Source of the DNA: Halosimplex litoreum
Lineage (GTDB): Archaea; Halobacteriota; Halobacteria; Halobacteriales; Haloarculaceae
Reading direction: 5' to 3'
DNA: 64,000 bases
Assembly: GCF_016065055.1 (NCBI RefSeq)
Contig: NZ_CP065856.1
Location: 2,913,836-2,977,835, forward strand
Shown: in pieces, positions 1 through 64,000 of the stretch
Position numbering within the stretch: the stretch's first letter is position 1
Layout of the letters: each line of letters starts with the position of its first letter
Notes under the pieces: generated by a model
The model's database searches: none
Told to the model about the DNA's origin: nothing
Seen by the model: only the letters and a program-made list of their open reading frames with translations
Position numbers and translations under genes: made by a program

Positions 1-1
1 G

Positions 2-619
2 AAGACGCTCACGGACGCGGGCTACCTCGTCAAGGACGGGCGGGAATTCCGCGTGAGCGTCCGCTTTCTCAACCTCGGGGGCCGGGCACGCGCGCAATCG
101 CAGCTGTTCAAGATCGCCGAAGGAGAAGTCCGCGAGCTGGCGAGCGACACCGGCGAGCACGCGAATCTGATGGTCGAGGAGAACGGCCGGGGGGTCTTCC
201 TCTACAAGGTCAAGGGCTCGCAGTCGGTGTATCTGGACACCTACGAGGGGATGGAGGTCGACCTCCACACGACGGCGATGGGGAAAGCGATCCTCGCGGA
301 GCTGTCGCCGGAGAAGCGCGACGCCGTCGTCGAGGAGCACGGCCTCGAACCGGTGACGACCGAGACGATCACCGACCGTGAGACGCTGGACGCGGAGCTG
401 GCGGCGATCCGCGAGCGCGGCTACGCCGTCGACGACGAGGAACGCGTCGACGGCGTCCGGTGTGTCGCCGCACCCATCACGACCGAAGACAGCGTCGTCG
501 GCGCCGTTAGCGTCTCCGCGCCGAAGAGCCGGATGAACGGCCAGCGCTTCGAGGAGGTGCTCCCTTCGGAGGTGCTCAGCACCGCCAACATCATCGAAGT
601 CAACCTCCAGCACACCTGA
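2..619 (+). CDS. IclR family transcriptional regulator (5' truncated by window edge)
   Basis: The reading frame is open to the first base. The visible protein begins with the end of a winged helix (KTLTDAGYLV, then FRVSVRFLNLGGRAR) and continues into the IclR effector-binding domain (LHTTAMGKAILAELSPEKR, ERGYAVDDEE, CVAAPI, VGAVSVSAP). The GTG at 53 is internal to this fold, so it is not the real start; most of the DNA-binding domain lies upstream of the window. IclR proteins bind small carbon metabolites and control catabolic genes. The next genes encode a sugar-acid dehydratase and an arabinofuranosidase. In Haloferax volcanii the pentose regulator XacR is also an IclR protein, so local control of pentose genes is a reasonable inference. 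Confidence 0.9.
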   Translation, partial: KTLTDAGYLVKDGREFRVSVRFLNLGGRARAQSQLFKIAEGEVRELASDTGEHANLMVEENGRGVFLYKVKGSQSVYLDTYEGMEVDLHTTAMGKAILAELSPEKRDAVVEEHGLEPVTTETITDRETLDAELAAIRERGYAVDDEERVDGVRCVAAPITTEDSVVGAVSVSAPKSRMNGQRFEEVLPSEVLSTANIIEVNLQHT

Positions 620-795
620 GCGACTCGACCGTCGCGTGCGAGGCCGTCGCACGCCCGTCCGAGATCGTCGGAACGCATGGCTACCTGAGAGTCTCACCGC
701 ACTGGTCGGCGGCTACGACGGGGCGGGTCGCCGGTAGCGGTCGACAGAGTCCGTCGTGTCGACGCGTCGGACGTGATGCCAGTTCGATAACAATC

Positions 796-803
796 TTTAT
801 AAC
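796..803 (+). promoter_or_regulatory. TATA box of the sugar-acid dehydratase gene
   Basis: TTTATAAC lies 23-30 nt before the ATG at 826, the usual haloarchaeal arrangement for a leaderless or nearly leaderless transcript. Confidence 0.6.
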
Positions 804-825
804 GACTAACTCACGATGGGGCAGT

Positions 826-1695
826 ATGCGTTACTATCGCAGTGACGACGGCGGCTCCATCTCACTGATCGCAGCGGACGACTCGGCCGCGTACGACCTC
901 TCGGGGACGGAGGCCGAACCGACGTCGTTTCTCGAACTCGCCTCGGCCGCGTCGCTGACCGACGGGACGATCGACGACGTGGCGCGCGGGCTGATCGACG
1001 AGGCACCGGCGGTCGAACTCGAGTCGGTCGAGGACGACCTCGTTCGCCCGATCGACCCCGAGGAGGTCTGGGCGGCCGGTGTCACCTACTCAATCAGCCA
1101 GGAGGCCCGCCAGGAAGAGGGGGGACTCGCCGAGTCCTATCTGGAGGCGTACGAGGGCGACCGCCCGGAAGTGTACTTCAAGGCGACCCCGAGTCGGACC
1201 GTCGGTCCGAACGACCGCGTCGGGATCCGCGGCGACTCCGACTGGGACGCCCCCGAACCGGAGATGACGATCGTCCTCTACGACGAGGAGATCGTCGGGT
1301 TCACGATCGGCAACGACATGTGTAGCCGCTCGATCGAGCGCGAGAACCTGCTCTATCTACCACAGAGCAAGATATACGCCAAGAACTGCGCCATCGGCCC
1401 TTGCATCGCCACCAGCGAGACGGTCGGTGACCCGCTCGACCTGGAAATGCACATGTCGATCGAGCGCGACGGCGAGACGGTCTTCGAGGAGGGGACCTCG
1501 ACCGCCGAGCTGGTCCGGACCTGCGAGGAACTGGTCGACTACTACACCCGCTACAACGAGGTCCCCGAAGCGAGCGTCCTGCTGACGGGCACGTCGATCA
1601 TGGTCCCGGACGACGTGTCTCTCGAGGAAGACGACGTGATCCACATCGAGATCGAGGACATCGGCGTCCTCACCAACACCGTCGAACAGCTGTAA
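826..1695 (+). CDS. Fumarylacetoacetate hydrolase family protein, probable 2-keto-3-deoxy-pentonate dehydratase
   Basis: 289 aa, cytoplasmic. An N-terminal region starting MRYYRSDDGG is followed by an FAH-fold catalytic domain: WAAGVTYSISQEAR near residue 85, PEVYFKATPSRTVGPND near 108, and metal-ligand acidic residues in the PEPEMTIVLYDEEIVGFTIGNDMCSR region around 145-166. This N-terminal pattern and length match the archaeal 2-keto-3-deoxy-pentonate dehydratases (Sulfolobus KdaD, Haloferax KDPD), which make alpha-ketoglutarate semialdehyde, rather than true fumarylacetoacetases. The neighbouring GH51 arabinofuranosidase and IclR regulator support a role in arabinose or xylose oxidation. 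The substrate is inferred; another acylpyruvate-type substrate cannot be excluded. Confidence 0.75.
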   Translation: MRYYRSDDGGSISLIAADDSAAYDLSGTEAEPTSFLELASAASLTDGTIDDVARGLIDEAPAVELESVEDDLVRPIDPEEVWAAGVTYSISQEARQEEGGLAESYLEAYEGDRPEVYFKATPSRTVGPNDRVGIRGDSDWDAPEPEMTIVLYDEEIVGFTIGNDMCSRSIERENLLYLPQSKIYAKNCAIGPCIATSETVGDPLDLEMHMSIERDGETVFEEGTSTAELVRTCEELVDYYTRYNEVPEASVLLTGTSIMVPDDVSLEEDDVIHIEIEDIGVLTNTVEQL

Positions 1696-1831
1696 GCGGC
1701 CGGCCCGGGTTCGCCCCTCGCTCGGCAGACACACGACGGCCGTGGGAAGCCCCTGGCTCTGACGGAGCCGTTCGACCCGAGGAGAGGTGCGTCGTCGCCG
1801 GGGCCGTCGGATCGGGTCGACCGACCGATCG

Positions 1832-1840
1832 TTTTATCAT
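1832..1840 (+). promoter_or_regulatory. TATA box of the GH51 gene
   Basis: TTTTATCAT lies 27-35 nt before the ATG at 1867, so the gene probably has its own promoter although it follows the dehydratase gene in the same direction. Confidence 0.55.
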
Positions 1841-1866
1841 ACCGCTATCGAATAGGGTTCGATCGT

Positions 1867-3363
1867 ATGCCAAACGCCCACGTTACGGTCCACACAGAGG
1901 CCGGTATCGACCGCATCGAACCCGAACTCCACGGACACTTCGCCGAACACCTCGGCCGGTGTATCTACGACGGTATCTACACGGACGACTCCGTCGAGGC
2001 CGAGGGCTTCCGCGAGGACGTGGTGGCCCTGCTCGACGACCTGGAGATGCCGGTCTTGCGCTGGCCCGGCGGCTGTTTCGCCGACGACTACCAGTGGGAA
2101 GACGGGGTCGGCCCCGCCGAGGACCGCCCGCGCCGCCGGAACCTCTTCTGGGGCCAGGGCCGCGAGATGATCCCCGAGGAGTCGAATCGCTTCGGGACCG
2201 ACGAGTTTCTGGGGCTCTGTGAGCGCGTCGGCGCCGAACCGTACCTGGCCGTGAACGTCGGCTCCGGTGACCCACAGGAGGCCACCGACTGGGTCGAGTA
2301 CTGCAACTACGACGGCGATACCGAACTCGCCGACCGCCGGCGCGCCAACGGCCACGAGGACCCATACGGCGTGCGTTACTGGGGTATCGGCAACGAGAAC
2401 TGGGGGTGTGGCGGCAACATGGGGCCCGAACAGTACGCCGGCGAATATCGTCAGTTCGCCACGTATATCGGCTCGATGGACGGTCAGATGCTCGACGACG
2501 ACCTCGAACTCATCGGCTGTGGCTTCTCGAACCACGAGTGGAACCGCCGATTCATGGAGGACATGACCGACGGTATCTGGCTGTCGGACATGCAGATGGA
2601 CCACCTGACGCTGCATCACTACTACGGCCGGACGATGTCGATCCTCGACGGCGACGCCGACGACTACGACGAGTTCCTCGCGGGCGCACTCGCGCTCGAC
2701 GACCACGTCGAACGCATCGCCGGGACCATCGAGGCGACCGCCTCGACCCGAAACGTGGGTGTCATCGTCGACGAGTGGGGTGCCTGGCACACGGAGGCCG
2801 ACCCCGCGACCGGCCTCGAACAGCCTGGCACCGTCCTCGACGCGCTGTCGGCCGCCGCGGTGCTCGACATCTTCAACGACCACGCCGACGTGATGACGAT
2901 GTCCAACATCGCCCAGACCGTCAACGTCCTCCAGTGTCTCGTCGAGACCGACGGCGACGACGCGTTCAAGCGGCCGACCTACCGCGTCTACGACCTCTAC
3001 GCCCCGCACAAGGGCAACGAGGCAGTCACCACCTCGATCGAGACGCCGACCCGCGAGGTCGACGACGAGGAGCTGCCGCTGGTCGGCGCTTCCGCCTCGG
3101 TCGCCGACGACGGCGAAGTGTACGTCACCGCGACCAACCTCGACACCCGCGCGGCCCACACCGTCGAGTTCACCGTCGAGGACGCGACCGGCGACGACGT
3201 CGACGCCGCCGTCCTCTTCGAGGGTCAGGAGCCGGATCTGGTCGTCGACGCCGACAACGCCGGCGAGTTCGCCGCCGCCGACCTCGACGTGAGCGTCGAC
3301 GGCGACGGGACCGTTACCGCCGAACTCGAACCGGCGACCGTCGCAGCGATGTCCGTCGACTGA
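1867..3363 (+). CDS. Alpha-L-arabinofuranosidase, glycoside hydrolase family 51
   Basis: 498 aa. Releases terminal L-arabinofuranose from arabino-oligosaccharides. The sequence shows the GH51 start (ELHGHFAEHLGRCIYDGIY), LRWPGGCFADDYQWEDG near residue 65, the acid/base glutamate in YWGIGNENWG (E177) and the nucleophile in VIVDEWGAW (E303). The last ~140 residues form the usual C-terminal beta-sandwich. There is no signal peptide, so it should act inside the cell on imported oligosaccharides, as many GH51 enzymes do. It lies in a cluster with a sugar-acid dehydratase, an aldo/keto reductase and an SDR, which together look like a pentose-use locus. Confidence 0.93.
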   Translation: MPNAHVTVHTEAGIDRIEPELHGHFAEHLGRCIYDGIYTDDSVEAEGFREDVVALLDDLEMPVLRWPGGCFADDYQWEDGVGPAEDRPRRRNLFWGQGREMIPEESNRFGTDEFLGLCERVGAEPYLAVNVGSGDPQEATDWVEYCNYDGDTELADRRRANGHEDPYGVRYWGIGNENWGCGGNMGPEQYAGEYRQFATYIGSMDGQMLDDDLELIGCGFSNHEWNRRFMEDMTDGIWLSDMQMDHLTLHHYYGRTMSILDGDADDYDEFLAGALALDDHVERIAGTIEATASTRNVGVIVDEWGAWHTEADPATGLEQPGTVLDALSAAAVLDIFNDHADVMTMSNIAQTVNVLQCLVETDGDDAFKRPTYRVYDLYAPHKGNEAVTTSIETPTREVDDEELPLVGASASVADDGEVYVTATNLDTRAAHTVEFTVEDATGDDVDAAVLFEGQEPDLVVDADNAGEFAAADLDVSVDGDGTVTAELEPATVAAMSVD

Positions 3364-3620
3364 CGCACCGATCCCCCGATCCCGGCGCAGTCGCCCCCGG
3401 ACGCGGTCCGTCGACGACCGCCACAGGCCAACCGTCCAGTTCCAGCTCACACGAGAGCGAGCGACGAACAGGCCCACGCGCCAGTCCGTGAGCAGGGTGC
3501 TGCGCGCGGCACTCCGTCCACGGGATGTACCTTACGACGGCGAAGGAGACACACGCGAGCCCGGTGTGACGCGAGTCTGGCACCGCGCCGGCGACGCCCG
3601 AGATCACCGGTTTCCGAGCG

Positions 3621-3628
3621 TTTATCAG
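3621..3628 (+). promoter_or_regulatory. TATA-like box of the aldo/keto reductase gene
   Basis: TTTATCAG is 22-29 nt before the ATG at 3650 and supports that start over an in-frame ATG at 3488. The preceding 286 nt (3364-3649) show no gene. Confidence 0.5.
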
Positions 3629-3649
3629 CTCGGCGGCGGCAGTGGCTGT

Positions 3650-4606
3650 ATGGATGCGGTCCCACTCGGTACGACCGGCGAGCGGGTCAGCCCGCTCTGT
3701 CTCGGTACGATGTACTTCGGCAGCGAGACCGACCCCGAGACCTCACGAGCGATCCTCGACCGATACTACGAGGCCGGCGGACGATTCCTCGATACGGCGA
3801 ACATCTACGCGACGTGGGTCGACGGCTACGGCGAGCCGGAGAGCGAGCCGTTCCTCGGCGACTGGATGGCCCGACGAAGCAACCGCGAGGAGCTGTTCCT
3901 GGCGACGAAGGTCGGATTCGAGTACGGCGACGTCCCCCAGTCGCTCGACCCCGACCTGATCGAGCGGGAAGTCGAGAAGAGCCTCGACCGTCTCGGGACC
4001 GACTACGTGGACCTGCTGTACGCCCACGTCGACGACAGGGACACCCCGCTCGCGGAGACGATGGCGGCGTTCGACCGCCTCGTCGAGTCGGGCACAGTCC
4101 GTCATATCGGCGCCAGCAACTACTACGGTTGGCGGCTCGCGCGCGCCAACACGATCGCCGAGGAGCGAGGTCTCACACCGTTTAGCTGCACCCAGCCGCG
4201 CTTCTCGTATCTCGTCCCCCACCGATACTCGGACTTCGATCGCCAGCGGCCGGCGACGGACGAACTCGTCAGCTACTGCGACGACGAGGGGCTGACGATG
4301 CTCCCGTACTCTCCGTTACTTCAGGGCTGTTACGGCCGCGACGACCGCCGCATCCCCGAGCGGTACGTCACAACGGAGAACCGCCTGAAGATGGACGCCG
4401 TCGAGGCCATCGCCGACCGCCACGGCGTCTCGGGCAATCAGGTCGTCCTCGCGTGGATGACCCAACGCGACCCGCCGACGGTCCCGGTCGTCGGCTGCAG
4501 CACCGTCGCCCAGCTCGAAGAGAACCTCGGCGCGCTGGACCTCGACCTGGCCGGCCACGAACTGGACCGGGTCGACGGCATCCAGACGCTCGGCGGCCTG
4601 CACTGA
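3650..4606 (+). CDS. Aldo/keto reductase
   Basis: 318 aa from ATG 3650. An in-frame ATG at 3488 would add a 54-residue head with no AKR similarity, and a TATA-like box sits inside that extension, so the shorter start is chosen. The protein begins MDAVPLGTTGERVSPLCLGTMYFG. The AKR tetrad is complete: D48 and Y53 in FLDTANIY, K87 in LATKVGFEYG and H126 in LLYAHVDD. The C-terminal SPLLQGCYGR and VVGCSTVAQLEENL segments match NADP(H)-binding loops. The enzyme reduces or oxidises a sugar or other carbonyl; the exact substrate is unknown. Its place next to pentose genes suggests a sugar substrate. It converges with the SDR gene on the other strand, 21 nt away. Confidence 0.88.
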   Translation: MDAVPLGTTGERVSPLCLGTMYFGSETDPETSRAILDRYYEAGGRFLDTANIYATWVDGYGEPESEPFLGDWMARRSNREELFLATKVGFEYGDVPQSLDPDLIEREVEKSLDRLGTDYVDLLYAHVDDRDTPLAETMAAFDRLVESGTVRHIGASNYYGWRLARANTIAEERGLTPFSCTQPRFSYLVPHRYSDFDRQRPATDELVSYCDDEGLTMLPYSPLLQGCYGRDDRRIPERYVTTENRLKMDAVEAIADRHGVSGNQVVLAWMTQRDPPTVPVVGCSTVAQLEENLGALDLDLAGHELDRVDGIQTLGGLH

Positions 4607-4627
4607 ACCGCCGGCGCCGACGCCCGC

Positions 4628-5515
4628 TCAGACGAACTCGGGACCGTCGACCGACTCCGATTCCGCCGTCTTCCAGGAGTGCGTCGCTTCCCAGCCGAGC
4701 GTCGACTCCGCCTTGGCCGTCGAGTAGGCCGACTCCTCGCCGGTGAGGTCGCAGTCGTCTGGGAGGCCGCCGTAGCCCGCCTCGACCGCCGTCGCCGTGT
4801 CGACGCCGAGGAAGTTGTCCCCGGCGAAGGCGTTGAACACCTCGTGGCCCTCGAAGTCCGTCTCGAGCGCTGCCCTCACGAGCGAGACGACGTCGCGGAT
4901 GTCGACGTACGACCAGAAGTTGCCGAAGCGGCCGGCGCTCTCGAGGTCGAACGCCTCACGGATCGGCGTGATCTCGTATCGACCCGGGTACTGGATCCAC
5001 GACGGTCGGATCGAGGCGACCGACACGTCGAACGCGTTGACCACGCGTTCGGCCGCCGCCTCGCCCGCCAGCTTCGAGGTCTCGTACCCGTTCCAGGGAC
5101 GAGGCGGGTGGTCCTCGTCGACCGGGAATCGCTCCGGGAGTTCGGGTTCGGGCCAGTGGGTCCCGTAGACCGTCTCGCTGGAGGCCCAGACGACGTCGGC
5201 GCCAGCGCGTCCCGCCGCCTCGAGGGTGTGGAACGTACTCGTCGCGTTGTTCTCGTAGACGTCCCCGCCTGCGTGGTCCGCTTCGTGGGGAATGTTGCCG
5301 AAGTGCACGACCGCCGTCGGGTCGGCGTCGAGTATCGTCTCCCAGGCTGGCCCCTGTTCGGTGAGGTCGACGGAACGAAAGTCGACGCCGTCCACGTCCA
5401 TCCGTTCCGGGAGCGTCAGGTCGACCGCGACTACCTCGTACTCGTTCCGCAGGTCGTCGACGATCCAGCTCCCAGAGCCTCCGAGCGCACCGGTAACGAC
5501 TACTGTTTCGGGCAT
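4628..5515 (-). CDS. NAD-dependent epimerase/dehydratase, extended SDR (possible sugar dehydrogenase)
   Basis: 295 aa. The Rossmann motif is VVVTGALGGSGSWI (TGxxGxxG) at residues 4-18. The catalytic Tyr-Lys pair is in YETSK (near residue 148) and the preceding serines lie in VVWASSETVYG. These mark the extended SDR family of sugar epimerases and dehydratases. The characterised L-arabinose dehydrogenase of Haloferax volcanii also belongs to the extended SDR family. Given the arabinofuranosidase and pentonate dehydratase nearby, an L-arabinose or other aldose dehydrogenase is the leading hypothesis, but sequence alone does not exclude an epimerase. Transcribed divergently from the uspA-like gene, with a TATA-like element at 5541-5549. 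Confidence 0.82.
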   Translation of the reverse strand: MPETVVVTGALGGSGSWIVDDLRNEYEVVAVDLTLPERMDVDGVDFRSVDLTEQGPAWETILDADPTAVVHFGNIPHEADHAGGDVYENNATSTFHTLEAAGRAGADVVWASSETVYGTHWPEPELPERFPVDEDHPPRPWNGYETSKLAGEAAAERVVNAFDVSVASIRPSWIQYPGRYEITPIREAFDLESAGRFGNFWSYVDIRDVVSLVRAALETDFEGHEVFNAFAGDNFLGVDTATAVEAGYGGLPDDCDLTGEESAYSTAKAESTLGWEATHSWKTAESESVDGPEFV

Positions 5516-5656
5516 AGCCTTCCACTACGTTCGCGCACCTATAACGGTTCCTTTCGACGCGTTCAAACTGGATCCCCATCCGACCGGGAGACGTCGACGC
5601 CGACGACGGATCCCACCCGACTGCTTCTGTGTGATTGTGAAGATCGTACGGCCACG

Positions 5657-6115
5657 ATGGCGATCGAAACACTACTGCTCGCCGTGGGCGAAGAGGACGG
5701 CGGTCGCATCGAGCGTTTCGTCGAAGAGACGACCAAAGTCACCGAGCCGGTCGGAGCGGCCGTTACCGTTCTGCACGTGTTCACCGACGCGGAGCTAGCG
5801 GACGCCGCCGAACGGTTGGACTTCGACACGGACGTCGAAAGCCCCGGCCCGGACGCGGTCGCGCAGCGACTCGCGTCGGTCAGACAGGTCGGGAATGGAT
5901 TCGAAGACGCCGGCGTGGACTACGAAGTCCGCGGTGAAGTCGGAGAGCCCAGCACCTGGATCAACAAAGTCGCCGAAGAGATCGCCGCTGACCGCATCGT
6001 CATCGGCGGTCGAAAGCGGAGTCCGACCGGAAAGGCGGTCTTCGGGTCGACCGCACAGTCCGTGATGCTCGATGCCGCCTCCCCGGTGACGTTCGTCCGC
6101 TCGGACGGAGAGTAG
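5657..6115 (+). CDS. UspA family universal stress protein
   Basis: 152 aa from ATG 5657. The frame is open far upstream, but the family begins at MAIETLLLAVGEEDGG. A single Usp domain ends with the nucleotide-binding signature IGGRKRSPTGKAVFGSTAQ, matching the G-2x-G-9x-G(S/T) pattern of ATP-binding UspA proteins. Such proteins are cytoplasmic and often dimeric, with roles in stress survival that vary between paralogues. It stands alone, divergent from the SDR gene; nothing in the context fixes its role. Confidence 0.88.
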   Translation: MAIETLLLAVGEEDGGRIERFVEETTKVTEPVGAAVTVLHVFTDAELADAAERLDFDTDVESPGPDAVAQRLASVRQVGNGFEDAGVDYEVRGEVGEPSTWINKVAEEIAADRIVIGGRKRSPTGKAVFGSTAQSVMLDAASPVTFVRSDGE

Positions 6116-6690
6116 CGTCTGTCGGCGACAGCTTCGGCCGACGGTCCGTCGAACGTCGCGCCTCCGGACCCCCGAGTCGCGTGTCGACCGGCGACCGAAC
6201 GCGTCGGAGCCACTCCCGAACGGTGACTCCGCCGAAGGCAACGGTATACGTGTGGGTAGGAGTACCGGCAGTGGCAGGCACCACCCGGACCCACTGTCAG
6301 AGCGGCGTTTCGATGATTCACTCCACCTCCGACGCCGGTTCACCCCACATCTACCGGCACCGCTCCACCTACGCCTGCCCACCCACTCTCCCCATTCGAC
6401 TCGTGGCGAGGACCGCGTTCGTCCGACGAGACAGCGACCGGAACAGTCAGATTTAAATTATTTATTAACTTCTGGTAACTCTGCTCGAGATACGGAGTAG
6501 ACCGACGGGAGGGGGCGGTCACGGAGCCAGCGAAGTCCGGTCGGCACTCGGCGCACGTCCGCGGGACCGGTCACACCTGGGTCGCCCGGTCGAGAGCGCG
6601 GTCGGGGCGCGTCGGACCGCTCGGAGTCGACGGTGTCGAACCCGACGGCGCCGACGACGTCGTGGAGCCGCCAGGGGACCTCCGAGCGGA
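6116..6690. other. Gene-poor decayed stretch
   Basis: No convincing gene is seen on either strand. The sequence lacks the regular third-position GC pattern of the neighbouring genes. It contains a very AT-rich patch at 6450-6477 (TTTAAATTATTTATTAAC). With the pseudogene that follows it reads as a worn-out accessory segment. No transposase or integrase remnant was recognised. Confidence 0.5.
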
Positions 6691-7062
6691 ACCGTTCGTC
6701 GGGCGTACGGTCGAGCGGGCCGGCGGCGCTGGTGACACCGAACACCTCGCCCGAGCGGTCGTCCGCCAGCGGCTTCTCGACCAGTAGGTCCAGCCCGGTG
6801 TCGAAGGCCTCCGGCACCGCGGCAACGTGGAGCTCGTTCGGCGTCGAGATGGTCGCCGCGTCTATCCCGACCGCGAACAGCTCGTCAGACCCTCGTACAT
6901 CGTCGCGTCGCAGCGGTCGCGAAACCGCTCTTTCGCCCGTGGGTACAGGTCTACCGCGTGGACCGTGTGCCCCAGCTCCTCCGGAAACTCCGCGTGGGTC
7001 TCCCTGTGTTCGCCGAGCCCGACGAGCCCGATGTCCAGACGGGCGAATCCTCGTCAATAGCT
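6690..7062 (-). pseudogene. Gfo/Idh/MocA family oxidoreductase remnant, frameshifted
   Basis: On the minus strand one frame gives LDIGLVGLGEHRETHAEF with YPRAKERF, the N-terminal NAD-binding part of a Gfo/Idh/MocA oxidoreductase, and then stops shortly after MYEGL near 6890. The next frame continues with DAATISTPNELHVA and the signature LLVEKPLAD. The join needs a frameshift, probably with a small deletion. No start codon is in phase before the first half because a TGA precedes it, and the C-terminal catalytic domain is missing or unrecognisable. It was presumably a sugar or inositol dehydrogenase. Confidence 0.75.
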
Positions 7063-7136
7063 GCCTCTCCGAGCGAACAGACCGACGGGTTCTGGTCACC
7101 GGTCCACCGACCGCGATACTACCCGCTCGAAGAAGT

Positions 7137-7154
7137 AACAATTTTTATATTGTT
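7137..7154. repeat. AT-rich inverted repeat
   Basis: AACAAT-TTTTAT-ATTGTT is a perfect 6-bp inverted repeat around an AT spacer. It lies upstream of the Gfo/Idh/MocA pseudogene (minus) and about 135 nt before the Nudix gene (plus). It also contains a TATA-like sequence, so it may be an old promoter/operator. Confidence 0.4.
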
Positions 7155-7289
7155 CGGACAAATCATTCAATATCGTATGTTTTTTGCGGGTGGCTCGAGG
7201 TCGGTAGCGGCGGTGGGGCGGGCGGACGGTCTGGGTCGGCGATAGGGTCGAGGGAAACGTTGACGGTGGTCCGACGAAATCCCCATGCC

Positions 7290-7736
7290 ATGGGCGAATC
7301 GTATTTCAGGGGACACGTGACCCAGCGGGGGATCGTCTTCGGTCCGGGCGGTGACGTGTTGCTCGTGACGAACGGTCTGCGTCCGTGGACGTTCCCGGGG
7401 GGACGGATCGAGGCGGAGTCGGACCCCGAGGCGGCGCTCCGGCGGACGCTCTACGAGCGGGTGGGCCTCCACACGACCGTCGAGGAGCCGGTCAAGACGG
7501 TGACCGACATCTGGGGCAGCGGCGACGAGCCGGTGTACGCGGTTCTCTATCGCGTCCAGGCCCGCAGCCGCGACGTGGAACTGGGCGAGGAACACGACGA
7601 CTTCTGCTGGTACACCCCCGACGGCGCCGTCGAGGAGATGCACTTCAAGTCGCTCGAATCGGCCGTCGAGCGCGCGGTCGCGAACCACGAGGCCGCCGAG
7701 TGGGCTGCCGAGACCGAGGACGCCGACGGCGAGTGA
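7290..7736 (+). CDS. Nudix hydrolase-like protein with a degenerate Nudix box
   Basis: 148 aa from ATG 7290. The fold pattern is clear: GIVFGPGGDVLLVTNG, then the box region WTFPGGRIEAESDPEAAL followed by RRTLYERVGL. Compared without gaps to a canonical box (GG-IEAGESPEEALRRELREELGL type), the first box Glu is Ser, RE is RT and EE is ER. Most metal-binding glutamates are therefore lost, and normal pyrophosphohydrolase chemistry is doubtful. It lies 87 nt before mutL in the same direction. It may be a binding or regulatory member of the superfamily; this is inference. Confidence 0.8.
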   Translation: MGESYFRGHVTQRGIVFGPGGDVLLVTNGLRPWTFPGGRIEAESDPEAALRRTLYERVGLHTTVEEPVKTVTDIWGSGDEPVYAVLYRVQARSRDVELGEEHDDFCWYTPDGAVEEMHFKSLESAVERAVANHEAAEWAAETEDADGE

Positions 7737-7823
7737 TCGGCCGGGCGGTCGAGTCCGCCCCCCGACTGCGCTCCGGCCCGCGCTCCGGGACTGTTTTGAG
7801 GGGCCCGCCCGGACGGGGTGGTG

Positions 7824-10115
7824 ATGGTCGACATACGCCGGCTCGACGAGGCGACCGTCGAGCGCATCGCCGCGGGCGAGGTGGTCGAGCGCCCCTCGTC
7901 GGTCGTGAAGGAACTCGTCGAGAACAGCCTCGACGCCGAGGCCACCCGCGTCGACGTGACCGTCGAGCGCGGCGGCAAGGACGGCATTACCGTCGCCGAC
8001 GACGGCATCGGCATGACCGAGACCGAGGTCACGCGCGCCGTCGAGGAACACACTACCTCCAAGATCCGCGACATCGACGACCTCGAATCGGGCGTCGGGA
8101 CGCTGGGCTTCCGCGGCGAGGCGCTCCACGCCGTCGGCGCCGTCTCGCGGCTGACGATCACGACCCGCCCCCGGAGCGACCGCGACGTGGACAGCCACCG
8201 CGGGACGAAACTCACCGTCGAGGGCGGCGAGGTGACGAGCGTCGAGCCCGCCGGCTGCCCGGAAGGGACCACCATCGAGGTCGACGACCTCTTTTACAAC
8301 GTCCCCGCCCGCCGGAAGTACCTCAAGCAGGACGGCACGGAGTTCGCCCACGTCAACACCGTCGTCACGAGCTACGCGCTCGCCAATCCCGACATCGCCG
8401 TCTCGCTGACCCACGACGGTCGGGAGACGTTCGCGACGACGGGGCAGAACGACCGCCGCGAGGCGGTCATGTCCGTCTACGGCCGCGAGGTCGCCCAGTC
8501 GATGGTCGACGTCGCGGCCGAGAGCGAAGGCAGTGGCGAGAGCGGCGGCGACGAAGACGACCTGCCCGACGGTCCGCTCGACGGCGTGTCCGGGCTGGTG
8601 AGCCACCCCGAGACCACCCGGAGCACTCGCGAGTACTGCTCGACGTACGTCAACGGCCGGTACGTCACCGCGAGCGCGGTCCGCGACGCCGTGATCGAGG
8701 CCTACGGCCACCAGCTCGCGCCGGATCGGTACCCTTTCGCCGTCCTCTTCCTCGACGTCCCTGCCGGCGACGTGGACGTGAACGTCCACCCCAGGAAACT
8801 GGAAGTCCGCTTCGCCGACGAGGAAGGGGTCCGCGAACAGATCGCGGCCGCCGTCGAGTCCGCGCTGCTCGACGAGGGGCTGCTCCGCAGCGGCGCCCCC
8901 CGCGGCAAGTCCGCCCCCGAACAGGCCGAGATCGCGCCCGAACGTGATGAGTCCGGTGACGACGAGTCCGGACCGGCCTCCGGACCGACGGACGCCGGTG
9001 ACACCGATCCGGCCGAGTCGTCTTCCGGGGTCGGGTCCCCGGACGCGACGGGTTCGACGGCCGACGACGGGCCGACCGCCCGATCACGCGACTCGGGGCC
9101 CGACGAGTCGGTCGATCCGGCGACCGCGTCGACGACCGGACCGACGTTCTCCTCGGACCCGTCGGCCCCCTCGCCCCGCTCGACGCCGTCGGAGACGACT
9201 GCTTCGAGGGAATCGGACGACGACGGCGGCTCGTCGGGTGCAGACGCGAGCACGGGCGCGCCTCCCTCGACCGGCGACACGAGTGCGGACGTGGACCCGA
9301 CCGACGGGGACGCGACGGCGGAGACCGCCGACGCCGCCGAATCGTCGGTCGGGGCGGCCACCGAGACGGACGCGTCGGTCGACTCGACGCCGGAACGCGA
9401 CCGGACCGACCGCGCCCGCAAGTTCGCCGGCGGCCACGACCAGGCGCGACTCGGCGACGGGGAACCGGCCGAGGGCGCCGTGGGCGAAGCGTCGGCGTTC
9501 GATTCGCTGCCGTCGATGCGGGTGCTGGGCCAGCTCCACGGGACGTACGTCCTCGCCGAGACCGACGAGGGGCTGGTCATGGTCGACCAGCACGCCGCCG
9601 ACGAGCGGATCAACTACGAGCGACTGCGAGCCGAGTTCGCCGGCGAGACGACCACGCAGGCGCTCGCCCAGCCGGTCGAACTCTCGTTGACGGCGCGGGA
9701 GGCCGAGCTGTTCGAGACCTACGGCGAGGCGCTGGCGACCCTGGGGTTTCGCGCCGAGCGCGTCGGCGACCGGACGGTGGAGGTTCGGACGGTGCCGTCG
9801 CTGGTGGCCGACACCGCCGACCCCGACCTGTTGCGCGACGCTCTGGCCGCGTTCGTCGACGGCGAGGGCTCGGCTGCCGAGACCGTCGAGGCCGCCGCCG
9901 ACGAGTTGCTGGCGGACCTGGCTTGTTACCCCTCGATCACCGGCAACACGTCGCTCACGGAGGGGTCGGTGACGGATCTGCTCGAACGGCTCGACGACTG
10001 TGAGAACCCGTGGGCCTGCCCCCACGGCCGTCCCGTCGTCGTCGAGTTCGACCGCGACGAGATCGAGGCCCGCTTCGAACGGGACTACCCCGGCCACGGC
10101 GGCCGACGGGACTGA
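7824..10115 (+). CDS. mutL: DNA mismatch repair protein MutL
   Basis: 763 aa from ATG 7824 (GTG codons at 7818 and 7821 are alternatives). The N-terminal GHKL ATPase shows VVERPSSVVKELVENSLDA, the Mg-binding DDGIGM and GFRGEAL. The middle (about residues 365-540) is a low-complexity acidic linker rich in D, S, T and P. The C-terminal domain carries the metal-binding endonuclease motif DQHAADERINYE (DQHA-x2-E-x4-E), plus ACYPSI and ACPHGRP, which complete the nuclease site. This is thus the nicking type of MutL found in species without MutH. No mutS is adjacent here, although the two are often neighbours in haloarchaea. Confidence 0.96.
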   Translation: MVDIRRLDEATVERIAAGEVVERPSSVVKELVENSLDAEATRVDVTVERGGKDGITVADDGIGMTETEVTRAVEEHTTSKIRDIDDLESGVGTLGFRGEALHAVGAVSRLTITTRPRSDRDVDSHRGTKLTVEGGEVTSVEPAGCPEGTTIEVDDLFYNVPARRKYLKQDGTEFAHVNTVVTSYALANPDIAVSLTHDGRETFATTGQNDRREAVMSVYGREVAQSMVDVAAESEGSGESGGDEDDLPDGPLDGVSGLVSHPETTRSTREYCSTYVNGRYVTASAVRDAVIEAYGHQLAPDRYPFAVLFLDVPAGDVDVNVHPRKLEVRFADEEGVREQIAAAVESALLDEGLLRSGAPRGKSAPEQAEIAPERDESGDDESGPASGPTDAGDTDPAESSSGVGSPDATGSTADDGPTARSRDSGPDESVDPATASTTGPTFSSDPSAPSPRSTPSETTASRESDDDGGSSGADASTGAPPSTGDTSADVDPTDGDATAETADAAESSVGAATETDASVDSTPERDRTDRARKFAGGHDQARLGDGEPAEGAVGEASAFDSLPSMRVLGQLHGTYVLAETDEGLVMVDQHAADERINYERLRAEFAGETTTQALAQPVELSLTAREAELFETYGEALATLGFRAERVGDRTVEVRTVPSLVADTADPDLLRDALAAFVDGEGSAAETVEAAADELLADLACYPSITGNTSLTEGSVTDLLERLDDCENPWACPHGRPVVVEFDRDEIEARFERDYPGHGGRRD

Positions 10116-10170
10116 GAGTCCGCGTCCGGGGCGGTTTTCGGCTGCCTGTCGCTCTGGTCCACGACCGCTC

Positions 10171-10210
10171 GAACGCGACCGCGAACAGCGTCGCGAACGC
10201 GACCGCGAAC
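10171..10210. repeat. 16-bp direct repeat
   Basis: GAACGCGACCGCGAAC occurs at 10171-10186 and again at 10195-10210, a 24-nt period, in the gap between mutL and the PfkB-like gene. Confidence 0.6.
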
Positions 10211-10218
10211 CCCCAATG

Positions 10219-10227
10219 AACTATACC
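10219..10227 (+). promoter_or_regulatory. TATA box of the PfkB-like gene
   Basis: AACTATACC lies 23-31 nt before the ATG at 10250. Confidence 0.55.
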
Positions 10228-10249
10228 TGACGCTGTTCATGGTCGGTGT

Positions 10250-11191
10250 ATGACAGAGCTGGTGACGTTCGGCGAGACCTCGTTGCGGCTGTCGCCGGTC
10301 GGCGAGGAGCGACTGGAGACGGCCGAAGACGTGCGGATGCGGGTATCGGGCACGGAGAGTAACGTCGCCGTCGCGGCGAGCGCGATGGGGGCCGACGCGA
10401 CCTGGCTGTCGAAACTGCCGGACTCGCCGCTGGGACGGCGCGTCCAGCGGACGCTACACGCCCACGGCGTCGACACCGCGATCTCGTGGGCCGAGGCGGG
10501 CCGACAGGGGCTGCAGTTCGCCGAACAGGCGCCGACGCCGCGGGCCGACCGACTGGTCCAGGATCGCGACCGGGCCGCCGCGGCGTCGGTGACGCCCGGT
10601 GAGCTACCGATGGACCGGATCCAGCGGGCCGACGCCACCTTCGTCGCCGGCAGCACGCTCTCGCTGTCGGGCGACATCGTCGAGACCGCCGAGGCGGTCC
10701 TCCGAGCGGCGGGCAACGGGCTCGTCGCGATGGATCTGGACTTCCAGCCCGGACTCTGGTCGGTCGAGGCGGCCCGCGAGACGCTCGACGGCGTGTTCGA
10801 CGCCGTCGACGTGCTGATAGCTAACGAGGACCAGGCCCGGGAGATATTCGACCGGACCGACGAACCGCGACAGTTCGCGCACGCCATCGCCTCGAAACGG
10901 TCGTTCGACACGGTCGTGATCACGCGGAGCGGACGCGGAGCGCTGGTCTGTAGCGACGGCGTGATCCACGAGCAGGACGGGATCGAGGTCGACGCCGTCG
11001 ACCCGGCGGGTCAGCACGAGGCCTTCACGGGCGCTTTCCTCGAACGGGTCCTCTCGGGAGCGGGCGCGAGCGAGGCGCTGACGTACGGCGTCGCGAGCGC
11101 GACGCTGGCGCGGACGATCCCGGGATCGATGACGACGGCGAGCCGCGAGGAAGTCGAGTCGCTGGCGGCGGACCTCGACGGCGGCCGCTGA
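10250..11191 (+). CDS. PfkB (ribokinase) family protein with altered active-site motif
   Basis: 313 aa. The N-terminal half has the PfkB pattern LVTFGETSLRLSP, SGTESNVAVAASAMGADATWLSKLPDSPLG and AMDLDFQPGLW. Family members phosphorylate sugars or nucleosides (2-keto-3-deoxygluconate kinase, fructokinase and others). The C-terminal signature is unusual: the normal D-T-x-G-A-G-D-A-F is DPAGQHEAF here. The anion-hole GAG is GQH and the catalytic Asp is Glu. Activity may be reduced, changed or lost. The rest of the fold appears intact and the gene is not broken. It is a single gene between mutL and a secreted protein gene, with no pathway partner next to it. Confidence 0.85.
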   Translation: MTELVTFGETSLRLSPVGEERLETAEDVRMRVSGTESNVAVAASAMGADATWLSKLPDSPLGRRVQRTLHAHGVDTAISWAEAGRQGLQFAEQAPTPRADRLVQDRDRAAAASVTPGELPMDRIQRADATFVAGSTLSLSGDIVETAEAVLRAAGNGLVAMDLDFQPGLWSVEAARETLDGVFDAVDVLIANEDQAREIFDRTDEPRQFAHAIASKRSFDTVVITRSGRGALVCSDGVIHEQDGIEVDAVDPAGQHEAFTGAFLERVLSGAGASEALTYGVASATLARTIPGSMTTASREEVESLAADLDGGR

Positions 11192-11319
11192 CCGCGGATT
11201 CGCCGCCGAGCGGGGGCGTCGGGCGGGACGGACCGGCGGCCGCGAGCCCGCGGACGCGCGGGACGGGACGACGGTGGGATGCCGACAGAGATATGAGGTG
11301 GCCAGTCGACGGTCAAGCC

Positions 11320-12552
11320 ATGTCACGGGCACGCACGAAGGCGGTCACGACCGTGTTCGCGGTGTTCGTCGTCAGCGCGTCGTTCGCCGGGGGCGTCGGC
11401 GCGCAGTCGTCGGACGGCGTCACACTCACGGTCACTGTCGTCGACGAGGGCGGGAACCCCCTTTCCGACGCGTCGCTGTCGGCCACCTGGGACGGCGGCG
11501 GTCCGGTCAACCGCACCACGGCCGGCAACGGAAAGGCGTTCGTCGACGTGGCCGAGGGAGCCGACGTGACCGTCCGCGTCGACCACCCGCACTACGTCCG
11601 CAACCAGCCCTACGTCGTCGAGAACGCCAGCGGAGGGGACGTGACGATCGAGGTCGCCCGAGCGGGTCGAGCGACGGTCACCGTCGCCGGGGCCGAGGGA
11701 CCGCTCGACAACGCGATCGTCCGCATGTTTCACGACGGCCAGCCGGTGATCAACGAGCGGACGGCCGCCGACGGACGGTTCACCACCCCCGAGATCGAGC
11801 GGGGGAACTACACGCTCGTCACGTTCAAAGAGGGATATCTGCGCAACCGGACGACGCTGACAGTCGACGGACAGGTCGACGAACGGACGACTATCCGCCA
11901 GGAGTCGGTGCTGGTCACGTTCTCCGTCAGCGACGACCACTTCGACCCGCCGCGGGCGGTGACGAACGCGAACGTCACCGTCCCCGGCGTCGCCGACGTG
12001 ACCACCCAGGGGACCGGCACCGTTAGCGTGAGCATGCCCGTCAACGACGTCTACGAAGTCACGGTCACGAAGCCGGGCTACGACTCGGTCACCGAGCGGC
12101 TCAGCGTCCGCGAGTCCGAGACGGCGCTGAACGCGACCATCCAGCGGACCCCCGCTATCGGCGTCCGCGCCGACAACGACCGCGTGGTCGTCGGCGAACC
12201 GGTCCGGGTGACCGTCACCGACGAGTACGGCGCCCCCGTCGCCAACGCGTCGGTCTCTCGGGCGGGTACTTCGATCGGCGAGACAGACGAGGACGGCGTT
12301 CTCAGCGTCCCCATCGAGAGCGCCGGGAACGTCACGATCACCGCCGAGTCCGAGGGACGAACGGCCGAGACCACCGTCGAGGGCGTCGGATCGGGCGGCG
12401 CGTCGACCGCGACGGCCGCGGGGACGGCGACCGACTCGTCCACCGGGACGCCGACCGAGACCTCCGGCGGGTTCGGCCCCGGGTTCGGCGTCGCGGGCGC
12501 GCTCGTCGCGGTTCTCGTCGGCGCCCTGGCCGCGCGACGCCGCGGCGAGTGA
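11320..12552 (+). CDS. Surface protein with PGF-CTERM anchor and carboxypeptidase-like beta domains
   Basis: About 410 aa from ATG 11320 (an in-frame ATG at 11293 would add nine residues). A Sec-type signal peptide (KAVTTVFAVFVVSASFAGGVGA) is followed by repeated Ig-like/carboxypeptidase-regulatory-like modules, each with the pattern V-x-G-x-L-x-(D/N)-A plus a (A/E)DG-(R/V) turn. A Thr/Ser-rich stalk (STATAAGTATDSSTGTPTE) precedes the C-terminal PGF motif, a hydrophobic helix and an RRR tail. This tripartite end is the PGF-CTERM signal processed by archaeosortase A, which links the protein to membrane lipid. Probable cell-surface adhesin or S-layer-associated protein; ligand unknown. Confidence 0.85.
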   Translation: MSRARTKAVTTVFAVFVVSASFAGGVGAQSSDGVTLTVTVVDEGGNPLSDASLSATWDGGGPVNRTTAGNGKAFVDVAEGADVTVRVDHPHYVRNQPYVVENASGGDVTIEVARAGRATVTVAGAEGPLDNAIVRMFHDGQPVINERTAADGRFTTPEIERGNYTLVTFKEGYLRNRTTLTVDGQVDERTTIRQESVLVTFSVSDDHFDPPRAVTNANVTVPGVADVTTQGTGTVSVSMPVNDVYEVTVTKPGYDSVTERLSVRESETALNATIQRTPAIGVRADNDRVVVGEPVRVTVTDEYGAPVANASVSRAGTSIGETDEDGVLSVPIESAGNVTITAESEGRTAETTVEGVGSGGASTATAAGTATDSSTGTPTETSGGFGPGFGVAGALVAVLVGALAARRRGE

Positions 12553-12698
12553 GTCCCCGATAGCGGTCGCGACGGCTGTCGGCCGGTGCGCCGACGAGAT
12601 ATATATCCGACCGGTCGAGAACAGTTTTCAGGGGAGTGCAAACCGGAAATCGTCGCCGCCTCGCAGGGGTTTAGGCTCGGTGGAGTGAACTCCCGACC

Positions 12699-14057
12699 AT
12701 GGCAACGGAGTCGCCGAGCGTCCGGTCGACGGTGCGGCAGTTCTTCTCGCTGGAGCGAGACGTGCTGGTCCTCTCGCTGGCGATGTTCGCCTTCAGCCTC
12801 GGCTTCCAGATGACCGGCCGCTACCTCTCGGAGTATCTCGTCGTCCTCGGTGCCTCCCCGTTCGTCGTCGGGCTCTACGGCTCGTTCGGCAATATCATCA
12901 GCGCGGTCTACCCCTACGCCGGCGGCGTCTTCTCCGACCGCGTCGGTTCGCGGCACGCCCTGACGCTGTTCGGTCTCCTCTCGACGCTCGGGTTCCTCTT
13001 CTGGCTGGTCGCCCCGCTCGTCGGCCCCATCGATCTCGGGACGGTCGTCCTCGACCCCTGGCTGTGGATCTTCGTCGGTCTCGTCCTCGCCCAGGCCTGG
13101 AAGTCCTTCGGGCTGGGCGCGACCTTCGCGATCGTCAAGCAGAGCGTGCCCGACGACCGGCTGGCTCGCGGGTTCGCCAGCACGGAGACGTTCCGCCGGA
13201 GCGCCTTTTTGATCGGCCCGGTGCTGGCGGCGGGGCTCCTCTTTCTCGTCGGCGGGGGGAACGAATCGGACATCCTCCCCGGATTCCTGTACGTGCTGGG
13301 CGTCGCGGTCGCCTTCGGCGTCGTGGCGACGGCCGTACAGCACGTCAGCTACGAGGCCGACGCCGACTCCTTCGGCAAAACGTTCGACGGCGTCTCCCAG
13401 ATCCGAAGCGATCTGGCCGAACTGCCCGACGTGCTCCGCCCGCTGCTCGTCGCGGACACGCTCGTCCGCTTCGCCAACGGCATGGTGTACGGCTTTTTCA
13501 TCCTCGTGATCACCCAGCTCTGGGAACTCGACGCGACCGTCTTCGGGCTCTATCTCAACCCCGCCGTCCTCTTCGGCGTCCTGCTCGGCGTCGAGATGGT
13601 CGTCGCGCTGGTCTCGATGGCACCCGCCGCCATCGCCGCCGAGCGCGTCGGTCTCAAGCCCGTCGTCGCCGTCGGCTTCGCCGTCTACGCCGTCTTCCCG
13701 GCGCTGCTGATCTTCGCCCCGGCCGACCCGCTGGTCGTCACCGTCCTGTTCGCCTTCTCCGGGCTGCGCTTCGCCGGGCTCCCCTCCCACAAGGCGCTCA
13801 TCGTCGGCCCCGCCGAGCGCGACGCCGGCGGCCGCGTGACGGGCGCGTACTACCTCCTCCGGAACGCTATCGTGATCCCCAGCGCCGCCCTGGGCGGCTA
13901 CCTCTACGACAGCGACTGGACCGTCGAGCTGCCCGTCGGCCCGCTGGAAACCCTAACTGCCGGCCCGGAACTGGCGTTCTCGGTCGCTACCGTCGTCGGT
14001 ATCGTCGGCGTGGCGTACTTCCTGGTCTTCGGCGAGGAGTTCGCGGCCTACGCCTGA
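12699..14057 (+). CDS. Major facilitator superfamily (MFS) transporter
   Basis: 452 aa, about 12 hydrophobic segments. The loop after helix 2 has the MFS signature as GGVFSDRVGSRHAL (G-x3-D-R-x-GR-R/K type). LGFQMTGRYLSEYLVVLGASPFVVGLYGS marks the first two helices. The substrate cannot be read from sequence; the family exports drugs or moves sugars and metabolites. A TATA-like GGTTTAGGC is at 12667-12675, close to the ATG. It is a single gene followed 46 nt later by a small soluble protein gene. Confidence 0.88.
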   Translation: MATESPSVRSTVRQFFSLERDVLVLSLAMFAFSLGFQMTGRYLSEYLVVLGASPFVVGLYGSFGNIISAVYPYAGGVFSDRVGSRHALTLFGLLSTLGFLFWLVAPLVGPIDLGTVVLDPWLWIFVGLVLAQAWKSFGLGATFAIVKQSVPDDRLARGFASTETFRRSAFLIGPVLAAGLLFLVGGGNESDILPGFLYVLGVAVAFGVVATAVQHVSYEADADSFGKTFDGVSQIRSDLAELPDVLRPLLVADTLVRFANGMVYGFFILVITQLWELDATVFGLYLNPAVLFGVLLGVEMVVALVSMAPAAIAAERVGLKPVVAVGFAVYAVFPALLIFAPADPLVVTVLFAFSGLRFAGLPSHKALIVGPAERDAGGRVTGAYYLLRNAIVIPSAALGGYLYDSDWTVELPVGPLETLTAGPELAFSVATVVGIVGVAYFLVFGEEFAAYA

Positions 14058-14103
14058 GGCCGGCGCCGACAGCCCTTTCTCCGCACGGTTGGTATCTCGT
14101 AGC

Positions 14104-14511
14104 ATGGTACCCGACGACGGCAGGCCTGGCGACGACCTGACCGACCTGGAAGTCGAGGCGCTCCACGAGGTCGAACTCGGCGTCGAGTGGCTCCGACGGG
14201 CCCACGGCAAACTCGTCGCCTTTCACCACAACACCGGCCACGCGATGGAACACCTGGCCGAGGCCGAGCGACTACTCCGCGAGAGCGGCCACGCAGACCT
14301 CGCGAATGAGATCCGCGACGACCACCTGCCCCGGGGTGTCGTCGACGAGGACCGCTGGTCCTACGACGTCCTGTCGTCGTTCGAACGGGAGTTCATGGCC
14401 GACGTGAGCGGGCTGGCCGACCGCGCCCGCACCGATCTGGCCGACGGCGAGCACCACGTCGCCGAGCGCCGCCAGGAGCGCGAGTGGAAGCGCGACGCCG
14501 AGCGGGAGTGA
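14104..14511 (+). CDS. Conserved hypothetical acidic helical protein
   Basis: 135 aa. Start taken at ATG 14104; an ATG five codons earlier is possible. The sequence is soluble, charged and predicted mainly helical: DLTDLEVEALHEVELGVEWL, HHNTGHAMEHLAEAERLLRE and a strongly basic/acidic tail with several RER and ERR pairs. The first region is rich in His (AFHHNTGHAMEH), which might bind metal, but no known motif was recognised. It follows the MFS gene by 46 nt and may be co-transcribed. Function unknown. Confidence 0.7.
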   Translation: MVPDDGRPGDDLTDLEVEALHEVELGVEWLRRAHGKLVAFHHNTGHAMEHLAEAERLLRESGHADLANEIRDDHLPRGVVDEDRWSYDVLSSFEREFMADVSGLADRARTDLADGEHHVAERRQEREWKRDAERE

Positions 14512-14520
14512 GCGCCGGGC

Positions 14521-15096
14521 TCAGTTCCCCTGGATCGCGTCGATAACCATCGACGCGGCGACGATAGGCTCTTTCGGGACGTCCGTGGCGTCGTCGATGG
14601 TGACGTCGTAGCGGTCCCGGAGCGAGACGTGTCCCTGGATCGTACCGACGTGGCCGCCGCCGGCGTCGGTTATCTCGTACTCGTGTGGGATGAGAAAGCC
14701 CAGCGGGAGGTAGTGGCGCGCGACCGTGTAGAGGGCACCTCGCGAGTCGATCCGCGCCAGTTCCTCGCCGGTGTCGGCGTCCCGCACCGTCCAGGTGTCC
14801 TGGAAGATAGAGAAGTCGTTGTCGAGCACGACGAGTTCCTCGCCGGTCTGGGCGTCGGTCAGGGTGTAGTTCCCGGCCACGTCCACGATACCGCCGGCTT
14901 TGACGGTGAACACCTCCGTGTCGTTCCCGTCCGTGAACGGGAACTCCTCTTTCATCTTCAGCAGCTTCTGTTTGCCCCGCAGGACGACGTTGCCCGCCGC
15001 GTCCATCGCCTTGTACTTGTTCCGGATCAGCGACTGTTCGACCGTGTAGCTGTCGTCGCCCAACTCGATCCCCACGATGTCGTAGCTCCCAGCCAT
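14521..15096 (-). CDS. LURP-one-related family protein
   Basis: 191 aa. The pattern YTVEQSLIRNKYKAMDAAGNVVLRGKQKLLKMKEEFPF, then repeated strand-turn units (FSIFQDTWTVRDADTGEELA; VGTIQGHVSLRDRYDVTIDD), fits the LURP-one/Tubby-like barrel family. These proteins resemble phospholipid scramblases in fold, and their role in archaea is unknown. No signal peptide or membrane helix. It converges with the preceding hypothetical gene (9 nt apart) and has a TATA-like ATTTAAATGC upstream near 15123-15132. Confidence 0.8.
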   Translation of the reverse strand: MAGSYDIVGIELGDDSYTVEQSLIRNKYKAMDAAGNVVLRGKQKLLKMKEEFPFTDGNDTEVFTVKAGGIVDVAGNYTLTDAQTGEELVVLDNDFSIFQDTWTVRDADTGEELARIDSRGALYTVARHYLPLGFLIPHEYEITDAGGGHVGTIQGHVSLRDRYDVTIDDATDVPKEPIVAASMVIDAIQGN

Positions 15097-15148
15097 GTGC
15101 GCCCTAACTGTTCCACCCCTGGCATTTAAATATCGGTGTCAGTAGGGG

Positions 15149-15976
15149 TCAGAAGAAGAACAGGTCCTCACGGCGCTCGTCGGTCAGTTCGGCGCCGTAC
15201 TGCGAGATCTCGACGGCTTCGGCGTGCTCGACCGCCGTGCCACGGTCGGCGCCGTAGCGGTCTCGCAGCGCCGCCCGGAAACGATCGGCGACGTTCACCT
15301 CGGTGTTCTCGGCGAAGGAGTCGAGGCCCGCCTCGGCGAGCCACTCGCGGCGCTCGGCGTCGCCGTCGGGCACCTCGTCGAGGACGCCGAATGTGTAGGG
15401 GAGCCACTCGTAGACCTGCGACTCGTGACAGTCCAGCGCGTCGAGTTTCCGGTCGACCGCGTCCGATACGTCCACCACGACGTCGGGCTCGAACGGCGCG
15501 GGTTTTTCGAAGCCGTCGGCGACGTACCCGAAGACGGGGTTCTCGTCCATCGGCGGCGTGTCGGGACAGACGTTCGGGACGATCAGCATGTAGGCTGTGT
15601 CGCGCAGCAACTCGGCGGTGTAGCGGTGGTCGGGGTGGTAGTCGTTCGGGCGCGGGCCGAGCACGAGGTCGGGATCGACCCCGCGGACGAACCGGGTCAG
15701 CCGCCGCCGGTGGTCGAGGCTCGGTTCGAGTTCGCCGTCGGGGATATCGAACACCTCGTAGTCGACGCCGAGCGTCTCGGCGACGGCCTCGGTCTCGCGC
15801 TCGCGGCGGGCGGCGACGGTCTCGCGGTCGTCTTCGTGGTGACCCGCGCTGCCGTCGGTCACGGACAGGAAGGTCACGTCCCGACCCGCTTCGACGTACT
15901 TCGCGGCGATGCCGCCGGCCTTGATCGAACAGTCGTCGGGGTGGGCGCCGACGACGAGGAGACTGGGGTCGCTCAC
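15149..15976 (-). CDS. PIG-L/LmbE family deacetylase
   Basis: 275 aa, GTG start at 15976. The zinc site is clear: the family start LLVVGAHPDD (H12, D14, D15) and the second motif DYHPDHRY near residue 115. The family removes N-acetyl groups from GlcNAc-containing molecules, including GlcNAc-PI and cofactor precursors such as that of bacillithiol. Haloarchaeal substrates are not established. Divergent from the SelA-like gene (90 nt between starts), so the two might share a control region. Confidence 0.88.
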   Translation of the reverse strand: MSDPSLLVVGAHPDDCSIKAGGIAAKYVEAGRDVTFLSVTDGSAGHHEDDRETVAARRERETEAVAETLGVDYEVFDIPDGELEPSLDHRRRLTRFVRGVDPDLVLGPRPNDYHPDHRYTAELLRDTAYMLIVPNVCPDTPPMDENPVFGYVADGFEKPAPFEPDVVVDVSDAVDRKLDALDCHESQVYEWLPYTFGVLDEVPDGDAERREWLAEAGLDSFAENTEVNVADRFRAALRDRYGADRGTAVEHAEAVEISQYGAELTDERREDLFFF

Positions 15977-16032
15977 GTCCGGGCAAACGGGGCGAGCGCG
16001 AAGACGGTTGCGGACACAGAAACCGCTTCCGC

Positions 16033-16041
16033 GAGTTTAAC
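16033..16041 (+). promoter_or_regulatory. TATA-like box of the SelA-like gene
   Basis: AGTTTAACC lies 25-33 nt before the ATG at 16066. Confidence 0.5.
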
Positions 16042-16065
16042 CCGGACAGGCGCGAACGTCGGCCC

Positions 16066-17286
16066 ATGACAGACGGCTCCGTCTACGAGGAACTGGGCGT
16101 CCCGACGGTCGTCAACGCCGCGGGAACGAAGACGCGGATCGGCGGCAGCCGCATCCGCCCCGAGGCCCGGGCGGCGATGGACCGGGCGGCCGAACAGTTC
16201 GTCCGTCTCTCCGACCTGCAGGCGGCCGCGAGCGACCGGATCGCGGAGGTCACGGGCGCCGAAGCCGGCTACGTCGCCAACGGTGCGGCCGGGGCGCTCG
16301 TGCTCGGCACCGCGGCTTGCATCGCCGGGACCGACCCCGGAACGATGGCCCGCCTCCCGGACACCGACGGCGTCGCCGACGAGATCGTAATGGCCCGCAC
16401 GCACCGAACCGGCTACGACCACGCGCTGCGGACGGCCGGCGCGACGATCGTCGACGTGGGCACCAACGACGCGACGCTGGGCACCGGCGCCCGCAACGTC
16501 GAGCCCTGGGAGTACGCCGACGCTATCGGCGAGGACACCGCCGCCGTCGCCCACGTCTACAAGTCCTACGAGGGGCCGCCGCTCGCCGAGGTCTGTGACG
16601 TCGCTCACGACCACGGTGTCCCTGTGATCGTCGACGCCGCGGCCGAACTGCCCCCGAAGTCGAACCTCTCGTGGTTCACCGAGCAGGGCGCCGACCTGGT
16701 GGCGTTCAGCGGCGGCAAAGGGATCCGCGGACCCCAGACGACGGGTATCCTCGCCGGCCGGGCGGACCTGATCGAGTCCGTCGCCGCACAGCACCTCGAC
16801 ACTCACGCGACCGCCTCGGTCTGGGACCCCCCCGGGCGACTGCTGGACGCCGACCGGTTCGACGGCGTGCCCCGACAGGGCGTCGGCCGGCCGCTCAAGG
16901 TCGGCAAAGAGGAACTCGTCGGCCTGCTGGCCGCGCTCGACGCCTTCCTCGACGAGGACCACGAGGCCACGCTGGCCGAGTGGCGCGACCGGGCCGAGTC
17001 GGTCGCCGGGGACCTCGACGCCGTCGACGGCCTCTCGACGACGATCGAGGACGGTGCGAAGTCGGTCGCGCCGACGGTCGCGGTCACCGTGGCGGCCGAG
17101 CGGGCGGGCGCTTCGGCCGCCGACCTCGTCCTCGCGCTCAGACGGGAGGAGCCGCGAGTGTTCGTCGGCGCCGACGGCGTCGACGACGGGACCTTCGCGG
17201 TGAGTCCCATGTGTCTCACCGACGACGAAGCGGAGTACGTCGTCGAGCGGGTGCGGGCGAATCTGGCGGACGAATCCGGGGACTGA
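16066..17286 (+). CDS. SelA-like PLP-dependent enzyme (fold type I)
   Basis: 406 aa. The start [22 protein letters not shown] is typical of L-seryl-tRNA selenium transferase relatives. The PLP lysine is K218 in [14 protein letters not shown] and the PLP-nitrogen aspartate is D190 in [12 protein letters not shown]. True SelA needs a tRNA-binding N-terminal extension, which is absent here, and no selenocysteine genes are in view. The protein therefore more likely belongs to the metabolic SelA-like group that includes D-glucosaminate-6-phosphate ammonia-lyase (DgaE). Substrate not assignable. It ends 110 nt before uvrA. Confidence 0.82.
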
Positions 17287-17396
17287 CCGGGCGCCGCGGC
17301 GGGGCCGGAAGCGAGGGTCCGCCGACCCATCGCTCCCGGTTCGGCGGACCCCGAAACCGACAGTGTTTCACACCACCGAGCCTTGGCGAGGGATAG

Positions 17397-20408
<3,012 letters not shown>

Positions 20409-20478
20409 CCCCGTCTCGCCGTCTCCCTGAAATCGATTTCAGCGAGCCGTTAAGGACGGCGCTCCCCTCTAGTCAGCT

Positions 20479-21531
20479 ATGACCGACACCACCGCCTACG
20501 CCGCGCTCGACGACCGCGTGCTGGTCGTCCACGGCGCCTCGGCCGCGGACGCCGACTACACCGCCGACGAACGGCTCGTCGGTCGCGACCTCCAGTGCGT
20601 CGCCGCGAGCCCCGAGCGGCCGGACCGAGCGTTCGTCGGCACCGTCGAGTCGGGAGTCCACCGAACCGCCGACGGTGGCGATACGTGGGACCGGGTCGCA
20701 CCCGATATCGACGACCACGTCACCGCGCTGGCCGTCAGCCCGCACGACGCCGACGTGGTGTGGGCGGGCACCGAGCCCTCTGCCGTCTACCGCTCGACGG
20801 ACGGCGGCGACTCGTGGACGGCCCTGCCGCCGCTGACCGATCTGCCCTCGGAGTCGGAGTGGTCGTTCCCGCCGCGGCCCCACACCCACCACGTCCGCTG
20901 GTTGGAGCCCGACTCCCACGACCCCGAGCGCCTGTACGTGGCTATCGAGGCCGGCGCGCTCGTACGGACGGCGGACGCGCTCACGGCGACAGCCGCCGAC
21001 GGCACGGACGGGGCCGAGACCTGGGAGGACCGCCCCGAAGGCGCCCGCTACGACAACCACACGCTCGCGACGCATTCCGACGCCGAGGGGCGCGTCTACA
21101 CCGCCGCCGGCGACGGCTACGCCCAGTCCGAGGACGGTGGCGACACGTGGTCCTACCCGCAGGAGGGACTGGGCCACCGCTACGTCTGGGGGCTGGCCGT
21201 CCCGCGGGCCGACCCCGACACCGTCGTCGTCTCCGCAGCCAGCGGGGCACGGAGCGCACACAGCGTTTCGTCCGCCGAGGCGTACGTCTACCGCACCACG
21301 AACGCCGGTCGGGACGAACCCACGGAGTGGCACCGCGCGATGGAAGGACTCCCCGAGCCAGCGGGTACCGTTCGGCCGCTGCTGGCCGCGGCCGGCGGGT
21401 CGGTCCTGTTCGCGCTCAACAACCGCGGACTGTACCGCTCGGCCGACGCCGGTGGCTCCTGGGGGCGGGTCCCCCTGCGGTGGCCCGACGGCTACGAGGA
21501 CCAGACGCCGCGCGGACTGGCCGTGGTCTGA
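20479..21531 (+). CDS. BNR/sortilin-like beta-propeller protein
   Basis: 350 aa. Several Asp-box-type repeats are visible: VHRTADGGDTWDRV, VYRSTDGGDSWTAL, YAQSEDGGDTWSYP and LYRSADAGGSWGRV. These S/T-x-D-(G)-G-x-(S/T)-W motifs define the BNR/sialidase-type propeller used by sortilin/VPS10 and photosystem-assembly-like proteins. No signal peptide, so it is probably cytoplasmic. Sialidase activity is not implied because the catalytic Arg triad and Tyr/Glu are not evident. A TATA-like CGTTAAGG at 20448-20455 precedes the ATG. Function unknown. Confidence 0.82.
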   Translation: MTDTTAYAALDDRVLVVHGASAADADYTADERLVGRDLQCVAASPERPDRAFVGTVESGVHRTADGGDTWDRVAPDIDDHVTALAVSPHDADVVWAGTEPSAVYRSTDGGDSWTALPPLTDLPSESEWSFPPRPHTHHVRWLEPDSHDPERLYVAIEAGALVRTADALTATAADGTDGAETWEDRPEGARYDNHTLATHSDAEGRVYTAAGDGYAQSEDGGDTWSYPQEGLGHRYVWGLAVPRADPDTVVVSAASGARSAHSVSSAEAYVYRTTNAGRDEPTEWHRAMEGLPEPAGTVRPLLAAAGGSVLFALNNRGLYRSADAGGSWGRVPLRWPDGYEDQTPRGLAVV

Positions 21532-21568
21532 ACGCGGGGACCGCTCGTCACACCGCGTCGACGGTAGC

Positions 21569-21955
21569 TCACAGCGCCGCGCCGACCCCGTAGACGACCA
21601 TCGTCGTCACGACCGCAGCGGCCGCCGCGACGGCGACCACCTGGAACGCCTTGATCCGGTCCTGTTTCACCGCTTCGTCCTCGGCGACCGAACCGGCGCC
21701 GCCGCCCGACCCCGACAGATCGTAGCGCGCCAGCGCCCCGAACCCCGCACAGAAGCCCATCCGGTCCTGCACGATACCCATGAACCCGCCGAACAACAGC
21801 GGGAACGACCCCAGCAGCAGTCCGGGGGGTCGGCCGGTCCCGAGGACGACGCCGACGTACGCCGCCGCCGCGAGGAAGGAGGCAGCACCCAGCGTCCGCC
21901 GCTTGCGCCGTTCGTCGCGCCCGATGTTGCAGACGCCCGGCTGATACTCGCTCAT
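21569..21955 (-). CDS. Conserved hypothetical membrane protein
   Basis: 128 aa from ATG 21955; the frame extends further upstream but a TATA-like CGATATAAG at 21977-21985 supports this start. The sequence begins MSEYQPGVCNIGRDERRKRR and has three hydrophobic segments (TLGAASFLAAAAYVGVVLG; GLLLGSFPLLFGGFMGIVQ; AFQVVAVAAAAAVVTTMVVYG). The basic cluster before helix 1 and the Cys-Asn-Ile-Gly start are striking, but no known domain is recognised. Small integral membrane protein of unknown function. Confidence 0.72.
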   Translation of the reverse strand: MSEYQPGVCNIGRDERRKRRTLGAASFLAAAAYVGVVLGTGRPPGLLLGSFPLLFGGFMGIVQDRMGFCAGFGALARYDLSGSGGGAGSVAEDEAVKQDRIKAFQVVAVAAAAAVVTTMVVYGVGAAL

Positions 21956-22066
21956 ACCCGTGTCTCTGGACCGGTTCGATATAAGCCCACCAGCAAACAG
22001 CGTCGGTACGTCGACCGGTGGGACCACGCGACGCCGCGACCCGTCGCGGTCACCGAGTCCGGGCGC

Positions 22067-22603
22067 TCACGCCCGTTCGACGGTGAACCCCTCGAAGGTG
22101 CTTCGGAACCCGTCGCCCGTCGGTGCGGCGGCCATCGGGCCGACCCGGAGCCGCTCGGCCTCGCTCAGGGTCGCCTGACGGATCATCGCGTAGTCGTCGC
22201 CGTCGCGGGAGAACGATACTTCGACGGTCGGTCCGGCGCGCTCGACCCGGATCCACACCGAGTCGGGGTCGTCGTCCAGCCGCGACTTCGACCAGTCGGA
22301 GACCTCTCTCGTCACGACGGCGCCGACCTGCTGGACGCCGTCGACGTACTCGACGCCGCACTTCAGCCAGGTCTCGGCGTCTTCGCGGACCATGAGTCCC
22401 GCCTGGTCGTACAGCGTGTCGTACTCGCCGGCGACTTCGACCGTCGCGGTGAAGTCCCCGGCGACTTCGCGGTGGAGGAAGTGCCCGTCGTCAGCGACGA
22501 AGCCGTGTTTCGTCGTCCGCCAGAAGTCCGTTTCGCCGGCCGCGTCGACGGTCAGTCGATCACCCGAGCGGTCCCACGACGGCGGTTCGTTGCGCCACTT
22601 CAT
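22067..22603 (-). CDS. DUF1349 family protein (concanavalin-like fold)
   Basis: 178 aa. Starts MKWRNEPPSWDRSGDRLTV. Features typical of DUF1349: DFWRTTKHGFVADDGHFLHREV, YDQAGLMVREDAETWLKCGVEY and a strand-rich end (TGDGFRSTFEGFTV). The family has a concanavalin-A-like beta-sandwich and is found alone or attached to glycan enzymes, so carbohydrate binding is possible. No signal peptide. A TATA-like GGTTTATTC at 22626-22634 supports the start. No obvious partner gene. Confidence 0.82.
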   Translation of the reverse strand: MKWRNEPPSWDRSGDRLTVDAAGETDFWRTTKHGFVADDGHFLHREVAGDFTATVEVAGEYDTLYDQAGLMVREDAETWLKCGVEYVDGVQQVGAVVTREVSDWSKSRLDDDPDSVWIRVERAGPTVEVSFSRDGDDYAMIRQATLSEAERLRVGPMAAAPTGDGFRSTFEGFTVERA

Positions 22604-22716
22604 GCCGTCGGTACGCGGAGGTCGCGAATAAACCCACGCGTGGGGGAGAACGGGGCCGCGACCGGACCCGACGGCGGCCGTCAGGAGGGTGACCGCGCCG
22701 CCGGCCGGACTGAAAG

Positions 22717-22726
22717 ATATTTTATC
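22717..22726 (+). promoter_or_regulatory. TATA box of the geranylgeranyl reductase gene
   Basis: ATATTTTATC lies 22-31 nt before the ATG at 22748 in an otherwise GC-rich gap. Confidence 0.6.
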
Positions 22727-22747
22727 GCGACACGCCACAGGGCGAGT

Positions 22748-23938
22748 ATGTACGATTTCGTCGTCGTGGGCTGTGGTCCAGCCGGCTCGCGGTTCGCCCG
22801 CCGCGCCGCCGAGCGGGGCTACGACGTGCTCGCCTTCGAGCAGGGCGACGTCGGCGAGCCCCTGGCCTGTTCGGGCCACGTCTCCACCGACGTCTGGGAG
22901 TTCACGCCCGAGGGCGCCCGCGACCGCCTCCTGCAGAACGTCGTCTACGGCGCCCGTTTCCACCTCGGTTCGCCCCGCGGTGACCCGCCGGGCGACCCTC
23001 GTCCGAACGGCCGCGCGCACCCCGGCCGCGACGGCACTGCTGCCGGCCGGAGCGCCCCCTCGGACGACCGCGACGGCGAGTTCCCGGCCACCGCCTACCC
23101 ATTCTACAAGGACGAGCAGGTGTCGAACGTCATCGACCGCGTCGGGCTGGACCGCGAGCTCGCCGACGCAGCCCGCGAGGCGGGCGTCGACCTCCGGGAG
23201 GGCCACACCGTCGTCGGCGTCTCCGAGTCCCGCGACCGCGTCGAAGTCGAGGTTCGGGGACCCGACGGCGTCGAGACCCACGAGGCGCGGATGGTCGCCG
23301 GCTGCGACGGCCCGAAATCGCGCGTCCGACGCGAACTCGACATGGCAGAGCCCGACGAACTGCTCCACGGCGTCCTCGGCTTCTCCGACGAGGACGACGC
23401 CACCGACTTCGTGGACGTCCACCTCACCGTCCCGAACTTCTTCGCCTGGCGCATCCCCCGTGGGGAGGCCGGCGTCGAGTACGGTCTCGCGACGCCGCCG
23501 AGCGCGGACGTGCGCAAGCGCTTCGACCGCTTCACGGCGGACTGCGGCGTCGAGACCGACCGCCGCTGCTCGGGCCTGATCCCCGTCGGTCCGCCCGACT
23601 CGGTGACGAGTCGCCGGGCGTTCCTGGTCGGTGACGCCGCCGCCCAGACCAAGCCCTTTACCGGCGGCGGCATCCGCTACGGCATGACCGCCGCCGACCA
23701 CGCCGCCCGCGAGATCGACCCTCGCCACCCGTCGACGCTGGCCGACTACGAGCGGGCGTGGCGCGACGACCTCGAACGGGAGATCGAACTCGGCCACTGG
23801 GTCCGGCGGGCGTACTCGCTGCCCGACCCCGTCCAGCGAGTCGGCCTCCGGGCGTTCGCCGGCGAGATCGGCGTCCACATGGACCGGCCGACGACCGTCT
23901 TCTCCCTCGACCAGCTGAAATCGCTGCTGCGCGGGTGA
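22748..23938 (+). CDS. Geranylgeranyl reductase family FAD-dependent protein
   Basis: 396 aa from ATG 22748. FAD-binding Rossmann motif VVVGCGPAGSRFARRAAERG at residues 5-24, then LACSGHVS and the second FAD motif FLVGDAAAQTKPFTGGGIRYGM. The family saturates isoprenoid chains of archaeal ether lipids or quinones. An unusual low-complexity insert rich in R, D, G and P (about residues 77-110) replaces part of the N-terminal domain seen in shorter homologues. Haloarchaea carry several paralogues, so whether this acts on lipids, menaquinone or another substrate is open. Confidence 0.87.
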   Translation: MYDFVVVGCGPAGSRFARRAAERGYDVLAFEQGDVGEPLACSGHVSTDVWEFTPEGARDRLLQNVVYGARFHLGSPRGDPPGDPRPNGRAHPGRDGTAAGRSAPSDDRDGEFPATAYPFYKDEQVSNVIDRVGLDRELADAAREAGVDLREGHTVVGVSESRDRVEVEVRGPDGVETHEARMVAGCDGPKSRVRRELDMAEPDELLHGVLGFSDEDDATDFVDVHLTVPNFFAWRIPRGEAGVEYGLATPPSADVRKRFDRFTADCGVETDRRCSGLIPVGPPDSVTSRRAFLVGDAAAQTKPFTGGGIRYGMTAADHAAREIDPRHPSTLADYERAWRDDLEREIELGHWVRRAYSLPDPVQRVGLRAFAGEIGVHMDRPTTVFSLDQLKSLLRG

Positions 23939-24023
23939 GCGCCGGGTCGACCGACGTACGGAACGCCGACGGCCGGGTGAGAATCGTCGCAACGCTGATT
24001 TGAGCGGCTTCCTAACGGTCGGT

Positions 24024-24224
24024 ATGGAACTCGACTTGCCGAAGACGGCCGCGGCGTTCGTCGTCCTGATCGCAGTCGGCATCGGCGGCCTGATCGGTGC
24101 GCCGATCCCGATGGGGACCTCGACGATCCTGATGATGGTCGCACCGTCGATGATCGTGTTCGGACTGATCTGCCTGGCGATCGGCGTCGCGCACGGGCAG
24201 TACCGCGCCGGCGCGATGCGGTGA
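24024..24224 (+). CDS. Small two-helix membrane protein
   Basis: 66 aa from ATG 24024; a TTG eight codons earlier is an unlikely start. Begins MELDLPKTAAAFVVLIAVGIGGLIGAPI, then a second helix MVAPSMIVFGLICLAIGVAHG and a short basic tail. The sequence looks like a conserved small haloarchaeal membrane protein with no known function. It lies between the geranylgeranyl reductase gene and the YgfZ-like gene, all in the same direction. Confidence 0.7.
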   Translation: MELDLPKTAAAFVVLIAVGIGGLIGAPIPMGTSTILMMVAPSMIVFGLICLAIGVAHGQYRAGAMR

Positions 24225-24330
24225 ACGGGGCTCGGTGACGTCCGCGGTCCAGCAGTCGTCGGCCGCGTCGGACGCACCACGTACCCCCGCTCCGCAAGAC
24301 GTAACCCGACACCGGCCCCAACTCGGGGCA

Positions 24331-25479
24331 ATGACGGTCATCGAGTCGGTCCACGCGGACCACGGCGCGACGTTCGAAGAGCGCGGCGACCGCCGGGTGG
24401 TGACCCACTACGGTCGCCCCGAGCGGACCCACGCCGCCGTCCGCAACGTCGTCGGCGTCACCGAACGCGGCTACGGCGTCCTCACCGTCGAGGGCGACGA
24501 CCGCGTCGACTTCGTCGACAACGCCGTCTCCAACCGCGTCCCAACCGCAGACGGCGAGGGCTGTTACGCCCTCTTGCTGGACCCTCAGGGAGGCATCGAG
24601 ACGGACATGTACGTCTACAACGCCGCCGCCGGCGACCGCCTGCTCGTCTTCCTCCCGCCGACCGAACACGAGCGCGTCGCCGAGGACTGGCGCTCGAAGA
24701 CGTTCATCCAGGACGTGGCGATCACGGACGCCAGCGACGACTTCGGCGTCTTCGGTGTCTACGGCCCGCAGGCCACCGAGAAGGTCGCGAGCGTTCTCAA
24801 CAAGGCCCCCTCGCCCGACCGCCCCCTCTCGTTCGTCCGCGGGTCGATGGCCGACGCCGGCGTCACGGTGATCCGCGACGACGGCCTGGCCGGCGAGGAA
24901 GGGTACGAGGTGGTCTGCGCCGCGAGCGAGGCCGCCGACGTGTTCGATACCCTCGAAAACCGCGGCCAGGCCGCCGCCCCGTTCGGCTACCGCACCTGGG
25001 AGACGCTGACGCTGGAGGCCGGGACGCCGCTGTTCGAGACCGAGCTGTCGGGTCGGGTCCCCAACGTCTGTGGCGTCCGCAACGCGCTTGACTTCGAGAA
25101 GGGCTGTTACGTCGGCCAGGAGGTCGTCTCCCGCGTCGAGAACCGCGGCCGACCGAGCCAGCGACTGGTCGGTCTGGTCGTCGAGCCCGAACCGGGCGAC
25201 GGGGACGGTACCGGAGACGCCGAGAGTGCCGTCCCCGACGCGGGCGCGGCGGTGTTCGACGGCGACGCCGCCGTCGGCGAGGTGACCCGCGCCGCCGCGA
25301 GCCCGACCCGCGACGAATCGGTCGCGCTGGCTGCGGTCGACAGCGACCAGACTGCAGTCGGAGCGTCACTCGCGGTCCGCGTCGACGGCGACGAACGCCC
25401 CGCCGCCCGCGTCGCGCTCCCGTTCGTCGAGGGCAGCGACGAGTCGGCGCGCCGGCCGCGGTACCCGGACGCCCCCTAA
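24331..25479 (+). CDS. YgfZ/GcvT domain protein (folate-binding, Fe-S cluster assembly type)
   Basis: 382 aa from ATG 24331. The fold is GcvT-like, but the diagnostic YgfZ motif K-G-C-Y-x-G-Q-E is present as FEKGCYVGQEVVSRV near residue 260. YgfZ-type proteins use a folate to help repair or assemble certain Fe-S enzymes, in contrast to true aminomethyltransferases; the real gcvT is elsewhere in this window (44017). An acidic low-complexity segment (EPGDGDGTGDAES) interrupts the C-terminal barrel. It is not next to an obvious Fe-S client gene. Confidence 0.85.
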   Translation: MTVIESVHADHGATFEERGDRRVVTHYGRPERTHAAVRNVVGVTERGYGVLTVEGDDRVDFVDNAVSNRVPTADGEGCYALLLDPQGGIETDMYVYNAAAGDRLLVFLPPTEHERVAEDWRSKTFIQDVAITDASDDFGVFGVYGPQATEKVASVLNKAPSPDRPLSFVRGSMADAGVTVIRDDGLAGEEGYEVVCAASEAADVFDTLENRGQAAAPFGYRTWETLTLEAGTPLFETELSGRVPNVCGVRNALDFEKGCYVGQEVVSRVENRGRPSQRLVGLVVEPEPGDGDGTGDAESAVPDAGAAVFDGDAAVGEVTRAAASPTRDESVALAAVDSDQTAVGASLAVRVDGDERPAARVALPFVEGSDESARRPRYPDAP

Positions 25480-25563
25480 CGGGCCGCCGGCTCGCCAACG
25501 CCCTCAACCGACCGAACGACCCCGGCCCGGCTGTTCTCGCCGTTGATATTGGCACGAAACGCT

Positions 25564-25572
25564 CAATATTCG
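25564..25572 (+). promoter_or_regulatory. TATA box of cheF
   Basis: CAATATTCG lies 30-38 nt before the ATG at 25602. Confidence 0.45.
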
Positions 25573-25601
25573 TGGGTCGGAAGTGAGTGGTAACGCCGCC
25601 C

Positions 25602-26471
25602 ATGTCGGAATCAATCATCGCGGACTTCGTCGCCACCTTCAACTCGGAGGCCTCGGCTCGCGCCGAGCCGGTGAAAGGGCGGATCCTCCTCAGCGAGAAG
25701 CGGCTCGTCCTCGCCGCCGACGAGGGGAAGGTGACTATCCCGCTGTCGGCCATCTTCGACGTCGCCGTCGGGCAGGTCCCCGACGACCTTGGCGATTTCT
25801 TCAACTCCACGGTCACGGTGGCCTTCGAGAAGGGCGGCAACCGCATGGTCGCCGCCGTCGAGGCCGACGACGACAAGATCGAGAAGTTCACCACCGTCCT
25901 CTTCAAGGCCGTCCTCAACGGCACCGACGTGACCGTCAAACACCCTGCCCGCGTCGGCGGCCGCGTTACCGGCGAATCGTTCGCGCCCGCGAAACTGTTC
26001 CTCAAGCCGGGGACCGTCCGCTTCCGCCGGTCCGACGACGCCGTCGACGTCGACCTCTCGACGGTCAGTAACTTCGAGCGGACCTCCCGCGAGATCAACG
26101 GCGCCGACCGGGCCGTGCTGGCGGTCCGGCACCTGAACGAGGGCCAGGCTGCCCTCTCGCTGGCCGCGATGGACTCCCCGCGGAAGATGTCGATCCTCGG
26201 TCGCTACCTCCGTCTGGAGTACAGCGACCTGATGGCCGACCTCGAAGACGTGACCCTCTCGGAGGAGCAGGTCGAACTGCTCGTCGCCGTCTACTCGACC
26301 GGTCCGGGCGTCTCGCTGGCGAACGTCCTCGACGCGGAGAGCAGCCAGCTGACGATGGTCCTCAACGACCTCCGGAGCGACGAACTCGTCGTCGACGGCG
26401 AGGACGGCCCGACACTCACACCGAAGGGCCGCGTCGTCGTCTCGAACCACCTCGAAGACGTCAACGCCTGA
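25602..26471 (+). CDS. cheF: Chemotaxis protein CheF
   Basis: 289 aa from ATG 25602. CheF links the chemotaxis response regulator CheY to the archaellum motor in archaea. The sequence matches the family (DUF439): KGRILLSEKRLVLAADEGKVTIPLSAIFDV, GKLF/PGTVRFRRS-like strands, then a helical winged-helix end (GPGVSLANVLDAESSQLTMVLNDLRSDELV, KGRVVVSNHL). No other che or arl gene is in this window, so it may be a stand-alone paralogue away from the main motility cluster. Confidence 0.85.
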   Translation: MSESIIADFVATFNSEASARAEPVKGRILLSEKRLVLAADEGKVTIPLSAIFDVAVGQVPDDLGDFFNSTVTVAFEKGGNRMVAAVEADDDKIEKFTTVLFKAVLNGTDVTVKHPARVGGRVTGESFAPAKLFLKPGTVRFRRSDDAVDVDLSTVSNFERTSREINGADRAVLAVRHLNEGQAALSLAAMDSPRKMSILGRYLRLEYSDLMADLEDVTLSEEQVELLVAVYSTGPGVSLANVLDAESSQLTMVLNDLRSDELVVDGEDGPTLTPKGRVVVSNHLEDVNA

Positions 26472-26499
26472 ACGACCCCGGCAGGGTCCCGGCTACCAC

Positions 26500-27189
26500 T
26501 CACGCGTCCCAGGGCTCGCCGCTCGCCAGGTCGACCTCGGAGTCGCCCTTCGCCGACGGGCAGATGTCCGCCAACATGCACTCCCCGCAGTCGGGGTTGC
26601 GCGCCGTACACACCGCGCGGCCGTGGCTGATCAGCAGGTGGGTGTACCACTTCCATTCGTCCTCGGGCACGACCGGGAGCAGGTCCTCCTCGATGGCTTC
26701 CGGCCGCCGTTCCTCGGTGATCCCCAGCCGCCGGGAGAGCCGCTGGACGTGCGTGTCGACGACGATCCCCTCGACCAGGTCGTAGCCGTGCTGGAGGATG
26801 ACGTTCGCCGTCTTCCGACCCACGCCCTTCAGCTCCGTCAGTTCCTCCATCGTGTCGGGGACCTCGCCGTCGTGTTCCTCGGCGATGATCCGCCCGGAGG
26901 TCTTGAGGTAGTCGGCCTTGCTGTTGTGGTAGGTGATCGACCCGATGTCCTCGGAGAGTTCCTCGACGTCCGCCTCGGCGTAGTCCGCCGCGGACTGGTA
27001 CTTTTCGAAGAGGGCTTCGGTCTCCTGGTTGACGCGCTCGTCGGTACACTGTGCGGAGAGGACGACGGCGACCAGCAGCTCCAGTCGGTTCGAGAAGTTC
27101 AGCGAGATGGTCGCGTCGGGGTACTCCTCCCAGAGCCGGTCGACGACCTCTTCGGCCTGCTCCGCGCGCGAGGGAAGTGGCGTGCCCAT
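26500..27189 (-). CDS. nth: Endonuclease III (DNA glycosylase/AP lyase)
   Basis: 229 aa. Base-excision repair enzyme for oxidised pyrimidines. The helix-hairpin-helix ELKGVGRKTANVIL includes the catalytic lysine, and VDTHVQRLSRRLG includes the catalytic aspartate. The C-terminal 4Fe-4S motif is C-TARNPD-C-GE-C-MLADI-C (C-x6-C-x2-C-x5-C). Length and motif order are standard. Divergent from the next gene (149 nt between starts). Confidence 0.95.
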   Translation of the reverse strand: MGTPLPSRAEQAEEVVDRLWEEYPDATISLNFSNRLELLVAVVLSAQCTDERVNQETEALFEKYQSAADYAEADVEELSEDIGSITYHNSKADYLKTSGRIIAEEHDGEVPDTMEELTELKGVGRKTANVILQHGYDLVEGIVVDTHVQRLSRRLGITEERRPEAIEEDLLPVVPEDEWKWYTHLLISHGRAVCTARNPDCGECMLADICPSAKGDSEVDLASGEPWDA

Positions 27190-27306
27190 CGTTGGCGGAT
27201 CCTGGGTCGATCCCCGCTTGAGTGGTTCGGTCTCGGTCGGAACGGCGGTCCACGCCGGGTCGTCGCTCCTGGCGCAGCCACCCTCGTCCGGAGCGTCGGC
27301 GGGGTG

Positions 27307-27315
27307 GCTTTATGC
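27307..27315 (+). promoter_or_regulatory. TATA box of the conserved hypothetical gene at 27339
   Basis: GCTTTATGC lies 24-32 nt before the ATG at 27339. It favours that start over an in-frame ATG at 27312, which overlaps the box itself. Confidence 0.55.
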
Positions 27316-27338
27316 CCGTCGCGGCCATCCAAGCGGAC

Positions 27339-27749
27339 ATGACAGACTCCCCCGCCGAGGAACTCGACGACATCGAGTCCGACCTGGCCGACGCCAGTGA
27401 CGAGGGAAGAGAGATCGTCGACCAGATCCGGGAGAGCGACGAGGGTGCGCTCCGCGCGGCCGTCCGATACGGCGGCGACGACCACGAGGTCGTCTATATC
27501 CGCGAAGACATCGAAGCGCAGTTCAGCGAGGCCGAACTCGACGAGCGCGTCGAGACGCTCGTCATGAAAGGACTCGGCGACCCCACCGAGGAGGGCGCGC
27601 TGTTCGACTTCGGCGGCCTCGACGCCACCGTCCGCTGGTACGACGCCGTCGTCGTCGCCCACTTCCCCGTCCGCGAGTGGTCCGGCCTCGTCTTCACTTT
27701 CGACCGCGAGTCCGACTCGCTCGGCGATATCGTCGACGAATATTTCTAG
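27339..27749 (+). CDS. Conserved haloarchaeal hypothetical protein
   Basis: 136 aa, very acidic, cytoplasmic. It begins with a helical segment (DDIESDLADASDEGREIVDQI) and continues as an alpha/beta domain (GGDDHEVVYIREDIEAQFSEAELDERVETLV, TVRWYDAVVVAHFPVREWSGLVFTFDRES). It ends LGDIVDEYF. The sequence resembles small conserved haloarchaeal proteins of unknown function. The repeat element at 27756 begins directly after its stop codon. Confidence 0.72.
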   Translation: MTDSPAEELDDIESDLADASDEGREIVDQIRESDEGALRAAVRYGGDDHEVVYIREDIEAQFSEAELDERVETLVMKGLGDPTEEGALFDFGGLDATVRWYDAVVVAHFPVREWSGLVFTFDRESDSLGDIVDEYF

Positions 27750-27755
27750 ACCATC

Positions 27756-27890
27756 TTTTTCCCGGCCGGGTTTCCTCGCGCGCCTGCGGCGCGCTGCGGG
27801 AACCCGGACGGCAAAAACATGGGTGAAAAAGCGGGACGCTCACTTCGTTCGCGTCCCGTGAACCGCGCGCCTGCGGCGCGCGGATGCTCA
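27756..27890 (+). repeat. Multi-hairpin dispersed element, copy A
   Basis: About 135 nt starting with a T-tract. Hairpin 1 is a 10-bp stem with one G-U (27766-27775 with 27798-27807) holding an inner 7-bp hairpin GCGCGCC-TGC-GGCGCGC (27778-27794). An A-rich linker with CATGGGTGAAAAA follows. Hairpin 2 pairs CGGGACGC (27832-27839) with GCGTCCCG (27851-27858). Hairpin 3 is CCGCGCGCC-TGC-GGCGCGCGG (27863-27883), followed by ATGCTC. Copy B at 35194 has the same plan with different bases in the stems. It may be a mobile palindromic repeat, a structured RNA, or both. Confidence 0.85.
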
Positions 27891-27940
27891 GTGCGCAGTT
27901 CCGTACACTACTGGCGGAACACACGGGCCACACCCAGTGG

Positions 27941-27948
27941 ATTTTACG
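27941..27948 (+). promoter_or_regulatory. TATA box of the HIT gene
   Basis: ATTTTACG lies 24-31 nt before the ATG at 27972. Confidence 0.55.
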
Positions 27949-27971
27949 TTGAGGGGCCGGACCGACCAGCC

Positions 27972-28388
27972 ATGTCACAGTGCCCTTTCTGTTCGATTGT
28001 CGCCGGGGATTCGCCTGCGTATCGGCTGTACGAGGACGAGCGTTCGCTCGCATTCCTCGATATCGAACCCGGTACACGCGGGCATACGCTCGTCATCCCG
28101 AAAACACACCACGAGACTGTGACCGACATGCCGGAATCGCTCGCCGGAGCGGTATTCCGAACCGTTCACCGCGTTGCAGGTGCGCTCGAATCGGCCTTCC
28201 AGCTTGATGGTTGCAACGTCGTTCAGTCGAACGGCGTCGTCGCAGGACAGGAAGTCCATCACGTCCACGTTCACATCGTTCCTCGATACGGTGACGATAC
28301 CGTGACGCTTGGGTGGAACGGCGAACCCGCCGACGAAAGGACCCAGCGGGAGGTCGCCGACACTGTTCGGGATCACTTAGCATCGTAG
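27972..28388 (+). CDS. HIT family nucleotide hydrolase/transferase
   Basis: 138 aa from ATG 27972. The start CPFCSIVAGDSPAYRLYEDE and the histidine triad HHVHVHIVPR (near residue 98) are those of the Hint/HIT branch, which hydrolyses nucleoside phosphoramidates or related nucleotides. The CxxC near the N-terminus is a common zinc site in this branch. Third codon positions carry more A and T than neighbouring genes, and a repeat element sits just upstream, so lateral acquisition is possible. The last 16 nt overlap the end of the convergent ATPase gene. Confidence 0.9.
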   Translation: MSQCPFCSIVAGDSPAYRLYEDERSLAFLDIEPGTRGHTLVIPKTHHETVTDMPESLAGAVFRTVHRVAGALESAFQLDGCNVVQSNGVVAGQEVHHVHVHIVPRYGDDTVTLGWNGEPADERTQREVADTVRDHLAS

Positions 28389-29164
28389 CCGAAACCGATA
28401 CGCAGGCCCCTCAGAACCCCGTCCACGAGCGCGGGCCGAAGTCGCCCCCTCGAACCCGAAACTCCGACCCCCCCCTCTCCGGGTCGGACTTCGACCATGG
28501 CGTCGAACAGCTGTTTGAGTGCGTCGTGTGCCGACCCGCTGGCGCTCACGTCGAGGGTGTAGACCCCGACGCCGTCGACGCTGGCGACGCGGGTCGTGAC
28601 GACGTGGAGGAACTGGTAGACCCGTTTCAGGTCGGTGTACATCAGCAGCGTCGACAGCGAGTGCAGGCCGACTCGGGGGTCCACCACCTCGTCGTGGTGC
28701 CACTCGCGGAGGATGCCCGTCAACTCGATGCCGACGCCGGTCAGGTCGCCAGGACTGGACACCACCCGCAGGTCGTCGATCTCCGGGGTGTGCGACCGGC
28801 GCTCGCGACCGGCGCTTCCGGTACAGTCGACGACCGAGAGGTCCCAGGCTTCGTCGTCCGGCCGCGTTGCGGCGAACCAGGCGGCCATCTTCCGCGCGGG
28901 CTTTTTCGTCGTCACGAAGGCGCCGGTCCGGGAGTCCGAGCCGCCGACGAGGTCGAACAGCAGCCGCCGCTTGCCGGTCATCGCCGGTCCGGCCACCAGA
29001 ATGCTCGTCCCCGGGTCGACGGCGTCGGCGCGGAGCGGGTCGACCTCGGCGGCGTCCGGGTCGAGGTCGCCCGCCGTCGGGTCCACCTCCGGGTCCGCGG
29101 GATCGACCGCGTCACCCGCCGGGTCCGCCACCTCGTCGCGGTCCGGGAACAGCCAGTTGCTCAC
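28373..29164 (-). CDS. DUF7504-like / RAD55-type ATPase-fold protein
   Basis: 263 aa from a GTG at 29164; an ATG ten codons earlier is possible, but a TATA-like TTTGATAG lies just before. An Asp/Pro-rich head (about 45 residues) is followed by a RecA-like P-loop SILVAGPAMTGKRRLLFDLVGG, then DLSVVDCTG (Walker B-like) and a C-terminal half with TDLKRVYQFLHVVTTRVASVDGVG. Many haloarchaeal proteins of this group are regulators or signalling ATPases with unknown partners. The 3' end overlaps the HIT gene by 16 nt in convergent orientation. Confidence 0.7.
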   Translation of the reverse strand: MSNWLFPDRDEVADPAGDAVDPADPEVDPTAGDLDPDAAEVDPLRADAVDPGTSILVAGPAMTGKRRLLFDLVGGSDSRTGAFVTTKKPARKMAAWFAATRPDDEAWDLSVVDCTGSAGRERRSHTPEIDDLRVVSSPGDLTGVGIELTGILREWHHDEVVDPRVGLHSLSTLLMYTDLKRVYQFLHVVTTRVASVDGVGVYTLDVSASGSAHDALKQLFDAMVEVRPGEGGVGVSGSRGRLRPALVDGVLRGLRIGFGYDAK

Positions 29165-29240
29165 GGCTACCCGTTTCGGCCTGAGCACTATCAAACTGCG
29201 GGGCCTCGATTCCGGGAGCCACTCCGTCGCTCTCAGTCGA

Positions 29241-30587
29241 TCACTCCACGTAGGTGTACTTGCGCTCGCCCATCCGACCCCAGCCGTCGAAGACGAACTC
29301 CGATTCGGGCGCGGTGAACTGGTCCACGTCGGCGGCGCCGGCGTCCTCGTCGTGGTTGTGCACGTCGTGGACGTCCTCGTACTCCTCGAAGCTCAGCTCG
29401 TAGCGGGCCGCCAGCTGCTCGTCGACGTCGATGGCTTCGATCTCGTCGGCCCAGCCGGGCTGGACGGTCTCGGCGTGGATCTCCGCCTGGGCGCCCGACC
29501 CGTACGACCCGACGAGCAGCGTCTCGCCGGTCATGTCGATGTCGTCCTCGTAGGCGGCTTTCAGCCCGGAGAGACGGGCGACGTGGACCGAGCCGGTGTA
29601 CCAGTTGCCGACCTCGCGGGAGACGGTGAGGGTGGGCTCGACGGTCTCGGCGTACCACTCGCGATACGTGTCGGTGTCGGTCAGCTCGTCGGTGTAGTCG
29701 GCGGCGGCCTCGCGGAACGCCTCCTCGCTGTCGAAGGCCTCGCGGCGGGGCTGGCGGCCGATCTCCGGCGCGAGTTCCTCCTCGATCTCGGTGCCGCGGC
29801 TGACGTGGCGGAACGCGAGCGCGGCGGCCTTGCGGACCATCCCCGGGAACGGCGTGTGGAAGGGGATCAGCGCCGCGTCGTCGGGGTGGATCTTCCCCGC
29901 GACGGACTCGAAGTCCTTGACGGCCTCGCGCATCCGCGCGAGGTACACCTGCACCGACCGCTTGCCGTCGACGCTCGGGAACTGCTGCTGGGGCTTGAGG
30001 AAGTCCGTCTCGTCGGCGCTGCCGTAGCCCTGCTCGGTGGACAGCTCGACCACGTCGGGATCCTCGCTGACGAGCAGGGCGACGGCGCCGGCGCCCTGGG
30101 TGGCCTCGCCGGGGTCGTCGCGGGCGTACAGCGCGGTGTCGGTGGCGATCACCAGCGCCGAGCGGCCGCGGTTGCGCCCCGCCCGGATCCAGTTGTACGC
30201 GTCGTCGAGACTCTGGGTACCCGAGATGCAGGCGAACTTGCGCTCGCCCTTGTTGGCGTGGTGGAAGTCGCCCTCGTACACCTGTTCGAGACAGCCCGCG
30301 ATGTACGTCGAGACCGGCTTGGAGTTGTCGAACGCCGACTCCGTCGCCACGTCGATGCGGCCGATGTCCTCCGGCTGGAGCCCCTTGCGCTCCATCAGGT
30401 CGTGGGCCGCGTTGGCCCCCATCGTCACGATGTCCTCGTAGACGTCCGGGAACGAACTGGCCGTCAGCCCCAGCCCCTTCGTGTACTTCCCGGGGTCGTC
30501 GCCCTGCGCCGGCGCGAACGTCTCCGGCAGGTCCAGCCGTAGCTTCCCCGTCCGGATCTCCACGGCGTCGATACCGACGGATGTCAT
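29241..30587 (-). CDS. mvaS: Hydroxymethylglutaryl-CoA synthase
   Basis: 448 aa. Condenses acetyl-CoA with acetoacetyl-CoA to HMG-CoA, the mevalonate-pathway step feeding archaeal isoprenoid lipids and carotenoids. Catalytic cysteine C120 lies in KFACISGTQ, the glutamate in VATESAFD (E83) and the histidine in IPFHTPFPGM. Length and order match the enzyme. The other mevalonate genes are not in this window. A conserved haloarchaeal insertion with several acidic residues occurs before the C-terminus (HDVHNHDED). Confidence 0.95.
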   Translation of the reverse strand: MTSVGIDAVEIRTGKLRLDLPETFAPAQGDDPGKYTKGLGLTASSFPDVYEDIVTMGANAAHDLMERKGLQPEDIGRIDVATESAFDNSKPVSTYIAGCLEQVYEGDFHHANKGERKFACISGTQSLDDAYNWIRAGRNRGRSALVIATDTALYARDDPGEATQGAGAVALLVSEDPDVVELSTEQGYGSADETDFLKPQQQFPSVDGKRSVQVYLARMREAVKDFESVAGKIHPDDAALIPFHTPFPGMVRKAAALAFRHVSRGTEIEEELAPEIGRQPRREAFDSEEAFREAAADYTDELTDTDTYREWYAETVEPTLTVSREVGNWYTGSVHVARLSGLKAAYEDDIDMTGETLLVGSYGSGAQAEIHAETVQPGWADEIEAIDVDEQLAARYELSFEEYEDVHDVHNHDEDAGAADVDQFTAPESEFVFDGWGRMGERKYTYVE

Positions 30588-30682
30588 GACTCGAACTCCG
30601 TGAGTCTCCTACAAGTGCCTGTCGACTAGTGTATCGACGCGTGTCGAATGGCGTTGCGTCGGGGCCACCGGCGAGGCGTCGG

Positions 30683-33600
30683 TCAAGGTATCGGTCGCGT
30701 GAACACCAGTTCGTTGCCGTTGGCGTCGCGGGCGATGACCCGGACCTGCGCGGCCGAGCCGCCGACGCCGGTGTGGCGCTGGTCGCCCGTGTTGCTCCCG
30801 GTGGGACCGAACGTGGTCGTCTCCGTCGAGAGGTCGGTCCCGCTGGCGTCCTCGATGATGGTCGTCACTTCGGTGAAGTCTCCGTTGGGGTCCGAACCGT
30901 CCCAGGAGACGCAGTAGCCGCCACCGTTGCCGTTGTTGCAGTTGCCGGTGGTCACCGACGTGACCGTGGCGGACGGCGGGCCGCCGTCGCGGGCGTTGCC
31001 GTCGGTGAGCGCCGTCGCCCGGACGTAGTCGACGGACGTTCGCGCGTAGCCCCCACCGGTCTTCTCGAAGACGAGGAAGACCGAGCCGGTGTCGGCGATG
31101 GCCGCCTCCGCCGCGTCGTTGACGGTAAAGGCCAGTTCCTCGGGCTCGCCGGTGTTGCGTAGCGACTCGCGCTGGAGTTCCGTGCCCTGAGCGTCGACGA
31201 GGACCACGTCCATCGTCCCTGCGCCGCTGTACCCCTCCTTGGTGTAGCCGATCTCGACCCGGTAGTCGTCGGCCGTCGTCGTGATCCCGTACAGTTCGAG
31301 CCCGACGTTGGTCGTCTGTCCACCGTCCTCGATGGTCGCGGTCGAACCGTCTTCGCTCGCGAGGTTGGCGAAGTTCGCCAGGTCTCCGGACTCGTCCGGA
31401 CCGGGCGGGAGCGCCTCGGACTCACCCGTCTCGGGGTTGTCGTTGTCGCGGTCGTTGAACGCCGTCGGCGTGACCGTGGTCGCGGTGGGCGTCGACGTCG
31501 TATCCGAGCGGCTCCGACTCGCCGAGTTTCCGTCCGCGTCGTAGGCGGTCGCGGTGAGCGTGTACGTCTCCCCGCCGACCACCGGGTCGTCCGCGGCGAT
31601 CGTGACCGCCGGCGTCCCGCTCGGCTGGTACTGGGCCGGCCCGATCCCCGTCACCGTCCGCGTCGCCACCGTGTTCCCGTCACCGTCGGTGACGACGTAC
31701 TCGATCCGATCCAGGTCGTCGTCGCTATCCGCGTCCTGGACCTGCACCTGGTCGAGCGTGAACTCGTTGGCCGACGGATCGGCCGTGAAGCCCTGGATGT
31801 TCGAGAACTGGATAGCCTGCCCAGCGACGTCCTCGACGGTTATCGTCAGCGTGTCCGTGTCGGTCGCACCGTCGTCGTCGGTCACTTCCAGTTCGACGGT
31901 CACCGACTGGTCGCCGCTCACGTCCGCCGGAGCGTTGTACGTCGGCGTCTCCGTGTTCGCGTCCGAGAGCGACCCCTGACCGCTCGTGATCGTCCAGGCG
32001 TACCCCGTGACCGTCCCGTCGCTGTCGGTGCTACCGGTGCCGTCAAGTCCGACGCTGTTCCCCTCCTCGACGGTCTCGTCGGGGCCGGCGTCGGCAGTCG
32101 GCGGCTGGTTACTGGTCCCCACCGAAACCGTCTGCGTCGCGGTGTCGGTCGCTCCGTCGTCGTCGGTGGCAGTCAACGTCACGGTGTAACTCCCGGTGGA
32201 CCCGTACGCGTGAGTGGGGGTCGACCCGGAGTCGGTCGCTCCGTCACCGAAGTCCCAGTTGTAGCTCACGATCGACCCATCGGGGTCGTTGGACCCACTG
32301 GGTCCGCTCGCGTCGAAGGTGACCGTCTGACCGACGTCGGGGTTCGAATCCGACACCGTGAACGACGCCGAAGGCGGCTGGTTGCCGCCGCCGCCCGGCC
32401 CTCCGCCACCGACCGCCTCACCGATTACCGAGATCTGCGGGTCGTCGATCACCCACTCGTCGTTGGCGGTGTCGGCGTTGGTCTGCTCGAACCGGATCGC
32501 CAGGTCGTCGTGGATCGCCCCACTCCCGAGGCGGACGGTCCGCAGCGCACCGGGTGAGGTCCCAGTCAGAGCCTGGCTGTCGACCGTGACCCAGTCACCA
32601 CCGCTGTCGCGGTACTCGACGGAGATATCGCCGTTACCGTCGCCGACGTCACCCGTATCGCTCTCTTTGATCCAGTACTGGAAGACGACTAGCTCCGCAT
32701 CGGTGGTGTCGTAGCCGGTCGTGACGATCCCGCCGTCGTTACCGCCCGGGAGTACGACCGCGTCCCCGCTGTTCGACTCACCACTGGTGCGGGACACCCC
32801 GGTGCCCTGGAAAGACCCGAACTCTCCCCACTCGCCGAGATCGCTGTCGAAACTGGAGTACGACGGCGTCGAAACGATCCGCGTGGCGTTGGCACCTGCG
32901 CTCTGGGTCCACAGCGTCGCGTTGCCCTCCGCCCGCTCGAACCGGACCGTCGTCCGCGCGGTCCCGTCGGACGTCGTCGCGTTTGCTCGGTCGAGCACTC
33001 GGACGAGCGCCGTGTCGTTCGACCCGAACCCGACCGGTGCGCCGATCTGCGCGTCGCTCGTCTCCGACTGCATCACCACGCTACAGGGGTCGACGCCGGA
33101 TCCGGTCGCACAGACCTCGCTGCTGGTGCCCGTCGTCGGTCCCGGCACCGTCCCGGCGTCGGTCCACTCCAGCGAGTACCCCGCGCCGCCACCGCCGCCA
33201 GACCCTTCGGGGACCTGCGTGTTCTGGACCCTGACGACGACCTCGACGTCCTCGGGGTCGTCGGGGTCGAACGGCGTCGGCGACGAATCAGGAAGCGTGA
33301 AGTTGAACTCGACGGGTACGTCCGCCGACGTGTTCACCGACTCCGCCTCGAACTGGAACGTCGCCCGCCCGTCGTCGCCGGTCGCCACTTCGGTCTCGTT
33401 GAGCGTCCCGTTGGCCACCTCCTGAGACTCACCCGTCACGTTGACTCCCGCGACGGGGTTGTTGTACGCGTCACGTACTTCGAGGGTCAGCCGAACCGAC
33501 CCGTCCTCGGGCACCGTCGACCCGTCGGCAGCTACGTCGGTCATGTACGCTGCGTCCGTATCGGTCACCCGCGTCCCGACACCGGCCTTCGCCATCCGCA

Positions 33601-34426
33601 ACTCGTAGGTGCCCGGGACCAGCTCGATCTCGACCGTCCGAAAGCCGTCGACGGACAGCGGGCTCGTCTCCCAGCCGGTGACGTTCGCCTCGTCCGCCAG
33701 CAGTTCCGTCCACGTCGAGTTCGGGAGTCGCGTCGCCGTCCGGATCGTGATGTTACCTGCGGCACTGTCCCTCACTGCGACCGTCGTGCTCGACGCGCTC
33801 TTCGGGCGTACGTCCACCGAGGCCGCACCCGACGACGACTGCTGCAGCGAGCCGTTCAGCGCCACCAGCGAGATCGTCGACCCGTCGATCAGCGTCTGAC
33901 CGCTGCGCGCGATGGTCGCCCCCTCGAAGGTGAAGTTGTCGTACAACACCGTCGAGTCGTACACCGTCCGCGGCGGCTGGCCGTACTCGTTGTAGCTCGG
34001 CCGGTAGACGAGCGAACCGGTCTGGTAGCGGCCTCCGGAGTCCGCCGAGCCGTCCCAGAAGTCGTCCGTCTCGTTGTCCAGCGCCACGGCGTTCGAGAGC
34101 GTGAAGTTCACGTCGCCGTCGGCGGTCCCCGCCGTCCGCAGCAACCCCGACACAGGCGGCGGGTTCACCGCCAGCACTCGCGAGGGATAGGTCGTCCCCA
34201 ACTGGATCGACACGGACCGACTCGCCGACTCGCCGACCGTCGACGTGACGGCGTTGCGAAGATCGAGCAGGTCGCCCCGGACCTGCTGGCTGTGGTCGAA
34301 CTCGACCTGTTCGTTCTGCTGTGGGACGATCGTCGCCTGGTACAGCGACAACAGGAGGATCAGCGCCGCGAAGATCAGGACGGCCCCGATCTGGATGGAC
34401 TGGCCCCTGTCGTCCCACGGCTCCAT
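30683..34426 (-). CDS. Large pilin-like surface protein with Ig-like and PKD domains
   Basis: 1247 aa. The N-terminus DDRGQSIQIGAVLIFAALILLLSLYQ is a short charged head plus one hydrophobic helix, like archaeal type-IV-pilin-type signals. Next come an N-rich extracellular region with many N-x-S/T sites, an Ig-like bacterial-type domain (about 305-400), a Gly linker with a Cys pair (C439, C448), and a MAM/CBM-like sandwich ending DEWVIDDPQISV (about 520-668). Two PKD domains follow (683-770 with YNWDFGDGATDSG, and 774-868), then further beta modules. There is no C-terminal anchor, so the N-terminal helix must hold it in the membrane or a pilus. Probable adhesin. Confidence 0.8.
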   Translation of the reverse strand: MEPWDDRGQSIQIGAVLIFAALILLLSLYQATIVPQQNEQVEFDHSQQVRGDLLDLRNAVTSTVGESASRSVSIQLGTTYPSRVLAVNPPPVSGLLRTAGTADGDVNFTLSNAVALDNETDDFWDGSADSGGRYQTGSLVYRPSYNEYGQPPRTVYDSTVLYDNFTFEGATIARSGQTLIDGSTISLVALNGSLQQSSSGAASVDVRPKSASSTTVAVRDSAAGNITIRTATRLPNSTWTELLADEANVTGWETSPLSVDGFRTVEIELVPGTYELRMAKAGVGTRVTDTDAAYMTDVAADGSTVPEDGSVRLTLEVRDAYNNPVAGVNVTGESQEVANGTLNETEVATGDDGRATFQFEAESVNTSADVPVEFNFTLPDSSPTPFDPDDPEDVEVVVRVQNTQVPEGSGGGGGAGYSLEWTDAGTVPGPTTGTSSEVCATGSGVDPCSVVMQSETSDAQIGAPVGFGSNDTALVRVLDRANATTSDGTARTTVRFERAEGNATLWTQSAGANATRIVSTPSYSSFDSDLGEWGEFGSFQGTGVSRTSGESNSGDAVVLPGGNDGGIVTTGYDTTDAELVVFQYWIKESDTGDVGDGNGDISVEYRDSGGDWVTVDSQALTGTSPGALRTVRLGSGAIHDDLAIRFEQTNADTANDEWVIDDPQISVIGEAVGGGGPGGGGNQPPSASFTVSDSNPDVGQTVTFDASGPSGSNDPDGSIVSYNWDFGDGATDSGSTPTHAYGSTGSYTVTLTATDDDGATDTATQTVSVGTSNQPPTADAGPDETVEEGNSVGLDGTGSTDSDGTVTGYAWTITSGQGSLSDANTETPTYNAPADVSGDQSVTVELEVTDDDGATDTDTLTITVEDVAGQAIQFSNIQGFTADPSANEFTLDQVQVQDADSDDDLDRIEYVVTDGDGNTVATRTVTGIGPAQYQPSGTPAVTIAADDPVVGGETYTLTATAYDADGNSASRSRSDTTSTPTATTVTPTAFNDRDNDNPETGESEALPPGPDESGDLANFANLASEDGSTATIEDGGQTTNVGLELYGITTTADDYRVEIGYTKEGYSGAGTMDVVLVDAQGTELQRESLRNTGEPEELAFTVNDAAEAAIADTGSVFLVFEKTGGGYARTSVDYVRATALTDGNARDGGPPSATVTSVTTGNCNNGNGGGYCVSWDGSDPNGDFTEVTTIIEDASGTDLSTETTTFGPTGSNTGDQRHTGVGGSAAQVRVIARDANGNELVFTRPIP

Positions 34427-34569
34427 GTCGCCGGACTACCCCCTCACCGTGCAAAAACCTGTGTCCCCGATTTTCCACCGTGATAACGGCCGCTCACCCA
34501 TCGAGCCGGGGTCGGCCGACGGCGGCCGCGCGGGCCGCGACGGCGAGGACGACACTGTCGGGGGAACGG

Positions 34570-35151
34570 CTACTCGTCGTCTTCTTCGACGACTTCGGGG
34601 TCTTTCATCGCCGTCTGGAGGCTGTCGAGCCCGTTGACCCACTGGACGACGAGCCCGGGTTCGACCTCTTCGGCCATCGACGGGTCGAACTCGGCGCCGT
34701 CGACGACGAGCGTCCCCGCCTGGACGCAGTAGGACAGCGCGGTATCTAGATCCTCTTCGGCCTCGGCGTCGGCCGCGGCGCCGACGTACTCGCCGATAGG
34801 TGCGTCTTCGGCGGTGCCGCCGACGACGAACTCCTCGGCGGCGTAGAAGACACAGACCAGGGAAGTCTGGACGCTGTCGACGAGCATCAGCGCCTGTTCG
34901 TCCTCGAACTCCGGTTCGGCGAGGACGACCTCGCGCATGTCTTCGATCTCCGAGAGGGCCTCCTCTTCGTCGAGGACGCCCTCCTCGAAGTCGGAGACGA
35001 CCTTGACGACGGCGATCGCCGTGTCGTCCTGCATGTTCCAGAGCAGCTGCGCGGTGTCGTCGTCCTCGGGTTCGAGGTCCTCCTCGTCGATCCTGTCCAG
35101 CCAGTTCTGCCAGCGTTCGGGCGTGTAGTACTCCCCCGGCTGATTGCTCAT
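34570..35151 (-). CDS. DUF2150 family protein
   Basis: 193 aa from ATG 35151, supported by a TATA-like CCATATGAC at 35174-35182; an in-frame ATG 14 codons earlier is rejected. Strongly acidic, starting with YYTPERWQNWLDRI and ending GLDSLQTAMKDPEVV. The central region (VVKVVSDFEEGVLDEEEALSEIEDMREVVL) is helical and resembles the archaeal DUF2150 family. Function unknown. Copy B of the repeat element begins 43 nt before its start codon, on the other strand. Confidence 0.78.
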   Translation of the reverse strand: MSNQPGEYYTPERWQNWLDRIDEEDLEPEDDDTAQLLWNMQDDTAIAVVKVVSDFEEGVLDEEEALSEIEDMREVVLAEPEFEDEQALMLVDSVQTSLVCVFYAAEEFVVGGTAEDAPIGEYVGAAADAEAEEDLDTALSYCVQAGTLVVDGAEFDPSMAEEVEPGLVVQWVNGLDSLQTAMKDPEVVEEDDE

Positions 35152-35193
35152 ACAACGTCGTTCGTCGCTCCGGTCATATGGCTTTCGACCCAC

Positions 35194-35338
35194 CTTTTTT
35201 CGCCGGGGGTGTCCTCGCGCGCCGGGGGCGCGCTGCGGGCACCCCCGGTCAAAAAACGTGGGCGAAAAAAGCCGGACGACTCGCTCACTCCGTTCGCTCG
35301 CGTCCGGAGAACCGGCGCCGAGGGCGCCGGATGCTCGG
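35194..35338 (+). repeat. Multi-hairpin dispersed element, copy B
   Basis: Same plan as copy A. Hairpin 1 has a 12-bp stem with one G-U (35203-35214 with 35237-35248) around the inner hairpin GCGCGCC-GGG-GGCGCGC (35217-35233). The linker is AAAAAACGTGGGCGAAAAAA. Hairpin 2 pairs CCGGACG (35272-35278) with CGTCCGG (35301-35307). Hairpin 3 is CCGGCGCC-GAG-GGCGCCGG (35312-35330), followed by ATGCTC. Stem bases differ from copy A but pairing is kept. Confidence 0.85.
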
Positions 35339-35424
35339 GGACCGCCGCTTCAGCGAGCCTGCCCTTCCCCGAGTCGCGCGACCCGCGCAAGAGCGCGGGC
35401 ACGCGCTCCCGGCCACCAGACCGT

Positions 35425-35600
35425 ACTGCGCCGCTACCGCGCCGCTACCGCGCCGCCACCGCGCCGCTACCGCGCCGCCACCGCGCCGCCACCGCACCGC
35501 CACCGCGCCGCCACCGCACCGCCACCGCGCCGCCACCGCGCCGCCACCGCGCCGCCACCGCGCCGCTACCGCGCCGCCACCGCGCCGCCACCGTACCGCG
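35425..35600. repeat. 11-bp minisatellite, about 16 units
   Basis: Tandem units of ACCGCGCCGCC or ACCGCGCCGCT run from 35425 to 35600 (176 nt, 16 x 11), with degenerate first and last units and a few single-base variants. The period is not a multiple of three, so it is not a protein repeat, and it lies between two minus-strand genes. It follows copy B of the hairpin element by about 90 nt. Confidence 0.9.
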
Positions 35601-35607
35601 ACCGACC

Positions 35608-35829
35608 TCAGTAACTCTCCGCGTCGTCTTCGATGTCGGCGTAGAACCGCAACAGCCCGCACTCGGGGCACATCAGCGTGGTCACGTCCGCCGTTTCGCT
35701 CATCCCGAGCTTGCCGAGCAGGCCCTCGCGCTTGTCACCGGTCCTGACGTGGGGGTTCCAGGCGTCGCTCATGCCGAACTCGACTTCCTCCATCGAGACG
35801 CCGCAGTCGGGACAGCGGTGGTCCTGCAT
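35608..35829 (-). CDS. Small zinc-ribbon protein
   Basis: 73 aa. Two Cys pairs (CPDC near residue 6 and CPEC near 54) form a split zinc ribbon around a short basic/acidic stretch (VRTGDKREGLLGKLG). Small two-CxxC proteins like this are common in haloarchaea and usually of unknown role. It lies upstream of the DUF2150 gene with the minisatellite between them, and is followed on the same strand by a TatD-like gene. Confidence 0.75.
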   Translation of the reverse strand: MQDHRCPDCGVSMEEVEFGMSDAWNPHVRTGDKREGLLGKLGMSETADVTTLMCPECGLLRFYADIEDDAESY

Positions 35830-35868
35830 GCGTCGACGTTCGACTCAGCGGATGGAAAAGCTACTGAC

Positions 35869-36717
35869 TCAGCCCAGCGTCGCCTGAGTATCGATACCGT
35901 ACACCGCCGCGGGCGTGTCGACGTGCGCGCGCTCGATGGCCTCGTCGTAGCCCTGTTCGCGGAGCCAGCGCACCCGCGAGGGGACCGTGCCGACGCCAAG
36001 CACCGCGCCCGGACGGTCTGGGTCGTCGACGAAGTCCGTCTCCATCATGAACGGCTCGCCCTCGTCGATAGCGAGTTCTAGTTCGTCCTTGTGGGAGATG
36101 ACGCTCTTGGTGATCCCCGCCAGGCGGCCGCCAGAGTAGTGTTTGACGACGCGCTCGGGGTCGAGTCCTCGGTCTCGGGCCCATTCGGCGACGTCGGTGA
36201 AGTCCTCGCTGCTCTCTGCGTGCAACTGGATCGCACACTCGGACTCGGCGGCCAGTTCGAACCCGTGTTTCATCACGTCGTTGGAGGCGTCCCACACCGC
36301 GTCGCTCACCTCGTAGTGGGGGCGCCCGGACTTCAGCGCCAGCGCCGGCCCGTCGGCGACGTACTCCGCGGCGGTGTCGAGCCCGACCTGCATCAGGTCG
36401 CGGGCCGCCTCGGGGTCCGTCCCGTCGTCGACGAGCTGGGACACCAGGCCGGGGTGGACGCCCAGCACGGGCCAGGCCCGTCCCGGCAGTTCTTCGCTCG
36501 CCCGTTCGACGACGTCGACGGTCAGATCGAACACCTCGCGGAAGTCCGCGGCGTTCTCGGGCAGCGAGTCGAGCAGGTGCCAGGAGGGTTTGTTGACGAC
36601 GAGCAGGTGCGTGCCGCCGCCGTCGGCGAACTCGCGGGCGGCGTCGACGCCGCGGCCGTGGACGGGGTCTAGGTGCATGTGGTCGTCGAGGACCGGACCG
36701 TCGATCTCGGCGTTCAT
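35869..36717 (-). CDS. TatD family metal-dependent hydrolase
   Basis: 282 aa from ATG 36717. Amidohydrolase-type metal motif DDHMHLDP near the N-terminus, then VLGVHPGLV, AIQLHAESSEDF, HYSGGRLAGITKSV and EPFMMETDFVDDP, which carry the remaining metal ligands of the TIM-barrel. The family includes TatD DNases and uncharacterised hydrolases; this haloarchaeal branch has no proven substrate. It lies 39 nt upstream of the small zinc-ribbon gene on the same strand and may be co-transcribed with it. Confidence 0.82.
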   Translation of the reverse strand: MNAEIDGPVLDDHMHLDPVHGRGVDAAREFADGGGTHLLVVNKPSWHLLDSLPENAADFREVFDLTVDVVERASEELPGRAWPVLGVHPGLVSQLVDDGTDPEAARDLMQVGLDTAAEYVADGPALALKSGRPHYEVSDAVWDASNDVMKHGFELAAESECAIQLHAESSEDFTDVAEWARDRGLDPERVVKHYSGGRLAGITKSVISHKDELELAIDEGEPFMMETDFVDDPDRPGAVLGVGTVPSRVRWLREQGYDEAIERAHVDTPAAVYGIDTQATLG

Positions 36718-36812
36718 GTCCGTGGCTCCGGTGTGCGCTCGCAAAAACCGATCGCTGTCGTCGCGTCGGCGATCCGCGGTCGTCGCGCCGTCGGTCAGTA
36801 GCCGCCTCGTAG

Positions 36813-37667
36813 TCAGTCCGACCCGTAGACGCCACAGAGGTTACCGGTCACGTACACCTCGTTCTTGTCGGTGGTCTCGATACCGATGCCGATCCGGGTG
36901 GCGTTGGCGTAGGCGAGGCGTTCGCGGAACACCGAGGTCGTCCGCCAGTTCTCGAAGATTGACTGGGCGACCATCGACTCGTTCTCGTTGTACCGGGGGC
37001 CGTTCGGTCCGCGGTAGGTCGTCCCGGCGTAGGTCTTGCCCAGGAGTTCCAGGCGGTTGCGAGTCGGCGTCACGATGTACTCGTCGCCGCGCTTCTTGAA
37101 CTGGCAGGTCTCGAAGAGGTCGGCGGCGCGATAGCGACCGGCGCTGGAGCGGTTGTCGATCCGATGGATCGTCTCGCCGACGTCGGCCATGTCGACGCTG
37201 TGGGCCGCGGCCATCCGGTCGAGTTTCCGCACGACCGTCCCGCGGCGATTGGTGAACGGGTCGAGCCCTCGGCGCTCGCGCCAGTCGTTTATGAGCTGTC
37301 GGAGGTGCCCTTCGATCCGCTCGGTGTCGACCCGCCGGATCAGTATCGGTGTCCGCGTCGCGGTGGGCGTCGGCTCGGTCGTTACCGTCGGTCTCGGTAC
37401 CGCCGTCGTCGCAGCCGTCCGCGTCGGCGTCAGCGTCGGGACGTCGGTCCCCGTGGTCGTCGCCGTACCGGTCGCGGTGAGCGTCGCCGTCGGAACCGGC
37501 GCCGGCGCAGGAGTCGGTGCGGCCTCGTCGCTCGGGGCGGCGTCGGTGGGCGCCGCCGGGCCACCGGGCTGGCCGCTCCCGCCGCCGACCGCGAACCCGA
37601 GGACGGCGCCGACGATGAAGACGCCGAGCACGGACGCAGCGAGCACGCGCCCGTCTATCCGGAGCAT
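36813..37667 (-). CDS. CAP (SCP/PR-1) domain protein with N-terminal membrane anchor
   Basis: 284 aa. Begins MLRIDGRVLAASVLGVFIVGAVLGFAVGG, a single membrane helix, then a long Pro/Thr/Ala-rich spacer (about residues 35-110). The C-terminal CAP domain has HLRQLINDWRERRGLDPF, MAAAHSVDMADVG, LGKTYAG and IFENWRTTSVFRERL. CAP proteins are extracellular and mostly of unknown chemistry. The spacer suggests a cell-surface stalk. A TATA-like TCTTTAACC is at 37690-37698. The next minus-strand gene upstream is a miniprotein that resembles its first 29 residues. Confidence 0.85.
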   Translation of the reverse strand: MLRIDGRVLAASVLGVFIVGAVLGFAVGGGSGQPGGPAAPTDAAPSDEAAPTPAPAPVPTATLTATGTATTTGTDVPTLTPTRTAATTAVPRPTVTTEPTPTATRTPILIRRVDTERIEGHLRQLINDWRERRGLDPFTNRRGTVVRKLDRMAAAHSVDMADVGETIHRIDNRSSAGRYRAADLFETCQFKKRGDEYIVTPTRNRLELLGKTYAGTTYRGPNGPRYNENESMVAQSIFENWRTTSVFRERLAYANATRIGIGIETTDKNEVYVTGNLCGVYGSD

Positions 37668-37777
37668 GTCCGACGATTCCCGCTCGCCCGGTTAAAGACT
37701 CGGCCCCGATTATCACCGCTTGTACGCGCGACCGGCCCGCGAGCGGTCCAGCCGACGCGGTGGGGCGACCGCACGGG

Positions 37778-37873
37778 TCAGAGGACCGTCGCGAGGGCGT
37801 ATCCCAGGAGGAGTCCGACCAGTAGCGCCGCCACCAGTCCGACCGCGAGTTTTCGGCCGTCGATCCTGCGCAT
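37778..37873 (-). CDS. 31-aa single-helix membrane miniprotein related to the CAP protein anchor
   Basis: Too short for usual gene calls. From ATG 37873 to TGA at 37778 it reads MRRIDGRKLAVGLVAALL followed by VGLLLGYALATVL. The first residues (M-x-R-I-D-G-R-x-L-A) and the hydrophobic helix with a late G-x-A match the anchor of the CAP protein 110 nt downstream. A TATA-like GTTAACTCA at 37894-37902 (minus strand) sits 21-29 nt before the start, so it has its own promoter. Function unknown; it may be a partner or a duplicated anchor. Confidence 0.65.
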   Translation of the reverse strand: MRRIDGRKLAVGLVAALLVGLLLGYALATVL

Positions 37874-37946
37874 ACCGACGGATCCGTCCCCGGTGAGTTA
37901 ACTGTTGTACCGTGGGACGGGTCCCCTGACACCGAACCGGCGACCT

Positions 37947-38471
37947 CTAGTCCAGCGTGATCGACTCGTGGGCGGTGTTGCGCAGCGCGTCCGACCGACC
38001 GTGTTCGCCGGGTGCGACGGCGATAGTCGCCAGGCCGCGTTCGGCGGCCGCCTCTAGCACCGGTTTGAAGTCCGTATCCCGTGAGGCGACGACGAGCACG
38101 TCGATGGCCTCCTCGACGGTCGCCGCCGTCGCGTCGACGCCCAGTTTCACGTCCACGTCGCCGCTGGTCGAGACCACCTCGAACCCCCGCGCCTCCGCCG
38201 CCTGGATGAGCCCCGCCGGCGCGTTCTCGTTCAGGTAGAGGCGGCCGAACGCGAGGTGGCCGTACCGCTCGGCGGCGGCCCGCACGTCGTCGAGGTCCAC
38301 GTCGAACTCGTCGCGCAGGACGTTCGGTCCGTCGACGAACAGCCCCACCCGCGGCTGGTCGTGCCCGCGAGCGTCGCGGTCGGTCCTGGTCGGGCCTGTG
38401 GCGTTCCCGTCGCTCGGGTCGTCCGCGCCGGCCGACTCGCCGCCGCCCAACAGCCGTCCCAACCTGCTCAT
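37947..38471 (-). CDS. NYN domain protein (LabA/DUF88-like)
   Basis: 174 aa from ATG 38471; a TATA-like CCTATACTC at 38493-38501 supports this and rejects an upstream ATG. After a 50-residue Asp/Gly-rich head comes the PIN-like NYN domain: VGLFVDGPNVLRDEF (first acidic residue), DVKLGVDATAA (KGVD-like acidic cluster) and VLVVASRDTDFKPVLEAA. NYN domains are predicted RNases or RNA-binding proteins. Alone in its unit; substrate unknown. Confidence 0.85.
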   Translation of the reverse strand: MSRLGRLLGGGESAGADDPSDGNATGPTRTDRDARGHDQPRVGLFVDGPNVLRDEFDVDLDDVRAAAERYGHLAFGRLYLNENAPAGLIQAAEARGFEVVSTSGDVDVKLGVDATAATVEEAIDVLVVASRDTDFKPVLEAAAERGLATIAVAPGEHGRSDALRNTAHESITLD

Positions 38472-38559
38472 ACCCGCGATTCCCCATCGCCGAGTATAGG
38501 CGTGACGCTTCGGGGGACCGCCACAACCCATAGAGTGGTGAGGCCCCAACGTCGCAACG

Positions 38560-39405
38560 ATGGACGGCTCACCCCTCGACGCACCCGGGAACGAACCGGA
38601 CGACCCGGTCCTCACCGTCGAACGCCTCTCGGTCGCGTACGGGAGCGCCGAGGTGCTCGACCGACTGGATCTGGCCGTCGAGCGCGGCGAGCGACTGGCG
38701 GTCGTCGGCGAGGGCGCGAGCGGGAAGACGACGCTGGCGCAGGCGCTTGTCGACGGGATCTCGGCCCCCGCGCAGGTCTCGGGGTCGGTCAGCTACCGCC
38801 CCAGTGGCGGCGACCCCGTCTCGGTCTTCGACCTCGCCGACGACGAGCGCGAACGGTTCCGCCGCGAGGCGGTCACGGTCGTCACCGGCGATGGCGACGG
38901 GTTCGACGCCACCTCCACGCTCCGCGGACAGTTCCGCCCGGTGCTCCGTGCGACTGGAACGGACGAAGCGCGGGCGGAGCGACTGCTCTCGGCGCTCGGC
39001 CTCGACCCGGACCGCGTGCTCGACGCGCGGTCACGGGAACTGAACGCCGCCACACTGGCGCTGGCGGCCCTCGCCCGTGCGGCGCTGGCCGCCCCCGCAG
39101 TGCTGGTCGTCGACGACTGTCGGGCCGCGATCGGCCACCTCGCTCGCGGCGACCGCCTCGACAGGTTCGAATCGGTCGCCGCGGCCGACACCGACGCCGA
39201 CGGAACCGAGGGGGTCGCCCCCGGACCCCTTCCGACGATCGTCGCCCTCGGGACCGAGCTACCTGCGCTGGCCGCGCTCGCGGACCGACTCGCGGTCCTG
39301 CACGACGGGCACGTGGTCGAGGTCGGGCCGACCGAGCGGCTGCTCGACGAGCCGAGTCATCCGCACACGCGACGGCTGGTCGAGTTCTACGGCGGGTCGC
39401 CGTAG
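38560..39405 (+). CDS. ABC ATPase-like protein, oligopeptide type, with eroded catalytic motifs
   Basis: 281 aa. Walker A is intact (VVGEGASGKTTLA, residues 48-60) and the end PSHPHTRRLVEFY matches oligopeptide/dipeptide ATPases. The other motifs are not canonical: the signature LSGGQ is LNAAT (161-165), Walker B is VLVVDDCRAA with Asp for the catalytic Glu (186), the Q-loop region is VTGDGDG and the switch His is lost in VALGTELP. No permease or binding protein gene is nearby. A nucleotide-binding regulator or a decayed transporter subunit are both possible. Confidence 0.8.
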   Translation: MDGSPLDAPGNEPDDPVLTVERLSVAYGSAEVLDRLDLAVERGERLAVVGEGASGKTTLAQALVDGISAPAQVSGSVSYRPSGGDPVSVFDLADDERERFRREAVTVVTGDGDGFDATSTLRGQFRPVLRATGTDEARAERLLSALGLDPDRVLDARSRELNAATLALAALARAALAAPAVLVVDDCRAAIGHLARGDRLDRFESVAAADTDADGTEGVAPGPLPTIVALGTELPALAALADRLAVLHDGHVVEVGPTERLLDEPSHPHTRRLVEFYGGSP

Positions 39406-39511
39406 CGGTCTCTCGGGTCGCCGCGGCGGTATCGGAGCCACCGGAGCGGTCGGTGGCGACCCCACCGGGAGTCGTAACCGAATTAACTACCTCGGTCGAT
39501 ACTCGTGGCAG

Positions 39512-41011
39512 ATGCGCAGAACCGTCCTCTCTACCCTGTTGGTCGCGCTCCTGCTGGTGGTCCCGGTCGCCGGCGCCACCGGCGGCGTCGCGGCCGTCGG
39601 CGACCGCTCCGGCGCGGGCGCGACGCCCGGTATCGGTATCGGGGCGACTGGCTTCCAGGGAGCGTCGAACCCCTGTGTCGGCACGATCGAACGAACGCCC
39701 GACCGGACGACCCTGTTCTCGATCCAGGGCGCCCGCGGCGGCGGCAAGACCTCGGCGATGGTCGTCGGCGCCCGGCCGAACGGCTCGATCGTCGGCGTCC
39801 ACAACGACACGGCGGCCGGCCGCTGGTGGAGCTACGATATCGACGTGCTCGACAACGGCAACGTCCTGCAGGCGACGACCGACAACCGCGACACGCTGAT
39901 CGAGGAGATCGACCCCGAGACGGGCGAGCACGTCTCGGAACGCCGCTTCGAGAACGTCTACGACACCCACGACGTGGACCTGATCAACGGCGACGAACTG
40001 CTCATGAACGACATGAGCCAGGACGGCGAGGACCGCGTGTTGATCTACAACCTCACCCGGGAGGCGGTCACCTGGGAGTACTACTTCGCCAACTACAGCG
40101 AGCACTATCCGAAGTCTGGCGGCGGCGAGTTCGGCGAAGACTGGACCCACAACAACGACGTCGAGCAGATCCGCGACGGCGTCGTCATGGTCTCGGTCCG
40201 CAACTTCGACACGGTGGTCGCCATCGACCGCGACACGAAGGAACTCGTCTGGCAACTCGGAGCGGACGACGACACGTCGATCCTCCACGAGCAGCACAAT
40301 CCCGACTTTATCGCCAGTGAGGACGGGTCGGCGACCGTTATCGTCGCCGACAGCCTCAACGACCGCGTCGTCGAGTACGAGCGCGAGGGCGATTCGTGGA
40401 ACCGGACGTGGGTCGTCCGGGGCGGCCGGCTGAGCGAACCCCGCGACGCCGACCGACTGCCCAACGGCAACACGCTGATCGCCGACCGCCGGGCCCACCG
40501 CATCGTCGAGGTGACGCCCGACGGCGAGGTCGTCTGGGAGGTGTACTCGCCGTGGCAGCCCTACGACGTGGAGCGGATCGGCACCGGCGACGAGTCCAGC
40601 GGACCGACGATGGCTGACGCCGGCCAGGGCGGCGTCGTCGAGTCGACCGGCGCCGCCGACTTCGACACCGCCGACATCGAGGCCTGTTACGACTACCTCA
40701 CCGGGTTCGAGAGCACCCGGCTGATCCCCGAGGAGGACCTGGGCGCCGTCGGGGGGTCACCGACTGCGACCGAGGGCGACGGCAGTGACGACACGTCCTC
40801 GGGCGCTGACGGGAGCGACGGCGCCGACGGCGACGATACCGACGACGGCGACGGCGGTGACGGCGCCGACACCGAGTCGGGTTCGAACGGCGACAGCGTG
40901 CTCGGGACGCCCACGTCGGGTTCGGGCCCGACGCCGCTCGGGGCCGTCCTCGCGGTCGTCGCGGTCGTCGCGGCGGTCGTCGGCGCGGTCGCGCGCCTGC
41001 GGCGGGACTGA
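39512..41011 (+). CDS. Arylsulfotransferase (ASST)-like secreted protein
   Basis: 499 aa from ATG 39512, with a TATA-like GAATTAACTA upstream at 39479-39488. Signal peptide LSTLLVALLLVVPVAGATG. The body has the propeller-like repeats of the ASST family, e.g. YDIDVLDNGNVLQAT, DTHDVDLINGDELLMNDM, VVAIDRDTKELVWQLG and DRLPNGNTLIADRRAHRI. A long Asp/Gly/Ser-rich linker leads to a C-terminal helix and an RRD tail, so it is probably membrane-anchored outside the cell. Bacterial ASST moves sulfate between phenols, but no catalytic histidine could be confirmed here. Function uncertain. Confidence 0.8.
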   Translation: MRRTVLSTLLVALLLVVPVAGATGGVAAVGDRSGAGATPGIGIGATGFQGASNPCVGTIERTPDRTTLFSIQGARGGGKTSAMVVGARPNGSIVGVHNDTAAGRWWSYDIDVLDNGNVLQATTDNRDTLIEEIDPETGEHVSERRFENVYDTHDVDLINGDELLMNDMSQDGEDRVLIYNLTREAVTWEYYFANYSEHYPKSGGGEFGEDWTHNNDVEQIRDGVVMVSVRNFDTVVAIDRDTKELVWQLGADDDTSILHEQHNPDFIASEDGSATVIVADSLNDRVVEYEREGDSWNRTWVVRGGRLSEPRDADRLPNGNTLIADRRAHRIVEVTPDGEVVWEVYSPWQPYDVERIGTGDESSGPTMADAGQGGVVESTGAADFDTADIEACYDYLTGFESTRLIPEEDLGAVGGSPTATEGDGSDDTSSGADGSDGADGDDTDDGDGGDGADTESGSNGDSVLGTPTSGSGPTPLGAVLAVVAVVAAVVGAVARLRRD

Positions 41012-41073
41012 ACTGAACGGGGAACGGGCCCGAACTGAACGGGAGACGGGCGGGGACCCGGGACGCCGGCCGG

Positions 41074-43659
41074 TCAGTCCTGGGCCATCGGGCCGTCGCG
41101 TGCCGGCGATTCACTGCGGACCGCGTCGACGCTGCCGTAGTCGGCCCACACTAACAGCAGGCTGGGGAGGACGAACACGGCGACGACGAACGACAGCGAG
41201 AGCGCGACGACGACGAGCGCCCCGAAGCTCGTGATCTGCGGATGGGGGTGGAGCAGCAGTGCGCTGAAGGCGCCGACGGAGGTGAGCGTGCTGCCCAGCA
41301 GCGCGCCGCCGGTGCCGGTCACCGCGGTCCGCAGCGCGCCGGTGACCGTCTGCCCGCGCTCCAGTTCCTGGGCGAACCGGTCGCTGACGTGGATATTGTA
41401 GTCGATGCCCAGGCCGATGACCAGGCTGAGCAACAGCGAGGTCAACAGCGTCAGCGGGATGGCGAGCAGGTACATCGCGCCGACGACCAGCGCGGTCACG
41501 AGGACGATGGGGACGGCCGTGACCACGCCGAGCGTCGCGCTTCCGGTCGCGAACCGGTAGATCAGCGTCAACAGGAGCCCGACGGCCGCCAGCGCGACGA
41601 CCAGGGTCGTCAGGATGCTGTCCGTGGTCTGGGCGAGTTCGGCCTCGTTGAGCGTCCCGACGCCGACTGCGGTTGCGTCGACACCGTCGGCGCTCACGCT
41701 CCCGGCGACGGCTCGCATGGCGTCGGCCTGCCCGGTGATAGTCGCGCTCCCGCCGATCGGGACCACGACGCGCAGCGACCGGTACTCACCGCCTCCTCGC
41801 TCGACCACCTGGCTGGCCTGCTCGGGTGCGGCGGCGTAGAGCGCGTCGTAGACCCCCTCGACGTTCCGGTCGGGGACGCCGTCGCCGTCGGTGTCGGCCT
41901 CGGCGAGCGCGCTTGCGAACTCGTCGTCTTCGGCGGCGACCGACTGCACGACCGACAGCGGCGAGCGCAGCGGGACCGAGCCCGACCGCTGGAACACCGC
42001 CGGCTCCTCGGCCGCGCGGTCGCCGATCGACTCCACGGCGGCGAGCGCGGCCGGTGAAGTCACGTCGCCCTCGAGCAGCACCTGCGAGCGACTGCGCGCG
42101 TCCTCGTCGGCGGCGCGGTAGTGCTCGTCGACGTAGTCGGCGAGGCTATCGAACTCGCTCGTCTCCCAGGCCAGGGGCCCGGGGAGGTTCTGCTTCCAGT
42201 CGGCGACGTCGTTCTGGTTCTGCTGGACGGATTGGCGGTCGAGATCCGTCCACGCGACGGCGCCGGCCGACCCTGCGACCAGCGCGAGGACGATCACGAC
42301 GGGCGCGGCGCGCTTCGCGAGGCGGACGCCACTGCCGAGGAACGGTTCGAGCAGGCGCGTCTCGCCGAGGGGCTGCTTGCGGCGGTCGAGCCCGACGCGT
42401 TCGAGCAGGCGGTCGACGGTGATCTTCAGCGCCGGGACGAGCGTCAGCGAGACGACGAACGTCGAGACGACGCCCAGCGTGATACCGATCGACAGCTCTC
42501 TGATGAGTGCGAACTCGTTGGTGACGTTCGACATGAACCCGACCGCGGCGGTCAGCGTCACCAGGCTCAGTGCGACGGCCACCGAGGAGAGCCCACGGGC
42601 CATCGGCTCGCGGATCTCCTCGCTCTCATCGCGCTCCTCACGGGTCGCTTCGCTCCCCGTTCGGTCAGCCGAGGCGCTCCGCGCCTCGCGCTCCTCGCGG
42701 TAGCGCATGAACACGTGCAACCCGTAGTCGACGCTGAGACCGACGATGAGGACCGGACCGATGATGAGCGTGAACCCGGCGGGGATGCCCATCCAGCCGA
42801 GGATGCCGAACATCCACAGCACCGAGAGCACGACGCCGGTGAACCCGACGATCACGTCGACCAGATCCCGGTAGGAGAACGCGAGCACCGACAGGATGGC
42901 CAGCAGCGCGATCGGGAGGATCAGCTCGATCATCTGCTGGCTGTAGTTGGCGTTCGATTCGGCGACCGCGTGCTCGCCGAGCGTGAAGTACTCTGGGCCC
43001 GAGCGGTCCTGACTGGCCTCGTACAGCGCCGCAGTCGCCGCGGTGCGGCGCTCGGCCGCGGCGTCGCCGGCGTCGGCGCTCTCGAAGCGGAACAGCACAC
43101 GGTGGCTCTCCGCGGTCGCCGTCCCGGGCTCGTAGTCGCTCGGGAGCAGCGCCGTCGCCTGCGACCCCTCGGCGAGCGTCTCCTCGACGACCCGCTCGAG
43201 TTCGCTCGCGCTCGACGACTCGAGCGCGGCGATCTGGTCGTCGAGGGCGGCGTCGGAACTCCCCGCGAGCCGTTTCGCGACGAGGTTCGCGACGCCCGTC
43301 GGCTCGCGGTCGCCGAGGGCCGCTGCGACGGACTCGTTTTCGAGCGCCCGTTGCTGGAACTCCAGCGAGTCCAGCAGTGCGGCCTTCGAGAGAGCGTTGT
43401 CGTCGCTGCGGACGTAGACGGGTGCGGGGCTGACCGCGGTCCCGTTCGACTCGCTGTCGTTCGTGCCGTAGTTCGCCCGGATGTAGTCGAGCTTCTGGGC
43501 GACCTCCGTGTCGCCGACCGCGCTGGAGCCGTTCATCCGACTCTGGGTCTCCAACTGGCCGATCCCGGCGACGACGCCGCCGGTCACCAGCAGCATGAGC
43601 AGGAGCACGACCAGGTTGTGCTCGGTGACGAACCGGAACGGGCGGTCGAGGCGACTCAC
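41074..43659 (-). CDS. RND/MMPL superfamily exporter
   Basis: 861 aa from a GTG at 43659, chosen because GGAGGTGA precedes it by 4 nt. The frame extends further upstream without conserved residues. Two halves each have a large periplasmic-type loop and a helix bundle: first LPIALLAILSVLAFSY, GPVLIVGLSVDYGLHVFMRYREER; second ILTTLVVALAAVGLLLT, SLVIGLGIDYNIHVSDRFAQE. The D-Y motifs in helix 4-like positions match RND/MMPL transporters, which move lipids or drugs using ion gradients. The cytoplasmic loop at 42640-42688 is encoded by two palindromes. A palindrome at 43800 may control it. Confidence 0.88.
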   Translation of the reverse strand: MSRLDRPFRFVTEHNLVVLLLMLLVTGGVVAGIGQLETQSRMNGSSAVGDTEVAQKLDYIRANYGTNDSESNGTAVSPAPVYVRSDDNALSKAALLDSLEFQQRALENESVAAALGDREPTGVANLVAKRLAGSSDAALDDQIAALESSSASELERVVEETLAEGSQATALLPSDYEPGTATAESHRVLFRFESADAGDAAAERRTAATAALYEASQDRSGPEYFTLGEHAVAESNANYSQQMIELILPIALLAILSVLAFSYRDLVDVIVGFTGVVLSVLWMFGILGWMGIPAGFTLIIGPVLIVGLSVDYGLHVFMRYREEREARSASADRTGSEATREERDESEEIREPMARGLSSVAVALSLVTLTAAVGFMSNVTNEFALIRELSIGITLGVVSTFVVSLTLVPALKITVDRLLERVGLDRRKQPLGETRLLEPFLGSGVRLAKRAAPVVIVLALVAGSAGAVAWTDLDRQSVQQNQNDVADWKQNLPGPLAWETSEFDSLADYVDEHYRAADEDARSRSQVLLEGDVTSPAALAAVESIGDRAAEEPAVFQRSGSVPLRSPLSVVQSVAAEDDEFASALAEADTDGDGVPDRNVEGVYDALYAAAPEQASQVVERGGGEYRSLRVVVPIGGSATITGQADAMRAVAGSVSADGVDATAVGVGTLNEAELAQTTDSILTTLVVALAAVGLLLTLIYRFATGSATLGVVTAVPIVLVTALVVGAMYLLAIPLTLLTSLLLSLVIGLGIDYNIHVSDRFAQELERGQTVTGALRTAVTGTGGALLGSTLTSVGAFSALLLHPHPQITSFGALVVVALSLSFVVAVFVLPSLLLVWADYGSVDAVRSESPARDGPMAQD
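42640..42688. repeat. Two palindromes inside the RND gene
   Basis: ACGGG-TCGCTTCGCTC-CCCGT (42640-42660) and CGAGGCGC-TCC-GCGCCTCG (42670-42688) are close together. The first has an interior like the hairpin-2 loop of the dispersed element, and the second is a stem with a 3-nt loop like its hairpin 3. They encode a charged, Ala/Glu/Arg/Ser-rich cytoplasmic loop and keep the reading frame. Confidence 0.6.
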
Positions 43660-43782
43660 GGCGTCACCTCCGCGGACGCCTGCGGTGCGCCGCCCGGCGG
43701 TCTGTGTTGGCCGGGCGGGAGGGCGCTTCGACGTGAAGGCGGTTCGGGAACCATCGCGTTCGACACGACAGCCGGACAGGAC

Positions 43783-43790
43783 ATATAAAG
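43783..43790 (-). promoter_or_regulatory. TATA-like box upstream of the RND gene
   Basis: TTTATATG on the minus strand lies about 125 nt upstream of the GTG start, which implies a 5' leader; the GGAGGTGA before the GTG is consistent with a leadered message. Confidence 0.45.
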
Positions 43791-43799
43791 GGGAACAGA

Positions 43800-43816
43800 G
43801 TTTCCGGGTCGGAAAC
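43800..43816. promoter_or_regulatory. Operator-like palindrome before the RND promoter
   Basis: GTTTCCG-GGT-CGGAAAC is a perfect inverted repeat with 7-bp arms. It is about 10 nt upstream of the TATA-like box, in the region where archaeal activators or repressors act. Confidence 0.5.
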
Positions 43817-44016
43817 TGTGCGAAACCGACCGGCAACCGCCCGGTCGCGGCCGTTCGGTGCGTGTCAGTCACGGCCGTGATAGTCGCGAGGTCCGGGCGC
43901 GGGTGTGTGTCGGACGAGACGGTATTCGATATAGCGCTATTCGGTTGAGGGCGTCAGACGCCGGGGTCGGCGCGAGCGACGACAACGTTACGTCGCTGGC
44001 GGGCGGAAATCGGGGT

Positions 44017-45111
44017 ATGACGCTCAGACGGCCGCCGCTCGCGGCGGTTCACGAGGACGCGGGCGCGACGCTCACCGAGTTCGGCGGGTGGGAGATGCCC
44101 GTCGAGTTCGACTCCATCCGGACGGAACACGAGGCGGTCCGTGAGTCGGTCGGGCGTTTCGACGTGTCCCACATGGGACAGCTAACCGTGAGCGGCCCGG
44201 GCGCCCGCCGACTCACCAACCGGCTGGTGACGAACGACGTGGCCGACCTCGACCCCGGCGAGTCGAACTACGCCGCGATCACCGACGACCGCGGCGCGAT
44301 GCTCGACGACACCGTCGTCTACCGTCCACCCGAGGCGTGGTCGGTCGAGGCCGACTACCTCGTGGTCCCCAACGCCGGCCACGACGACGAGACGACCGAC
44401 CGCTGGATCGACCACCGCGACGCCTGGGAACTCGACGCGACGGTGGACAACCGCACGGAGTCGTTCGCCATGGTCGCGCTCCAGGGTCGCGAGGCCCGTG
44501 ACCTGCTCGCCGCCGAGACCGACGCCGACCTCGGGGAACTGGGTCGGTTCGAGACGGCGGTCGGGGCGGTCGCGGGCGTCGAGACGCTGATATCCCGGAC
44601 CGGCTACACCGGCGAGCCCGGCTACGAACTGGTCTACCCCTGGGACGAGGCCGAGGCGGTCTGGTCGGCGCTCGAGTGCCAGCCCTGCGGCCTCGGCGCG
44701 CGGGACACCCTCCGTCTGGAGATGGGGTTTCTGCTCTCGGGGCAGGACTTCGACCCCGAGGACGACCCCCGCAACCCCTACGAGGCGGGTATCGGCTTCG
44801 CCGTCGACCTGGACACCGAGTTCGTCGGTCGTGATGCGCTGGAGGGCGCGGCGGTGGAAGGCGTCGACGAGAGACTCCGGGGGATCGAACTGGTCGACCG
44901 GGGCGTCCCCCGGGAGGGGTACCCCGTCACGGCCACCGACGGCGACGGCCTCGGCGAGATCACCAGCGGGACGATGAGCCCGACGCTCGGACGGGGGATC
45001 GGGTTGGCCTATCTCCCCGTCGAAGTCGGACTCGACGAGTCGGTCCGCGTCGAGGTGCGGGGCGAACCGAAGAAAGCACGTACCACTGCGACCCCATTCC
45101 TCGATAGATGA
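44017..45111 (+). CDS. gcvT: Aminomethyltransferase, glycine cleavage T protein
   Basis: 364 aa from ATG 44017. Transfers the methylene group of the lipoyl-bound intermediate to tetrahydrofolate. Typical segments: [63 protein letters not shown] and [11 protein letters not shown]. The stop overlaps gcvH by four bases (ATGA), so the two are probably coupled in translation. The P-protein genes do not follow. Confidence 0.95.
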
Positions 45112-45491
45112 GCTTCGACGTTCCATCGGACCTGCGCTATCTCGACTCTCACGAGTGGGCGCGGGTCGACGACGCCAGCGCACGCATCGGTATCTCCGAG
45201 TTCGCACAGGACGAACTCGGCGACGTGGTCTTCGTCGACCTCCCGGGCGAGGGCGACGAGGTGGCCGCGGGCGAGGACTTCGGCGTCGTCGAGTCGATCA
45301 AAGCCGTCTCGGACATCTACGCCCCGCTCGGTGGGACCGTCACCGCCGTCAACGACGATCTCGTCGACCGGCCGGAACTGATCAACGAAGCCCCCTACGG
45401 AGACGGCTGGCTGATCGAGGTCGAACTGAGCGACGAGTCCGAACTCGACGACCTGCTGTCGACCGACGAGTACCGCGACCAGATCGCCTGA
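45108..45491 (+). CDS. gcvH: Glycine cleavage system H protein
   Basis: 127 aa. Small lipoyl-carrying protein. The lipoyl lysine is in [17 protein letters not shown] (near residue 66), and [15 protein letters not shown] is the normal N-terminus. Its start overlaps the gcvT stop (ATGA). No gcvP follows; the next 307 nt (45492-45798) appear gene-free and the next gene is unrelated. Confidence 0.96.
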
Positions 45492-45769
45492 ATCGTCCGA
45501 TTTTGCCACTCGACTCGAAGTCCTTCGCTCCCGACAGCGGCGCGAGTCTCTCGCCCGAAGCCGACGCGGTAAACCCTCTTTCGCGATACCGAATCCGTGG
45601 GGCGGGCCGTCTCCGACGAGGGCGGTGCGGTCGAGCCGATGGCTCGCGGGTCGCCAGCGTCCGAACGCGGGGTTCGGTGACAGGTCGACGCGAACCTGCC
45701 ACAGTCGAGTGCGACTCGAAACGGCGTTCGGCCAGACCGTCCGTCTTTCGAGGATTTTCGGCAGATATC

Positions 45770-45778
45770 GTTATTACC
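45770..45778 (+). promoter_or_regulatory. TATA box of the gene at 45799
   Basis: GTTATTACC lies 21-29 nt before ATG 45799. The rest of the gap back to gcvH shows nothing else. Confidence 0.55.
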
Positions 45779-45798
45779 TGTCGTCGCTCATCTCCCGC

Positions 45799-46161
45799 AT
45801 GGACGGATCGCAAGAGGACGGTCGCCTGTCGCGGGACCGCGACGACGGGCTCGACCACCCGCTCGCTCGGCTGGTCGTCCGGGCGCTGCTCGACGAGTCG
45901 GACGGCGAACGCGGCATGGTGTTGCTGGTCAACGAGGCCGCCCGGTTCAAGGCCGCCAGCGACGGCGAGACGATGGACGCGATCACCCTCGACACGGTAC
46001 GCGCCGAACTCGTCGAGGAGCACATTCCCGCGCTGGAATCCGCGGGGATCGCGACCTACGACGAGAACGAGGATTCCCTGTCGCTCGCCGGCTCCGAGGG
46101 GGAGGTCCGGATCCGACTGGAGGAAGCCGCCGCCGAGGCACCCGGGGAGTCGTACAAGTAA
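45799..46161 (+). CDS. Conserved haloarchaeal winged-helix-like protein (DUF7344-like)
   Basis: 120 aa from ATG 45799; the frame is open upstream but the TATA box fixes the start. The core HPLARLVVRALLDES, then ITLDTVRAELVEEHIPALESAGIATYDEN-like helices and wing, resembles the small winged-helix domain common in haloarchaeal regulators (L-x-H-x-x-L-P-x-L pattern as VEEHIPALE). Possible DNA-binding protein; target unknown. Confidence 0.68.
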   Translation: MDGSQEDGRLSRDRDDGLDHPLARLVVRALLDESDGERGMVLLVNEAARFKAASDGETMDAITLDTVRAELVEEHIPALESAGIATYDENEDSLSLAGSEGEVRIRLEEAAAEAPGESYK

Positions 46162-46218
46162 GTTCGACGGATCGACCGTCGGAACGATCGGTGACAGCCG
46201 CGATCTTTTAAACTGGAG

Positions 46219-46293
46219 TGGGCCCGCCCGGATTTGAACCAGGGACGAAGCGGTTATGAGCCGCTCTCTCTAACCAGACTGAGATACAGGCCC
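46219..46293 (-). tRNA. tRNA with CAT anticodon (probably tRNA-Ile2, alternatively Met)
   Basis: On the minus strand the 75-nt sequence folds as a cloverleaf: acceptor GGGCCTG with CGGGCCC plus discriminator A, anticodon stem AGCGG/CCGCT around loop CTCATAA, and T-loop TTCAAAT with T-stem CCTGG/CCGGG. It has no intron and no encoded CCA. Initiator tRNAs have three G-C pairs next to the anticodon loop, which are absent here. In Haloferax the elongator tRNA-Met gene has an intron, so intron-free CAT fits the Ile2 (agmatidine) type; this is inference. Confidence 0.9.
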
Positions 46294-46395
46294 TCGCGTC
46301 TAGCGGTTCCGGGCGGTCGCCCTTTAGCCTACCGGGTTCGCGCGCTCAGCGGGCCCGGGAACGCCTTTTAGCCGCTCGCGCCCGGACCGTCGAAC

Positions 46396-46902
46396 ATGGA
46401 GTTCGACATCGTTCAGGGGGACATCGCCGAGCAGTCGGCCGACGCGCTGGTCAACGCGGCGGGGACGAGCCTGCGGATGGGCAGCGGCGTCGCCGGTGCG
46501 CTCCGGCGGGCCGCGAGCGGGCCGATCAACGAGGAAGCGATCTCGAAGGGGCCGGTCGAGCTGGGCGCCGCGGCCGTGACGGACCCGTACGGTCTCGACG
46601 CCGAACACGTGATCCACGCGGCCGCGATGCCCCACTACGGCGACGGGCGCGCGACCGAGCGATCGATCGCCGACGCGACGCGCAACGCGCTGGCCGCCGC
46701 CGACGACCTCGGCTGCGAGTCGGTCGTCCTCCCCGTCCTCGGCACCGGCGCCGCCGGCTTCGAGTTCGCCGATGGGGCGCGGATCGTCTGTGAGACCGTC
46801 GCCGAGTACGAGGCCGAGACGCTCTCGGACGCTCGCGTCGTCGCCTACTCGGACGAAGAGTTCGCCGAACTGGAGCGGGTCGCCGCGGACGTGCGGGAGT
46901 GA
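46396..46902 (+). CDS. Macro domain protein
   Basis: 168 aa. The ADP-ribose-binding macro fold is shown by IVQGDIAEQSADALVNAAGTSLRMGSGVAGALRRAAS (first loop) and VLPVLGTGAAGFEFADGA (second loop). The family binds ADP-ribose or removes it or O-acetyl-ADP-ribose. A TATA-like CTTTTAGCC (about 46362-46370) precedes the start. The convergent neighbour is an ATP-grasp gene only 6 nt away. Confidence 0.9.
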   Translation: MEFDIVQGDIAEQSADALVNAAGTSLRMGSGVAGALRRAASGPINEEAISKGPVELGAAAVTDPYGLDAEHVIHAAAMPHYGDGRATERSIADATRNALAAADDLGCESVVLPVLGTGAAGFEFADGARIVCETVAEYEAETLSDARVVAYSDEEFAELERVAADVRE

Positions 46903-46908
46903 AATCGG

Positions 46909-47772
46909 CTACTCGCCGGCCGTCCGCCGGACCAGGTCGGCCAGGTCGTCCCAGAAGCCGTCGACGTACTTCTCGGCGTCGTCGACCGTGGGGCGGGCGT
47001 TGGTCTCGTTTACCACCGCGCGGTCGTCGGTGACGAGCAGGTCGACGCCGAGGAAGGGGACCTCCAGTACGTCGGCCGTCCGCTCGGCCAGCGCCCGGAG
47101 GTCGGGATCGAGGTCGACGCGGCTGGCCTCGGCGCCGCGGTGGACGTTGTGCTTCCACTGGCCGGCCGCGAGCGCCTCGTCGGGGAGGCGTCGCTCGACC
47201 GCGCCGACGTACTCGCCGTCGAGCACCATCACCCGGTAGTCGGTCGCGTCGGGCAGGTACTCCTGGACGAGGAAGGACTTGTCCCCCGTGGCCTGGAAGT
47301 CGTGGACCAGGTCGAGGTAGTCGACGACACCCAGCAGCGAATCCAGGTCGCCCGCCTTCGCGACGCCGACGCCCCGGGTGGTGGAGTTGGGTTTGACGAC
47401 CACGGGCGGGTCCAGCCGCTCGAAGGCGTCGACGAGTTCCGATTCGTCGACGGGGTTCGACACCATCACCGTCTCTGGGACCGGTACGTCGGCGGCGGCC
47501 AGGCGAGCGATCACGCCCGCTTTGTTGCGCGAGCGGAGGATGCACTCGCGGTCGTTGACCCACGGGACGCCCAGCGCGGCGTCGGCGACACCGCCCTCCA
47601 TCAGCCGCGGCGGGAAGACGAACCCGGCGTCGAAGTCCTCCCAGGGCGGGTCGCTGAGGGCGACTGTCCGTTCGCGCGAGCGGACGTGCTCGACCGCGAT
47701 GTCGCGGTCCGCGAGCGGCTCCTGTATCCGCTCGTACGTTTCGGCGTTCGTCGCGACCGCCAGCCGGAGCAT
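46909..47772 (-). CDS. RimK/LysX-like ATP-grasp ligase
   Basis: 287 aa. ATP-grasp features: PPVVVKPNSTTRGVGVAKAGD (ATP-binding lysine and glycine loop), FLVQEYLPDATDYRVMVLDGEYVGAVER and GVDLLVTDDRAVVNETNARP (Mg ligands). RimK-like enzymes add amino acids to proteins or small carriers, or make cofactor amide bonds. The N-terminal part lacks the LysW-specific features I would expect in lysine biosynthesis. Substrate unknown. Confidence 0.85.
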   Translation of the reverse strand: MLRLAVATNAETYERIQEPLADRDIAVEHVRSRERTVALSDPPWEDFDAGFVFPPRLMEGGVADAALGVPWVNDRECILRSRNKAGVIARLAAADVPVPETVMVSNPVDESELVDAFERLDPPVVVKPNSTTRGVGVAKAGDLDSLLGVVDYLDLVHDFQATGDKSFLVQEYLPDATDYRVMVLDGEYVGAVERRLPDEALAAGQWKHNVHRGAEASRVDLDPDLRALAERTADVLEVPFLGVDLLVTDDRAVVNETNARPTVDDAEKYVDGFWDDLADLVRRTAGE

Positions 47773-47913
47773 GCCCGCCCGTAGTGATCAGTCCCACTTA
47801 GCACCTCCGCCCCAGCGGTCGCACGCGTCGGTGTCGCCGACACGCCGGTCGTGAGTCGACGAACTCGCCCGAACTCGTCAGTACCCGACGGGAAAACCGA
47901 GAGGAAGGACGCC

Positions 47914-48444
47914 TCAGGCGATCAGCAGCTCTTCGCCGCGTTCGACCTTGATGCGGCAAGGCGGGGTGATCTTGTTGTACGCGCGGCGGTAGGCTTCCTT
48001 GACTTCCTCGGCCTGGTCGACGTCGCAGTAGGCGGTGAACAGGCGCTCGCCGGCCTGGATGCGCGCGGCGGTACCGACGATCTTGCCGAACGCCTGGCGC
48101 ATGCCGTCGGAGACACGGTCGGCCCCGGCACCGGTCGCCTGCTTGTTCTCTCGGATGACCTGGTGGGGGAACTTCCGGAGGACCATCTTGTAGTTGCCCT
48201 CGCCGAGCTCTTTGATCAGGTGGCGGTTGGCCGAGAGGCGGGAGGCCTCCATCGAACCGTGGCGCAGCTGGACCGACTCCTCGACGATGAGCGAGATCTG
48301 CACGGGGTAGTCGTCGCCCTCGGTGTTCTTGTCGCCCATCTGGTGCTGTGCGATCTTCGAACCGGGAATACCCGTGATGTACTCCCGTCGGGTGTACGCG
48401 GGCTTGTCGATGTCCCGGTACATCGAGGCAGGTTTGTCCGACAT
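47914..48444 (-). CDS. rpl10e: Large subunit ribosomal protein L10e (uL16)
   Basis: 176 aa from ATG 48444; in-frame upstream codons are rejected because of the TATA-like GCTTTATCC at 48474-48482. Begins [31 protein letters not shown], the normal L10e start. [41 protein letters not shown] and [12 protein letters not shown] follow. Single gene in its unit, high-confidence. Confidence 0.97.
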
Positions 48445-48473
48445 ATTCTTGCCGTAAACGAGTCCGAGCGCGT

Positions 48474-48482
48474 GGATAAAGC
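48474..48482 (-). promoter_or_regulatory. TATA box of rpl10e
   Basis: GCTTTATCC on the minus strand lies 30-38 nt before ATG 48444. Confidence 0.55.
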
Positions 48483-48543
48483 CTTCGAACCCGCCCGACC
48501 CCGTGAGAACGCCTGGCACTGACCTTCCCGGCTCGACCGCGAG

Positions 48544-50550
48544 TCACTCCTCGGTGGCGGCGTCGGGAACCGAGACGCGGTGTTCGTCGAGTTCGGCGAC
48601 CAACGTATCCGGTTGGACCACCGTCACGCCGGCCTCCGCCGCACGATCGCGGACGTCGAGCGGGAGTGTCGCGCCGGCGACGATCACCGCCGCGTCGAGG
48701 TCCGCGTCGCCCTCGACCGCGGCGGCGAATCGCTCGATCGCCGACCCGTCGACCGCCACTGCGGCGTCCGCGTGAACGGCCAGCACACCCGCGCGCAGGC
48801 TCGCCGGTCCCGGGACCGCCGCGCACAGGTCCACCGCGTCGTCGTCGCCCGTGTCGACTGTCCACCCGGTCGCGCCGAGGCAGTCCGCGACGACCCGTCT
48901 GAACCCGTCGGCCCCGAGGGCGCCCAGCGTCGCGGGCGTCCACCCCTCGGCGGCGTCGGCGACCACTTTAGAGTCCGAGGCGTCGGTGACCGCGCCGGTA
49001 CCGTCGGCGTCGTCGACCCCTTCGGCGTCGATCGGCGTCGCAGTTCGCTCGGCGGTCAGCCACTCGTCGTCCCTCTCGTCGTCGGCCAGCGTCCACTCGC
49101 CGTCCGGGAGGTCGGCCCCGCCGCCCTCGGCATCGTCGGCCGCGGATTCGCCGTCTGGTTCGACGCTCGCGTCGCCCGAGCCGCCGTCGGCCTCCTCGGA
49201 CGGGACGACCACGGTGTCGGAGTCGACGTCGTCGGTGCCGTCACGCTCGCTCGCGGCCGGACCGGGCCGGCGGTCGGCGAGTCGTTCGTCGAGCTCCTCG
49301 ACGGTGTCGAGCGCGTCGGGGACTCGCTCGCGGGCGACCGCGCGGGCGGCGTCGAGCGACGACTCGGCGCGGTCGCAGGCGGCCGTGGCCGCGGCGGACG
49401 GTGCCCCGTCGGCCGCGGCGAGCGCCTGCCGAGCCCGCTCACAGCGCGACTCGACCAGCCGTTCGGCGACGGTCGCGAGCCGCTCGCGGACCGCCTCGCG
49501 GTCGCCGTCGAAGCGCGGCTCGTCCCGCCCCCAGTCGAGCGCGCGGAGCCGTTCGTACCGCTCCAGCGCCCGCTCCCACCAGGTGACGGCGGTCTCGGCG
49601 TCGTCCGCCGACCGGGCGACTTCGACGGCCTGCTCGGCCCGTTCGAGCGGCGAGGCGGCCAGTCGCTCGCGCTCGGCGTCGAGGTTCGCCCGCCGCCGCT
49701 CGATCAGGTCGTCGCTCGGCCGGTCGGCGTCGACCGACAGCGCCGCCGCGTAGCTGTCGGCCGCTCGCTCGAAGTGGTCGGCCGCCGTCTCGTAGGCCTC
49801 GTCGTCCCAGCGGGTGTGGCCTCGCTCGCGGGCCTGCTCGGCCTGCTCGGCGTAGGCGCGACGCTCGAACAGTCGCAACCGGTCGCGATACCCTCCGATG
49901 CGGTCGTCGACCGACGCCGCGGCGCCGTCGAGCGACGCGGCCGCCTCCCGGGCGTCCCCGAGCGTCTCGCGCACGTCGCCGACCGCCGCCAGCACCACGT
50001 CGACGTCGCCGGACTCGAAGGCCCGCTCGACCCGGTCGAGCGTCTCCTCGGCGGCTTCGAGGTGGCGCTCGGCGCGCGACCAGACGCCCGCCGCAGCGTC
50101 GACGAACTCCCGGACGGCGTCCAGGTCGCCCCGCGTGGGGAACCGGTACTGCGCCCCAGTGACGGTGTCGAGTACGAGCGCTCCGTTTCGCAGGCCCGTC
50201 TCCGCGCGGGCGTCGACCACGTCGCCCAGCGCCACCGACTGGGTGCGATCCCCCCCGGCACGGCCGACGGCGAACAGCACCCGAACGTCCGTCACCAGCG
50301 CCACCGCGCTGTGGTCGCTATCGGGCACGACCTGCTCGGTCTCGACCGCGTCGTCGCTCGCCGCGCCGTCGGTCGCTTCGACCGTGACTCCCCGTTTCCT
50401 GTTCCGGACGACGAACCTGGCGGTCTCGGCCGGCTCGACGTATTCGGCGAGTGGCCGGTCGTGCAAGAGCCCTCGACCGATCAGCCCCCCGCTCCCCGTC
50501 TCCGTGAGCACCTGTGCGTCCCCGTTTTCGACTTCGATGACGTGTTTCAT
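48544..50550 (-). CDS. Large acidic protein: PH-like head, helical middle, Mrr/restriction-fold-like tail
   Basis: 668 aa from ATG 50550. Residues about 60-160 resemble a bacterial PH-like sensor (VALVTDVRVLFAVG, GALVLDTVTGAQYRFP). The middle (about 165-410) is long, Ala/Glu/Arg-rich helix, probably coiled. A long acidic linker follows. The end (about 555-660) has TLGALGADGFRRVVADCLGATGWTV and AVIVAGATLPLDVRDRAAEAGVTVVQPDTL, similar to Mrr-type restriction endonuclease folds, but I could not find the D...ExK catalytic set (AVDLCAAVPG, AGVLAVHAD). Perhaps a binding-only relative. Function unknown. Confidence 0.7.
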   Translation of the reverse strand: MKHVIEVENGDAQVLTETGSGGLIGRGLLHDRPLAEYVEPAETARFVVRNRKRGVTVEATDGAASDDAVETEQVVPDSDHSAVALVTDVRVLFAVGRAGGDRTQSVALGDVVDARAETGLRNGALVLDTVTGAQYRFPTRGDLDAVREFVDAAAGVWSRAERHLEAAEETLDRVERAFESGDVDVVLAAVGDVRETLGDAREAAASLDGAAASVDDRIGGYRDRLRLFERRAYAEQAEQARERGHTRWDDEAYETAADHFERAADSYAAALSVDADRPSDDLIERRRANLDAERERLAASPLERAEQAVEVARSADDAETAVTWWERALERYERLRALDWGRDEPRFDGDREAVRERLATVAERLVESRCERARQALAAADGAPSAAATAACDRAESSLDAARAVARERVPDALDTVEELDERLADRRPGPAASERDGTDDVDSDTVVVPSEEADGGSGDASVEPDGESAADDAEGGGADLPDGEWTLADDERDDEWLTAERTATPIDAEGVDDADGTGAVTDASDSKVVADAAEGWTPATLGALGADGFRRVVADCLGATGWTVDTGDDDAVDLCAAVPGPASLRAGVLAVHADAAVAVDGSAIERFAAAVEGDADLDAAVIVAGATLPLDVRDRAAEAGVTVVQPDTLVAELDEHRVSVPDAATEE

Positions 50551-50798
50551 TTCCCCCACCGCGCGTGACTGGCTCAACCGTCGATTGGATGATACTAAAC
50601 GCTTGTGTCGATTCGCCCCGGGTTCGGGTTCCGTGCGGATCCGGCGGTCGTTTCCGGACGAACCGGAAGCGAGCGACCGCGCCGCCGGGTTCGCTCGCGG
50701 GACTCGCGTCCGGACGCCGCCGTTCGTCGTCCGGCCCTCCGGTTACCCAGGTGTCACTGGTGGTCTTTTGAGGCTCGCGACCCAACGAATCGACACCT

Positions 50799-51797
50799 AT
50801 GAACAAACTCGTCGACGGCGAGTGGCGGACGGATATCGACGAATACACCAACGAGGACGGGGAGTTCGAGCGTAGCGAGACCACCTTCCGCGACCGGATC
50901 GAGGACGACCCCGACGCGCGGTTCCAGCCCGAGGCCGGTCGGTACCACCTCTACGTCTCCTACGCCTGCCCGTGGGCCCACCGGACCCTGCTGATCCGGT
51001 CGCTGAAAGGGCTCGAAGACGCGATCTCGGTCGATATCGTCGACCCCTACCGCGACGACGGCGGCTGGCAGTTCACCCCCGACAAAGAGGGCTGTACCTC
51101 CGACACAGTCAACGGCAGCGACTACCTCCGCGAGGTCTACCAGGAAGCCGACCCGGACGCGACCTGCCGCGTGACGGTGCCCGTCCTCTGGGACAAAGAG
51201 GAGGAGACCATCGTCAACAACGAGTCCGAGGAGATCCTGCGCATGCTCGACACGGAGTTCGACGACGTGGCCGAGCGCGACGTGGACCTGTACCCCGAGG
51301 GGTACCGCGAGGAAGTCGACGAGATCATCGACGACATCTACGAGCCGATCAACAACGGCGTCTACCGGGCGGGTTTCGCCGGCTCGCAGGAGGCCTACGA
51401 CGAGGCGATCGACGAGCTGTTCGCGGCCCTGGACCACTGGGACGAGGTGCTGGCCGACCAGCGCTACCTCGCCGGCGACCGCCTGACGGAGGCGGACGTC
51501 TGCATGTTCACGACGCTGGTCCGCTTCGACGAGGTGTATCACACCCACTTCAAGTGCAACGTCGAAGCGATCCACGAGTACGACAACCTCTGGCCGTACC
51601 TGCGCGATCTGTACCAGACGCCGGGCGTCGCCGAGACGGTGAACATGGACCACATCAAGGAACACTACTACACGACCCACCCGGACGTCAACCCCAAGCG
51701 GCTGGTCGCCCGCGGGCCGGACCTGCACTTCGACGCCGAACACGACCGCGACGAACTGCCCGGCAGCCCGCCCACGGAACTGCTGCCGCTCGCGTGA
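50799..51797 (+). CDS. Glutathionyl-hydroquinone-reductase-like glutathione S-transferase (Xi class)
   Basis: 332 aa. The N-terminal thioredoxin-like domain has the Xi-class catalytic motif SYACPWAHRTL (C57), and the long inserts (DPYRDDGGWQFTPD, ESEEILRML) plus the C-terminal helices (GDRLTEADVCMFTTLVRFDEVYHTHFKCN) match YqjG/ECM4 proteins. These reduce glutathionyl-hydroquinones. Haloarchaea use gamma-glutamylcysteine rather than glutathione, so the thiol partner is probably different. A TATA-like TCTTTTGAGG is at about 50764-50773. Confidence 0.9.
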   Translation: MNKLVDGEWRTDIDEYTNEDGEFERSETTFRDRIEDDPDARFQPEAGRYHLYVSYACPWAHRTLLIRSLKGLEDAISVDIVDPYRDDGGWQFTPDKEGCTSDTVNGSDYLREVYQEADPDATCRVTVPVLWDKEEETIVNNESEEILRMLDTEFDDVAERDVDLYPEGYREEVDEIIDDIYEPINNGVYRAGFAGSQEAYDEAIDELFAALDHWDEVLADQRYLAGDRLTEADVCMFTTLVRFDEVYHTHFKCNVEAIHEYDNLWPYLRDLYQTPGVAETVNMDHIKEHYYTTHPDVNPKRLVARGPDLHFDAEHDRDELPGSPPTELLPLA

Positions 51798-51839
51798 GGC
51801 GCCCGGCGGTCGCTCTCAGCTACTGGTCGAGTGGCTGGC

Positions 51840-52934
51840 TCAGTCGTCGCCGGCCGGCGCCGGACGCTTCGACAGGTCGCCGACGCGGGCCGCGAGTTCG
51901 CGGTCCAGCGGCGAGTCGGGGCGGGTGTGGAGTGTGAGGACGGTGCCGTCGTCGAACGTCGCGGTGACCGTCCGGCGTCGCCGCCGGACCGCCTCTATCC
52001 CGTCGAACTCCTCACCGTTGCGCACGGCGTAGACGACCAGGGCGAAACTCGCGACGGTCGCCAGCGCGAACAGCGGCGGGAGGACGGTACCGTCGACCGC
52101 GACCAGCACCGTGAACGGTCCGACCGCGAGCGCGGCCGCCCCCCAGCGACCGAGCGGGTCGGCGCCCGCGCGGCCGCGGACGCGGCGTTCGAGCCCGCCG
52201 AGCGCGTCGGCGAGGGAGGCCAGCGGGCCGAACCGACGCAGTCGGTCTGTCGGCGTCTCCCCGCTCGGGGCGGCGCCCGCGCGACGGACGTAGTCGGCGG
52301 CGAGCGCGCCCCCGACGGCGGCCAGCGCGAGCGCGGGTGTCAGCGGGTCGGCGGCCGTCCCCAGGACGCCGAGGAACGCGACCACCGAGCAGAGATAGCC
52401 GAGGCCGCCGAGCAGGCGGGCGTCACGGCCGCGCAGACCCACCGTCGCAGTGACGGAGCTGCGAACCGCCGACAGCCGGTCGAGGCCGACGCTGACCAGT
52501 CCGTCGTCGGTGACGGCGAGGAGTCGGCCGTCGCTGAGGCCGACCGCCGCCCGACCGCCGCGGTCGCCGAGCAGTCGGGCGGCGTCGACGACCTGCAGCG
52601 ACTCGTCGCGCCGGAGGTGCTGCCGAACGGACGCGGTCTCGTGGCCGGGCGGCGACGAGAGCGTCCACGGTTCGACGGTCGTCGCGCCCGCGACGGCGGT
52701 CGCCAGCCGGCCGGCGTCGCGTCCGCCTCTCTCGTTGCCGGCCGCGCCGTCACTGTCGCCGCCGGCCCCGGACGGCGTGTCTCGGGGACCCGGCGGCGAG
52801 TCGCAGTCGGTTGTCGTCGTCCCCGTCACCGGCCGGTCGGAGTCGTCACCGTCCCCGACCGCTGGCGGCGGCCCCTCCCCGCCGTCGCGAACGGACTCGT
52901 CCCCGCTCTCGCCGGGCGGTCGCTGCTCACTCAT
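51840..52934 (-). CDS. Hypothetical membrane protein with PH-like regions
   Basis: 364 aa. A long acidic, low-complexity head (about residues 1-75) is followed by a beta-rich part (DESLQVVDAARLL, GLSDGRLLAVTDDGLVSVGLDRLSAVRSS). Four hydrophobic segments then come in two pairs (LLGGLGYLCSVVAFLGVLG, ALALAAVGGALAADYV; WGAAALAVGPFTVLVAV, FALATVASFALVVYAV). The end returns to short strands (TVTATFDDGTVLTLHT). The beta parts resemble the bacterial PH-like domains seen in the large gene at 48544, but this is weak. Function unknown. Confidence 0.65.
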   Translation of the reverse strand: MSEQRPPGESGDESVRDGGEGPPPAVGDGDDSDRPVTGTTTTDCDSPPGPRDTPSGAGGDSDGAAGNERGGRDAGRLATAVAGATTVEPWTLSSPPGHETASVRQHLRRDESLQVVDAARLLGDRGGRAAVGLSDGRLLAVTDDGLVSVGLDRLSAVRSSVTATVGLRGRDARLLGGLGYLCSVVAFLGVLGTAADPLTPALALAAVGGALAADYVRRAGAAPSGETPTDRLRRFGPLASLADALGGLERRVRGRAGADPLGRWGAAALAVGPFTVLVAVDGTVLPPLFALATVASFALVVYAVRNGEEFDGIEAVRRRRRTVTATFDDGTVLTLHTRPDSPLDRELAARVGDLSKRPAPAGDD

Positions 52935-53155
52935 GGCCTCGTCTACGGCGCCCGTACCCGATTGTAAATGGCGGCTTATCGCCCCGATACGGTCGCTTCG
53001 CCGACGCCGATGGGCCGCGTGTCTCCGAGAACGGCGGCGCCACTGGCGACACTCGCGCCGGCGTCACGCCGGCGGTGCCGACGACGGCGTCCCGGGCTCC
53101 GGCGACGACGGCCGCTGTCGAAAGGCCGTAGGAGCGGGGCGACGTCGGTGACGAC

Positions 53156-54139
53156 ATGACCCGGGTCACGGTCGGCGGGCGCATCCACGTCGGCTTCCAG
53201 AACCTCTCGCTGGCACACGAACGCCTCTACGGCGGCGTCGGCCTCGCGCTCGCCGAACCGCGGCTCGACCTGCGGGCCGAGCGGGCCGAAGCAGTCGACT
53301 GCGACGACGACGCGGCGCGGCAGTACGTCGATCGGGTCGTCGACCACCTCGACGTGCCCGGTGCGACCGTCCGCGTCGACGAGCGACTCCCCCGCCACGC
53401 CGGACTCGGTAGCGGGACCCAGCTCGCGCTCGCCGCGCTGGTCGCCGTCGCCGGTGCCTACGATATCGACGTGAACCCGCGCGAGCGCGCCCCGGCGCTG
53501 GGCCGCGGCGGCCGCAGCGGGATCGGCGTCGCGACCTTCGAGTCGGGCGGGTTCGTCGTCGACGGCGGCCACCCGACCGAGCGGTTCACCACCGCGCCGC
53601 CCGCCGAGGGCGAGTGGGCGGTCCCGCCGGTCGTCGCGCGCCACGACCTCCCCGAGTCCTGGCGGTTCGTCCTCGCGATCCCCGACGCGGGCCCCGGCCG
53701 GAGCGGCGACGAGGAGGACGAGAGTATGCGCTCGGTCGTCGAGCGGGCCGACCCCGGCATCGCCGAGGATATCGCGCTGGTCGTCACCCAGCAGCTGCTC
53801 CCGGCGGCCGCGACCGGTGACCGGGCGGCCTTCGGCGACGCGATCGCCCGTCTCGGCCGGCTCAACGGCGCCTGGTACGCCGACGAACAGGGCGGCGTCT
53901 ATCGCCCGCCGGCGGGAGCGATCATCGACGCCCTCTCGGACCACCCGGCGGTCGCCGGGGCCGGCCAGTCCTCGTGGGGCCCCACCGTCTACGCGCTGAC
54001 CGACGCCGACTACGCCGAGGACGTGGCCGATGCAGCCCGGGCGGCACTCTCGGCGGTGGCGGACGGCGGACGGGTCGTCGTCGCTCGCCCGCGAGACGAC
54101 GGTGCGACCGTCGAGAGGGCAACCGCCGAGACCGACTGA
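53156..54139 (+). CDS. Beta-ribofuranosylaminobenzene 5'-phosphate (beta-RFAP) synthase
   Basis: 327 aa. GHMP-superfamily fold: VTVGGRIHVGFQNLS at the start, the phosphate loop LPRHAGLGSGTQLALAALVAVAGAYDID and the ending GAGQSSWGPTVYAL. These match archaeal beta-RFAP synthases, which join 4-hydroxybenzoate or para-aminobenzoate to PRPP in methanopterin biosynthesis. Haloarchaea are not methanogens, so the product probably feeds a modified folate or pterin. It starts 221 nt after the membrane protein gene on the other strand. Confidence 0.87.
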   Translation: MTRVTVGGRIHVGFQNLSLAHERLYGGVGLALAEPRLDLRAERAEAVDCDDDAARQYVDRVVDHLDVPGATVRVDERLPRHAGLGSGTQLALAALVAVAGAYDIDVNPRERAPALGRGGRSGIGVATFESGGFVVDGGHPTERFTTAPPAEGEWAVPPVVARHDLPESWRFVLAIPDAGPGRSGDEEDESMRSVVERADPGIAEDIALVVTQQLLPAAATGDRAAFGDAIARLGRLNGAWYADEQGGVYRPPAGAIIDALSDHPAVAGAGQSSWGPTVYALTDADYAEDVADAARAALSAVADGGRVVVARPRDDGATVERATAETD

Positions 54140-54225
54140 GACCCGTCGAAGCTGCCGCACCGTCCGTTTCAGCGAGCGAGAATGGCGGCACAACAGGTAA
54201 ACGGGTGGGGCCGAGTGGTGGTCGC

Positions 54226-55068
54226 ATGGACCGGATACCGTTCGGGGTCCGCCAGCTCGACACGACCCTCGGCGGCGGGGCGCCGACGGGCAGCGTCGTC
54301 CTCGTGGCGGGCGAGGGCGGCGCGGGGTCGCGCGAGTTCCTCCAGACGAGCACGCTGTTGAACGGCCTCGCAGAGGGCGACGCGGAGTTACACGACCTCT
54401 ACTACGGCGACCTGGCCGCAAACGCCCACCCGCCCGAGGAGGTCCACTTCGTCTCGTTCACCGAGAGCCGCGACTGCTTCGAGAGCGAGGTGCGGACGAC
54501 GATGGAGTCGGAGATCGTCGACGCCGGCATGGACGCGGTCCGATACCACGACCTCTCGGAGCAGTACTTCCACCAGAGCCCGGTCCCGCGGGAGTGGTAC
54601 GCCGACGCGGCCGCCGACATCCGCGACCTGCGGGCCCGCCAGGAACGCGACGACATCCTCGGCGAACTCGGGAGTCGGCTGAGCGAGCACGCGCCGGGCA
54701 ACCTGGTCGTCATCGACTCGATCAGCGACCTCGTCAGCACCGCCGGCCGCGACCAGAACCTCGACTGGACCGACGTGGCCTTCCTCGTCAAGGGCCTCCA
54801 GAAGGGCGCCGACCAGTGGAACGGTGTCATCCTGGTCCACCTCAACCGGGAGACGGTCTCGCCGACCGAGTACGGCCAGCTCGTCGACGGCGTCGACGGC
54901 ACGCTGGAGTTCCAGTGGGCCAGCGGCGGGTCGACCCGCGCGCGCACGCTCGTCGTCAAGCAGTTCCGAGGCGTCCTCGCGGCCATCGACAGCGAGAACA
55001 TCGTCCAGTTCGAGACCGAGGTCGGCGACGGCGGCTTCGACATCAGCGACGTGCGCAAGATCCGTTGA
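54226..55068 (+). CDS. RAD55/KaiC-like ATPase-fold protein with altered Walker A
   Basis: 280 aa from ATG 54226. It begins IPFGVRQLDTTLGGGAPTGSVVLVAGEGGAGSREFL, the RAD55/KaiC pattern, but the P-loop reads GEGGAGSR: the Lys and Thr of GK(T/S) are Ser and Arg. Walker B (NLVVIDSISDLV) is kept, as is the later NGVILVHLNRETV region. ATP hydrolysis is doubtful. Similar haloarchaeal proteins are thought to be regulators. It follows beta-RFAP synthase by 86 nt; no direct functional link is known. Confidence 0.8.
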   Translation: MDRIPFGVRQLDTTLGGGAPTGSVVLVAGEGGAGSREFLQTSTLLNGLAEGDAELHDLYYGDLAANAHPPEEVHFVSFTESRDCFESEVRTTMESEIVDAGMDAVRYHDLSEQYFHQSPVPREWYADAAADIRDLRARQERDDILGELGSRLSEHAPGNLVVIDSISDLVSTAGRDQNLDWTDVAFLVKGLQKGADQWNGVILVHLNRETVSPTEYGQLVDGVDGTLEFQWASGGSTRARTLVVKQFRGVLAAIDSENIVQFETEVGDGGFDISDVRKIR

Positions 55069-55192
55069 CCGGACTCCGGACCGTATTCGCCGGACAACGG
55101 CCGCGAAAGACGGCGTCGGGCGGATACGTTCAGTTCGACTTTCGAGAATCGGTGGCAAACCCTTAACTGCCTACTCGCGTCAGAGGAACGTA

Positions 55193-56122
55193 ATGGCGAG
55201 CGAGTCGTCGGACGACGCCGGCGTGTCCGTGTCCCTGCCCGCCGACGTAGAGGCGTGGCTGGACCGCAAGGCCGCCGATCTGGGAGTCGACCGGGAGGCC
55301 GTCGTCGTCCAGTTACTCGCGTCCTACCGCGCCGCCGAGGAGTTCGGCGACGAGGAGGTGGCCGCCACCCTGAACGCCGACGTCGAGGACGAAGTGCGGG
55401 ACGTGATCGCCGAGCGACTGCCCGACATCGCCGACGCCGTCGCCGAGCGCGTCGACGGCGGGAGCGGGGACCTCGACGCCGTCGAGGAGGGGCTGTCGGC
55501 GGAGATAGACCGCGTCGAGTCGCAGTTCACCGACAAGATCGACGACGTGCGCGACCGGGTCGTGCAGGTGAAACGCGAGGCCGACGACAAGGCCGACGGC
55601 GAACACACTCACCCTGAGTTCGGCGAGCTCGCGACGCTCTCGACGGCCGTCGACGACCTGGAATCGTCGCTGTCGGCCCTGGAGTCGCGGGTCGACGAGG
55701 CCGCCGACGCGGCCGAAGACGCCGAGGCGCGGGTCGACGCCCTCGACGACCGCGTGCGCGAGATCGAGCGAGCGACCGACCGGCTCGACGATGTCGAGGA
55801 GCGTCTGCAGACGGTCGCGTGGGTCGTCAGCGACCTCCGGGAGGCCGAGCAGGCCCGCTCGACCGGCACCGACGCCATCGACCGGCTGAAAGCCACCGCG
55901 GCGGAGCTGGACGTCGACCGGGCGGTCTGCGAGCACTGCTCGCAGGCCGTCGACATCGCGTTGTTGCACGAACCCAAGTGCCCCCACTGCGACGCGACCG
56001 TCAGCGACGTGACGCTGCCGAGCGGTCTGTTCGGCAAGCCGAAGCTGACCGTCGCGCGCAAGCTCGAGGCCGGCGACGAGACCGACCGTTCGAACGTCCC
56101 CGACGCGGCCGACGGGAGTTGA
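55193..56122 (+). CDS. Ribbon-helix-helix / coiled-coil / zinc-ribbon protein
   Basis: 309 aa from ATG 55193, with CCTTAACTG at 55160-55168 as a TATA-like box. The start VSVSLPADVEAWLDRKAADLGVDREAVVVQLL resembles a ribbon-helix-helix DNA-binding domain. Residues about 95-225 are a long coiled coil (DLESSLSALESRVDEAADAA and similar heptads). The end has a zinc ribbon CEHC...CPHC (C246, C249, C263, C266). The next gene starts 4 nt after the stop, so both are probably one unit. Perhaps a chromosome- or membrane-organising regulator; unknown. Confidence 0.75.
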   Translation: MASESSDDAGVSVSLPADVEAWLDRKAADLGVDREAVVVQLLASYRAAEEFGDEEVAATLNADVEDEVRDVIAERLPDIADAVAERVDGGSGDLDAVEEGLSAEIDRVESQFTDKIDDVRDRVVQVKREADDKADGEHTHPEFGELATLSTAVDDLESSLSALESRVDEAADAAEDAEARVDALDDRVREIERATDRLDDVEERLQTVAWVVSDLREAEQARSTGTDAIDRLKATAAELDVDRAVCEHCSQAVDIALLHEPKCPHCDATVSDVTLPSGLFGKPKLTVARKLEAGDETDRSNVPDAADGS

Positions 56123-56126
56123 CATC

Positions 56127-56843
56127 GTGAGCGACGATTCCGACACCGGTGGCCCCGATACGGACGACTCCGACGAGGCGACCGGGGGCGACCGCGGCGA
56201 CCCCTTCGAGTCGTTGGACGAGTACCGCGACCGCGAGGGCGACCCGTTCGACTCGTTCGGCGCCGACTCGGCCGGACGTCGGGACGCCGTAACCGAGGAC
56301 GACGACGCAGAGCCTCCGGATCCGGACGTGGCCACGACGGCGGGGTCGACCGACGAGTCCGCGACACCGGGGTCGGCAGACGCGGTCGACCCCGACCCCT
56401 TCGAATACATGGGTGACAGCGGCGGCGAGCGAGCCGGCGGCGCCGACCGCGAAGAACGGGTCGGCGAGCGCCGAGGGGACCCGCTCGCGGACGTGGCCGT
56501 GTCCGACGAGGACCCCTTCGAGTCGTCGGCCAGCGCCTTCGAGCGGTCGGGCGTCGAGGGGATCGACGCCGACGAGGTGTGGGACCGACTCACCGCGGAG
56601 CCCGACGGAGACGGCGGTGCGGACGCCGAGGGCACCCGCGACCGCTCCGAGGACGAGGAGGCCGACGTGGTCACGGTATCGAAACACGGCTACTGCGAGG
56701 GGTGCGAGCACTTCTCGGCGCCGCCCGACGTGGCCTGCAGCCACGAGGGCACCGACATCCTGGCGTTCGTCGACGTCGACAGCGTCAGGGTGAGTAACTG
56801 CCCCGTCGTCGAGGAGCGCCGGGAACTCGAAGACGACGCCTGA
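56127..56843 (+). CDS. Acidic protein with four DPF(E/D) motifs and a Cys/His-rich end
   Basis: 238 aa, GTG start at 56127, 4 nt after the previous stop. The first 140 residues are disordered-looking and acidic with four copies of DPF followed by E or D (residues 25-28, 39-42, 90-93, 129-132). The C-terminal part has HGYCEGCEHFSAPPDVACSHEGTD and SNCPVV (C190, C193, C204, C225, plus several His), a likely metal-binding module. The repeated motifs look like docking sites for a partner, possibly the coiled-coil protein made from the same unit. Function unknown. Confidence 0.7.
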   Translation: MSDDSDTGGPDTDDSDEATGGDRGDPFESLDEYRDREGDPFDSFGADSAGRRDAVTEDDDAEPPDPDVATTAGSTDESATPGSADAVDPDPFEYMGDSGGERAGGADREERVGERRGDPLADVAVSDEDPFESSASAFERSGVEGIDADEVWDRLTAEPDGDGGADAEGTRDRSEDEEADVVTVSKHGYCEGCEHFSAPPDVACSHEGTDILAFVDVDSVRVSNCPVVEERRELEDDA

Positions 56844-56937
56844 CGGGGCGGTCTCGGGGCGACGTTCGGCGGACGAGTGAGTGGGTCCGCCGAGAGCGAG
56901 GTATACTTACGCCCGGGCCGTCAACGGGCCTGGTACC

Positions 56938-57261
56938 ATGCAGTTCTGCGACGACTGCGGTTCGATGATGCACGCCGACGGTGACGAGATGGTCTGCAAG
57001 AGCTGCGGCGCCACCGTCGGGAAGGACGACGACCTGGCCGACCAGTTCGTCAGCACCGCCGAGCAGTCGGGCGAGGAGGTCGTCGAGACCGAGGAAGGCG
57101 CCAACTTCGAGGGCAAGCCCAAAGACAAAAGCGTCACCTGTGACGACTGCGGCAACGGCGTCGCCTGGTACACGATCAAACAGACCGGCTCCGCCGACGA
57201 GCCGCCGACGCGATTCTTCAAGTGTACGGAGTGTGGCCACCGCTGGCGCGAGTACAACTGA
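56938..57261 (+). CDS. tfs: Transcription factor S (TFS)
   Basis: 107 aa from ATG 56938. Two zinc ribbons: C4, C7, C20, C23 and C68, C71, C96, C99. The C-terminal ribbon has the catalytic acidic pair D87-E88 in QTGSADEPPTRFF, the TFIIS hallmark that stimulates RNA cleavage by a backtracked RNA polymerase. Small length matches archaeal TFS. The usual Arg before SADE is Gly here. Confidence 0.93.
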   Translation: MQFCDDCGSMMHADGDEMVCKSCGATVGKDDDLADQFVSTAEQSGEEVVETEEGANFEGKPKDKSVTCDDCGNGVAWYTIKQTGSADEPPTRFFKCTECGHRWREYN

Positions 57262-57340
57262 CCCGGCCAGGGAGTCGGCGGTGACCGACGCGGCCGGCCG
57301 GCCCGTGAGCGGTTCGGGCGACCGCGCGACCGTACGAGGG

Positions 57341-57348
57341 TATATACC
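57341..57348 (+). promoter_or_regulatory. TATA box of the gene at 57373
   Basis: TATATACC lies 25-32 nt before ATG 57373. Confidence 0.6.
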
Positions 57349-57372
57349 AGACCGGTCCAAAGACGGCGTGGG

Positions 57373-57597
57373 ATGAGTTCGAACGACACCAAAGCGGCGG
57401 AGACATCGGTCGACGAGACGACGACGTGGCCGGACCTGGCGATCGGCCTCTACGAGCGACTGACCGGTAGAGGGGCGGCGATCACCTACGAGTTCGAGGA
57501 CATGGAGGTCGACGTGCCGAGCAAGGCGGGCGAAGACGCCGAACACGCCCAGTGGCGCGTCGACGGGACCCTGCGTATCACGACCGAAGAGGAGTGA
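57373..57597 (+). CDS. Conserved small haloarchaeal protein
   Basis: 74 aa. TTWPDLAIGLYERLTGRGAAITYEFEDMEVDVP, then HAQWRVDGTLRITTEEE: a short helix followed by strands. It is acidic, cytoplasmic and has no known domain that I can name with confidence. Its last four bases overlap the next gene (GTGA), so the pair is coupled in translation. Confidence 0.7.
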   Translation: MSSNDTKAAETSVDETTTWPDLAIGLYERLTGRGAAITYEFEDMEVDVPSKAGEDAEHAQWRVDGTLRITTEEE

Positions 57598-57935
57598 CCG
57601 GAACAGCCCTGACGGTCGACGCGGAGCTGGTCGTCGAGCGTGGCGAGCGGACCTACCGCGTCTGGAGCGAAGACGACAGGCTCGTCCTCGACGCGCCGTC
57701 GCTGACCGCGTTGCGGGCGCTCGGGACCCTCCGGGACGCGCTTCCCCCAGGGATCGCCCCCGACGACCGGCTGACCGAAGCGGGGCTGACGGTCGAACTA
57801 CAGGTGCGCCGGTCGCCCGTCGCGTCGCTCGGCGAGGGTGTCACGGGTGACCCGCTCGGTCGGTGGCTCGCCGGCGCGGACGCGGCCGTAGACCCCCTGG
57901 GCGTCCTGACGGCGGCCGTTCGTGCGCTCGGGTGA
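57594..57935 (+). CDS. Hypothetical protein, translationally coupled
   Basis: 113 aa from a GTG at 57594 that overlaps the previous stop as GTGA; this fits better than an upstream ATG at 57552 inside the previous gene. Strand-rich first half (ALTVDAELVVERGERTYRVW, RLVLDAPSLTALRALGTL), then LTEAGLTVELQVRRSPVASLG. No known family recognised. Confidence 0.62.
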   Translation: MTGTALTVDAELVVERGERTYRVWSEDDRLVLDAPSLTALRALGTLRDALPPGIAPDDRLTEAGLTVELQVRRSPVASLGEGVTGDPLGRWLAGADAAVDPLGVLTAAVRALG

Positions 57936-58005
57936 CGGCGGGCGACCGTGTTCGACCGGCGACCGCGCTCCGGTCGCGGTCGCTCCGACGGCGGCCGACC
58001 ACCCG

Positions 58006-58266
58006 CTACCGCGCCGTCGCGTCCGGATCGACCGTCCAGTAGGCGCCGCGGTGGCGGACCAGACCCCGGTCTTCGAGTCGAGCGAGGACGACCCCGACGC
58101 TACCGCGGGGGACGCCGGTGCCCTGGCAGATCTCGGCGGGAGTGAACGCCTCTCGGTGGCGCTCGGTGAGGTAGGCGAGCACGCGGTCGGCGTTCTCGGT
58201 GCCCGCCGCCGGCGGGCGGAGCTTCGGCTCGGGCGCCTTCTCGAACTGGTCGATACTGATGGGCAT
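58006..58266 (-). CDS. Small winged-helix protein (MarR-like, antitoxin-like)
   Basis: 86 aa from ATG 58266 (an ATG nine codons earlier is an alternative). Begins MPISIDQFEKAPE and has the winged helix AFTPAEICQGTGVPRGSVGVVLARLEDRGLVRHRGAYWTV. In haloarchaea this start and domain are often seen upstream of a PemK/MazF-type toxin gene, but no toxin gene follows here on this strand, so it may be an orphan regulator. Confidence 0.75.
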   Translation of the reverse strand: MPISIDQFEKAPEPKLRPPAAGTENADRVLAYLTERHREAFTPAEICQGTGVPRGSVGVVLARLEDRGLVRHRGAYWTVDPDATAR

Positions 58267-58386
58267 GGGGCTCTCTACGCCGGCTGCGGACATATCGCTA
58301 TCGTCCCGTCTACCGGTCGGACGCGCTCGGACTCGGCGGCTGGGCGTGCCGTCGACGTCGTCGGACCGGCCGCGGTCGTCCCCGGC

Positions 58387-58395
58387 AATTATACC
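58387..58395 (+). promoter_or_regulatory. TATA box of the SHOCT-domain gene
   Basis: AATTATACC lies 23-31 nt before ATG 58418. Confidence 0.6.
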
Positions 58396-58417
58396 GCCCG
58401 GCCCGGTACCGTCGGAC

Positions 58418-58882
58418 ATGAGCGACGAACGGAGTGACGAGACGGACGACCCCGTGGAGGCACTGGTCGGGATCGTCGCGGTCGCGACGCTTCCGCTGGC
58501 GGCGCTGGCGGCTATCTTCGTCGGCGGCGACGCGGCCGCCGTCGTCGCCATCGTCGGGTGGTTCCTCCTCGTGCCGGTGCTGGGTATCCTCTCCGAGTAC
58601 GTCGACCTGCGCGAGTACCTCGGCGAGCGGCGCGAGCGGGACCGAACGGCCGACGGGGTTCGGAGCGACGAACGGGACGGCGAGGACGACGCTCTCCAGC
58701 GGCTCCGGGAACGCTACGCTGCCGGCGAGATCGGCGACGCCGAGTTCGAGCGCCGGCTCGAACGCCTGCTGGAGACGGAAGACGTAGAGATATCGGAGGG
58801 CGTCGACCCGACCGGCTCCGTCGGGGCGGGCGTCGACCTGTCGGCCGACCGCCAGCGCGAGCGCGAGCGGGAACGGCGGTAG
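58418..58882 (+). CDS. Two-helix membrane protein with C-terminal SHOCT domain
   Basis: 154 aa from ATG 58418. Two hydrophobic segments (ALVGIVAVATLPLAALAAIF and AVVAIVGWFLLVPVLGIL) are followed by a charged loop and the SHOCT pattern ALQRLRERYAAGEIGDAEFERRLERLL. The tail is very basic (RQRERERERR). SHOCT domains are short helical modules thought to mediate oligomerisation. Function unknown; converges with the ZIP gene with 7 nt between. Confidence 0.82.
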   Translation: MSDERSDETDDPVEALVGIVAVATLPLAALAAIFVGGDAAAVVAIVGWFLLVPVLGILSEYVDLREYLGERRERDRTADGVRSDERDGEDDALQRLRERYAAGEIGDAEFERRLERLLETEDVEISEGVDPTGSVGAGVDLSADRQRERERERR

Positions 58883-58889
58883 CGAGGAA

Positions 58890-59768
58890 CTACGGCGAGA
58901 CGGCGACCCAGGCGACGACGACGACGGCGGCGCCGACGACGGTGCTGCCGACGGCGTGGAGCCGCAGTCGGTCCAGCAGCTCGTGGGACTCCTCGTGGAG
59001 CGAGCAGACCTGGTCGATCTCCGAGCCGGCGTCGCAGACGGGGAGAAAGTCCATGGCGACGTGGAGGAAGATCCCGGCGGCGAAGCCGAAGACGACGGCG
59101 TTGAGCGCCGCGATCTCGGGGACCGGGAGCGCGGCCGTCGGGACGGCGGTGATGCCGACGCCGGCGGCCGGCAGGAGGAGCGCGGAGACGGGCTTGCCGT
59201 TGCGACGCAGGCGACGCGCCGCCGCGTAGCCCGCGGGGCCCTTGTGCGAGACGATGGCGAGGCCGAGCAACAGGCCGAGCGTCGGCATCGAGCCGTAGAC
59301 GAGACCGATGATCAGCCCCGCCGAGAGCGCGTGGGCGGTGATCTGGGCGGTCGTCACGTCCATCGGGAGGTCGCGGTGGGTGAGCCGGTGGCCGACGACG
59401 TGGCCGCTGTAGCCGACGACGATCCCCGCGGCGATGCCGATGCCGCCGACCTGGGGCGCGATACCGCCGTTGCCGGCGATCCCGATGGCCTGCGGAACCA
59501 GGAACATCGCCGCGCTGGTCACCATCGCGCCGCTGGCGAGTCCGTACCCCCAGACGAGTCGCTGTGGGTCCGTCTCCGTCGCTCGCGCGCCGAGATACGA
59601 CCCGCCGGCCATCGCCGCGAACGCGACCCACCCGACGATCAGCACTTTCCACGTCTCGGCCAGTGCCGCCGCGACCGACAGCGCCAGCAGTATCGCGACG
59701 CCCGCACCGCCGACCAGCGAGAGCCGACCACCCCCGTTATTAACACCCATATATCCGTTAATACTCAT
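58890..59768 (-). CDS. ZIP family metal transporter
   Basis: 292 aa from ATG 59768; ATG 59750 (MGVNNGGG) is an alternative. About eight hydrophobic segments. Metal-site histidines of the ZIP family occur in ITAHALSAGLIIGLVYGS and AIVSHKGPAGYA and in GIFLHVAMDFLP. Moves zinc, iron or a similar divalent ion into the cytoplasm. The TATA-like CCTTATTAA at 59793-59801 is covered by one arm of an inverted repeat that spans the start. Confidence 0.88.
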   Translation of the reverse strand: MSINGYMGVNNGGGRLSLVGGAGVAILLALSVAAALAETWKVLIVGWVAFAAMAGGSYLGARATETDPQRLVWGYGLASGAMVTSAAMFLVPQAIGIAGNGGIAPQVGGIGIAAGIVVGYSGHVVGHRLTHRDLPMDVTTAQITAHALSAGLIIGLVYGSMPTLGLLLGLAIVSHKGPAGYAAARRLRRNGKPVSALLLPAAGVGITAVPTAALPVPEIAALNAVVFGFAAGIFLHVAMDFLPVCDAGSEIDQVCSLHEESHELLDRLRLHAVGSTVVGAAVVVVAWVAVSP

Positions 59769-59799
59769 CGTTTAGTAACACGGGAGTTGTTGTTAATAA
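59737..59799. promoter_or_regulatory. 9-bp inverted repeat centred on the ZIP start codon
   Basis: TTATTAACA (59737-59745) and TGTTAATAA (59791-59799) are exact reverse complements; their midpoint is 59768, the A of the start codon. One arm overlaps the TATA box. A related GTTAATA lies at 59757-59763. A metal-responsive repressor could bridge them, but this is inference. Confidence 0.5.
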
Positions 59800-59866
59800 G
59801 GCTGTCGCTCGGGGCTCAGAGAGGCCGGAGAAGCGGCGAGACCGGGTGAACCGGCGGGGTGCCGGG

Positions 59867-60553
59867 TCAGGTCTCGCGCATCGCGCGGCGGTCGAGGACG
59901 CTCCCGTCGAGGCGGTCGGGGTCGGCGTCGCGGGCGGCCCAGACCACCAGGTCGGCGGCGCGCTCGGGGTCGGTGCCGCGGCCACCGGTCAGATCCGTGG
60001 CGACCGCACCGGGGTCGACGACCGCAGCGGGCCAGTCGGTGTCGGCGGCGAACTGTCGGACGAGGCCCTCGACGGCAGCCTTCGAGGCGGCGTAGGCGCC
60101 GAATCCCTCGCGGGCCTCGCGGGCGATGCCCCCCGAGAGCGCCAGCAGACGCGCGTCGTCGGCGAGGTGGGGGCTTGCCTCACGGAAGGTAGCGAAGACG
60201 CCGCGGGCGTTGGTCCGCATCGTGTCGTCGAACGCCGCGTAGGATTCGCGGTCGATCGGCGTCTCGCCGGGGTCGCCGTGGTAGACGCCGGCGTTCGCGA
60301 CGACGACGTCGACAGCTCCGCCCTCGCGAGCGGCGGTCTCCAGCAGGCGTTCGACGTCGAACTCGTCGCGCACGTCCGCACGCTGGGTCGTGACCGACCC
60401 GCCCGATTCGTGGACGGCGGCTGCCAACTCCACCAGTGCGTCGGTGTCGCGAGCACACGTGACGACGTGCGCGCCGGCGTCGGCGACCGCTTCGACTACC
60501 GCTCTGCCGATCCCTCGCGTCCCGCCCGTGACGACGACCGTCGCTCCGTCCAT
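59867..60553 (-). CDS. Short-chain dehydrogenase/reductase (SDR)
   Basis: 228 aa. The start VVVTGGTRGIGRAVVEAVADAG has the TGxxxGIG cofactor motif; catalytic Ser and the Y-x3-K pair are in LLALSGGIAREAREGFGAYAASKAAVEGL. Classical NAD(P)-dependent oxidoreductase of unknown substrate. Divergent from the carotenoid operon, 153 nt apart, with no known role in that pathway. Confidence 0.9.
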   Translation of the reverse strand: MDGATVVVTGGTRGIGRAVVEAVADAGAHVVTCARDTDALVELAAAVHESGGSVTTQRADVRDEFDVERLLETAAREGGAVDVVVANAGVYHGDPGETPIDRESYAAFDDTMRTNARGVFATFREASPHLADDARLLALSGGIAREAREGFGAYAASKAAVEGLVRQFAADTDWPAAVVDPGAVATDLTGGRGTDPERAADLVVWAARDADPDRLDGSVLDRRAMRET

Positions 60554-60673
60554 ACCGCGTCGTTGGGCCGGGTCCGTGATGAGCGTCCCGACGGAACGGG
60601 CGACGGCGGCTGTCCGTCGAGGCGGCGGCCGCCGGCCACCACGGGATCCACCGACCGCACCGGTTTGGCACCC

Positions 60674-60683
60674 CCTTTTTCAG
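60674..60683 (+). promoter_or_regulatory. TATA-like box of the carotenoid operon
   Basis: CCTTTTTCAG lies 24-33 nt before ATG 60707. Confidence 0.45.
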
Positions 60684-60706
60684 TGCCGGGCACCGATGTG
60701 GAAGTA

Positions 60707-62260
60707 ATGGTAGGTCTATCGGGACGGGCGGACGGCGAGTCTGTGACGGTGGTCGGCGGCGGCGTCGGCGGTCTCTCGACGGCGGCGTACCTCGCCGACG
60801 CCGGGGCGGACGTGACGCTCGTGGAGAAAAACGACCAACTAGGCGGGCGGGCGAGTCGCCTCGAAGCCGACGGCTTCCGCTTCGACATGGGTCCCTCGTG
60901 GTATCTCATGCCCGACGTGTTCGAGCGCTTCTTCGCCCACTTCGGGAAGGCCCCGAGCGACTACTACGACTTGGAACGGCTCGACCCGCACTATCGGATC
61001 TTCTTCAAAAACGAAGGCATCGGTGCCGGCGACGGCGAGCAGGTCGATATCGCCGCCGACCGGTCGAAGAACCGCGAGCTGTTCGAGTCCATCGAGCCCG
61101 GCGCGGGCGAGGCCTTCGACGAGTACCTCGCGACGAGCGAACGCCACTACGAGACGGCGATGGAGAAGTTCGTCTACGAGGACCGCTCGTCGCTGCGGGA
61201 CTGGGTGGACCTGGACGTGATGCGCGCGGCGCCCATCGGGATCAAGCTCATGCGGTCGATGCAGGGCCACGTGGACAACTACTTCGAGAACCCCAAGCTC
61301 CAGCAGATCATGCAGTACACGCTCGTGTTCCTCGGGGGGTCGCCCCGCAACACGCCGGCGCTGTACAACATGATGAGCCACGTCGACTTCAACATGGGCG
61401 TGTACTACCCCGTGGCCAACGAGGCCGACGAAAACGGCGACCACCCGGGCGGCATCGGCGTCGTCGTCGACGCGTTCGTCGACCTCTGTCGGGAACTCGG
61501 CGTGGACTTCGAGACCGGCGTCGAGGTCGACGAGATCACCCGCCGCAAGCGCGGGTTCCTCGTCGCCGACGAGACGGGCGCGGAGCGCCGACCGGACCGC
61601 GTGGTCGTCAACGCCGACTACGCCCACGCCGAGCAGGAACTGCTGCCCGAGCACGAGCGGCAGTACGACGACGGCTACTGGGACGACCGTACCTACGCTC
61701 CCTCGGCGTACCTCCTCTACCTCGGGGTCGAAGGAGACGTGCCCGAACTGGCCCACCACACCCTCGTCCTCCCGGACGACTGGGACCCGCACTTCGAGAA
61801 GATCTTCGACGACCCGGCCTGGCCCGACGAGCCGGCGTACTACCTGTGCGTGCCGTCGAAGACCGACGACACCGTGGCGCCGGAGGGCCACAGTAACCTG
61901 TTCGTCCTCGTGCCCATCGCGCCCGGACTGGAGGACTCGCCCGCACGACGCGACCGGTACCGGGAGCAGATCCTCGACGACGTGGCCGACCACACCGGGA
62001 CCGACCTCCGGGACCGGATCGTCTTCGAGGAGGACTTCTGCGTCTCCGACTTCGTCGACCGCTACAACGCGACGGCGGGGACGGCCCTGGGGCTTGCGCA
62101 CACGCTCCGCCAGACCGCGCTCCTGCGACCGCCGAACCGCTCGGACGCGGTCGAGGGGCTGTACTTCACTGGCTCGTTCACGACCCCCGGGATCGGCGTC
62201 CCGATGTGTCTCATCAGTGGCCAGCACACTGCCCAGGCGCTCGTCGATGACGTGAACTAA
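60707..62260 (+). CDS. crtD: Carotenoid 3,4-desaturase CrtD (phytoene desaturase family)
   Basis: 517 aa from ATG 60707. FAD motif VTVVGGGVGGLSTAAYLADAG, then RASRLEADGFRFDMGPSWYL and the family end GLYFTGSFTTPGIGVPMCLISG. The order crtD-lyeJ-cruF, with 16 nt to the next gene, is the bacterioruberin operon described in Haloarcula japonica, so CrtD is preferred over a general phytoene desaturase CrtI. It desaturates the C-3,4 bonds of the C50 carotenoid intermediates. Confidence 0.88.
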   Translation: MVGLSGRADGESVTVVGGGVGGLSTAAYLADAGADVTLVEKNDQLGGRASRLEADGFRFDMGPSWYLMPDVFERFFAHFGKAPSDYYDLERLDPHYRIFFKNEGIGAGDGEQVDIAADRSKNRELFESIEPGAGEAFDEYLATSERHYETAMEKFVYEDRSSLRDWVDLDVMRAAPIGIKLMRSMQGHVDNYFENPKLQQIMQYTLVFLGGSPRNTPALYNMMSHVDFNMGVYYPVANEADENGDHPGGIGVVVDAFVDLCRELGVDFETGVEVDEITRRKRGFLVADETGAERRPDRVVVNADYAHAEQELLPEHERQYDDGYWDDRTYAPSAYLLYLGVEGDVPELAHHTLVLPDDWDPHFEKIFDDPAWPDEPAYYLCVPSKTDDTVAPEGHSNLFVLVPIAPGLEDSPARRDRYREQILDDVADHTGTDLRDRIVFEEDFCVSDFVDRYNATAGTALGLAHTLRQTALLRPPNRSDAVEGLYFTGSFTTPGIGVPMCLISGQHTAQALVDDVN

Positions 62261-62276
62261 AGCCGATCGACCGAGT

Positions 62277-63170
62277 ATGTCCGACGACGCGATGGCTTCG
62301 CTGACCGCACGCCTCGGCGCGCTCGCACCGCCCGACACCACCGTCGGGTATCTCCTGCGGCTCTCGCGGCCGCGGTTCTGGCTGTACCTGGCCGGGCCGG
62401 CGATGGTCGGGACCGTCTTCGCTGCGGGCACGACCGACGCGCTGTTCACGCCGCTGACCGTCGTGCTGGCCGCGTACTTCCTCGTTCCCGCGAACGTCTT
62501 TCTCTACGGCGTCAACGACGTGTTCGACGCCGACATCGACGTCGAGAACCCCAAGAAAGAGGACAAGGAGGTCCGCTACCGGGGGAGTCGCGCGGTCGTC
62601 GCCGCCGTGCTGGCGAGCGGCGTCTTCGGGATCGCGATACTGCCGGTCCTCCCCACAGAGGCCGTCTTCGCGATGCTGGCCTTTCTCGCCCTGTCGGTCC
62701 AGTACAGCGCGCCACCGTTCCGGTTCAAGACGACCCCGCTGCTCGATTCGCTGTCGAACGGGTTGTACGTCCTCCCGGGCGTGGTGGCGTACGCGACCGT
62801 CGCCGGGGCGTTCCCGCCGACGCTGGCGGTCGCCGGTGCGTGGCTGTGGACGATGGCGATGCACACGTTCTCGGCCGTCCCGGATATCGAACCGGACCGC
62901 GCCGCGGGCATCGAGACGACCGCGACCCTCCTCGGCGAGGGGCCCACCTACGCCTACTGCGCGGTCGTCTGGGCGGCAGCCGCGGCGGTGTTCTGGCTGG
63001 TCCACCCCTACTGGGGCGGCCTGCTCGCCGTCTACCCCGTGTTCACCGCCGGCGTCGCGCTGACCGACGTGTCGGTCGACCGGGCCTACTGGTGGTTCCC
63101 GTTCCTGAACACCGCCGTCGGAACGCTGTTGACGATGGGCGGGCTCTGGGTGATCCTCTATGGCGCCTGA
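62277..63170 (+). CDS. lyeJ: Lycopene elongase/1,2-hydratase (UbiA family prenyltransferase)
   Basis: 297 aa, about eight to nine membrane helices. The prenyl-diphosphate Asp motif is GVNDVFDADIDVENPKKED and the second is SAVPDIEPDRAAGIET. LyeJ adds C5 units and water to lycopene to begin bacterioruberin synthesis. Its last 11 nt overlap the start of cruF, so both are probably translated together. Confidence 0.9.
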   Translation: MSDDAMASLTARLGALAPPDTTVGYLLRLSRPRFWLYLAGPAMVGTVFAAGTTDALFTPLTVVLAAYFLVPANVFLYGVNDVFDADIDVENPKKEDKEVRYRGSRAVVAAVLASGVFGIAILPVLPTEAVFAMLAFLALSVQYSAPPFRFKTTPLLDSLSNGLYVLPGVVAYATVAGAFPPTLAVAGAWLWTMAMHTFSAVPDIEPDRAAGIETTATLLGEGPTYAYCAVVWAAAAAVFWLVHPYWGGLLAVYPVFTAGVALTDVSVDRAYWWFPFLNTAVGTLLTMGGLWVILYGA

Positions 63171-64000
63171 CTGGGTCGAGTCGGCCGGCTGGCCCACTTC
63201 CGGGTCGATCGACCGTGGCCGGATCGAAGCCCGTCTGGACCGCCTCGTCCGTCTGAACCGGTTCACGATCGCCGTCGTCTTTCCCGTCACCGGGGCCGTC
63301 CTCCTGTTGGCCAGCGCGCTCGGGTGGTTCGCCACCGCGGTCGCGGCGCTCCCCGCACCGCTCGCGAGCGGGCTCGCGTGGCTACCCGAGGCGCTGGCGT
63401 TCAACCCCTGGCTCGTCCTCGTCGGCGTCGTCGTGATGCGCCTGCCGCTCGTCGCGGGCGTCGCGCCGCTTCTCGACCGGCGGGCGACCCTCGCGCTGGT
63501 CGCGCTGGCGGCCTACGCCTACGGGATCGAGTTCGTCGGGGTCACGACCGGGTGGCCCTACGGCGCCTTCGAGTACGGCGTCGCGCTGGGCCCGATGGCC
63601 GGCGGCGTCCCGCTCGCGCTGCCCGTCTTCTTCTTCCCGCTCGTGCTCAACAGCTACCTGCTCTGTCTGCTCCTGCTCGGTGACCTGGCCCGCTCGCCGT
63701 GGGTCCGTCTCCCGGTCGTCGTCGCGACGATCGTCGGCATCGACCTGGTGCTGGACCCGGGCGCCGTCGCGCTGGGCTTCTGGGCGTACGACGGCGGCGG
63801 CGCCTTCTACGGCGTCCCCTGGAGCAACTACGCCGGCTGGGTACTCTCGGCGACGGTCGCCGTCGGCGCCTTCGACTGGGGGCTGGACCGCGAGGCGCTG
63901 CTCGCCCGGTTGGAGGCCTGTCCGTTCATGCTCGACGACATGGTGAGCTTCGTGATCCTGTGGGGCGGGATCAACGCCGCGTTCGGCAACTGGCTCCCGG
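63160..64000 (+). CDS. cruF: Bisanhydrobacterioruberin hydratase CruF (3' truncated by window edge)
   Basis: The frame from ATG 63160 is open to the end of the window (at least 280 codons). The start overlaps lyeJ by 11 nt. Several membrane helices; the family region YAYGIEFVGVTTGWPYGAFEYG is present, followed by LPVFFFPLVLNSYLLCL and WVLSATVAVGAFDWGLD. CruF/DUF422 proteins hydrate the terminal double bonds to give bacterioruberin. The C-terminus lies outside the window. Confidence 0.9.
   Translation, partial: MAPDWVESAGWPTSGSIDRGRIEARLDRLVRLNRFTIAVVFPVTGAVLLLASALGWFATAVAALPAPLASGLAWLPEALAFNPWLVLVGVVVMRLPLVAGVAPLLDRRATLALVALAAYAYGIEFVGVTTGWPYGAFEYGVALGPMAGGVPLALPVFFFPLVLNSYLLCLLLLGDLARSPWVRLPVVVATIVGIDLVLDPGAVALGFWAYDGGGAFYGVPWSNYAGWVLSATVAVGAFDWGLDREALLARLEACPFMLDDMVSFVILWGGINAAFGNWLP

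Follow-up and report, generated by a model that had tools for sequence, protein, structure and literature searches.

Intergenic terminators described in Haloferax consist of a stretch of T residues, T5C among them; an inserted T5C ended 95% of transcripts in vivo, and hairpins lie upstream of part of the mapped 3′ ends (PMC7237163). The element described here resembles these terminators in placing T5C directly past genes. The Haloferax terminators are, however, simple tracts, whereas the element is a dispersed unit of 140 bases with a conserved multi-hairpin fold and T5C on both strands.

Bacterial REP/BIME, REPIN, ERIC, BOX, RUP and Correia sequences are likewise short, dispersed, intergenic, palindromic and non-autonomous, lie near gene ends, and in some cases act as terminators. 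They are mainly conserved in sequence, whereas the stems of the element are free in sequence and its feet covary between lineages. The occurrence of REP/BIME is tied to the RAYT enzyme, and no such enzyme is tied to the element; membership of the REP/RAYT system, marked by a sequence-conserved palindrome with a foot of the GTAG/CGTC type and a linked Y1 REP transposase, is not supported, the stems being unconserved in sequence and the feet reading CCAY, CGAC, GAAC and others. Haloarchaeal MITEs and PATEs are also short, non-coding and multi-copy with complementary ends, but in the element the internal stems are unrelated between copies, there is no fixed-length target-site duplication, and no parent transposase is tied to it. 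The likeness to the attC sites of integrons is architectural only: both follow stop codons and form hairpins of conserved structure and free sequence, with complementary boxes and unpaired bases. The element, in contrast to attC, follows chromosomal housekeeping genes and also sits upstream of promoters; no cassette arrays are seen and no integrase is tied to it.

A dispersed family of hairpin elements

The window, that is the whole stretch of 64,000 nucleotides of the Halosimplex litoreum genome that was analysed, holds two copies of the element, A and B. An earlier note had described them as a multi-hairpin element whose stems differ in sequence yet pair; all the parts that it listed are present in both copies, with model coordinates a few bases wider. 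The features of the two copies and their neighbours are as follows.

27339–27749, + strand: gene whose stop codon adjoins copy A; 136 aa, no Pfam match.
27751–27887, + strand: copy A, whole element, CATGGGTG subtype; 122.5 bits with the R1 covariance model, beginning 1 nt past the TAG that ends the upstream gene.
27751–27760, + strand: 5′ foot of copy A, CCAT.C.TTTTT, pairing with 27813–27822 (from sequence and Y-R covariation); with the next C it forms a T5C tract on the + strand.
27761–27812, + strand: stem 1 of copy A, with the outer helix GGGTTTCC/GGGAACCC (27768–27775/27798–27805) enclosing an inner hairpin (from sequence; covariation-tested helix 2).
27813–27830, + strand: linker of copy A, AAAAACATGGGTGAAAAA, read on the − strand as CTTTTTCACCCATGTTTTTG with two T5 tracts.
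27832–27858, + strand: stem 2 of copy A, CGGGACGC/GCGTCCCG (from sequence; covariation-tested helix 3).
27863–27887, + strand: stem 3 of copy A, CCGCGCGCC/GGCGCGCGG, then ATGC (from sequence; covariation-tested helix 4).
34570–35151, − strand: DUF2150 gene (PF09920, E = 1.4e-64), whose promoter region adjoins copy B.
35174–35187, − strand: promoter-like CGAAAGCCATATGA between copy B and the DUF2150 gene, kept in congeners; a probable promoter, judged by position and sequence.
35190–35334, + strand: copy B, whole element, CGTGGGCG subtype; 119.1 bits with the R1 covariance model, beginning 38 nt upstream of the DUF2150 start codon (gene on the − strand).
35190–35199, + strand: 5′ foot of copy B, CCAC.C.TTTTT, pairing with 35252–35261.
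35252–35269, + strand: linker of copy B, AAAAACGTGGGCGAAAAA (from sequence and the linker pattern).
35272–35307, + strand: stem 2 of copy B, CCGGACG/CGTCCGG; one G-C pair is replaced by A-T in an orthologous copy (L218).
35312–35334, + strand: stem 3 of copy B, CCGGCGCC/GGCGCCGG, then ATGC (from sequence).

Copies A and B are members of a previously uncatalogued family of dispersed DNA elements of about 140 bases that occurs across haloarchaea and in which the shape of the hairpins is kept while the paired letters are free to change. The members are small (about 120–200 bp), non-coding and non-autonomous. In kind they are small dispersed hairpin repeats. The linker pattern AAAAANNNGGGNGAAAAA has 40 matches in the 4.16-Mb genome of Halosimplex litoreum and its reversed control has 0, which, together with covariation above all 500 shuffles and every register slide, excludes chance. 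A covariance model recovers 54 sites in the same genome (E ≤ 1e-6, a rough value owing to short calibration) and between 39 and 71 per genome in seven congeners. With about 160 copies and a class-wide model in hand, the description of a dispersed element that keeps its pairing while its sequence changes is borne out, and the search that the earlier note had proposed yielded both further haloarchaeal copies and strong covariation.

Of 391 genomes of the class Halobacteria, 81 contain the exact linker, most of them in the family of the window; the matches listed include carriers in Haloarcula, Halomicrobium, Halorientalis, Halosimplex, Halorhabdus, Halovenus and others. Within the class, the structural model has matches in 122 of 145 genomes, spread over 52 of 59 genera; 85 genomes from elsewhere in the phylum gave none. 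Carriage by viruses was rejected, as only two of 15 exact linker matches in viral contigs fit the model, weakly and in low-GC sequence, and look like chance; bacterial linker matches, among the matches listed, were likewise treated as chance. In Rfam 15 no family matches the element at or above the gathering threshold, the whole 64-kb window giving only a tRNA, and permissive searches of the element loci return only sub-threshold miRNA matches on the elements. Within the open-access papers searched, literal linker strings lead only to unrelated papers, and no matching haloarchaeal repeat of this kind is described in titles and abstracts.

Architecture and covariation of the stems

The aligned copies have a common architecture, which begins with the foot CCAY, an unpaired C, T5, stem 1 with its inner hairpin, A5, another unpaired C and RTGGG. 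Next come a short spacer whose last base is G and another A5 tract, and then stem 2, (G)TGAAC, stem 3 and ATGC. Stem 1 has a conserved internal motif, TCCTCG...CTGCGGG, and additional nested hairpins are present in some stems (L003, L005, L028, L066). The T-tract, the first A-tract and the feet form one long outer helix, in which CCAY.C.TTTTT pairs with AAAAA.C.RTGG around a C.C mismatch. The earlier two-copy description missed that the T-tract and first A-tract belong to this helix, and its copy number falls short of the roughly 40 to 54 per genome. Its stem pairings are real, including the G-U shared by both outer stems, a position at which most copies have T.G. In one copy upstream of a DUF2150 gene (L222), two further hairpins are inserted in the linker inside GTGG/GCG, with both A-tracts kept.

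Among 42 copies and 29 pairs, 93.7% of cells pair, compared with 78.3% after shuffling, and double changes occur in 19 of the 29 pairs. The score for covariation is 0.333; shuffled alignments give 0.094, and 0 in 500 of them reach the observed value, while sliding the 3′ partners lowers it to 0.045–0.076. Covariation thus lies above both kinds of control, as in a structure-conserved element. A structure-free scan of all column pairs ranks the same helices at the top. Common descent of the copies means that the shuffle count cannot be read as a probability; the slid control, and the foot changes that arose independently in different families, are free of that weakness. The foot Y and the linker R are C-G in 86 copies, T-A in 63 and C-A in 1. 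In other families the foot and its partner have changed jointly, to CGAC/GTCG (L263, L264), GAAC/GTTC (L269), GTA/TAC (L271), CCA/TGG (L268, L273), CGAA/TTCG (L293) and CGA/TCG (L225).

The selection on folding that the earlier note suggested is consistent with this covariation, but it is unproved. Stems 2 and 3 hold 9 G.T and 3 A.C among 1,679 pairs, and this near-absence of G.T is unlike an RNA stem drifting through wobble intermediates. Correction of one arm from the other, or replacement of whole hairpins at the DNA level, fits the scarcity of G.T at least as well and may contribute. The idea that stems usually vary through being copied whole was largely rejected, since in the main set 154 of 158 sequences of stem 1 are distinct; there are clear exceptions. 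In 133 of 158 copies the − strand gives the more stable fold, and three-base loops of the GNA type number 118 on the − strand against 44 on the + strand (p = 5e-9; background about 8% for each kind); strand preference was judged by loop type and fold energy, the mismatches being too few for strand assignment.

Placement at gene ends and recent copying

The position of the element was assessed in 143 copies with called neighbours on both sides, using a simple codon-usage gene caller. Two positions prevail. Of 55 non-redundant left-hand sense genes, 21 have the foot 0–3 nt past their stop codon (before redundancy removal, 40 of 73 left-hand + strand genes have an element starting no more than 12 nt from the stop), so that T5 stands on the sense strand shortly past the gene end, as in a T-tract terminator. 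Of 54 non-redundant left-hand antisense genes, 18 have the foot 38–41 nt upstream of their start codon, a distance at which the upstream edge of BRE/TATA is expected in leaderless haloarchaeal genes. Copy A, 1 nt past a stop codon, and copy B, 38 nt before a start codon, match these two modal positions and are typical of the family. Elements favour convergent and avoid divergent intergenic regions, with 45 convergent, 16 divergent and 82 co-directional settings compared with 27, 94 and 130 among intergenic regions that lack an element (p = 2e-10, from copies that are not independent of one another). Where both neighbours point the same way, they are transcribed along the − strand in 54 cases against 28 (p = 0.005). 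The claim in the earlier note that the copies lack a constant position relative to genes, and that this argues against a plain terminator, is therefore not supported: the copies occupy two modal positions, and the bias in gene arrangement favours a terminator role. A general tendency of haloarchaeal genes to end in T5 was rejected, as only 37 of 524 genes without an element have T5 within 80 nt downstream.

The promoter site of the DUF2150 gene holds an element in 7 of 7 congeners with complete flanks and also in two other genera (L225, L232), where the stems are very different. Orthologous copies at this site differ in stem 2 by one compensatory pair only (L217 and L218), while another (L220), of the CAT subtype, has a new 5′ half with the same flank and stem 3 kept, a modular replacement. 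At the 3′ end of EngB, several genera and families carry an element, each with feet of its own; others have none there, and congener G161 retains a remnant. At the site of copy A the element is present in two congeners (G405, G402) and absent, with changed synteny, in two others (G415, G161).

In the window, between copy B and the next gene (35430–35600), there is a degenerate tandem repeat of about 11 bases (ACCGCGCCGCC), of which related forms are found behind other copies. One element (L271:1416–1700) follows a tRNA gene and another (L088) a tRNA-like 3′ end, and the tRNA 3′ end recurs downstream (GGTTCAAATCC...), a trace of the kind left by integrative elements. In three species (L044, L048, L054) the element lies between a duplicated gene start (ATG and 24–43 nt) and the full gene, which belongs to the same oxidoreductase-like family.

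The elements are mobile or recently copied, as follows from identical copies at distant loci in a congener, from differences in presence and orientation, and from partial duplications of gene ends. In congener G161 copies are identical over the whole 139-nt match at distant loci (L323–L325; L326 and L327; L328 and L329), and L330 is 99% identical to the L326/L327 group; such near-identical dispersed copies, three of them 100% identical and joined by other pairs, are a mark of MITEs. Identity stops 3–9 nt before the foot and 16–39 nt past ATGC. The gene end that adjoins L326 carries an element in + orientation in G161 and in − orientation in both G419 and G402, while G415, G000 and G405 lack one there, and the left-flank site of L329 lacks the element in G415, G405, G401 and G000.

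About 43 copies adjoin a partial duplication of a gene end, 24–120 bp long and often including element remnants; these duplications usually begin at the stop or start codon or in the remnant of a neighbouring element, and finish 0–8 nt before the foot. Tandem arrays are present as well (L021/L022, L012/L013, L034), with three units in L043. Classical target-site duplication of fixed length, expected of a transposon-derived MITE, was rejected because the lengths vary, gene ends are what is duplicated and element remnants are included; the recent G161 copies show no target-site duplication by eye. The duplications were probably provoked at the hairpins.

A second dispersed repeat of about 300 bases (GCGAGGGATGAGCGA..GGCTGGGGAGG..GGACTGAAAGGGCGAGGC..GAGGGCTTTC), without an Rfam match, is found at L001:1572–1900 (+) and at L031, L084, L190, L273 and L275; it often directly follows the element after ATGCTCAGTACAGG, both in Halosimplex and in another family. 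The motif TCAGTACAGG or its reverse complement CCTGTACTGA stands at many element borders, to the left of the foot in L323, L324, L334 and L335 and at the right end in L326–L330, as well as between tandem or inverted elements, and may be a terminal motif of the spreading unit.

Proposed termination and competing explanations

The most likely reading, to which a probability of about 0.6 is given, is that the family represents bidirectional transcription terminators or insulators, dispersed throughout the haloarchaea as hairpins conserved in structure and free in sequence, and spreading to new sites. It is based on the presence of T5C on both strands, in light of the Haloferax result, on the positions at gene ends, on the bias in gene arrangement and on the low frequency of T5 after element-free genes. 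The better fold of the − strand and its excess of GNA loops are also counted in its favour, and the identical G161 copies and the differences among congeners speak for the spreading. On the + strand, T5C lies directly at the foot, and a gene ending there would stop within about 10 nt of its stop codon. Transcription along the − strand would meet stem 3, stem 2 and then CTTTTTC...GTTTTTG, in the manner of a hairpin terminator with a double T-tract, which may shield the next promoter. Spreading would depend on a putative trans-acting machinery or on recombination provoked by DNA hairpins. Termination itself, and the importance of the folded − strand, are inferred. Against this reading, no transposase and no clean target-site duplication of fixed length was found, 16 of the 143 copies lie between apparently divergent genes, and stem 1, strongly structured and situated between the T-tracts, would be in neither transcript if both ends terminate well, and is left unexplained by a pure RNA-terminator role.

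Second in rank, possible yet clearly less probable, is a mobile element of folded DNA, in which a recombinase or transposase would recognise the single-stranded hairpin and termination would arise as a by-product and render insertions tolerable. The foot and its complement would then be comparable to a guide and cleavage site, or to the paired boxes of integron attC. Feet that change by lineage together with their complement would suit such recognition, as would stems that are free in sequence, nearly perfectly paired and hardly ever wobbled, the prevalence of stable GNA loops on one strand, identical dispersed copies, and the recurrent occupation of the same gene ends, at times in opposite orientation. 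However, no enzyme is tied to the element and no constant target sequence was found, single-strand transposition would not be expected to give gene-end duplications, and the bias in gene arrangement exceeds what insertion alone predicts, though selection could produce it. Equally tentative is the corresponding proposal of a shape-recognised class of archaeal mobile elements, in which the enzyme would act on an extruded hairpin, the tetranucleotide foot and its complement would co-evolve with that enzyme in each lineage, and insertion would target promoters at their upstream edge and transcription units at their 3′ end.

The remaining explanations fit less well. A stationary regulatory RNA element, selected at particular gene ends and evolving rapidly by compensatory change, is improbable. 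The DUF2150 promoter site, occupied in all seven congeners as well as in L225 and L232, the EngB 3′ end occupied in several families, and the single compensatory pair between L217 and L218 are as such an element would predict, but many orthologous sites are empty, which already suggests against selection at fixed gene ends; moreover, orientation and subtype vary at one site, identical copies are dispersed, G.U pairs are nearly absent and the adjoining genes have no function in common. A passive, functionless repeat produced by hairpin-provoked replication slippage and ectopic gene conversion is slightly less probable still, since unpaired motifs are kept across the class, the positions are tight and gene arrangement is biased, even though the 43 copies with partial tandem duplications of gene ends and element remnants, the modular replacement in L220, and arms that remain complementary without wobble intermediates are what it would leave.

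These dispersed non-coding elements occur in the majority of haloarchaeal genomes tested, have no Rfam entry and were not encountered in the open-access papers searched; they offer unusually clean natural data for telling selection on folding from arm-templated repair. Their tight placement, 38–41 nt before start codons and 0–3 nt after stop codons, along with the co-evolving feet, makes the question of what moves or maintains them directly testable. If the terminator role is true, the elements would provide many housekeeping genes with portable bidirectional terminators, and would help to explain how neighbouring genes are insulated from each other in dense archaeal genomes.
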